A DNA stretch of 35,378 bases from Chloroflexota bacterium (lineage in GTDB: Bacteria; Chloroflexota; Dehalococcoidia; SZUA-161; SpSt-899), in the NCBI GenBank assembly GCA_013203045.1, contig JABMQN010000193.1, forward strand, positions 1-35,378, read 5' to 3'. The notes under the pieces were generated by a model. That model searched no databases and was not told where the DNA came from. It saw only the letters and a program-made list of their open reading frames with translations. The position numbers were made by a program, and so were the translations under genes. Below, one piece after another: positions 1 through 35,378 of the stretch (positions within the stretch are counted from its first letter, which is position 1; every line of letters starts with the position of its first letter).

Positions 1-1
1 C

Positions 2-83
2 GGGGGAGTGTCGGAATTGGCAGACGAGCATGATTTAGGATCATGTGGGGCAACCCGTGCGGGTTCGAGTCCCGCCTTCCCCA
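2..83 (+). tRNA. tRNA-Leu (anticodon UAG)
   Basis: The sequence folds as a class II tRNA. The acceptor arms GGGGGAG and CTTCCCC pair with one G-U. The T arm is GCGGG/CCCGC around TTCGAGT. The anticodon arm CATGA-TTTAGGA-TCATG presents TAG, which reads CUA leucine codons. A variable arm lies between the anticodon and T arms. The discriminator base is A, as expected for leucine. CCA is not encoded (ATAA follows), so maturation needs the CCA-adding enzyme found at 30.7-31.9 kb. A T-rich stretch after the gene may help end transcription. Confidence 0.96.
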
Positions 84-421
84 TAATTTTTGCTTTTGCT
101 TAACAAACCCCATTTAAAGCCTCCTTTTGTAGAATAGAACCAAACTCACTATTCTCCGAGGAACCATCCTTCTTAGTCCCTCATGCCAGAGAGTCCACTG
201 TTTTTGGGGTGGACACTCCTCAGGATGGGGGTAGTCACTCTTCCTTGCCGCAATGCCCATCTGATACCATAGCTATTATAATGAGCCACAGGTATGTCAC
301 TCAGACTGGACTGTCCGTCATCATCACTCTGTCCGTAGCTGTCATAGGCAGGAACGCTGTTCTATGTCAGCGACTAATGGCGGGCATGGCATCTGAGTTT
401 GGCTGTTGCTGAGAAATAGCT
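84..421. other. Stretch without a recognised gene
   Basis: No convincing coding region is seen. The 67-codon ORF at 209-412 has no clear ribosome site and no recognisable protein pattern. A short inverted repeat, GTCCAC/GTGGAC at 193-198 and 209-214, could form a hairpin but is not followed by a T-run. A TATAAT box near 274 lacks a good -35 partner and is at best a weak promoter for the broken gene downstream. Confidence 0.4.
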
Positions 422-949
422 ATGCATGAGTTGACAATCAAAAACGAATTGTGGTCGTTTCAGCTTAAGAAGAGATATAGTGCTCTTAGTTGTGGCAAGG
501 TGGTTGCCAGCATTGTTAACTCTACTGGCAATGAGACATTCAGGTTCAGTAAAAGAGCATAAAAAGTCGAATTCCATGACGGCCAAACCATGGAATTTGT
601 ACAGAAATCAAAGTTGGGGATCGGTAGCGTTGAATACACCGTTTATCAGGACGAAGCACATGATGAAGAATACAGCATGTATCAGGATAAAGAACTTTTG
701 GGTAGTATCAGCAAAGAAACGCTGAAATCAAAATATCGATTGCAGATTAATGGAACGGGATCCAACATCGCCATGGGCAATTTCCTGGAAAGATCTTTTG
801 GCTATACGAATTTATTGGATAATACAATTACCATTCAGAAAGGGACTTCTCCGCTTTCCAGATGGAAAGTGACCAGCGAAAGCGAAATAACGCATATTGA
901 TGTAGCCATCATTCTTTTTCTGAGAGCAATGACTGAATTGATACAGTAA
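422..949 (+). pseudogene. Nonsense-interrupted small protein gene, possibly LURP-one/tubby-like
   Basis: The ORF track reports only the 3' part, starting at ATG 590. Read upstream in the same frame, an ATG at 422 opens MHELTIKNELWSFQLKKRYS and runs to a TAA at 560-562. After this the frame resumes as KVEFHDGQT and joins the 590-949 ORF. Both sides alternate short hydrophobic and polar strands, with repeated 'G...l.F' and 'dG...eF' patterns like the all-beta LURP-one/tubby-like fold. That assignment is only a resemblance. The ATG at 590 has no Shine-Dalgarno sequence, so one ancestral gene of about 175 codons broken by a single stop is the simplest reading. A sequencing error would look the same. 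Confidence 0.5.
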
Positions 950-1107
950 CTTCTAATTTATTCGGATTTCGGACCTGTCCGACGCACATAGTACCATGGC
1001 AGGCGCGGCTCGATCTGGAATCCACCTCTCTCCACACTCTGAAAGATCAAGCCTTCACGATCCCACCGCCCGCCAATTATGAGTCATTGGGGACACCCCA
1101 AACCCCG

Positions 1108-1125
1108 GCAGGGAGGAATCCCTGC
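1108..1125 (+). terminator. Hairpin in the 950-1319 spacer, possible terminator
   Basis: GCAGGGA and TCCCTGC form a perfect 7-bp stem around a GGAA loop, followed by ACCCTCTTTTC. The pyrimidine tail with four T suggests a weak terminator for the gene ending at 949. The surrounding 370-bp spacer holds no convincing gene. Its G/C-rich 'aaccccggcagg' text resembles dispersed intergenic repeats. Confidence 0.4.
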
Positions 1126-1266
1126 ACCCTCTTTTCATCCTTTGTGGTGCCGGTGGTAACTGGCGTGGGGGATTGCTGGGAAAGCCCGGGCCTCTGTTCC
1201 TCCTGATGTATTTCGGAATGTATTGTTGATTGGTGGAACCGAGTGCTCATATTTCCAGCGAGGACA

Positions 1267-1277
1267 TTTGCTATAAT
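1267..1277 (+). promoter_or_regulatory. Extended -10 promoter for the DUF6125-like gene
   Basis: TTTGCTATAAT contains a perfect TATAAT (1272-1277) preceded by TG plus one base, the extended -10 form. No good -35 box lies at the usual distance, which extended -10 promoters tolerate. Transcription would begin near 1284, about 36 nt before the chosen start codon. Confidence 0.5.
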
Positions 1278-1319
1278 CGGGAAGAGTGTTAGCAAAAACT
1301 GCGTAATTTGGAGATTACC

Positions 1320-1874
1320 ATGATCGAATTAATAGATTACAGCGGAGGGTTCGATCCGGAGTTCAGCCATGAAAAATTGAGTAAAGAAACCTTACTAAAA
1401 CTTCGGGAAACATATGCTGACTACATCCGGGCCATTGATGGATTCTGGTATCTTGCGGTCAAGGAAAAGTGGGGCAATGATGTGGCATTGAAATGTGACA
1501 TCGAAGTCTGGGAAAAAGCTATGATGTTTGAACTCAAAGCGCTCAGTGAGGTCCTGAATATTCGGGGAGATGATGTTGCCACGGTACTTAAGTATCTCCA
1601 GTGTAATCCGTGGTGGGCATTCACCAAGTATCAAATAGAGATACTGGATAAAAACCATGCTATTGTTACCGAGTATACTTGCCGAACCCTTTTCGCACTG
1701 GAACGTGAGGGCAAGGGTCGAGAAGAACTGCAATGTCAGCAGGTTTGCCCTAGGATACAGGCGCTCAGGGCCACCTTTTTCAATCCTAAGATACAGTTCA
1801 ATTTGATAAAGGCACCCCCGCGAGAAAATGGCGATGATATCTGCTGCCAGTGGGAATTAAAACTCGAAAGTTGA
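1320..1874 (+). CDS. DUF6125-like protein (function unknown)
   Basis: The protein has about 184 residues and is soluble, with no signal peptide or membrane segment. The ORF track starts at TTG 1308, but the ATG at 1320 has GGAG six bases upstream and is the better start. The N-terminal segment, with 'LRETYADYIRAIDGFWY' and 'KWGNDVAL', resembles the DUF6125 group of small proteins common in anaerobic Chloroflexota and Deltaproteobacteria. These are distantly like L-2-amino-thiazoline-4-carboxylate hydrolase domains. Cysteines cluster late in the chain (QCQQVC and DDICCQW), which might bind metal, but no catalytic site is clear. The family call comes from memory of the pattern, and no reaction is proposed. 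Confidence 0.65.
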   Translation: MIELIDYSGGFDPEFSHEKLSKETLLKLRETYADYIRAIDGFWYLAVKEKWGNDVALKCDIEVWEKAMMFELKALSEVLNIRGDDVATVLKYLQCNPWWAFTKYQIEILDKNHAIVTEYTCRTLFALEREGKGREELQCQQVCPRIQALRATFFNPKIQFNLIKAPPRENGDDICCQWELKLES

Positions 1875-1919
1875 ATACGAGAATTCATGCAAACGGACAG
1901 GTGTAAGGAACGTATTTCG

Positions 1920-1949
1920 TTGACGGTATTGAGTGGGATGCGATATAAT
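1920..1949 (+). promoter_or_regulatory. Sigma-70-type promoter of the desulforedoxin pair
   Basis: TTGACG at 1920-1925 and TATAAT at 1944-1949 are separated by 18 bases. Transcription would start near 1956, just before the Shine-Dalgarno sequence GGAGGTGGTG. The promoter sits in the gap after the DUF6125-like gene, so the two small genes downstream have their own transcript. Confidence 0.75.
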
Positions 1950-1981
1950 AATCAGACGAAATATCCGGAGGTGGTGAACAC

Positions 1982-2098
1982 ATGGCGAATACTGCCGGAA
2001 AACGATACCAGTGCGGCAAATGTGGTGCCGAGGCAATGGTCACTCGTGGTGGTGATGGCACAGTCAAGTGCTGTGGACAAGAAATGCAACAGAAGTAA
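1982..2098 (+). CDS. Desulforedoxin-like mini-protein (38 aa)
   Basis: This gene is too short for the ORF track in this frame. It encodes 38 residues and starts at ATG after a strong GGAGGTGG site. The protein carries CGKC near residues 11-14 and CC at about 30-31, followed by GQEM. That CxxC...CCGxxM arrangement is the four-cysteine iron site of desulforedoxin and of the N-terminal domain of desulfoferrodoxin. Family members bind one Fe(S-Cys)4 and carry single electrons, often in superoxide or peroxide defence in anaerobes. It is followed after 16 bases by a second gene of the same kind and shares its promoter and terminator. Its partner in electron transfer is not visible here. Confidence 0.8.
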   Translation: MANTAGKRYQCGKCGAEAMVTRGGDGTVKCCGQEMQQK

Positions 2099-2114
2099 TA
2101 GGGGGTAAGTCTAG

Positions 2115-2258
2115 ATGCCAACTCAATTGGGCAAAAGGTTTGTGTGTGAGGTTTGCAATACAGAGGTCCTGGTTACCAAAGCCGGTGAAGGCGACCTTGA
2201 GTGTTGTGGGAAACCAATGGAGATGCAGCAACCAAGACCGTTGCCGTCATCTGACTAA
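2115..2258 (+). CDS. Desulforedoxin-like protein (47 aa)
   Basis: This is also absent from the track. The ATG follows GGGGGTAAG with good spacing. The protein begins MPTQLGKRFVCEVCNTEVLV and ends with ECCGKPMEM plus a short proline-rich tail. CxxC at residues 11-14 and CC at 30-31 give the complete desulforedoxin iron ligand set. The text is closer to classical desulforedoxin than the protein before it. The two probably arose by duplication and could form homo- or heterodimers, since desulforedoxin is a dimer. A role as a small electron carrier in oxygen or sulfur stress is inferred from the family, not shown here. Confidence 0.87.
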   Translation: MPTQLGKRFVCEVCNTEVLVTKAGEGDLECCGKPMEMQQPRPLPSSD

Positions 2259-2289
2259 TAGAGATATCCGATCATATAAAATAGAATGG

Positions 2290-2322
2290 AAAAGGAGGGG
2301 GTTATTACAGCCCCTTCTTTTT
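2290..2322 (+). terminator. Intrinsic terminator after the desulforedoxin pair
   Basis: AAAAGGAGGGG pairs with CCCCTTCTTTT (one G-U) around a 10-base loop, and the descending arm runs into a T-rich stretch. This closes the unit that began at the 1920-1949 promoter. The next gene starts only 16 bases later, so some read-through may supply it. Confidence 0.8.
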
Positions 2323-2337
2323 GATTAGGGGAGAAAT

Positions 2338-3213
2338 TTGCCGAAGCGATTCCACTATGGCGGTCAGGCAGTACTAGAAGGGGTCATGATGCGTGGTCCC
2401 AAGCAGGTCAAGATAGCTGTTCGCAGACCTGATGGGGAGATCGTCACTAAAACTGAGCCGTTGAGTCAGATCTATACGGGTCGACTCAGGAAAGTTCCCT
2501 TTATCCGAGGTTTTTTTGCACTCATTGAGACCATGGTGCTGGGCATCAAGTCTCTGATGTTCTCAGCGAATGTGGCCGTAGAAGCAGAGCTTGATGAAAA
2601 ACCCAAACCAGTAGTGATATGGATTCCGGTGGTTTTGGGAATAGTCTTTGGAGTAGCTCTATTTGTAGTTTTGCCGATGGTGATAACCCATTATGGAATT
2701 GATCGCCTGACTGACTCTTCGATAGTAAGTAATGCAGCCGATGGAGTTTTACGTGTCCTGATATTTCTGGCGTATCTTGGATTAATGTCCCTGCTACCTG
2801 ATATCCGCCGGGTTTTTGCCTATCATGGTGCTGAACACAAAACGGTCAATGCCTATGAAGCCGGTGCGCCGCTGAATGTTGAATCTGTGCAGCAATTCAG
2901 TACAGCCCATACCCGTTGTGGAACCGGATTTCTCCTCATCGTAATGGTAATTGCCATTTGCGTTTTCGTGTTCACCGGACAGCCTGCAATTTATTGGCGT
3001 TTGCTTTCGCGCCTCATCCTTCTTCCCGTTATTGCCGCGATCGGTTATGAACTGATCCACTTCGCTGCTGATCGCACTGAAAACATTGTCATAAAGGCTA
3101 TAATGCGCCCCAGTCTTGCATTGCAATCGCTTACTACTCGTCAGCCGGATTCTCAGCAAGTTGAAGTGGCTATTGAGGCGCTTCAAGGGGTGTTAGAGCC
3201 TGAAGAAAAGTAG
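2338..3213 (+). CDS. DUF1385 family membrane protein
   Basis: The protein has 291 residues and starts at TTG after AGGGGAG. The hallmark YGGQAVLEGVMMRGP motif is at residues 7-21. A second family block, YHGAEHKTVNAYEAG, lies in the middle and is followed by THTRCGTGFLL. The histidines and glutamate of the AEHKT block could bind metal, and the family has been described as predicted metal-dependent. Hydrophobic segments near residues 92-115, 138-155, 195-216 and 225-245 make it an integral membrane protein. In many bacteria this gene precedes prfA, but here it is followed by a repeat and a convergent his operon. The biochemical function of the family is unknown to me. Confidence 0.93.
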   Translation: MPKRFHYGGQAVLEGVMMRGPKQVKIAVRRPDGEIVTKTEPLSQIYTGRLRKVPFIRGFFALIETMVLGIKSLMFSANVAVEAELDEKPKPVVIWIPVVLGIVFGVALFVVLPMVITHYGIDRLTDSSIVSNAADGVLRVLIFLAYLGLMSLLPDIRRVFAYHGAEHKTVNAYEAGAPLNVESVQQFSTAHTRCGTGFLLIVMVIAICVFVFTGQPAIYWRLLSRLILLPVIAAIGYELIHFAADRTENIVIKAIMRPSLALQSLTTRQPDSQQVEVAIEALQGVLEPEEK

Positions 3214-3257
3214 TGCACTGTTCCTACACATACTTGATATGTGATGGGGGTAGAACT

Positions 3258-3320
3258 CCGTTCGTCCTGAGCCCGTCGAAGGGGAATGCGTTCATACCTC
3301 GATAAACTCAGCATGAACGG
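3258..3320. repeat. Palindromic intergenic repeat (cgttc...tcctgagc...gtcgaagg type)
   Basis: The left arm, CCGTTCGTCCTGAGCCCGTC, is an imperfect inverted copy of the right arm, which ends CTCAGCATGAACGG. The text matches a dispersed palindromic repeat found in many environmental genomes, with 'CTGAGC..GTCGAAGG' at its core. It lies between two convergent genes and could fold as RNA on either strand. Function is unknown, and REP- or MITE-like behaviour is an inference. Confidence 0.65.
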
Positions 3321-3372
3321 ACCTTAGAATGAAATGCAACGTTATCTACAGCACAATACTATTGTGCCCGCT

Positions 3373-3687
3373 CTATTCTTCTTCTCCCAACTTGCGATAG
3401 AAACAGGAAACTTCACCGGTGTGGCATACCGGCCCTACGGGTTCAGCTTTTATTAGAATCGTATCGACATCGCAATCGATGTAGATTTCTTTCACATTAA
3501 TAAAATTGCCTGATGTAGCTCCCTTGTGCCACAGTTCTTGCCTGCTGCGGCTCCAGAACCAGGCTTGACCGGTGGACTTGGTTTTCTCCAGCGATTCCTC
3601 ATTCATGTAACCTAGCATGAGCACCTGCCCGCTATTTGCATCCTGAATAATTGCAGGGATCAATCCTTTTTCATCGAATTTTGGCAT
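3373..3687 (-). CDS. hisI: Phosphoribosyl-AMP cyclohydrolase HisI
   Basis: The protein has 104 residues, the normal length for stand-alone HisI without the HisE domain. It opens the purine ring of phosphoribosyl-AMP, the third step of histidine synthesis, in the cytoplasm. Family landmarks are [17 protein letters not shown], the metal-binding DCDVD motif (zinc/magnesium aspartates and cysteine), and the C-terminal CHTGEVSCF with the other zinc cysteine. The start ATG follows AAAGGAAC. It is the last gene of the minus-strand argD-hisA-hisI group but is separated from hisA by 307 bp of repeat-rich DNA, so it may be weakly coupled. No HisE is seen nearby. Confidence 0.96.
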
Positions 3688-3994
3688 GGTGTTTCGTTCC
3701 TTTCTATTGCTACGAAAATAGGTCCTTTGGAGTGCGGGAGCCGTGCTCTCGCAACCCTGCTCACCTGTTGTTCAGGCATTTGCGATCCCACCCTCGAACC
3801 GCCCAAATGCACCTCGGGGGCTGACGCCCCCGCAACCCCTTCCACTATCCCTGACCCCTGACCCCTGATCCCCGATCCCTGCACACTCTTTATCGTTTTG
3901 AAAAGAGCTGTCAGTTGTCAGTCATCGGTCATCAGTTCTCCCATCCTCTCCCAGTTGTCAACCACGAAGGTCACGAAGGACACGGAGACCACTG
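3688..3994. repeat. Low-complexity repeat spacer between hisA and hisI
   Basis: No gene is seen. The stretch has several direct copies of 'tgacccctga' and 'tgatccc' (3848-3880), and of 'cagttgtcagtcatc' and 'tcatcagt' (around 3910-3960). A copy of 'cacgaaggtcacgaaggacacgg' lies at 3963-3985. The same 'cccctgatccctgatca' text continues into the 3' end of hisA. These look like dispersed spacer repeats and not a CRISPR array, because units are short, uneven and lack unique spacers. Confidence 0.6.
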
Positions 3995-4753
3995 TCAGCT
4001 ATCAGTCTCCCCAGATCCTCCGCCGCCTCCCGACCCCTGATCCCTGATCACAGCCAAAGCTTCTTTCAAGTCGATATTTCCGGTGTAGATGGCTCGACCG
4101 GTGATGGCCCCTTCCACACCGATTTCAGAGAGCTTCTTTAAATGTTCAATTGAAGCGATACCCCCGGCTGCGATCACAGGAATCTTGGTCGAAGCTTTAA
4201 ACTTCTCGATCTCTTCGTAGTTTGGCTCTGTCAGGGTGCCGTCGCGAGAGATATCGGTATAGATGAACCTCATTACACCTCGTGATTCCATTTGCGAAAT
4301 AACTTCTTCTATGCGCAGACTGCCTTCCTCTTTCCAGCCCCTCCCCCTTACATAACCGTCTTTAGCATCAATGCTGACGATAATCTGTTCTCCAAATTGT
4401 TGACAAGCCTCTGTTACAAGGTCAGGTTCTTCGAGCGCCACAGTTCCCAAAATCATTCGGTCGATACCCAGATTCAGCAAATGCTCCATCGTTTCAATGA
4501 GCCTGATTCCTCCCCCGATCTGTACTGGAATCTGTACCTTTTTTGCTATCTCGCCGATAACGTCAGCGTTGCACAGTTTGCCTTCGGCTGCCCCATCGAG
4601 GTCCACGAGATGGATCCGCTTAGCCCCTGCGCTTTCCCATCGCAGAGCCATGGAGATAGGATCGTCAGAAAACACAGTCTCTTTGGAATAGTCACCTTGA
4701 TACAGGCGAACACATTTGCCGTCTCTCAAATCGATAGCAGGGATTACTTCCAT
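3995..4753 (-). CDS. hisA: Phosphoribosylformimino-5-aminoimidazole carboxamide ribotide isomerase HisA
   Basis: The protein has 252 residues and a (beta/alpha)8 barrel. It catalyses the Amadori isomerisation in histidine synthesis that follows the HisI step. Visible landmarks are the N-terminal EVIPAIDLRDGKCVRL with the catalytic Asp, VQIGGGIR and AAGGIAS phosphate-binding loops, and the IYTDISRDGTL motif with the second catalytic Asp. The start overlaps the end of argD by 10 bp, which points to translational coupling. The C-terminus ends in an odd GSGGGGGSGETDS tail encoded by the spacer repeat. The functional barrel ends before this, at about 'KEALAVIRDQ', so the tail is probably an extension by repeat invasion. 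Confidence 0.96.
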   Translation of the reverse strand: MEVIPAIDLRDGKCVRLYQGDYSKETVFSDDPISMALRWESAGAKRIHLVDLDGAAEGKLCNADVIGEIAKKVQIPVQIGGGIRLIETMEHLLNLGIDRMILGTVALEEPDLVTEACQQFGEQIIVSIDAKDGYVRGRGWKEEGSLRIEEVISQMESRGVMRFIYTDISRDGTLTEPNYEEIEKFKASTKIPVIAAGGIASIEHLKKLSEIGVEGAITGRAIYTGNIDLKEALAVIRDQGSGGGGGSGETDS

Positions 4754-5928
4754 TGGTTAAAAACATCCTTTAAAATGCTGATAGCTTCATCGACATCGCT
4801 CTTTTGAGTAATCAATGCAGGCATCATTCTGATAGCATCAGGTTTTACCGGATTTAGGAGCAACCCTCTCTCATTGCATGCTGTTATCACATCGGCTGAA
4901 ATCTCACGATCGAATTGCACAGCACAGAGGAATCCCTTGCCTCGCACATCCGTGATGAAATCGAATTCGGACTTCAAGCCTTCGAGTGCCGCGATCAAGT
5001 ATGCACCGACTTCTCTGGTATTTTCCAATATGCCATTCTCAAGGATGAATTTCATCGTTGCGTATCCCACAGCACAGACCAGCGGGTTTCCGCCGAACGT
5101 CGAACCGTGCTCACCCGGCTCAAAAACCGATGCGTGTTCTTTGGCCAGTATAGCGCCTATCGGCACTCCGCCCCCTAGTCCTTTGGCGAGTGTCACAATG
5201 TCCGGTTCGATGCCCAGTTGCTCGTAAGCAAAAAGGGTGCCGGTTCTTCCGATTCCTGTCTGAATTTCATCCAATAATAGAAGTAGATTGTTCTCATCGC
5301 ACCATTCCCGGACCTGCTTGAAATAGTCATTGGTTGGAGTGTTGACGCCGCTTTCACCTTGAATCGGTTCCAATAGCACCGCGCAAGTCAGTTTGGTAGT
5401 AGCTGACTTTATAGCCTCAAAACTTGCATATTCCACATTGATGAAACCATCGGGAAGGGGCACGAACGGGTTTTGGAATTTATGTTGCCCGGTTGCCGCG
5501 ATGGCTGCCATGGTGCGACCGTGGAATGAACCAGTTACCGTGATGATCTCATAGGCCCCGTCGCGATGCATGCGCCCATATTTCCGCGCCAGTTTGAATG
5601 CGGCTTCGTTGGCTTCAGCCCCGCTGTTACCGAAGAAGACCCTGTCAAGGCAGCTATTCTCAACCAGAAGCTCCGCTAGCTGAAGTTGAGGGGTTGTGTA
5701 ATACTGATTTGAAACCTGGATAAGCGTTCGAGACTGTTGATTCAGTGCATCGACGATCGTTGGATGGCAGTGGCCGAGAGAGTTGACTGCCCATCCCCCG
5801 ACGAAGTCGAGATATTCTTTGCCGTTTTCATCCCATACGCGGCTTCCCTTGCCACGGACTATGACGATAGGCTGCCGCTTGAAGGTGCGCATGAAATATT
5901 TCTCTTCTAATTCTGTCCAGTTCGACAT
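4744..5928 (-). CDS. argD: Acetylornithine aminotransferase (class III, PLP)
   Basis: The protein has 394 residues, typical for ArgD. It transfers an amino group between N-acetylornithine and 2-oxoglutarate in arginine synthesis and often also serves lysine synthesis. Landmarks are FGNSGAEANEAAFKLARKYG (cofactor phosphate site), TGSFHGRTMAA, LLLLDEIQTGIGRTG with the PLP-pyridine Asp, TLAKGLGGGVPIGA with the Schiff-base Lys, and HGSTFGGNPL. The ATG follows AGGT. It leads the minus-strand group with hisA. An ornithine or 4-aminobutyrate substrate cannot be ruled out from sequence alone, but length and motifs favour ArgD. Confidence 0.92.
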   Translation of the reverse strand: MSNWTELEEKYFMRTFKRQPIVIVRGKGSRVWDENGKEYLDFVGGWAVNSLGHCHPTIVDALNQQSRTLIQVSNQYYTTPQLQLAELLVENSCLDRVFFGNSGAEANEAAFKLARKYGRMHRDGAYEIITVTGSFHGRTMAAIAATGQHKFQNPFVPLPDGFINVEYASFEAIKSATTKLTCAVLLEPIQGESGVNTPTNDYFKQVREWCDENNLLLLLDEIQTGIGRTGTLFAYEQLGIEPDIVTLAKGLGGGVPIGAILAKEHASVFEPGEHGSTFGGNPLVCAVGYATMKFILENGILENTREVGAYLIAALEGLKSEFDFITDVRGKGFLCAVQFDREISADVITACNERGLLLNPVKPDAIRMMPALITQKSDVDEAISILKDVFNQWK

Positions 5929-6059
5929 TTTTTTACCTACGATAGAGTATTTTGACAGATTCCTGCCGCAAGTATAGAGTATAATAAAATATTCGTTACA
6001 ATTGCAATCGAATTATGGTTTCCCTGAAAGATGTGAATACCACTTGGAGCTAAAACCAT

Positions 6060-6902
6060 ATGTTCCCCATTTCTGATGGTGACCTTCAGCGCCGCAGTTT
6101 TCCATATGTGAATGTCAGCATTATTGCTATTTGTACACTCGTATTCATTTATGAGTTGACGCTTGGAAACCAGGACGTATTTTTCTACCAGTTTGGGCTG
6201 GTGCCAGTCGAGTTAACCCAGGGGATTGATCTCGAATTCATTTGTGGCAACCAAATATTTTGGGACACACAACCCGGATTCTCTTCAATAGGCTGTGATG
6301 ATGTCAATACCGGTTTTAGCAATTGGACCACCATGTTCACCTCAATGTTCATGCATGGTGACATTATGCATTTTATGGGGAATATGTTGTTTCTGTGGGT
6401 GTTTGGAGACAATGTTGAGGATAAATTTGGTCATTTCCGTTATCTGCTTTTCTATTTGGCAGCTGGCGTTGCCGCCTCCTGGTTTCAGATTGCAACCGAT
6501 ACCGAATCCATAAGTCCCACAATCGGTGCCAGTGGAGCTATCGCGGGGGTTTTGGGGGCTTATCTACTGCTATTCCCGTTTAGTCGGGTAAGTACAGTGG
6601 TGATTTTCTTTTTCATCACTGTAGTCAAAATCCCTGCCTACGTTTTACTGGGATTCTGGTTTGTATTACAGTTCATTCCTGGAATGGCGGAGCTGGGATC
6701 GTCGTCTCATTCAGGCGGTATAGCTTACTGGGCTCATATAGGGGGATTCATAGTGGGCGTAGCGGTGGTCGTCATCTACAAGATGTTTAAAAAAGAGCCT
6801 ATTTGGCCCGGTGGACGTGGTGGACATGGAGGCCCTGGCGGATATGGGGGTGGTGGACCTCGAGAGGTCAAGTACTGGCGCGGCAGACCAATTGACTACT
6901 GA
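6060..6902 (+). CDS. Rhomboid family intramembrane serine protease
   Basis: The protein has 280 residues and six or seven hydrophobic segments. The family layout is clear: SFPYVNVSIIAICTLVFIYE for the first helix, the HGDIMHFMGNMLFLWVFGDNVEDKFG block, GASGAIAGVLGAY with the catalytic serine, and HIGGFIVGVAVVV with the catalytic histidine. Rhomboids cut substrates inside the membrane by a Ser-His dyad. The C-terminus is a cytosolic glycine-rich tail (GGRGGHGGPGGYGGGG) ending in a basic segment. The ATG follows GGAG about ten bases upstream. It is transcribed away from argD across a 131-bp gap that contains a TTGACA and a TATAAT spaced too widely to be called a clear promoter. Confidence 0.94.
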   Translation: MFPISDGDLQRRSFPYVNVSIIAICTLVFIYELTLGNQDVFFYQFGLVPVELTQGIDLEFICGNQIFWDTQPGFSSIGCDDVNTGFSNWTTMFTSMFMHGDIMHFMGNMLFLWVFGDNVEDKFGHFRYLLFYLAAGVAASWFQIATDTESISPTIGASGAIAGVLGAYLLLFPFSRVSTVVIFFFITVVKIPAYVLLGFWFVLQFIPGMAELGSSSHSGGIAYWAHIGGFIVGVAVVVIYKMFKKEPIWPGGRGGHGGPGGYGGGGPREVKYWRGRPIDY

Positions 6903-7031
6903 CGAATATCAAATATCAAACATTGTTTCGGTGCATGGCTTTTTGTCATTTGAACTTTAAACTTGATTTGGCATTTGGATTTTGGAATTTGTTATTTACT
7001 ACCCCGAGGAAAAGTTTAGCTGCTATCCCTC
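6903..7031. repeat. AT-rich convergent spacer with degenerate repeats
   Basis: The gap between the convergent rhomboid and response-regulator genes contains 'aatatcaaatatcaaa' and 'tttggcatttggattttgg', short degenerate repeats typical of spacer DNA in such genomes. No gene or clear terminator hairpin is seen. Confidence 0.4.
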
Positions 7032-8063
7032 TCAACTCACAGCCGCTTGAGCACTGTTGACCCTCTCAAGTAGTGCATTCATCAATTTAGCAGTTGATAG
7101 TGCCAGGAAGTACCCACTGATCTTGCTACCATTAGTCTCAAACGTCATTTGCACCACGAAGACATTGGCATCCTTATTGGAAAGTGGCCTGAATGCGTTA
7201 TCCAGAATCCTTCCCGCCTTTCCCATGATCAGGTTGGGAGGGGTGGGCATCAACTTCATGTTGGCCGCGTCTGCAAGTGAATTGAGGAAAAAGCCGCCAG
7301 CTATATTCCCCATTTCCTTGAGGGCGGATTCCCCTATTTCATCAAAGCTGGTTGTGCTGCCAAGAATTTGGCCGGTAATCAGGTCTGCTAATCCATAAGC
7401 CACACGTGGTGGATAGAAAAGCAGCATATGTCCGGTAGCATCCCCCATAATGTCCATACTGATTCCAACCAGTTTACCTTCGGGATTTTTCAAAAGATCG
7501 GCTACATTGCTCGCTGCCACGTGTCTGGGCTCAGCTCCGTTGATTCTTACATCACGTCCTACCATGCCGGCAATCCCTGAGATCGCGTTTTGAGTGGCCT
7601 CGGTGATTAAATCAGCTAAAACACATGCTTCCCCTTCACTGAACTCGTCAAGTGAGAGAATTTCTTCACGATTCGACTCATGGTCGGCTAACCCATTTTC
7701 AATAGTATTTTTAAGATATTCCAATTTGCAAGGTTTGGAGAGGTATGCATAGACTCCGGCTGCCTGGGACAATCTTGTCAATTTAAGTTCTGGGTCTGGT
7801 ACCGCGGTCAGGAAAATTATGACCGTATCATCACAAAGCTTCTTCAGGACATACATAAGGTCGAACCCGGACATTCCGGGCATTCGCACATCCGAGACAA
7901 TCGCATCGAAATGCGCTTGTGTGATCTTGAAGAGCGCATCTTCTCCGCTACTGGATTCCTCCACATCGAAACCTTCTTCGGATAAATACTCGCATACCAT
8001 GGTGCGCAGAGCCTCTTCATCATCGATAACCAAAATAGACTTGCCTTGCCAGTTTGTGGACAT
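7032..8063 (-). CDS. Response regulator with C-terminal CheC/CheX-like phosphatase domain
   Basis: The protein has 343 residues. Residues 8-125 form a receiver domain with acidic pocket DDE (14-16), phospho-acceptor Asp near 58 (IVSDVRMPG) and Lys 110 (YLSKP). Residues about 145-340 resemble the CheC/CheX/FliY fold. SALKEMGNIAGGFFLNSLAD has the E-x-x-N pair that dephosphorylates CheY. The first half has a poorer version, LITEATQNAIS, with one extra residue between Glu and Asn, so probably only one site is active. The start follows GAGGAGGG. It lies 33 bp after the REC-PAS kinase and is almost surely its operon partner, possibly acting as a phosphatase on that or another receiver. No flagellar or classical chemotaxis gene is in the window. 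Confidence 0.88.
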   Translation of the reverse strand: MSTNWQGKSILVIDDEEALRTMVCEYLSEEGFDVEESSSGEDALFKITQAHFDAIVSDVRMPGMSGFDLMYVLKKLCDDTVIIFLTAVPDPELKLTRLSQAAGVYAYLSKPCKLEYLKNTIENGLADHESNREEILSLDEFSEGEACVLADLITEATQNAISGIAGMVGRDVRINGAEPRHVAASNVADLLKNPEGKLVGISMDIMGDATGHMLLFYPPRVAYGLADLITGQILGSTTSFDEIGESALKEMGNIAGGFFLNSLADAANMKLMPTPPNLIMGKAGRILDNAFRPLSNKDANVFVVQMTFETNGSKISGYFLALSTAKLMNALLERVNSAQAAVS

Positions 8064-8096
8064 TTTCCCTCCTCTTTCGATAAAAACAAAAGTCCC

Positions 8097-10571
8097 TTAT
8101 GTCGTACAGGTCATCTTTTCATGGACAACTGGTAATTCTACAGTGAAAGTTGATCCTTCCTCTTCCTTACTCTCAACCTGTATTGTTCCTCCGTGCTGGT
8201 CAATAATGCCATAACAAATACTGAGTCCCAGTCCAGTTCCTTTGCCAACTCCTTTTGTAGTGAAGAAAGGTTCAAATATTCTTTCCTTTATTTTTTCAGG
8301 AATACCGGGTCCATCATCGGCGATCGTTATTTGGATTGTTTCATTGTTTTCCTGTGTTCGAACAATAAGGTTACCTTTGCCATGAGCTTCATGCATAGCT
8401 TGTCCTGCATTCCCTATCAGATTCAGGAATACATGTTGCATTTGATTGAAATCAACCATAGTGTTGGGTATGTTCGAATCGAGTTCTGTTACCACTTCGA
8501 TGTTGTCCCGCATCAATTCATAAGATAAAAGTTCTATTGTGCTATGAATAGCATTATTCATAGATACATAGCTTCTATTTGATTCATGCTTGCGGGCAAA
8601 GGAGAGGAGATTATCCACAATTGAAACAGCGCGCTGAGCATGATTGCTGACGATCTGAACATGCTTCTTTGATTTCTCATCATCGATTTTCGCATCGAGA
8701 ATTTCTGCGGCCATTGAAATCGCAGCGAGAGGATTCTTAAGCTCATGTGATATTCCGGATATAAGTTCACCAACTGCAGCTAGCTTGGCGGACTGCAATA
8801 GCTGTTCCTGGCTGGAATTCAGATCATCCAATGCTACTTGGAGTTTGTAATTTGATTCAATTATTTTCTCTTCTGCCAGTTTACGCTCGGAAATCTCAGT
8901 ACGAAGCAAATTGTTGACCTTCTTGAGTTCAGCGGTGCGCGCCTCAACTTTTTCCTCTAAATGCTGGTTAGCTTCTCGGAGTTCTTCCTCAGCCGCACGT
9001 AACTCTTCGTTCTTCTGGGATATCTCGGCCTCTGTCCGTTTGCGTTCGGTAATATCACGAATAATTCCCACTGCATGCCATTCGTTCTCTAGTTGTAGAG
9101 CAGACATGGAAAGCTCTACAGGGGATTCCTCCCCGTTTTTTTTGATTGCGGCTAACTCTATTGTTTTTCCGATCGCGTTTCCTTTGCCTGTTTTTTGGAA
9201 CGAGAGAAAGCCTGCTTGGGAATCTTCGTGAAATCTTTCCGGTGCTAAAAATCTATGTAACTTCTGTCCTATTGCCTCCGATTGTGTGTATCCAAAAATA
9301 CTAGTGGCCGCATGATTCCACAGAGAAATTCTTCCGTCATTATCAATCATGATGATTGCATCATTGGCTGACGATGCAATGACTCTGAATTTCTCCTCAC
9401 TTTCGCGTAGTTCTTCCTCTGCTTGTTTGCGTTCCGTGATGTTCAGGACTATTCCCCTCAATCCAATCGGTGTCCCATCATGTAGGATAGGGCTGGAATA
9501 CAACAGGGCAGGAAATGTAGTGCCGTCTTTGCGGAGAATGGTGTATTCATGATCGGTAAATTCAGTGCCTTCTAATCGCTTTGCTATATTCCCTACAGCA
9601 CGTTCTCTATCTTCAGGAACGAACATTTGAATGGCATTCATACCGCTCTCAAAATCATCATGAGTGTAACCAGTCGATTCGAAAGCATAGTTGTTGATGA
9701 ATGTTAAGTTTCCCGCTAAATCAAGCTCGAAAACCGATTGTGGTAGCAGATTGGCCATTTCTTTGAACCGTTCTTCGCTTTCGCGCAGATCCTGCACCAT
9801 GCTTTTGGCCTCGGTGATGTCATGGAACACTCTATAAAACTTTCCATTGTCCATACGTATTGTTCGTATAGTAACAGTCTTGGTGCTATTATCACCGCAA
9901 ACCACATCGAATTCTCTTTTTACTAACTCAATCGTGTCGTTGCCGATACTATTTTCATCACTTTTCCAAGAGGACATTACCTCCCTGCGATATTCGGTAT
10001 CAGGAAAAGCAAATTCAAACCATTCTTGAGCTGTTGGTATATCGTCGATGGTGTAACCAAAGAGTTTGCTGAATTGGGGATTAAGGTATTCGGTTTTCCC
10101 ATCTGGAGAAAGGATAAAAATTGGGAATGGGGAGAATTCCTCTATCTGTTGAAACTGTCTCTGGCTTTCATGCAGTGCAAGCTCTGTACACCGGAATTCT
10201 GCATGCATTTTTACTCTGGAAACCAGTTCATTGTTTTCAATTGGTTTCACCAGGTAGTCATTAGCGCCCGCTGAGAAAGCTGAGGCCTTATCTTCGATAT
10301 TGGCCATCGCAGTCAACATGATTACTTTCAAGGTGTCAGATGCCTGGTTCCGTCTGATACGGTGCAGGACCTCGAATCCGTTAATTCCGGGCATCATTAT
10401 ATCTAAGAGTATTACATCAAATTGTGATTCGTTGTTTTCCAGCATTATCAGCGCATCATCGCCAGACGCCGCTTCAAATACTTCGAAATCTTCCTTTTCG
10501 AGGATTCTTCTGGTTAGTTGTCGTATAGATACTTCGTCGTCTACTATTAAAACTTTGGTATTCTTATCCAT
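8097..10571 (-). CDS. Hybrid sensor: receiver - three PAS - histidine kinase
   Basis: The ORF track starts at TTG 10592, but the ATG at 10571 (MDKNTKVLIVDDE) has GAAGGT just upstream and is preferred. That gives about 824 residues. In order there are an N-terminal receiver with Asp near 57 and Lys near 109, three PAS domains each ending in a PAC block with 'DITE', and a coiled coil ('EELRAAEEELREANQHLEEK'). These are followed by a HisKA dimerisation helix with GELISGISHELKNPLAAI and an HATPase domain with NLIGNAGQAM, DDGPGIPEKI and GKGTGLGLSI. There is no transmembrane segment, so it senses inside the cell or responds to phosphorylation of its own receiver. It is cotranscribed with the receiver-CheC gene downstream. 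The signal cannot be named. Confidence 0.93.
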   Translation of the reverse strand: MDKNTKVLIVDDEVSIRQLTRRILEKEDFEVFEAASGDDALIMLENNESQFDVILLDIMMPGINGFEVLHRIRRNQASDTLKVIMLTAMANIEDKASAFSAGANDYLVKPIENNELVSRVKMHAEFRCTELALHESQRQFQQIEEFSPFPIFILSPDGKTEYLNPQFSKLFGYTIDDIPTAQEWFEFAFPDTEYRREVMSSWKSDENSIGNDTIELVKREFDVVCGDNSTKTVTIRTIRMDNGKFYRVFHDITEAKSMVQDLRESEERFKEMANLLPQSVFELDLAGNLTFINNYAFESTGYTHDDFESGMNAIQMFVPEDRERAVGNIAKRLEGTEFTDHEYTILRKDGTTFPALLYSSPILHDGTPIGLRGIVLNITERKQAEEELRESEEKFRVIASSANDAIIMIDNDGRISLWNHAATSIFGYTQSEAIGQKLHRFLAPERFHEDSQAGFLSFQKTGKGNAIGKTIELAAIKKNGEESPVELSMSALQLENEWHAVGIIRDITERKRTEAEISQKNEELRAAEEELREANQHLEEKVEARTAELKKVNNLLRTEISERKLAEEKIIESNYKLQVALDDLNSSQEQLLQSAKLAAVGELISGISHELKNPLAAISMAAEILDAKIDDEKSKKHVQIVSNHAQRAVSIVDNLLSFARKHESNRSYVSMNNAIHSTIELLSYELMRDNIEVVTELDSNIPNTMVDFNQMQHVFLNLIGNAGQAMHEAHGKGNLIVRTQENNETIQITIADDGPGIPEKIKERIFEPFFTTKGVGKGTGLGLSICYGIIDQHGGTIQVESKEEEGSTFTVELPVVHEKMTCTT

Positions 10572-10656
10572 TGGGTGACCTTCAAAAATCAAAGCTATTC
10601 AGATTAGATCGACCTTCATAATGCTCGCTCTAATAGCAACCTTCCGAATTGGTATT

Positions 10657-10709
10657 GGTAGACACCATAAATCAGTGTCTGCCAGACAGACATAGCCCGC
10701 TAGTCTACC
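10657..10709 (-). promoter_or_regulatory. Inverted repeats with alternative pairing in the kinase leader
   Basis: In the 365-bp gap before the kinase, GGTAGACAC (10657-10665) and GTGTCTGCC (10675-10683) form a 9-bp stem with one G-U and a 9-base loop. The same GGTAGAC can instead pair with GTCTACC at 10703-10709, so the two folds exclude each other. There is no T-run, so this is not a plain terminator. It could be an RNA switch or a protein-binding site. No known riboswitch class is recognised. Confidence 0.35.
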
Positions 10710-10798
10710 ATAGCGTATCAATATTTATTTCCTGCTGAAAACATGGTTAACCCCCAACTTGTTTGGGAGCTATCACGCAATGATGATTAAAATCTGTT

Positions 10799-10828
10799 TT
10801 GACGATGAATAGAATGGTATGATAGATT
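10799..10828 (+). promoter_or_regulatory. Candidate promoter for the aminotransferase gene
   Basis: TTGACG (10799-10804) and TAGATT (10823-10828) are 18 bases apart, the same spacing as two better promoters in the window. The -10 box matches consensus at only four of six positions. Confidence 0.4.
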
Positions 10829-10936
10829 GCGAAATATCTGTGAGTGGGTTGCCAGTGAGGTTTTGGAACTGATTTGAGACTTTAAAACTGTAGCTGGTTT
10901 TCAGTTATGCCAGCGCATGTGAAAGGATCACATACA

Positions 10937-12071
10937 ATGATTGCCAAACAGATAAGTGAAATCACCCCGTTCCTTGTTATGGACGTGCTCGAACGGGCGC
11001 GTGCCATGGAACGTGAAGGTGCTCATGTAATGCACCTGGAAGTAGGTGAACCTGATTTTGCCGTTCCGCAATGTGTAAAAGAAGCAGCCTGCAGAGCTAT
11101 TGAAGAGGGCCATACCAATTATACTCATAGCCTTGGCAATTTCGATTTGAGAGAATCTATCTGCAGGCACTACTTCGATGCGTACAATGTAAAGGTTTTC
11201 CCTGATCAAGTGGTGATTACTTCAGGTACTTCACCTGCCATGCTGCTTATTTTTGCAGCGCTCATTGACAAAGGTGATCAGGTGATTATCTCCAATCCTC
11301 ATTATGCATGCTATCCTAATTTCATCCGATTTATGCAGGGAACTCCGGTTATGGTGCCTGTTTATGAAGAAGACGGGTTTCAGTACCGGACCGAGGAAAT
11401 CGGGCGAAAGATTACCACTGGCACCAAAGCGATTATTATCAACTCACCATCAAACCCAACAGGCAACTTGCTATCCGAAAACAGGATGAGGGAGATTGCT
11501 GAATTGGCACCATATGTCATTTCAGATGAGATTTATCACGGGCTTGTCTATGAAGGAAAAGAGCACTCTATTTTGGAGTTCACTGACCATGCATTCGTGT
11601 TAAACGGTTTTTCAAAATTATATGCCATGACCGGACTTCGACTTGGGTACATTATTGCGCCGGAGCCGTTCATTAGACCAATTCAGATACTTCAGCAGAA
11701 CTTCCTCATTTCTGCTAATTCTGTGGTTCAAATTGCGGAAATAGCAGCACTTGAAGAAGCCGGTGAGGACGTGCGACGCATGAGAGGTGTCTATGATCAG
11801 CGAAGACGATACATGACGCCTCAGAGAAATTGGGTTTGGGATTACAGTTGAACCTACTGGAGCGTTTTACGTGTTCGCAAACGCAAGGCACCTGTCAAAC
11901 GATTCGTACAAACTTGCTTTTGATATTTTGGAGAAATGTCATGTAGGGGTGACTCCCGGCATTGACTTTGGGGCCAATGGAGAGGGGTACCTCAGGTTCT
12001 CATATGCAAACTCGATGGAGAATATCACCGAAGGCCTGAACAGGATAGAATCCTTTGTCAATAACCCGTGA
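10937..12071 (+). pseudogene. Class I/II PLP aminotransferase with a frameshift
   Basis: The track shows two ORFs, 10907-11851 and 11871-12071, that are parts of one aspartate-aminotransferase-fold gene. ATG 10937 has AAAGGA nine bases upstream and is the likely start. The 5' part has VGEPDF, the cofactor-site motifs NSPSNPTGN and SDEIYHGLVYEG, and GFSKLYAMTGLRLGY with the Schiff-base Lys. Near 11816 the frame is lost. The expected sequence RLREIGFGITVEPTGAFYVF is read perfectly one frame over, joining the second ORF with its GIDFGANGEGYLRFSYA end. A single extra base, or loss of two, after 'RRRYM' explains this. It is either a real recent pseudogene or an assembly error. The intact protein would be about 380 residues, with amino-donor specificity unknown. 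Confidence 0.85.
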
Positions 12072-12122
12072 AATAAACCATCTTCGTTTCTATTGTGTCA
12101 GTGTGGTGGGAACACGTTTAAG

Positions 12123-12152
12123 CCGCGATTAGCAACTATATGAGTCTCGCGG
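12123..12152. terminator. CCGCGA/TCGCGG hairpin upstream of tRNA-Sec
   Basis: A perfect 6-bp inverted repeat flanks an 18-base loop, between the end of the aminotransferase gene and the tRNA. There is no T-run directly after it. It may help end the upstream transcript or bind a protein. Confidence 0.3.
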
Positions 12153-12159
12153 CATATGT

Positions 12160-12165
12160 TATACT
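12160..12165 (+). promoter_or_regulatory. -10 box of tRNA-Sec
   Basis: TATACT lies six bases before the first tRNA base, so transcription would begin at or beside the mature 5' end. The -35 region is poor. Confidence 0.4.
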
Positions 12166-12171
12166 GTCTGT

Positions 12172-12267
12172 GGGAGCGAATGTCCTGCGGTCAGGGTCGC
12201 GGTCTTCAAAACCGTTGGTGGGTATCCTTCGATGCTTATGGTGGTTCGACTCCCCTCGCTCCCGCCA
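12172..12267 (+). tRNA. selC: tRNA-Sec (anticodon UCA)
   Basis: The acceptor arms GGGAGCGA and TCGCTCCC give the long 8-bp stem special to tRNA-Sec. They are followed by discriminator G and an encoded CCA. The anticodon arm CGGT-CTTCAAA-ACCG presents TCA and reads UGA. A very long variable arm lies between it and the T arm TTCGACT. The D arm TCCTG-CGGT-CAGGG resembles E. coli selC. The T stem GTGG/CCCC has one U-C mismatch. With SelA, SelB and SelD elsewhere in the genome this would insert selenocysteine. No selenoprotein gene or other sel gene is recognised in the window. Confidence 0.95.
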
Positions 12268-12278
12268 TCATTCCACTT

Positions 12279-15200
12279 TCATCGGAATTCCTCAGGTATC
12301 AGGTCTCCTATCTTGGTAGTCGCTGCACTCATTACTGTATCGGCTGAGCCATAATATACGATTATTTCATCTTCGGCATTGAGGGAGAAAATGCGGTCTG
12401 TTAGCGGAAGGGCCCCGCATGTGAAAACGACGTTTGGCACCCAGGAAGTATCGTCTTTCCCAAGTTCCCATAAGGCCTCTGGTTCCAAGATGAAATTGGG
12501 TGAACGGTATTTCAATTTGGAAGGATCGGCCAGATCGAGCAACATGATCCCCAGTCGATAAACATGATCGTAATCAACGCCGTGGGTTATTAATAGCCAA
12601 CCGAATTTCGTTTTGATGGGTTGGGCTCCGGCCCCGATTTTTCTTCCATCCCACATCATTCCGGTAGTTGTTCCTGCCAGTATCTTATGCTCTCTGCGGG
12701 GCCACGGACAGCGAAGGTGGGGCGAGAAGGTTATCCACATGTGAGGATCGACCCTATGAAGCATGGCATGCTTTCCATTAAAAGTTTCAGGGAATAATGT
12801 AGCGTCTTTGTCATCGAATCCGGGAAAAACAAGGCCATGTCTGCGCCAGGCTCGCCAGCGATTTTGGAGGAACTCCTTTACACCGATAGAAGCCAACGCA
12901 ATCTGTGCGACGAGGCCATCGTATGCGGTGTAAGCCATATAAATACGATCGCCGATCAGTGTCAGGCGGGGATCTTCGCACCCCATTTTTTCGCTCGCAT
13001 GATTGGGTGAGAAAATCGGAGTATCCAGTCTTTCAGTGAAATTGAATCCGTCTTCACTGATTGCCATTCCCAGACGGGATACTTCGTCTTCGCCAAAAGC
13101 CCGATACACTAAATGCACTTTTCCATTCAGCCTTATACAAGCTGAGTTGAGAACATACTTTGATTCCCATGAGTGCTCTTTGATGGGTTCAAGAATGGGA
13201 TTGCCATCGAAGCGAATCAGGTTCTTTGCTGGTGGGTATTCGGGCGAGACGATCGTAGACTCCATTGAGACTACTTTCTCGGCGCCTTTCTCTTCTCCCA
13301 ACAGTATCGGGGCCAGGTTTTCAGATTCCCTGCCTTGCTCGATGAGCTCGATAACCTTCTCTTCGACCTCTTCTTCAGTTCCGCCTATTGCCTTGTAATA
13401 CTCGACAAGGAATTCCCTCGATGACCAGTCCCTCTCAACATGCAAAGAAAGCGGCGGAGGCGAAGCCCTGCCTCCTTTGAAGCTGTAGCTTGCCCAAGAC
13501 CAGGCGGAACAAGTTACGAATTTACCATCGGGGAGAGCCAGTGCCAAGTGATAACATTCGGACAGGTCTTTGAGATGTTTGAACCGGGTAAAGCGCTCTC
13601 GATCACCTGTAGCTTCTTCTTTATCGATTCTCTCGACCATCTCTCTGACTCGCTCAACCAGGATACGCTGATGACCATCTTCGAAGATAAAATGAGCTGA
13701 TAGTGGCTCTTTTCCCCAGTGTCCTCTAATCGAGTCCATCACCTTGCGGCCGAAGTCCTTTCTTTCGGCAGCGAATCTTTTCCATAAATTGCCGAATCTC
13801 TCCGCTTCAACGATGTTCTTCCCGATGGTTGTAAGGTATCTTAGTTTGGGAAACTCGCCTCCCATACCTTTGTGAATATTGCTTACAACAATCCTGGAAG
13901 TTAACCTGTCAAGAGCGGACGAATCCTTCAATTCCACCAATGATGGGAAGTCCTCGTGAGTTACTACTAATGGCTTTATTTTTGATGGTGTGAAATGTTC
14001 TGGACGGATATTGTCTGCCAGCAGGTCCCACAGTCCACGGGTGTATTCACGTTCTTCAGACCAGGTGGCCAATGCCATAATATCGAGAGGGTCATAGTCC
14101 TCTAATAGCTGATCAAGGTACGAGTATCCAAGTTTGGTCAAGAGGCTAATAGGGGTATGCTGCGCCAAAAACCTTGATGCCATCTCGGGTATCAAAGAGA
14201 ACCCGTCCCCGTGTGGAAAGTTCTCAATAATGATATTGACCATCTCTTGTGTGCCCTCGACTGTTGTTAAGTCGATGCCTGGTAGTATCTCGCTCTCTAC
14301 TGAATGTAAAAAGTCTTTTATGGCTAGAGAGACTTCCAAAGAGCTGGCGTCTTTTGGGACTTTCAGATGTTCGTATACAAAGTGCTCAAATTCCGCTTTT
14401 TGTTTCATGAAAACAGAATCGTATATGTCATTGGCACGGACTATCTTGCCATCTGGCGTTGTTATTTCTGAAGGAACTATCAGCGGTACACCAGGTATGA
14501 ACTCACGGTAGGTGATCTGTGGGATAGGTGGCATAAGAGCCTCTTCGGAGATTTCCCAACTTGCTACGAACCCCGGTTTTTGACGAAGAAATTCAGTGGT
14601 AATGTCTTCAATTCTACGATCAGCTTCCAGGGATACCAGGTGGTCTCTGTCTTCGGTTGGGAGGTGCTCCAATTTGTCCTTCATTCGTTGCATATCCAGG
14701 GTGAACCCTGCCACCAAGGCATTAAACAGAGGAATAAGGGAATCGAGTAAATCACCCTTGGCAAAGTCTTTGCCGAAAGCATAGGCCAGCAAAAGGTGGT
14801 AGATGATATGAGACCACAGCTCGGGGGAGACGGTAAAATGTTCAATCCTGGTAGAGGCTAGTTCTTCCAATTCCAGATAGGTTTCGTTTGGAAGAACCCT
14901 TTTATAAAGCAAATGGAATTTGTTGAAGCCTTGTACGTATCGTTCTATTGCTTGTTGGGGACTCCTCTCCACTTCGTCCGGTTGATCTATTCTTTTAGCT
15001 CCATAGGTAGGCAATGGACTCAAGAGTGGTAGATCACGGATTTTGTCTATTTCTTCCCACCATCCTCTGTCGTCTACAATTTGAGCAAACAGGGCACTGG
15101 CTGTTTGCCGTAGAACCAACTCACTTTTTGGTATTGATGGTTTGTGGATCTTTATCCCCAGGTTGACTTCGCAAATGGTGGCACTGTTAGTGATGGCTAC

Positions 15201-15956
15201 GTTTGCTAGCCAATTGTCAATTCCATATCCGCCAATATAGCTATTCCATAAATTTCTGGGATATCTGAACTGACTTCGGAGTATCTGGTGAGAGATTCCC
15301 CACTGTCCCCCTATAAGCCGGTGTATGGGACAGTTGTATATAGCTGTAAGCAAAGGATAGGCAACAAAGGTAGAGATAGGGGCCTCGAGGTAATGACGAT
15401 TGAATAGGGAAATGACCATATCCGCTTGACCTGTTCTAATTGGCTCAAGGAGGAGGTAAATCCAGTCTGGGGCTAGTCCTTCAATTCGACCATCTGATTT
15501 GCGGCTTTTCAAGTCAGCTTCCAGAATTACATGATCTGCACCAAGACTCTGAGCTATTTCGATAATGGCTCGTACACCCCAACCTTTCCCGTTAAGTAGT
15601 TCATCATCGAGTAAAAAAGCTATGTGGTCTATCTTCTTGTCGTGGGGGAGATTGTTGATTATCTCGAGTGCGTTACCTCCAGCTACGGATCCAGCAGTTA
15701 CGATGACGGATTTTTGATTTGGATAATACTTTTTCAAGCCTTTTCGTGCTGTGTTTATGACATGTGCTATGGTATCAGTTTCATTATAGAAGGGGATTCC
15801 GATAACGATATCTGCTTCTCTTATGTGTCGTGCTTGCTCTAGGGGCCCCTGCATGATTTGTATATAGCGCTCCTCTATCTTTTCAAAAGGATGTACTTGT
15901 GTTTTTGATTTGTGGTTAATGATGGAAGGCGCGCGATTAGCAGGGGAATTCTTCAT
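12279..15956 (-). CDS. Fusion of GT-A glycosyltransferase and GH130-like domain
   Basis: The protein has 1225 residues and starts at ATG after GAAGGAGACC. Residues about 45-290 form a GT-A nucleotide-sugar transferase. They carry IVIGIPFYNETDTI, GKGWGVRAIIEIA and an EAD motif in place of DxD (VILEADLKSR), then LAPDWIYLLLEPI. This recalls the glucosyl-/mannosyl-glycerate synthase groups. Residues about 300-900 are mostly helical and not recognised. Residues about 912-1225 are a five-bladed GH130 domain, with FDGNPILEP, YRAFGEDEVSRLGMAISEDG, the GCEDPRLT active-site block and the closing VYYGSADTVMSAAT. GH130 enzymes phosphorolyse or hydrolyse beta-mannosides. One polypeptide that could both make and break a glycosidic bond is unusual. 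It follows the GT4 gene in one operon. The substrate is unknown. Confidence 0.88.
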   Translation of the reverse strand: MKNSPANRAPSIINHKSKTQVHPFEKIEERYIQIMQGPLEQARHIREADIVIGIPFYNETDTIAHVINTARKGLKKYYPNQKSVIVTAGSVAGGNALEIINNLPHDKKIDHIAFLLDDELLNGKGWGVRAIIEIAQSLGADHVILEADLKSRKSDGRIEGLAPDWIYLLLEPIRTGQADMVISLFNRHYLEAPISTFVAYPLLTAIYNCPIHRLIGGQWGISHQILRSQFRYPRNLWNSYIGGYGIDNWLANVAITNSATICEVNLGIKIHKPSIPKSELVLRQTASALFAQIVDDRGWWEEIDKIRDLPLLSPLPTYGAKRIDQPDEVERSPQQAIERYVQGFNKFHLLYKRVLPNETYLELEELASTRIEHFTVSPELWSHIIYHLLLAYAFGKDFAKGDLLDSLIPLFNALVAGFTLDMQRMKDKLEHLPTEDRDHLVSLEADRRIEDITTEFLRQKPGFVASWEISEEALMPPIPQITYREFIPGVPLIVPSEITTPDGKIVRANDIYDSVFMKQKAEFEHFVYEHLKVPKDASSLEVSLAIKDFLHSVESEILPGIDLTTVEGTQEMVNIIIENFPHGDGFSLIPEMASRFLAQHTPISLLTKLGYSYLDQLLEDYDPLDIMALATWSEEREYTRGLWDLLADNIRPEHFTPSKIKPLVVTHEDFPSLVELKDSSALDRLTSRIVVSNIHKGMGGEFPKLRYLTTIGKNIVEAERFGNLWKRFAAERKDFGRKVMDSIRGHWGKEPLSAHFIFEDGHQRILVERVREMVERIDKEEATGDRERFTRFKHLKDLSECYHLALALPDGKFVTCSAWSWASYSFKGGRASPPPLSLHVERDWSSREFLVEYYKAIGGTEEEVEEKVIELIEQGRESENLAPILLGEEKGAEKVVSMESTIVSPEYPPAKNLIRFDGNPILEPIKEHSWESKYVLNSACIRLNGKVHLVYRAFGEDEVSRLGMAISEDGFNFTERLDTPIFSPNHASEKMGCEDPRLTLIGDRIYMAYTAYDGLVAQIALASIGVKEFLQNRWRAWRRHGLVFPGFDDKDATLFPETFNGKHAMLHRVDPHMWITFSPHLRCPWPRREHKILAGTTTGMMWDGRKIGAGAQPIKTKFGWLLITHGVDYDHVYRLGIMLLDLADPSKLKYRSPNFILEPEALWELGKDDTSWVPNVVFTCGALPLTDRIFSLNAEDEIIVYYGSADTVMSAATTKIGDLIPEEFR

Positions 15957-16013
15957 TAACGGTCTCCTTCAAACGGATGTTACGGAAAAAACAACGATGA
16001 AAAGTCAAGTATA

Positions 16014-17513
16014 TCACGGTGTATCATTGCGAGTATGCCCGCGTTTTCTGGGATGAGTCCTTTGAGAAAGGAGGTTTTTCCTTGGTTTAATTACAAAATT
16101 GTTTGGAGTATTACCAATCGAAAATTCACTAAGGGATTTTGGATTAAATCGTTGCTTAATCTTTCTGGTTGGTGACATGGTATCTTTGGGGAGTTGTTGG
16201 CTATGAACTGGCAGATCCTGGTTAGCCTGACGAGCTGTTAATGCAGCTATGGAATCAATCGCAGAAGGCATCCGGGACTTTTCCCATAGAAGTGCGGTAT
16301 GGACAATGGGTTCGATAAGCTCATAGTGTCTCAAGGCTTGCTTTTCCCAGGAGAACTCTTTGGCGTAGTTCAGTGCTTTCTCTTCCGACCTTTCCAGAAG
16401 GTTTGAATCGAGCACAAGATGTTTGATTTTCATGATCAAGTTATTCATGTCCGTATCTGCAACCTGCCCTGCTTCTCTGAGGGTTTCACCAACTCCCTCC
16501 AAGTCACGACCTGCAACGATTGCTCCTGCACCAAGAGCATGTGCCACAACACCGCTTTGAGTGCATTCTTCAGGCCAGTAGAAATTGATATCAAAGGCCC
16601 GCTGAGCTAGAGGAAGTATATCTGGAGGAAGCCAGGTTTCGAGGAGGAATGAGTCCGTATCATTGAACGCTGCTCGCAACTGATTAGTATAAGCTTTCTG
16701 CGATTCCTCCCTGGCGGTTCCAATGCGCATTGCTACGATTCTCTTGTTAGGGATAAGTCCCTGCAGGTTGTCTCTTGCGAAATAGAGTGATTCTGAGAAT
16801 TTCGAAGGACACAAAAAGCCGGTTTGTCCGACTATTATCGCATCAGGGTCGAGGAGAGTATGGTGCTCATGTAAAAACTTCTTTGTTGACTGATCGAGGT
16901 CTGATTCATAGAGTAGGAAATCGTGAAGCTTTTCTCTAGCTTCTTTTCGGCGCATTCGGCTGATTTCCGGGTATGAATGTATGCCGTGTTTAGTGACATA
17001 TATCTTGGCATAATATTCAGGAAATGCTGAAATAACTGCTCTGTAAACACCGTAGGTGAAGACGGTTATGGCATCAACGTAGGGTAACAAATCTCTGAGC
17101 AAATCATATTGGCACTGGCGCAATCCGCTGGGGGTTTCATCACTCTGGAAGTGAAGAGTGTGAAAGGAGACTACCTTTGGCATATTCAGTTGCTTAAGCA
17201 TTGCGATGAACTTCTGGGGAGGGTCCCAAATAGCTGTTTCATGTTGAAACCAAAGAACGGTCTCGGTGTTGGGTAGATTGAGTTGGTCTAATCCTTTCAG
17301 TATGTGTGATGCGGAAAAGTCACTTCGGCTTGGGATTCCATACCAGACGTGATCTCCTTTTGCATCGTCTGTCAGGGGTGCTCCATATGTAGTCAGATCA
17401 AAGGATAACACTCCCCACTTGCCATCAGGGCTGCCATTTGTCAGGTAGCTGGTGTAGGTGGCAATCCCACACATTATTGGCGGGTACGGTCCGACGAAGC
17501 AAATCGATGCCAT
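16014..17513 (-). CDS. GT4-type glycosyltransferase
   Basis: The protein has 499 residues and starts at ATG after AAGGAGAA. It opens with SICFVGPYPPIMCGIATYTS, the acceptor-side loop of GT4 retaining glycosyltransferases. The middle has VVSFHTLHF and VTKHGIHSYP. The C-terminal Rossmann half has NFYWPEECTQSGVVAHALGAGAIVAGRDLEGVGETL, where the E-x7-type donor site is expected. The last 90 residues are a basic, low-complexity tail (KIKQRFNPKSLS and KPRKNLLSQRTHPRKRG) without known domain. It is transcribed with the GT-GH130 gene 57 bp downstream. Together they probably build or remodel a mannose- or glucose-containing glycan or compatible solute. The exact sugar is not determined. Confidence 0.85.
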   Translation of the reverse strand: MASICFVGPYPPIMCGIATYTSYLTNGSPDGKWGVLSFDLTTYGAPLTDDAKGDHVWYGIPSRSDFSASHILKGLDQLNLPNTETVLWFQHETAIWDPPQKFIAMLKQLNMPKVVSFHTLHFQSDETPSGLRQCQYDLLRDLLPYVDAITVFTYGVYRAVISAFPEYYAKIYVTKHGIHSYPEISRMRRKEAREKLHDFLLYESDLDQSTKKFLHEHHTLLDPDAIIVGQTGFLCPSKFSESLYFARDNLQGLIPNKRIVAMRIGTAREESQKAYTNQLRAAFNDTDSFLLETWLPPDILPLAQRAFDINFYWPEECTQSGVVAHALGAGAIVAGRDLEGVGETLREAGQVADTDMNNLIMKIKHLVLDSNLLERSEEKALNYAKEFSWEKQALRHYELIEPIVHTALLWEKSRMPSAIDSIAALTARQANQDLPVHSQQLPKDTMSPTRKIKQRFNPKSLSEFSIGNTPNNFVIKPRKNLLSQRTHPRKRGHTRNDTP

Positions 17514-17538
17514 TGTGATTCTCCTTCCGCAGTTCTAC

Positions 17539-17544
17539 ATTATA
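17539..17544 (-). promoter_or_regulatory. -10 box for the glycosyltransferase operon
   Basis: On the minus strand a perfect TATAAT lies 26 bases before the GT4 start codon. The -35 region is poor. It sits in the 93-bp gap after the upstream kinase gene and would allow separate expression. Confidence 0.4.
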
Positions 17545-17606
17545 CATAGTAAAGCTGCTCAGAACGTATTTCACTTCATACAGGCAAATCAAGCATCACG
17601 TGTTCA

Positions 17607-20600
17607 CTATTGTTTTATCTGTTCGGCAGATACCATCTCAGAGTCGTCCTCGATTGGCAGACTGAAACTGAACGTTGAACCCTTGTCAGGAGTACTCTTT
17701 ACCCAGATTTCACCATTATGGCTTTCCACAATTCCTTTGCAAATTGAGAGCCCGAGCCCGGTGCCTCCTCGCCTGCGAGACACACCACTCTCCAGTCGAT
17801 AGAATCGATCGAAAACCTTATCGACATGCTCAGGCGGTATACCGATGCCATGGTCCGTAAGACTAACAATTATCTGGCCATCTTTTTCATTGGCTACCAG
17901 AGTGATTGCTGTACCTTGCTCAGAATAGGAGGCAGCGTTGTGCACCAAGTTGGTTATAACTTCTCCAATACGTATCTCGTCAGCGTATATAGGTGCCATC
18001 TCGGTTGGTATATCTGTTTCAAACTCATGCGCCACCGTCAGATCACTGAGTTTATTGCCGAGCTGGTGTACAATAGAAGCGATATTACTTCGTGTTTTAT
18101 CCATGCTCATGATGCCGGCTTCCATTTGTGACATTTGCATTAAATCCTCGACGATGTGAGTCAATATGTCTGTTTCCTGATCGATGATATTGAGGAAATC
18201 TTGTTGGGTTTCGGTATCCCACTCGACATCCGGTTGCGTGAGTGTGCTGGCAAGACCCTTGATGGAAGTTAACGGTGTGCGCAATTCATGTGATACGCTG
18301 GCAAGAAGCGCAGTTCTTAACTTATCGAGTTCCTCCAATGCTTCGGCCCGAGATACTTCTTCGAGGAGTTGAGCATTCTCGATGGCAGTGCTTATTTGGT
18401 GCCCGATGGTAATCAAGAGGCCTCTCTCTTCCTGTGTGAATACTCGCCCGCTTTCAGTGAAAGCGCATATGACGCCAAGTATCTCCCCTTTCGATCTAAG
18501 AGGTACAAACATAGCTGATTCAATTGGCTGTTTGAGTGCCGATATCAAGGACTCTGAGGATATCCTCTCGATCCAGTCCGAAAGTGATTCAATAAACAAA
18601 GGTTCCCTCAACTGCTTCCAAATGGACTTGTCAACTTCCCCTAATTTGATTGGCGAAACTGTATTTACCAGATCATCGCTTGTTCCCCGAGCAGTTCTTA
18701 TCGTTAAAGACTCCGCCTCATCATCCATGAACGCGATGACGCCATATTTTGTATTCAATATTTCCAACGTCTTGTCCAGAGCATTATTTAAAATCTCATC
18801 CAAATCCAATGTTTGACTTATTTTCTGAGCAATCTCATTTAAAGCAGCGAGTTCCCTGTTACGTTGCACCACTTCTTCTTCAGAATTTTTTCTATCGGTG
18901 ATATCGGTGGTAATCAAGGTGAGGGCAACGATCTCCTGATCCTGCATAACAGGTCCAATTTGTGTTACATACCACGAAACACTGCCATCCGGACCGGTTC
19001 CTCTTATCTCATAGGTCCCGGGATTGCCGGTTTGAATTACACGTTTAGTGGTTTGGCGGACTGTATTGTGGAATTCTGGATCTATGAAATCGTATATTTT
19101 GCTACCAATAACTTGTTCCGAAGTAAGTCCCGGAACGATGCGATTGATGGACCAAATGATGCCATCGCTGTCTGTGGACATAATGATGTTAGGTGCATTC
19201 TCAACTAAGGAGCGCCAGTGGGCTTCTGATTTCTGGAGTGCTTCCTCGGCTCGTTTGCGCTCCGTGATATCTCTCTTGACGGCAATAAATCGTACTGGGT
19301 TTCCGAGGCTATCTCTCACTAAAGCGGTTTTTATTTCACTGGCAAACTCCCTTCCGAGTCTATCAACCAATGTGTATTCTCTAGCTTCACAAGTTTCGGT
19401 TTCAAGTTGTTCTTTGATATGATCCATCAATTTGGGATGGTCTTTCTCTGCTATGAACTCGGCAGCGTTTCGTCCGATAATCTCTCCTTTTTCAGTATGA
19501 CCAAACATACGGAAAAAGGCCTGATTTGTTTCTACGATAGTCCCTTCTAAATCACTGACACTTACTCCATCTCCGATAGCATCAAATATCATTCGTAGCT
19601 TTTCTTCACTATCACGTTGTGCCTCTTCTGCTCGCTTGCGTTCACTTATTTCCTCTTCCAGCACTACATTCGCTTCCATAAGCTGAGTGTTGAGTTTTTT
19701 GGTTTCTTCCTCGGCTTGCTTGCGTTCAGTGATGTCAAGGAAAGTTGCTTGCATAGCGAGATTCCCAAGGTAATTGATCCTATCTATATGTGTCTCAATC
19801 CAGCAGACTGAACTGTTTTTCCGAATAAGACGATACTCATATAGCGGGGGAACCGTCTTGCTTTTCATTCGATCGTTGAAACGTTCAAAAACCCATTTTC
19901 GATCGTCAGGGTGTACCAACTCCCGCACATATTGTGGGCTGAAGTCCATGAGTTCTTTTATCGGGTATCCCGTAATATTCGCAAAAGCCTGATTGGTAAA
20001 TACGATGCGATCATCTTGGAAGATCAAGTGACCCTGAAGTGATTGCTCTACGAGGGACCGGTACTTCTCTTCGCTGTCCCGGAGTGCATCTTCTGCGCGT
20101 TTACGCTCGGTGTGCTCATCAGCAAGTTCCATGGCTATGGTAACGTGATAGGCCAGATTTTTCACAGAAGTGATGAAGAGATCACCGAGTTCCGGTGCGC
20201 TCAGGGAAAGGATGCCGGTAATTTTTTCGTGTCTATACAAAGGAGTTAAAATAGAGGATTGGTTACCTAGGCCCATGAGCTTTACGAGTACGGTGACCAG
20301 TGGTCGTGGGAATAGTTCTCCGATAATATCTGGCCCGGTGGCCATGATAGTTTCACCATCTCTCACCACTCGGCTGAAAATACGGGATTTGCTAAGGTCG
20401 ATCTTATAGTGTTCTTTGAATACCCCGGCAGCCTTTTCCATGGTCTTCAGATTATGTGATGAAAGAGATGTATCTGAAAGTTTGATTGAGAGGCCATCAT
20501 CGGATAATAACAGAATCGTTGAAACAAAGCGGTCTGAATTTGAAAACTCATCTATCACGACTTTGAATATTTCGGCTTCATCCCGCAAACCGAGTATCTT

Positions 20601-20693
20601 TGCGGTGACGTTTTCAGCGAATTGAATGATGTCGATAAGATCGTGTAGTGGTTTGTCCATTTGCTGTTGTCCGGTTTTCTGTTCGTTCTTCAT
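17607..20693 (-). CDS. GAF/PAS sensor histidine kinase under riboswitch control
   Basis: The ORF track begins at GTG 20780, but ATG 20693 (MKNEQKTGQQQMD) is the more likely start, giving about 1028 residues. Neither start has a strong Shine-Dalgarno sequence. In order there are an N-terminal GAF-like domain (to about residue 200), three PAS/PAC units separated by 'ERKRAEEA' linkers, and a second GAF ('LNEIAQKISQTLDLDEIL ... GVICAFTES'). These are followed by HisKA with LLASVSHELRTPLTSIKG and HATPase with NLVHNAASYS, DHGIGIPPEHVD and RRGGTGLGLSI. No membrane segment or receiver is present, so it is a cytosolic kinase needing a separate regulator. Its leader carries a c-di-GMP-I riboswitch and terminator, so its level should follow c-di-GMP. 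Confidence 0.93.
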   Translation of the reverse strand: MKNEQKTGQQQMDKPLHDLIDIIQFAENVTAKILGLRDEAEIFKVVIDEFSNSDRFVSTILLLSDDGLSIKLSDTSLSSHNLKTMEKAAGVFKEHYKIDLSKSRIFSRVVRDGETIMATGPDIIGELFPRPLVTVLVKLMGLGNQSSILTPLYRHEKITGILSLSAPELGDLFITSVKNLAYHVTIAMELADEHTERKRAEDALRDSEEKYRSLVEQSLQGHLIFQDDRIVFTNQAFANITGYPIKELMDFSPQYVRELVHPDDRKWVFERFNDRMKSKTVPPLYEYRLIRKNSSVCWIETHIDRINYLGNLAMQATFLDITERKQAEEETKKLNTQLMEANVVLEEEISERKRAEEAQRDSEEKLRMIFDAIGDGVSVSDLEGTIVETNQAFFRMFGHTEKGEIIGRNAAEFIAEKDHPKLMDHIKEQLETETCEAREYTLVDRLGREFASEIKTALVRDSLGNPVRFIAVKRDITERKRAEEALQKSEAHWRSLVENAPNIIMSTDSDGIIWSINRIVPGLTSEQVIGSKIYDFIDPEFHNTVRQTTKRVIQTGNPGTYEIRGTGPDGSVSWYVTQIGPVMQDQEIVALTLITTDITDRKNSEEEVVQRNRELAALNEIAQKISQTLDLDEILNNALDKTLEILNTKYGVIAFMDDEAESLTIRTARGTSDDLVNTVSPIKLGEVDKSIWKQLREPLFIESLSDWIERISSESLISALKQPIESAMFVPLRSKGEILGVICAFTESGRVFTQEERGLLITIGHQISTAIENAQLLEEVSRAEALEELDKLRTALLASVSHELRTPLTSIKGLASTLTQPDVEWDTETQQDFLNIIDQETDILTHIVEDLMQMSQMEAGIMSMDKTRSNIASIVHQLGNKLSDLTVAHEFETDIPTEMAPIYADEIRIGEVITNLVHNAASYSEQGTAITLVANEKDGQIIVSLTDHGIGIPPEHVDKVFDRFYRLESGVSRRRGGTGLGLSICKGIVESHNGEIWVKSTPDKGSTFSFSLPIEDDSEMVSAEQIKQ

Positions 20694-20816
20694 GTGTTTC
20701 ACTTTTACCTGGATAAAGGCTTCTTTGCGAACGTTTACCCAAAATATCGGTCTGCACTCAATCGCTTGCAAACTGATCACCGTTGATAGATTCGCGCTAC
20801 GAATAGACTATCTAAT

Positions 20817-20850
20817 AAAAAACGCCTCTGGGCAAACAAGCCCAAAGGCG
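20817..20850 (-). terminator. Riboswitch-linked intrinsic terminator
   Basis: Read on the minus strand, CGCCTTTGGGC pairs with GCCCAGAGGCG (one internal mismatch) around TTGTTT and is followed by six T. It lies just after the aptamer and about 120 bases before the kinase start, where an expression platform is expected. Confidence 0.85.
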
Positions 20851-20865
20851 AAACTGAGTCAAAAA

Positions 20866-20964
20866 CCGCACTCGGTAACCTGGATGTCTTGACCCGTGCA
20901 GCTTTTAACCTGTTAGCTGATATTGCGTCGTAGCCTTTCGGAGAATTTGCCTTACCGTGCACAC
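20866..20964 (-). promoter_or_regulatory. c-di-GMP-I (GEMM) riboswitch aptamer
   Basis: The minus strand carries the ordered conserved blocks of the class I c-di-GMP aptamer: GGCAAA, the CCGAAAGG GNRA tetraloop, GACGCAA, a CAGCT/AGCTG hairpin, and CCAGGTTACCGA. The ends GCAC and GTGC close the P1 stem. The spacing of these blocks agrees with the well-known Vibrio Vc2 aptamer. The downstream terminator and the kinase gene make a cis-regulatory role likely. Whether ligand turns expression on or off cannot be read with certainty. Confidence 0.9.
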
Positions 20965-21018
20965 CCGCTATTCGATTGTTTGGGAGTAGTACTCTGCCTC
21001 TAGCAGTAAAGGTGAGTC

Positions 21019-21047
21019 ATTCTAGCATGGGACTATAGTCCTGTCAA
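21019..21047 (-). promoter_or_regulatory. Consensus promoter with palindromic operator candidate
   Basis: On the minus strand TTGACA (21047-21042) and TAGAAT (21024-21019) are exactly 17 bases apart, a near-perfect sigma-70 promoter. It would start transcription near 21012. The spacer contains the perfect 12-bp palindrome GGACTATAGTCC (21030-21041), placed where a repressor dimer would block polymerase. The leader from here to the kinase start is about 320 nt and contains the riboswitch. Confidence 0.8.
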
Positions 21048-21177
21048 CTATGGGTACTTATGAGTTATGCGGGAATGGTCAGTGCATATTGGAGTAGTTT
21101 TTGTTAAAATAGTAAGGTTGTGCGATTAATTTGACTGAGCAAACCATTATTAGTAATTACATACAGGAGGTAAACCT

Positions 21178-22335
21178 TTGAAAAAAGAAGTAGCTGTAAT
21201 TGCTGCTGGACAGACACCATTTATCCGAAGTTGCGGCATGTCTATCCGCGAACTCTGCTTCGAAGCGTACAAGGATGCGGCGAAAAGTATCAATATCGAT
21301 CCGAAGGATGTTGATGCGTCGATCATAGCTTCTGCTCCGGAATATGACAAGCAGCGAACTCCAGCGGCCCTCGTATCAGAGTATCTCGGCTTTCCGCCCA
21401 GCCCCACATTCTATTTGGAAACCGTATGTTCTTCCGGAACCACCGGGATTAGAGTAGGATACGCGTTGATCAAATCAGGCCTCCACGATATTGTGGTAAT
21501 GGTTGGGTTCCAGAAAATGTCCGAGTTGGATTCACGTACAGCAGCGCAGGTGATGGGCCGTGGCGACGATACCATATTCAGCTCGCCCTTCGGAACCACT
21601 ATGCCGGGCGGTCACGCGCTATATGCTCAGGCACATATGGATGCCTATGGCACAACTGAGGAACAACTGGCCAAGATACGAGTGAAGAATTCGTTTTATG
21701 GCTCACAGAATGAGCTGGCAAATTACAAGAAACGCCTGGACCTTGAGGCATGTCTGAATGCAGATATGGTTTGCACCCCACTAAAGAAGTTCGATTGTTG
21801 CGCTAACTGTGATGGCGCCTCCGCTGTTATTTTGGCGAGCGCTGATGTTGCCAAAAAATATACCGATAAACCCATATGGATTCAGGGCGTGGGTATGGCG
21901 ACTTCGGAACTCAACTGGAGCAGCCGTGCTTCACTTACCAATTTCGATAGTGTTCGCAATGCAGCAAAAGCGGCATATGAAATGGCGGGTGTAGGTCCTG
22001 AGGATATCAATGTAGCTGAAGTCCATGATTGTTTTACCGTTTCGGAAATTCTGGCTTACGAAGATCTGGGATTTGCCAAAACCGGCGAAGGTGGCAAGCT
22101 TATCGATGAAGAAGCTACGTATCATACCGGTCGCATTCCAGTGAACGTTGATGGCGGGTTACTTTCCAAGGGTCATCCCATTGGCGGCACCGGTGGATCA
22201 CAGGTTCGCACAATTGTGAAACAGCTTCGCGGTGAATGCGGTGAAACGCAGGTCGAAAACGCTAAGATCGGTCTGGTTCATAACGTCGGCGGCGTGGGTA
22301 CCTATGCCAACGTCATCATCTTCGGGAGGGAGTAG
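21178..22335 (+). CDS. Thiolase (SCP-x type acetyl-CoA acyltransferase)
   Basis: The protein has 385 residues and starts at TTG after AGGAGGT. It is a thiolase-fold enzyme that makes or cleaves 3-oxoacyl-CoA. The nucleophile Cys lies in ETVCSSGTTGIRVGYALI. VAEVHDCFTVSEILAYEDLGF gives the mid-domain His, and GHPIGGTGGSQVRTIVKQLRG the C-terminal His/Gly block. This pattern belongs to the SCP-x/thiolase group, which usually needs a small OB-fold partner. That partner is encoded three bases downstream (DUF35 protein). It opens the plus-strand acyl-CoA cluster. A role in fatty acid, branched acid or steroid side-chain degradation is inferred from the family. Confidence 0.92.
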   Translation: MKKEVAVIAAGQTPFIRSCGMSIRELCFEAYKDAAKSINIDPKDVDASIIASAPEYDKQRTPAALVSEYLGFPPSPTFYLETVCSSGTTGIRVGYALIKSGLHDIVVMVGFQKMSELDSRTAAQVMGRGDDTIFSSPFGTTMPGGHALYAQAHMDAYGTTEEQLAKIRVKNSFYGSQNELANYKKRLDLEACLNADMVCTPLKKFDCCANCDGASAVILASADVAKKYTDKPIWIQGVGMATSELNWSSRASLTNFDSVRNAAKAAYEMAGVGPEDINVAEVHDCFTVSEILAYEDLGFAKTGEGGKLIDEEATYHTGRIPVNVDGGLLSKGHPIGGTGGSQVRTIVKQLRGECGETQVENAKIGLVHNVGGVGTYANVIIFGRE

Positions 22336-22338
22336 AAA

Positions 22339-22749
22339 ATGGATTTCGGGAATTTTGGAGTTGTAAATTTCACCAAGGAAGCCAAATCCGTTGCCTTTGT
22401 CGATTATTTGTCTGAAGGCAAACTTATGGGTACTGAGTGTAAGAAGTGTGGCAAGAAGTACTTTCCTCCACGGATGGACTGTGCCAAGTGCTTTGATAGT
22501 GAGGTTGAGTGGTTTGAAATCAAAGGCCCTGGCAAGCTCGTTACTTACACCACGGTAAACTTTGGACCTTCCGGTTTTGAAGAAGTTCAACCCTACACAC
22601 TGGGGATCGTAGATTTTCCTGAAGGTGTGAGGGTATTGGCAAAAATCAGCAAAAAGATCGATCCCACCAGTATTAAGGCTGGTATGGAACTCAGGCCGGT
22701 ACCCCAGCAGTTGAGTGAAGAGAAGCTTACCTATGAGTTTGAGAATTAA
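22339..22749 (+). CDS. Zn-ribbon OB-fold (DUF35) thiolase partner
   Basis: The protein has 136 residues and starts at ATG shortly after GGGAGGGAG. An N-terminal helix is followed by a zinc ribbon (TECKKCGKKYFPPRMDCAKC, two CxxC pairs) and an OB-fold ('GKLVTYTTVNFGP ... YTLGIVDFPEGVRVLAKI'). DUF35 proteins sit beside SCP-x-type thiolases and HMG-CoA synthases and hold the enzyme complex together, or bind the CoA substrate. The 3-base gap from the thiolase gene implies one transcript and probably one complex. Confidence 0.93.
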   Translation: MDFGNFGVVNFTKEAKSVAFVDYLSEGKLMGTECKKCGKKYFPPRMDCAKCFDSEVEWFEIKGPGKLVTYTTVNFGPSGFEEVQPYTLGIVDFPEGVRVLAKISKKIDPTSIKAGMELRPVPQQLSEEKLTYEFEN

Positions 22750-22790
22750 GGCGTTGAATGTGCTTGGGGTTTGGTTGAAGTAGTTGAAGG

Positions 22791-22820
22791 AGGCGCCCTG
22801 CAGAAAGTTGCGGGGCGCCT
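22791..22820 (+). terminator. GC-rich hairpin after the OB-fold gene
   Basis: AGGCGCCC and GGGCGCCT form a perfect 8-bp stem around a 14-base loop, followed by TATTGTG. The T-run is weak. It probably ends the thiolase/OB-fold transcript, since a strong promoter starts 31 bases later. Confidence 0.6.
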
Positions 22821-22850
22821 TATTGTGTAGCGGTATCCTTGGTGTCTGTA

Positions 22851-22880
22851 TTGACTGTCGAGAACGGCTTATATTATAAT
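22851..22880 (+). promoter_or_regulatory. Sigma-70-type promoter of the dehydrogenase/CoA-transferase unit
   Basis: TTGACT (22851-22856) and TATAAT (22875-22880) are 18 bases apart. Transcription would begin near 22887, ahead of the GAAGG ribosome site for the next gene. Confidence 0.75.
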
Positions 22881-22920
22881 GAGCATGGGAAATTGTATTT
22901 AGAAAAGAAGGTTGTGGCAC

Positions 22921-23781
22921 TTGGAAGCAAATAAGGTTTTTGTAGTCAGTTCTATTCAAACAATCGAAGTTGCCAGTGCCATTTCCCAAGTAGCAGCCTG
23001 TGCTGGTTGCTCTGTAGTGATAAAGTGTGATGATCAGGCGTCTTGCGAGAAGGCAATTTCGGAAGCAAAAAAACTGTTGGATGGCAGGGTTGCCACAGAC
23101 GAACTCACCGCAGGGCAAGTTGAAGCGGCAATAGGGCGCATCCAGACAACCATTGAGCTTGGTGACGCCAAGCATGCGGATATAATCATTGAAACTGTCT
23201 TTGAGGACGAAGGCCTGAAGAGAAAAACACTGAGTGCCCTCGATGAAATTTGTGCATCTGATGTCATTCTCGCTACTAATACTTCCACCATTACAGTTAC
23301 AAGCCTTGCCAATGCTACCAACCGTCCTGAACAGGTCATCGGTATGCATTTCATCTATTTTTCAACAGTCATGAAGGTGATGGAAATCGTTCGTGGGGTA
23401 CAGACTTCAGATGCAACGTTCAATGCAGTTGAGGCGCTAGCTGCAAAATTCAAAATGGAAGTATCTATTTCAGAAGATGTGCCTGGCCTCTTGAGCACGA
23501 GGATTTGGATGGTACATCTGAACGAAGCGTCTAACAATGTATTCAACAAACTGGTTGAACCGGAGGCTTTAAGGAAACTCAATCGAACCATTTCTCCGAA
23601 TGCCCTGAGTATCCTCGAGTCTGCTGATTTTATAGGGCTGGATAATTGCGTTGCCTTATTACAAAATTTAAATTCTGCCTATAATGATCCCAAATACTCC
23701 CCTTCACCGCTTCTGACTCGGATGGTTGATGCTGGACAACTGGGCGTAAGAACCGGTGGTGGGTTTTTTAAATATATATAA
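22921..23781 (+). CDS. Atypical 3-hydroxyacyl-CoA dehydrogenase paralogue without the NAD loop
   Basis: The track starts at TTG 22912, but TTG 22921 sits nine bases after GAAGG and is preferred, giving about 286 residues. The C-terminal two thirds follow the family: ATNTSTITVTSLA, IGMHFIYFSTVMKVMEIV and the end LTRMVDAGQLGVRTGGGFFKY. The catalytic His (about 143) and Glu (about 155) are kept. The N-terminal GxGxxG dinucleotide loop is replaced by VVSSIQTIEV, with no glycine. The Asn of the usual DxPGFxxNR block is replaced (EDVPGLLSTR). NAD binding is therefore doubtful. A partner subunit to the second dehydrogenase, or an enzyme with another job, is inferred. It leads the unit made from the 22851-22880 promoter. 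Confidence 0.85.
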   Translation: MEANKVFVVSSIQTIEVASAISQVAACAGCSVVIKCDDQASCEKAISEAKKLLDGRVATDELTAGQVEAAIGRIQTTIELGDAKHADIIIETVFEDEGLKRKTLSALDEICASDVILATNTSTITVTSLANATNRPEQVIGMHFIYFSTVMKVMEIVRGVQTSDATFNAVEALAAKFKMEVSISEDVPGLLSTRIWMVHLNEASNNVFNKLVEPEALRKLNRTISPNALSILESADFIGLDNCVALLQNLNSAYNDPKYSPSPLLTRMVDAGQLGVRTGGGFFKYI

Positions 23782-23802
23782 GTATTTCAGGAGGAAAGAC
23801 AC

Positions 23803-24612
23803 GTGGCTGTAAACAAGCAAATGACAGTGGACCAAGTGGTAAAACAGATAAAGAATGGTGACACTATTGTCATCGGGGGATGGGGACTGGTACGCAAACC
23901 CATGGGAATTGTCAGAGCAATTGCCCAGTCAAATCTGAAAGACCTGACCATTATAGCGCTCGCTGGTATGGATTTAGACATGCTGGTTGCAGCAGGGAAG
24001 GTCAAGAAGGCTATCACTGGCTTCGTTGCATTCGAAGGCGGGGAAGGTAGAGCGGTAGCGTACGATAATGCCAGAAAGAATGGGAAGATCGAGTACATGG
24101 AGCTTTCGGAGTATATGCTCATCGCAGGTCTTAAAGCTGCGTCAGAAAGAATTCCTTTCTATCCCACTCGCTCAGGATTGGGCACTGATATTCTCGCGGC
24201 AAATCCTGAAATCAAGACATTCAAGGCTCCATATACTGGTGAGAAGCTGGTAGCTATGCCGGCGCTTCGTGCCGATGTTGCTTTGATTCATGCCAATAAG
24301 GCCAGTCAGGAAGGGTATGCGACCATTGATGGTGATCGGCTTTGGGATCATATCATGATTAGAGCTGCTGACAAAGTATTTGTGAGTGCTGAGGAGATCG
24401 TTCCTCGATATGAGCTTCAGAAAGAAATGGACAAAATAAAAGTCCTTACACCATGGGTTACCGGTGTCGTGGAAATGCCCAACGGTGCGCGACCGGGTAC
24501 TCTTTTCCCGAACTATCTTGATGCGGGCAACAGAACAATCAAAGCATATATGGATGCAGCTCTTGATCCAAAGACTTTTAAGAAGTATTTAGCAGAGCAA
24601 ACCAGCAAATAA
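23803..24612 (+). CDS. CoA-transferase-like subunit A (family I, IpdA/GctA-like)
   Basis: The protein has 269 residues and starts at GTG after AGGAGGAAAG. The fold pattern is family I CoA-transferase alpha: DTIVIGGWGLVRKPMGIVRAI, then RSGLGTDILAANPEIKTFKAPY, ADVALIHANKASQEGYATIDG and VFVSAEEIVPRYELQ. Family members move CoA between carboxylic acids. The related IpdAB proteins instead open a steroid-derived ring CoA ester by hydrolysis. The gene is followed by the beta-like subunit and lies within an acyl-CoA degradation cluster. Choice between transferase and hydrolase cannot be made from this subunit alone. Confidence 0.85.
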   Translation: MAVNKQMTVDQVVKQIKNGDTIVIGGWGLVRKPMGIVRAIAQSNLKDLTIIALAGMDLDMLVAAGKVKKAITGFVAFEGGEGRAVAYDNARKNGKIEYMELSEYMLIAGLKAASERIPFYPTRSGLGTDILAANPEIKTFKAPYTGEKLVAMPALRADVALIHANKASQEGYATIDGDRLWDHIMIRAADKVFVSAEEIVPRYELQKEMDKIKVLTPWVTGVVEMPNGARPGTLFPNYLDAGNRTIKAYMDAALDPKTFKKYLAEQTSK

Positions 24613-24648
24613 GACGAGTTTTCGGATAATTTAATTATCGAGCTCGTC
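24613..24648 (+). other. Intra-operon hairpin between CoA-transferase subunits
   Basis: GACGAG and CTCGTC enclose a second pairing region, TCGGATAAT with ATTATCGA, giving a long stem just after the subunit A stop codon. No T-run follows. It may protect the upstream mRNA end or mark a processing site, changing the ratio of the two subunits. Confidence 0.5.
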
Positions 24649-24706
24649 GGGAGATAAGGAAAAAACGACAAGCACTCGTTATTAAAAACGAAACGGAGGA
24701 TGGATA

Positions 24707-25657
24707 GTGGCAAAAGCAACCAAAGGCAAAACGGCAACCAAAAAAACAACTAAAGCAGCAACGAAGGCAACTCCCAAGAAGTCGAGCAAGTCTGAGCTTG
24801 CGACTGGTTATACGATAGAAGAGCAGATGTGTGTTGCACTGGCGCGCGAATTTGGCCCTAATGACAGAATCGCGTTGTCTGGAGTCTTGAATTGGACATT
24901 TGTAGCTGAGGCATTAGCCCAGAAGATGAATGCACCACAGATTCCCTGTCACCATGATTACTCGCGGCTTGGTGGAAATGGGTGCTTGACTGAAGGCCCA
25001 CGGTTTCCCTTTCAAGTAGGTAATCCACCTGAGGAATATCCCTCTGCCCAAGTTACCAGTGAAGATATTTTTGCCCTAGTGCTTGGGGGTAAATGGAATA
25101 TCATGATGCAGCCCCTACAAGTAGACAAACAAGGGAACGCAAACCTTGCTCTTATAGGAAATCCGAAGAAGCCGGACAGATATTTTGTGGGTTCCCGAGG
25201 ATTGCCCGATAATTCGACAAATAGCGGTAAAACCTACTTTACTCTGCCTACCCACTTGAAGAGGAACTTCCCTGAGAAGGTAGATTTTAGATCTTCTGCC
25301 GGTTGGGGCCCTGAGAGGAAAGCCGGAGATATTCCATATGGTGCTATCGAAAAGGTGTTCACCCCATTGTGTATTTTCGATATTGATCCAAAGACCAAAC
25401 AGATGAGGCTGGCATCGGTTCATAAAGGTGTAACGGTTAATCAAGTGCTCAAAAACACTGGCTTTAAGCCGATCGTCCCTAAAAACGTTCCCCAGACATG
25501 CGTTCCGACCAAAGAAGAACTTCGCTTGCTTCGTGAAGTTATTGATGGTGCAGCAATCCGAAGGCTGGATCACGGTACCGCTGAAGAGAAGAAAGCGGTC
25601 TTTGATCAGATTAGCGACGGAACTAAATTCACGCAGATTTATCCTGACAGAAAGTAA
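24707..25657 (+). CDS. CoA-transferase-like subunit B with Lys/Ala/Thr-rich N-tail
   Basis: The protein has 316 residues and starts at GTG after GGAGGATG. The first 30 residues are a highly basic low-complexity tail of K, A and T (for example KGKTATKKTTKAATKATPKK). The remainder resembles family I CoA-transferase beta (IpdB/GctB-like), with MMQPLQVDKQGNANLALIGN and a C-terminal 'TKEELRLLREVIDG'. In family I transferases a catalytic Glu lies in an E-S/N-G motif after the first strands. Here that region reads CHHDYSRLGGNG and has no such Glu. This favours an IpdAB-like lyase/hydrolase or a new reaction over a plain transferase. It pairs with subunit A upstream. Confidence 0.8.
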   Translation: MAKATKGKTATKKTTKAATKATPKKSSKSELATGYTIEEQMCVALAREFGPNDRIALSGVLNWTFVAEALAQKMNAPQIPCHHDYSRLGGNGCLTEGPRFPFQVGNPPEEYPSAQVTSEDIFALVLGGKWNIMMQPLQVDKQGNANLALIGNPKKPDRYFVGSRGLPDNSTNSGKTYFTLPTHLKRNFPEKVDFRSSAGWGPERKAGDIPYGAIEKVFTPLCIFDIDPKTKQMRLASVHKGVTVNQVLKNTGFKPIVPKNVPQTCVPTKEELRLLREVIDGAAIRRLDHGTAEEKKAVFDQISDGTKFTQIYPDRK

Positions 25658-25679
25658 TCAGCTAGTAAGTTATTAAGTG

Positions 25680-25717
25680 TGCCCCCTGTGTTTTGTGTGT
25701 GCACAAGGCAGGGGGCA
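25680..25717 (+). terminator. Hairpin before the second dehydrogenase gene
   Basis: TGCCCCCTG and CAGGGGGCA form a perfect 9-bp stem with a 20-base loop. The bases after it (tagcgtaag) are not T-rich, so termination would be weak or depend on Rho. It could also act as a processing signal. Confidence 0.5.
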
Positions 25718-25755
25718 TAGCGTAAGTTCTATTTGGAATGATTGTTGGGAAATTT

Positions 25756-26610
25756 ATGGACGTCAAAAATATATTTGTAATCGGTGGCGGTGGATTGATG
25801 GGTAGTGGTATTGTGCAATGCTGCATTGAGTATGGGTTTAACACCACAGCTAACGATATAAAAGAAGAGTTCGTGCAACGGGGTGTCAACGGAATCACGC
25901 AACGGATGGAAGGAAAGGTTGCCAAAGGGAAAATCACGGAGGACAAGAAGAACGAAATCCTTGGTAATCTGAGAACGTCGACGGATTTAGCAGACGCCAA
26001 AGACGCTGATATAGTCATTGAAGTCATCTTTGAAGATCTCGGATTGAAAAAGGATGTCTTTTCCAGACTTGATGAAATTTGTCCTCAGCATACGATATTT
26101 GCTTCCAATTCATCTTCGCTTCCCATTACGGAAATGGCTGGATTCACCAAGCGCCCGGATAGGTTTATGGGCATGCATTTTCTCCAGCCGGTTCCAGTTA
26201 TGCCACTGGTCAATGGTATCATGGGGCTTTTAACTTCAGATGAGACATGTGCAGTTATTGAGAAGTTAGCAAAGGATATTGGTAAAGAGGTTGTTCATTG
26301 GAAAGATGGCCCTGGACATGGCCTGCAACTCTCGCCAATGGCTTACTACAACGAAGCTGCCAAGGTTTTATCGGAAGAGAGGGGTACCAGAGAGGATATC
26401 GACAAGTGTTTTAAAGTGGGACTAGGTATGCCCATGGGGCCTATAACTACACTTGATTTCATGGGAATGGATACTGTGCTGCATATTTTGCACATTTTAC
26501 ATGAAGCTTACGGTGGTTCGCAATACCATCCTTCCAATTTGATTGTTCAAATGGTCAAGGCCGGATTATATGGGAACAAGGCAGGCAGAGGCTTTTATAC
26601 CTATAAATAG
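25756..26610 (+). CDS. 3-hydroxyacyl-CoA dehydrogenase-like protein lacking the catalytic Glu
   Basis: The preferred start is ATG 25756 (MDVKNIFVIGGGG); the track uses ATG 25738. The protein has about 284 residues. The NAD loop VIGGGGLMGSGI is intact at residues 8-19 and ASNSSSLPITEMA matches the substrate serine region. The active-site block reads GMHFLQPVPVMPLVNG. His is kept (about 141), but the Glu of the normal HFFNPVPVMKLVE is Asn (about 153), and the first Asn is Gln. The later NR motif is LQL. Oxidation of ordinary 3-hydroxyacyl-CoA by the classical His-Glu dyad is therefore uncertain. The end, VKAGLYGNKAGRGFYTYK, is typical. It closes the acyl-CoA cluster, 70 bp before gyrB. Confidence 0.87.
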   Translation: MDVKNIFVIGGGGLMGSGIVQCCIEYGFNTTANDIKEEFVQRGVNGITQRMEGKVAKGKITEDKKNEILGNLRTSTDLADAKDADIVIEVIFEDLGLKKDVFSRLDEICPQHTIFASNSSSLPITEMAGFTKRPDRFMGMHFLQPVPVMPLVNGIMGLLTSDETCAVIEKLAKDIGKEVVHWKDGPGHGLQLSPMAYYNEAAKVLSEERGTREDIDKCFKVGLGMPMGPITTLDFMGMDTVLHILHILHEAYGGSQYHPSNLIVQMVKAGLYGNKAGRGFYTYK

Positions 26611-26674
26611 ACTTCTTTCGGGACTCTGGTATTATAACTGGATTCCGGTTTCCACTGGTAATTATCGAGGGTGA

Positions 26675-28588
<1,914 letters not shown>

Positions 28589-28600
28589 TCAATAATGCGG

Positions 28601-29413
28601 CTAACCCAGGCCGAGACCAACCCATCGCCTCTTTCGTTTATAGTGCTTTATTTCCCGGTAACTCTTTCTCTCTCCTGACGACCCAATTCCCAGGTAGAAT
28701 TCTTTTACATCGTCGTTGTTGACCAAGTCGGAAGATGGGCCTTCAAGAACGATTCTGCCAGTCTCCATTATATAGGCATAGTCGGAGATAGAAAGAGCGG
28801 CCCTTGCGTTCTGCTCCACCAGAAGTATGGATACTTTTTCCTCTTTGTTAATTCTGTTTATTATGCCGTATATTTCTTTTTGCAGGAGGGGGGCAAGACC
28901 CAGTGAAGCTTCATCGATCATAACAATTGTAGGGTGTGCCATGAGAGCACGTCCCACCACTAACATCTGTTGCTCACCACCAGAAAGGTATCCACTGGTC
29001 TGGTTACAAAGCGTTTCCAAGACGGGGAAATAACCGTAAACCATATCCAGGTCTTGTTTTGTATTTGAGTTGCGTCCTAGTACGTATGCTCCGGCTTTCA
29101 GGTTTTCTTCTACGGTAAGGTGCTCCAGGATTTTCCTTCCCTCCAGCACCTGGATTATTCCCTGTTTAGCGATTTCCTCAGGATCACCGTTATCTATCCT
29201 TTGCCCTTTATATTCAATACCACCCTCAGTTACTCTGCCGTCTTCTGCTTTGAGCAGTCCTGAAATCGCTTTGAGAGTGGTAGACTTGCCGGCTCCATTA
29301 CTTCCCAATAAAGAAATAATGCGACCCTCATCCAGTCTCAATGAGATACCTCTTAATACAAGGATAACACCCATGTATTTAACTTCTATGTTTTCCAAGC
29401 TCAGCAATGCCAT
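28601..29413 (-). CDS. livF: Branched-chain amino acid-type ABC transporter ATPase LivF
   Basis: The protein has 270 residues and starts at ATG after GGAGG. It is a complete ABC ATPase: Walker A LGSNGAGKST, Q-loop, signature YLSGGEQQMLVVGRAL, Walker B IVMIDEASLGLAP and H-loop near 'ILLVEQNAR'. LivF pairs with LivG on the cytoplasmic face of a LivHM permease, which takes up branched-chain amino acids or other small acids. The C-terminus has an extra basic tail (KSYREIKHYKRKRRW) beyond the usual YLG end. It follows livG by 32 bp. LivH, LivM and a binding protein are not in the window. Confidence 0.92.
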   Translation of the reverse strand: MALLSLENIEVKYMGVILVLRGISLRLDEGRIISLLGSNGAGKSTTLKAISGLLKAEDGRVTEGGIEYKGQRIDNGDPEEIAKQGIIQVLEGRKILEHLTVEENLKAGAYVLGRNSNTKQDLDMVYGYFPVLETLCNQTSGYLSGGEQQMLVVGRALMAHPTIVMIDEASLGLAPLLQKEIYGIINRINKEEKVSILLVEQNARAALSISDYAYIMETGRIVLEGPSSDLVNNDDVKEFYLGIGSSGERKSYREIKHYKRKRRWVGLGLG

Positions 29414-29445
29414 CCGTTAGCCTCCAAAGTTAGATGGTAATATAA

Positions 29446-30549
29446 CTACTCGCCTAAATAGGCCTTGATAACTGCCGGGTCACGTTTCACTTCATCGGGA
29501 ACACCCTCTGCGATCGTCCGCCCGAAGTCAAGTACCACAAGCCTATCGGTAATGTCCATAACCACACCCATATCATGCTCGATGAGCACGATAGCCATCC
29601 CGGTTTCTTCCTGTACGTCCAAAATGAATCTGGCCATGTCCTCTTTTTCGTCAACGTTCATCCCTGCCATCGGTTCATCAAGTAGTAGTAGTTTGGGCTT
29701 TTGAGTCAAGGCTCTTCCCAGGTCGATTCTCTTCCGCAATCCGTATGGTAAAGCTCCAACCGTTGTCTTTCTATAAGGCTGTATTTCCAGGAATTCTATT
29801 GTTTCCTCTACCGCTTGACGATGTTTGATCTCCTCGTGATGTGACCGGCCGAAGTAAAGTGCGTCTTCAACAAAGTTTGATTTGAAATGGAGATGCCTGG
29901 CAGCCATCAGGTTGTCAACGGTACTCAGTCCGGTATATAGCTGAATATTCTGGAATGTTCTGCCTATACCAAGCCGGGCAATTTGATCCGGAGGGATTGG
30001 TGACTCCAGGTGGCGTAAAACCAGCATGAAAATAATCAAGCCGGGAAGACATAGAGCTATGACGGCTAAGACAAAATAGATGCTGAAGGAACCACCAGTA
30101 AGTAAGTAAAAAATTCCAGAGATAAGACCGCTTGTTAGAATGGCTCCGAAGTACGAACTTGCCCGCGCCCAACCAGATAATTTCTTGGTAGGTGGAGTTC
30201 CGGGTATCCACGCCGATGTCTTAAAAACGGAGTGTAATAATCCAATAAGGAAGAGAACATAAAGAGGACCGCAAAATATAAAAGATAATGTTAAAACAAA
30301 CATCAAACCCTTAAGAGAGAGCTGCTTATCAGGTTTTCTAAGCCGTTGTCCCTCGAAAGTGATTTCTCCCATCTCAGGGTTGTAGAAACCGTTAATGCAG
30401 TTGAGCATGGATGTTTTACCTGCGCCGTTGGGTCCGATAATTGAAAGGATTTCCCCTTCTCTAACATCGAAGCTCACGCCAGCAAGAGCTGTAACACCGC
30501 CAAAGGTTAGGTTAATGTCCTTGACTTCTAATAGCTTGGGCCTTTCCAT
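29446..30549 (-). CDS. livG: LivG-type ABC ATPase with a transmembrane insertion
   Basis: The protein has 367 residues, about 110 more than usual LivG. Walker A IIGPNGAGKTS lies at residues 37-47. The strand GEITFEGQRL is followed not by the usual short 'P..IARLGI' link but by residues about 72-183, which are strongly hydrophobic. Segments near 80-105, 131-150 and 156-178 look like membrane helices. The ABC fold resumes at PPDQIARLGIGRTFQNIQLY (Q-loop Gln about 200), then the LivG-type signature LPYGLRKRIDLGRAL, Walker B LLLLDEPMAGMN and IEHDM. All ATPase motifs are intact, so this is not decay. The insertion could tether the ATPase to the membrane. It is cotranscribed with livF. Confidence 0.92.
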   Translation of the reverse strand: MERPKLLEVKDINLTFGGVTALAGVSFDVREGEILSIIGPNGAGKTSMLNCINGFYNPEMGEITFEGQRLRKPDKQLSLKGLMFVLTLSFIFCGPLYVLFLIGLLHSVFKTSAWIPGTPPTKKLSGWARASSYFGAILTSGLISGIFYLLTGGSFSIYFVLAVIALCLPGLIIFMLVLRHLESPIPPDQIARLGIGRTFQNIQLYTGLSTVDNLMAARHLHFKSNFVEDALYFGRSHHEEIKHRQAVEETIEFLEIQPYRKTTVGALPYGLRKRIDLGRALTQKPKLLLLDEPMAGMNVDEKEDMARFILDVQEETGMAIVLIEHDMGVVMDITDRLVVLDFGRTIAEGVPDEVKRDPAVIKAYLGE

Positions 30550-30589
30550 ACCTTAATTACTCCCTCGAAAGCACGTTGATTTTATCCAA

Positions 30590-30612
30590 ACATAATTCAA
30601 GCTTCATGTCAA
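30590..30612 (-). promoter_or_regulatory. Candidate promoter of livG-livF
   Basis: On the minus strand a perfect TTGACA is at 30612-30607. A consensus -10 box is not at 17 bases (TTGGAT is found), though TAAAAT occurs a little further on. It lies in the 137-bp gap before livG, about 60 bases from the start codon. Confidence 0.35.
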
Positions 30613-30686
30613 GCAAAATAGGTGTTTGAAGATAAGTGCAAAATGATATTATCTGTATTGAAAGTAAATATGGACTAAATCGCATA

Positions 30687-31937
30687 TTAAGTTGTAGTGT
30701 GCAGCAATTCCCGAGCTAATGTTTTTTCTTCTTCTAAATTTGATATTTTTTTGTCAAGCCTGGCTGCGTGCAGCGCCCATAGTACTTGTCCTACTCTTTT
30801 CCCTTTAATTATACCCATATTTTGCAGGTCCTCGCCACTTAATACAGGCTTTACATAACGTAACTTCTTAAGGTAGATTTCAAGTCTTTCTTGAATAACG
30901 GGCGAATCAGAAGCAGTAGCAGTAGACATAACGGTCTCTGGGGCATGACATTGCAGGTTAAGGTATATATCGCTTGGATGAATATCTGCTTTATCTAAAT
31001 GGGAAATCGATTGTTTGATTCGAATAGTATCTCTCAATGCGCGTGCAGCCCACCCTGGCATCTTCAGTCGCGTGATGCAGCTTTCGGTTTCTTCATTGCT
31101 GAGTCGATAGCACAATAGCGAAAGATAGATCGAGGGGAGTGAGAGCGATTTATCATCGAGATCACGGGCCTGGTCAAATTTCTCTGCCAGCCATTCATCA
31201 CCCTTCACTGCAGGATGTAGTTGTTGAAGCACTCCGAGTTCGTCAGCGCGTTTTAGGGTTTTTTCAGGGTACTCTTCTTGCAGGATCATTTCCAGTTCGC
31301 GCCACAGACGCTCTCCCGTAACCGTATTGAGTTTACCCGGATGATTCCGAATTAACCTTTCTGTTTCTTGTTCCAACCGAAATCCGAGACGCTGTTCATA
31401 GCGCAGAGCACGAAGAATGCGGGTAGGGTCATCGCTAAAGCTACCTGGATGCAGTATCCGCACTAGTTTGTGTTGCAGATCGTTTTGTCCCCCATGTGGG
31501 TCGAGTAGTTCGCCGAACGAGTCTGGATTCAGGTGGACGGACATGGCATTGATGGTGAAGTCACGCCTGGCAAGATCGTCCCCAATAGTGCCTCTTTCAA
31601 CTGTAGGAAGTGCGCCTGGTCGTGAATAAGTTTCAAGGCGTGCCGTAACCAGATCGAGACTGAAATCTTCCCAGGAGAGCTTGGCTGTGCCAAAACGAGG
31701 ATGCTTTCTGATTTTCCAATCCTTGGTTTCAGCCAGTTGTTGAGCCAGCGAAATTGCCTTACCTTCGATAACAACATCAAGATCGTGATTGGGTCGTTTA
31801 AGAATGGCATCGCGTACCACACCACCCACAAGATATGAGTTTTCTCCCCTCGCTAAAGCTGTTTCACCGATTTCTCGTAGGAGGTCTACAAGTCCTTGAG
31901 GTAGCTGCGATGTAAGTTTTTCAGATATGTTAGCCAA
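30687..31937 (-). CDS. cca: CCA-adding tRNA nucleotidyltransferase / poly(A) polymerase family
   Basis: The protein has 416 residues and starts at TTG after AAAGGAA. Class II nucleotidyltransferase motifs are present: YLVGGVVRDAIL, NHDLDVVIEG (the two catalytic Asp), then RRDFTINAMSVHL, DDPTRILRALRYEQRLGF and GERLWRELEMIL. These enzymes add or repair the CCA end of tRNA; the related poly(A) polymerases share the motifs. The tRNA-Leu in this window lacks an encoded CCA, so a CCA-adding role fits. The C-terminal half, with helical LKMPGWAARAL and a 'GKRVGQVLWALHAARLD' segment, matches the family body/tail. There is no HD hydrolase domain. Confidence 0.9.
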   Translation of the reverse strand: MANISEKLTSQLPQGLVDLLREIGETALARGENSYLVGGVVRDAILKRPNHDLDVVIEGKAISLAQQLAETKDWKIRKHPRFGTAKLSWEDFSLDLVTARLETYSRPGALPTVERGTIGDDLARRDFTINAMSVHLNPDSFGELLDPHGGQNDLQHKLVRILHPGSFSDDPTRILRALRYEQRLGFRLEQETERLIRNHPGKLNTVTGERLWRELEMILQEEYPEKTLKRADELGVLQQLHPAVKGDEWLAEKFDQARDLDDKSLSLPSIYLSLLCYRLSNEETESCITRLKMPGWAARALRDTIRIKQSISHLDKADIHPSDIYLNLQCHAPETVMSTATASDSPVIQERLEIYLKKLRYVKPVLSGEDLQNMGIIKGKRVGQVLWALHAARLDKKISNLEEEKTLARELLHTTT

Positions 31938-31978
31938 GCCAATATTCCTTTGAGTCTGTCGAATATCAAATTTGATAG

Positions 31979-32398
31979 CTAAGATGTTGGTGGCTGAGTC
32001 ATTGTTGCCATCATTCTATCGAGTTCCCAGAAAGCTCTGAGTGAGGTAATCTTCCCTTCATCATTGACCCGATACTTGAACACCCCTTCGCATAGGGCTG
32101 TAGCGCCATTAGGGAAAGACAGATGAATGGCACCAACATTAGCTGCTTCCTGCCCGCAGGCAAATGAATCGCGAATCTCGAATTTGAGCCCTGTATTCGC
32201 TATGTTGTTATCCCAGAATGCGGCAATAGCTGCTTTTCCGGCATGTCCATTGCCTTCAGGATCCATGGGGGATGGACCGACCGGGTCCTCGATCTTGGCA
32301 TCATCTGCGTACAAATCAAGCCATTCGTCTTTAGCTTTTCGCTCTGCTGCGCTCATGGATTTCTTACCTGCCGTTCGAGCCGGGTGTTCGGTTGTCAT
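31979..32398 (-). CDS. SnoaL/NTF2-like small protein
   Basis: The protein has 139 residues and starts at ATG after GGGAGGACC. The pattern is of the SnoaL-like (NTF2 fold, ketosteroid-isomerase-type) family: 'DEWLDLYADDAKIEDPVGPSP', 'GKAAIAAFWDNNI', 'CEGVFKYRVNDEGKITSLRAFWELD'. The cone-shaped fold forms a small hydrophobic pocket, used as isomerase, cyclase or lyase in different relatives. The Asp in the DPVG turn matches a position often catalytic in isomerases. Neighbouring genes do not name its substrate. It lies 41 bp upstream of cca on the same strand and could be cotranscribed. Confidence 0.82.
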   Translation of the reverse strand: MTTEHPARTAGKKSMSAAERKAKDEWLDLYADDAKIEDPVGPSPMDPEGNGHAGKAAIAAFWDNNIANTGLKFEIRDSFACGQEAANVGAIHLSFPNGATALCEGVFKYRVNDEGKITSLRAFWELDRMMATMTQPPTS

Positions 32399-32551
32399 GT
32401 GAGATGGTCCTCCCTTCCAAGTACTGATATTACCTTAAAGGTTCACTATAGCATACACGGTTAAATCAATGAAAGCAGAGCATGGTCTAATCCAGGGCAG
32501 TCGCATTTAATTTAACGTCCAGTTTTCTGCTTTGGGTGAAGGTATCCGAAC

Positions 32552-32627
32552 ATGTCATTCCCGCGAAAGCGGGAATCTAGAGGGGGGGCAGGGAAGTGGA
32601 TTCTGGCTGCGGGGACCGGAATGACAT
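32552..32627. repeat. Palindromic repeat with ATGTCATTCC ends
   Basis: ATGTCATTCC and GGAATGACAT are perfect 10-bp terminal inverted repeats. Inside is a second hairpin, CCCGCGAAAGCGGG. The text matches a dispersed 'gtcattcccgcgaaagcgggaatc' repeat seen in many environmental genomes. It has no coding capacity and is MITE-like in shape. Confidence 0.75.
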
Positions 32628-33051
32628 ATCCATCTACCAGCCTATACTCATTTAAGGTACGATTGCCCTGAGTCTAATCCCCAAACCACTTAGTTCAAAG
32701 TTTGAATCTTCGAGAGGGTATCCCTAACAGTACGATCCAAATATTCATGTTTTGTTTCATTTTTGAGGGACAGCCCCCTATCCGTGTCCGCCGTAAACTT
32801 ATAGCATTGATTTGTACATTAGGGAAATTATGCCCAGTGATGAACTTTTATATTAAAAAACACTAGCGATATTGGGGTATTACGTTCATCAGCAACTTTG
32901 AAAACTCCGAAAATGGCTGGTGTCAGCAAGGAAACCTGATTTTGTCTGATTAAGGTAGATGTGCCCCAATTGTCATAGGGGATGAGAGGTATATGGATTC
33001 AGAGTCAAGCCCGCAATAACATAACTCGTAGGGAATCGTCGAGTGTAACAT
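32628..33051. other. Long leader before the duplicated-PAS kinase, no gene seen
   Basis: About 420 bp with no convincing ORF. It contains a possible CCCC...GGGG hairpin at about 32974-32991 and a stretch 'ctccgaaaatggctggtgtc' near 32905-32924. The latter faintly recalls a c-di-GMP-I aptamer but lacks its GACGCAA and GGTTACCGA blocks. No promoter is clear. The length suggests a regulated 5' leader, but nothing can be named. Confidence 0.35.
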
Positions 33052-35378
33052 ATGATGAAAGACTATAACGAAAAAACGTTTGATATTGAAATGAGAGATT
33101 TAGAGCCAGACGTGGGTTCTTCTCACACGGTAGTAGAACGCACTGACGAGTTAGCATATATGAATGAGCAACTTCAGGAAGAAATCGCAGAGCGGAAACG
33201 TATCAAGGAAGCGTTAGAGAAGAGTAGGGCAAGCTTCCGCAGCATCGTTGAAAACAATGCTGATGGCATCATCATTGTAAATCATGAAGGCATCGTACGT
33301 TTCGTTAACACTACGGCGAAGCAGGTATTTGGTGGTGCGGCGGGTGAACTGGAAGGACGGCCCTTTGGTTTGGCTGAAGCAGAAGATGGAGTGGTTGAAA
33401 TCGACATTGTCTGTGAAAACGGGGAACCAGGCACAGGTGAAATACGGATTATGTCCACAGAATGGGAGGGGCAAGACGCTACCCTAGTACTGATTCGTGA
33501 TGTCACAGATCGCAAACAAGCTGAAGAACTACTTCGGTTGGCAGAAGAAAGATACAGAACCGTGTTCGAGAATTCCGCTGTCGGTATAACCGTAACTGAT
33601 GAGAATGAGAATATCGTTGCCTGGAACAAGTTCGCTGAGAACCTTCTGGGAATGGATAAGAATGAACTGTACATGAAACCTGTAAAGTCTCTCTATCCGG
33701 AAGAGGAGTGGAGAAATATAAGATCGCACGATATCAGGCAAAAGGGTATTCAGCATCAGTTAGAGACCAGGCTGATTAGAAAGAATCCCGATAGAATTTT
33801 AGATATTGCCCTCTCGGTAAGTATGATTAAAGGAACCGACGGACAAATAATTGGTTCGATCGGGATTATTGCGGATATTTCTGAACGCAAAAAGATAGAA
33901 AACGATTTGCAACAGTTTTATGCCGGACTGGAACTGACAGTATTAGAACGCACTGATGAGTTATCAAATGCCAACGAGCAACTCCGGGAGGAGATTGAGG
34001 AGCGGACGCGAACTGAGGAGGCGTTGGAGAAGAGTAGAGCAAGCTTCCGCAGCATCGTCGAAAACAATGCTGATGGCATCATCATTGTAAATCATGAAGG
34101 CATCGTACGTTTCATCAACACCACGGCAAAGCAGGTATTTGGGGGAGCGGCTGATGAGTTGGAAGGACGGCCGTTTGATCTGGCTGAGGCAGGAGATGAG
34201 GCAATAGAAATCGACATTGTCTGCAAAAACAGGGAGCCAGGTACAGGTGAAATACGGATTATGCCCACAGTATGGGAAGGGCAAAACGCTGGCCTGATAC
34301 TGATTTGTGATGTCACAGATCGCAAGCAGGCAGAAGAACTACGTCGGTTGGCTGAGGAAAGATACAGGACCGTGTTTGAGAATTCCGCTGTCGGTATAAC
34401 CGTAACTGATGAGAATGAGAATATAGTTACCTGGAACAAGTTTGCAGAGAATCTCCTGGGGATGGATGCGTATGACCTGCACATGAAACCGGTCAAATCT
34501 CTCTATCCGGAAGAGGAGTGGAGAAATATAAGATCGCACAACATTAGACAAAAGGGTATACAACATCAGATAGAAACCAAGATCATCAGAAAGAATCCTG
34601 ATGGCATTATGGATGTTGCCCTTTCGGTAAGTGTGATCAAGGGAACCGACGGACAAATAATTGGTTCGATTGGTGTAATGGCAGATATCACGGAGCGCAA
34701 ACGGGTAGAGGAGATACGTGAAAGACTCACCAGCGAGCTCGAAGAAAAGAACAAGGAAATGGAACAGATCATCTACGTAACCTCACATGACTTCAGGTCA
34801 CCTCTGGTGAACATAAAGGGCTTTAGCATGGAATTGGAACGTTCAATTGAAGATATGACTTCGATATTGCAGAATTCAGAGCTTTCATCAGAAGTGTGGG
34901 ATGGACTGTCACCAATCGTTGAAGAGGATATTCCGGAAGCGCTTCAATTTATACAGTCAAGCATACCAAAGATGGAAACCCTACTGAATGGACTTTTAGA
35001 AGTTTCCAGGGCTGGAAGAACAGAGCCCGAATTTGAAGAGTTAGATATGAATGGGCTGTTGCAAGAGGTCAAAACTCCGTTTGAACATGTGATAAGAGAA
35101 GGAGGCGTACAGGTAAAGATCGGCCATCTCCCCAGTTGCATGGGTGATAAGGGGCATATAAATCAGGTATTTTCTAATCTTTTAGGTAATGCGTTAAAGT
35201 ACCTTGATCCGTCGAGACCCGGAATTATCCAAATCACTGGCCAAAAGGATACGGACAAGGTGATTTACTGTGTTGAAGACAATGGGATTGGAATACCTGA
35301 TGAGCACAAAGAAAAGGTGTTTCAGATGTTCCATCGTATAGATACGGAGGTTACTACGGGCGAAGGATTGGGATTAAC
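33052..35378 (+). CDS. Sensor histidine kinase with tandemly duplicated PAS-PAS unit (partial)
   Basis: The ORF track omits this frame, probably because it has no stop before the window ends. ATG 33052 (or 33055) follows an in-frame TAA; the ribosome site is weak. It runs at least 775 codons. A coiled coil (EQLQEEIAERKRIKEALEKS) precedes PAS-A (SFRSIVENNADGIIIVNHEG) and PAS-B (YRTVFENSAVGITVTDENEN). Both are then repeated 270 codons later almost unchanged. HisKA follows with VTSHDFRSPLVNIKGF (His near residue 580), and HATPase with NQVFSNLLGNALKY and EDNGIGIPDEH. The sequence is cut at GEGLGL in the last ATP-binding block. No membrane segment is seen, so sensing is cytosolic. Confidence 0.93.
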   Translation, partial: MMKDYNEKTFDIEMRDLEPDVGSSHTVVERTDELAYMNEQLQEEIAERKRIKEALEKSRASFRSIVENNADGIIIVNHEGIVRFVNTTAKQVFGGAAGELEGRPFGLAEAEDGVVEIDIVCENGEPGTGEIRIMSTEWEGQDATLVLIRDVTDRKQAEELLRLAEERYRTVFENSAVGITVTDENENIVAWNKFAENLLGMDKNELYMKPVKSLYPEEEWRNIRSHDIRQKGIQHQLETRLIRKNPDRILDIALSVSMIKGTDGQIIGSIGIIADISERKKIENDLQQFYAGLELTVLERTDELSNANEQLREEIEERTRTEEALEKSRASFRSIVENNADGIIIVNHEGIVRFINTTAKQVFGGAADELEGRPFDLAEAGDEAIEIDIVCKNREPGTGEIRIMPTVWEGQNAGLILICDVTDRKQAEELRRLAEERYRTVFENSAVGITVTDENENIVTWNKFAENLLGMDAYDLHMKPVKSLYPEEEWRNIRSHNIRQKGIQHQIETKIIRKNPDGIMDVALSVSVIKGTDGQIIGSIGVMADITERKRVEEIRERLTSELEEKNKEMEQIIYVTSHDFRSPLVNIKGFSMELERSIEDMTSILQNSELSSEVWDGLSPIVEEDIPEALQFIQSSIPKMETLLNGLLEVSRAGRTEPEFEELDMNGLLQEVKTPFEHVIREGGVQVKIGHLPSCMGDKGHINQVFSNLLGNALKYLDPSRPGIIQITGQKDTDKVIYCVEDNGIGIPDEHKEKVFQMFHRIDTEVTTGEGLGL
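33130..34749 (+). repeat. Two-copy 810-bp tandem repeat inside the kinase gene
   Basis: Copy 1 (33130-33939) and copy 2 (33940-34749) are offset by exactly 810 bases at every landmark checked: AAGCTTCCGC at 33231 and 34041, AATTCCGCTG at 33571 and 34381, GGACAAATAA at 33841 and 34651. Long identical runs such as GATGGCATCATCATTGTAAA remain, so the duplication is recent or kept similar by recombination. Similarity fades in the last 40 bases of each unit. Confidence 0.92.

Follow-up and report, generated by a model that had tools for sequence, protein, structure and literature searches.

The window analysed here is a 35,378-nucleotide stretch of contig JABMQN010000193.1 from a Chloroflexota bacterium. 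Six same-strand genes lie at 21178-26610, followed by gyrB:

21178..22335, plus strand: SCP2/BbsB-type thiolase, 385 aa (Thiolase_C_1, 1e-46; AGGAGG upstream)
22339..22749, plus strand: Zn-ribbon/OB-fold thiolase partner of the ChsH2/BbsA type (PF12172 and PF01796)
22921..23781, plus strand: HAD1, 3HCDH family, predicted pseudo-subunit without the NAD loop (S137, H158 and E170 present; N161Y, N208T)
23803..24612, plus strand: CTA, IpdA-like subunit with Glu105 of IpdA (6co6_A, 3e-47; 6coj aligned)
24707..25657, plus strand: CTB, IpdB-like subunit without the class I CoA-transferase catalytic Glu (6co6_B, 1e-21; 6con_B alignment)
25756..26610, plus strand: HAD2, 3HCDH family with NAD loop and His158 (E170N, N161Q, N208Q)

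The Zn-ribbon/OB gene starts 3 bases past the thiolase gene and HAD1 ends 21 bases ahead of CTA; the reading frames of HAD1 and HAD2 are both intact and sit within this series of same-strand genes separated by short gaps. The longest open reading frames extend to a TTG at 22912 (HAD1) and an ATG at 25738 (HAD2), to which the starts proposed in the first-pass annotation, 22921 and 25756, are plausible alternatives. As that annotation had also described, HAD1 and HAD2 flank the two CoA-transferase-like genes; the thiolase and its Zn/OB partner lie upstream. The thiolase resembles BbsB weakly, with a score far under the NCBIfam equivalog cut-off, and neither of the NCBIfam cut-offs for BbsA and BbsB is reached by the cluster's thiolase and Zn/OB proteins.

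Two other genes in the window, both on the minus strand, were recorded in their own right. The first (29446-30549) encodes a LivG-like ABC ATPase (367 aa) whose ATPase domain is divided into two ABC_tran stretches by a segment of roughly 110 residues that apparently spans the membrane. The second (12279-15956) encodes a protein of 1225 aa that ends in a glycoside hydrolase 130 phosphorylase domain; its first about 900 residues gave no Pfam family match.

HAD1 and HAD2 both exceed the Pfam cut-offs for the 3HCDH_N and 3HCDH domains, and the closest PDB relative of each is the Thermus 3-hydroxybutyryl-CoA dehydrogenase 9fbd. Both proteins were mapped onto human HAD, whose residue numbering is used throughout. 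At the site where the family has VxGxGxMGxGI, HAD1 carries FVVSSIQTIEVASAI and the glycine loop is wholly absent. The ribose-binding acid is replaced (D45 to Cys), as are the CoA-site lysine (K68 to Thr), N161 (Tyr) and N208 (Thr); P162 has also gone, and with K68, N161 and N208 it belongs to the substrate shell. S137, H158 and E170 are retained. The NAD loop of HAD2 is FVIGGGGLMGSGI, so that a GxGxxG pattern missing from HAD1 is found in HAD2 with one glycine beyond the usual. HAD2 further retains D45, K68, S137 and H158 and carries the substitutions N161 to Gln, E170 to Asn, N208 to Gln and R209 to Leu; the His158-Glu170 pair is present in HAD1, and HAD2 has Asn for the Glu.

Alignment to human HAD and to 39 ordinary homologues bears out the original observation that the two paralogues have complementary losses: HAD1 has lost the NAD loop and kept the catalytic His and Glu, HAD2 has kept the loop and the His with Asn in place of the catalytic Glu, and both lack the usual Asn (N208), where HAD1 has Thr and HAD2 Gln. 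All 39 homologues have H158 and E170, and conservation of the loop glycines is 97%; Thr or Ser at position 208 is also seen in otherwise intact HADs. HAD1 keeps 38 of the 61 conserved columns (62%) and HAD2 51 (84%), against 95% for the median homologue. The losses are real and not due to chance. With the Thermus (9fbd), Clostridium (4kue/6aa8) and human (1f0y) enzymes HAD1 and HAD2 share the fold, both Pfam domains, His158 and Ser137; they differ from them in that HAD1 has no NAD site, HAD2 no Glu170, and neither has Asn161 or Asn208.

The AlphaFold model of HAD1 comprises the full fold (mean pLDDT 93.7), and its top Foldseek matches in the PDB are HAD structures with TM about 0.9. Helix A of this model starts with residue 15, just two residues past strand 1, and the phosphate-binding turn is missing; the HAD2 model (mean pLDDT 93.9) has four residues between strand and helix. 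The PDB titles among the HAD1 matches include E170Q, N208S, S137A/C and E110Q, all human HAD mutants made by others. The E170Q mutant is reportedly strongly impaired.

Genes in decay, or sequence errors that imitate losses, could produce such a picture, and here there is a single draft genome with no orthologue for comparison. We consider this explanation improbable. Neither gene contains a stop, the predicted folds of both proteins are of high confidence, and the changes are numerous and fall on functional shells; codon usage also matches the neighbours, though the measure discriminates poorly here. Reading of the other two forward frames, which contain stops and no glycine loop, ruled out a frameshift in HAD1 or a loop concealed there; no forward frame restores it. 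The terminal branch of HAD1 is about 2 changes per site long, yet the gene has acquired no stop or frameshift.

No orthologue of HAD1 above 39% identity was found among 60 relatives, 386 genomes of the class and a scan of genome contigs. HAD2 likewise had no orthologue in the genomes searched, where its best relatives, at 43-46%, have Glu170 wherever residues were tabulated. Three genomes (G137, G041 and G043) have relatives of CTA and CTB (41-53%) and, over the stretches that were read, no HAD gene; the two CoA-transferase-like subunits therefore need not be accompanied by the two HADs. In the tree HAD1 and HAD2 are both long branches, and a topology making them sister duplicates is neither shown nor rejected (AU p 0.57).

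The two proteins might act independently: HAD2 would be a homodimeric dehydrogenase that is slow or specialised, and HAD1 an unrelated leftover or regulatory protein. The tree does not force their sisterhood, and HAD2 retains the loop, the His and 51/61 conserved columns; on the other side stand the invariance of Glu170 in the ordinary homologues, the frame of HAD1, open across a very long branch, and its position 21 bases before CTA. We regard independence as possible but unlikely. A further proposal, which we find quite doubtful, is that HAD1 is a non-redox enzyme whose Ser-His-Glu triad performs hydration, hydrolysis or retro-aldol cleavage on a CoA ester without NAD, HAD2 having a different and separate function. 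S137, H158 and E170 do survive amid many other losses, and the adjoining CTA and CTB are themselves related to a transferase fold repurposed as a hydrolase. However, the substrate-shell residues K68, N161, N208 and P162 have been lost as well, and we know of no HAD-fold enzyme that works without NAD.

The first-pass annotation had proposed instead that the two proteins may form a heteromer sharing one competent site, or may catalyse something other than normal dehydrogenation. A shared site would be a hybrid of the Glu of HAD1 and the NAD loop of HAD2. In human HAD His158 receives a proton and is held in place by Glu170, both residues lying in the NAD-binding domain. Across the fold, loop, His158 and Glu170 share this one domain, each chain completes the site with its own dimerisation domain, and dimers meet through the C-terminal domains (PMC10988713, PMC11476959). 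Because loop, His and Glu belong to one domain of one chain and the chains meet through their C-terminal domains, the Glu of HAD1 cannot ordinarily serve the His of HAD2. The losses are complementary at the level of sequence, but a hybrid site would require domain swapping and Asn208 would still be missing from both proteins, making complementation in trans highly improbable. A heteromer remains a plausible part of the proposal; site-sharing is the part left unsupported. A pseudo-subunit paired with an altered catalytic subunit fits better than shared-site complementation.

A second, independent family bears on whether this fold can accommodate such pairs. Its first degenerate member was met in G052:C46 (L090) during the scan of neighbours and, used as a query in a class search over 373 genomes, it led to six more genomes (L128-L133). 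The short pseudo-HADs are therefore found in seven genomes of three families (G052, G184, G222, G279, G295, G310 and G329). They are about 245-267 aa long, with the NAD loop degraded, the region around K68 absent and Glu170 changed to Gln in 7/7; His158 is replaced by Asn in six of them. In every genome an intact HAD lies beside the pseudo-HAD on the same strand; in 4/7 they are separated by one gene of about 261 aa, and the two of these intervening genes that were scanned are enoyl-CoA hydratases. Among 42 chosen genomes, those with a member of the partner clade, defined by at least 60% identity to the G222 partner (next match 48%), are precisely the seven that have a pseudo-HAD. Distances within the two are strongly correlated (Mantel r 0.94, exact p 0.0004), a figure to which shared species history contributes. 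Of the invariant pseudo-HAD columns, 39/54 lie in the C-terminal dimerisation domain. For the closest pairs dN is about 0.2 against a dS of about 1.5-1.9, and the pseudo-HADs are under purifying selection. Because a pseudo-HAD stands beside an intact HAD in 7/7, under purifying selection, with a congruent tree and with the dimerisation domain best kept, such gene pairings are conserved in evolution, and pseudo-subunit pairs in the 3HCDH fold are probably real.

Like HAD1 and HAD2, these sets comprise a degenerate HAD and a second HAD encoded next to it in the same orientation. They differ in that the pseudo-HADs make up a separate clade of shorter proteins, with 99% support, and their partner is fully intact, unlike HAD2; HAD1 falls outside the clade, is of full length and keeps E170. 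HAD1 and HAD2 are a separate and more extreme instance.

We give a probability of roughly one half to the reading that HAD1 and HAD2 form a heteromeric NAD-dependent hydroxyacyl-CoA dehydrogenase in which HAD1 is the cofactor-dead partner subunit of HAD2. It would fit a HAD1 that has no NAD loop, ribose acid or CoA-site lysine, yet has a full predicted fold and an open frame. Several features of the sequences appear to argue against it. The C-terminal domain of HAD1 is not specially conserved, unlike that of the pseudo-HAD clade, its median identity (0.31) being no better than that of the N-terminal domain (0.33); S137, H158 and E170, which HAD1 retains, should be dispensable for a purely structural subunit; the catalytic shell of HAD2 is damaged too, which would leave no clearly competent subunit; and the dimerisation helix of HAD2 is unusual, agreeing with the family at 3/14 interface positions. 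A more speculative variant, to which we attach little weight, is that HAD1, with Ser-His-Glu and NAD given up, and HAD2, with NAD and the Glu given up, make a heteromer performing a reaction or division of labour undescribed for the fold.

The neighbouring genes suggest what such a dehydrogenase may act upon. CTA aligns with IpdA along its length and has Glu105, where 6coj carries Ala; CTB, in an alignment with 6con_B read by hand, has no transferase Glu and carries a Tyr near IpdB Gly57. IpdAB itself is reported to be without the transferase glutamate, not to transfer CoA and to hydrolyse a steroid ring (PMC5380842). Because CTA keeps the alpha-subunit Glu105 and the pair lacks the transferase beta-subunit Glu, CTA and CTB are predicted to form an IpdAB-like hydrolase and not a CoA-transferase; their similarity to IpdAB is modest and CTB has an N-terminal extension. 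Elsewhere in the window no steroid genes were recognised. The thiolase and Zn/OB subunit would complete a ring-opening beta-oxidation set. Genome-wide there are 19 matches of the 2-hydroxyacyl-CoA dehydratase/benzoyl-CoA reductase-like type and 23 of the crotonase type, and ring or aromatic CoA chemistry in this genome is therefore plausible. On another contig of this genome (G000:C243:1-5845, L066) an intact HAD is clustered with two thiolases and two OB-type proteins.

Under the proposed heteromer, HAD1 would be a cofactor-dead pseudo-subunit pairing through its C-terminal domain, and HAD2 the NAD-binding subunit, which would rely on its own His158 with the customary Glu170/Asn208 shell missing; its substrate would be a particular CoA ester, cyclic or bulky. 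Judging from gene context, the IpdAB-like hydrolase could then open the ring of the oxo product, and the thiolase/OB pair could cleave the chain.

A parallel in principle is BbsCD of anaerobic toluene degradation, for which the title cited as reference 26 in PMC10818641 names inactive pseudoenzyme subunits. There a heteromeric hydroxyacyl-CoA dehydrogenase with a pseudo-subunit acts just before a thiolase/Zn-finger step (BbsAB), and a thiolase and a Zn/OB protein are likewise encoded in the window. BbsC and BbsD, however, are short-chain dehydrogenases (SDR), whereas HAD1 and HAD2 are of the 3HCDH family, and no BbsE, F, G or H was identified among the window proteins scanned. A literature search that lay mostly outside the subscription journals found no paper joining 'pseudoenzyme' with 'hydroxyacyl-CoA dehydrogenase'.

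Few NAD enzymes have been studied as well as those of the 3HCDH fold, whose members are automatically annotated as active dehydrogenases. If the pseudo-subunit partners are real, in the seven genomes and, more radically, in the pair of the window, some 'paralogue' annotations would hide heteromers, and the part played by a dead subunit in a beta-oxidation enzyme could be explored alongside that in BbsCD.
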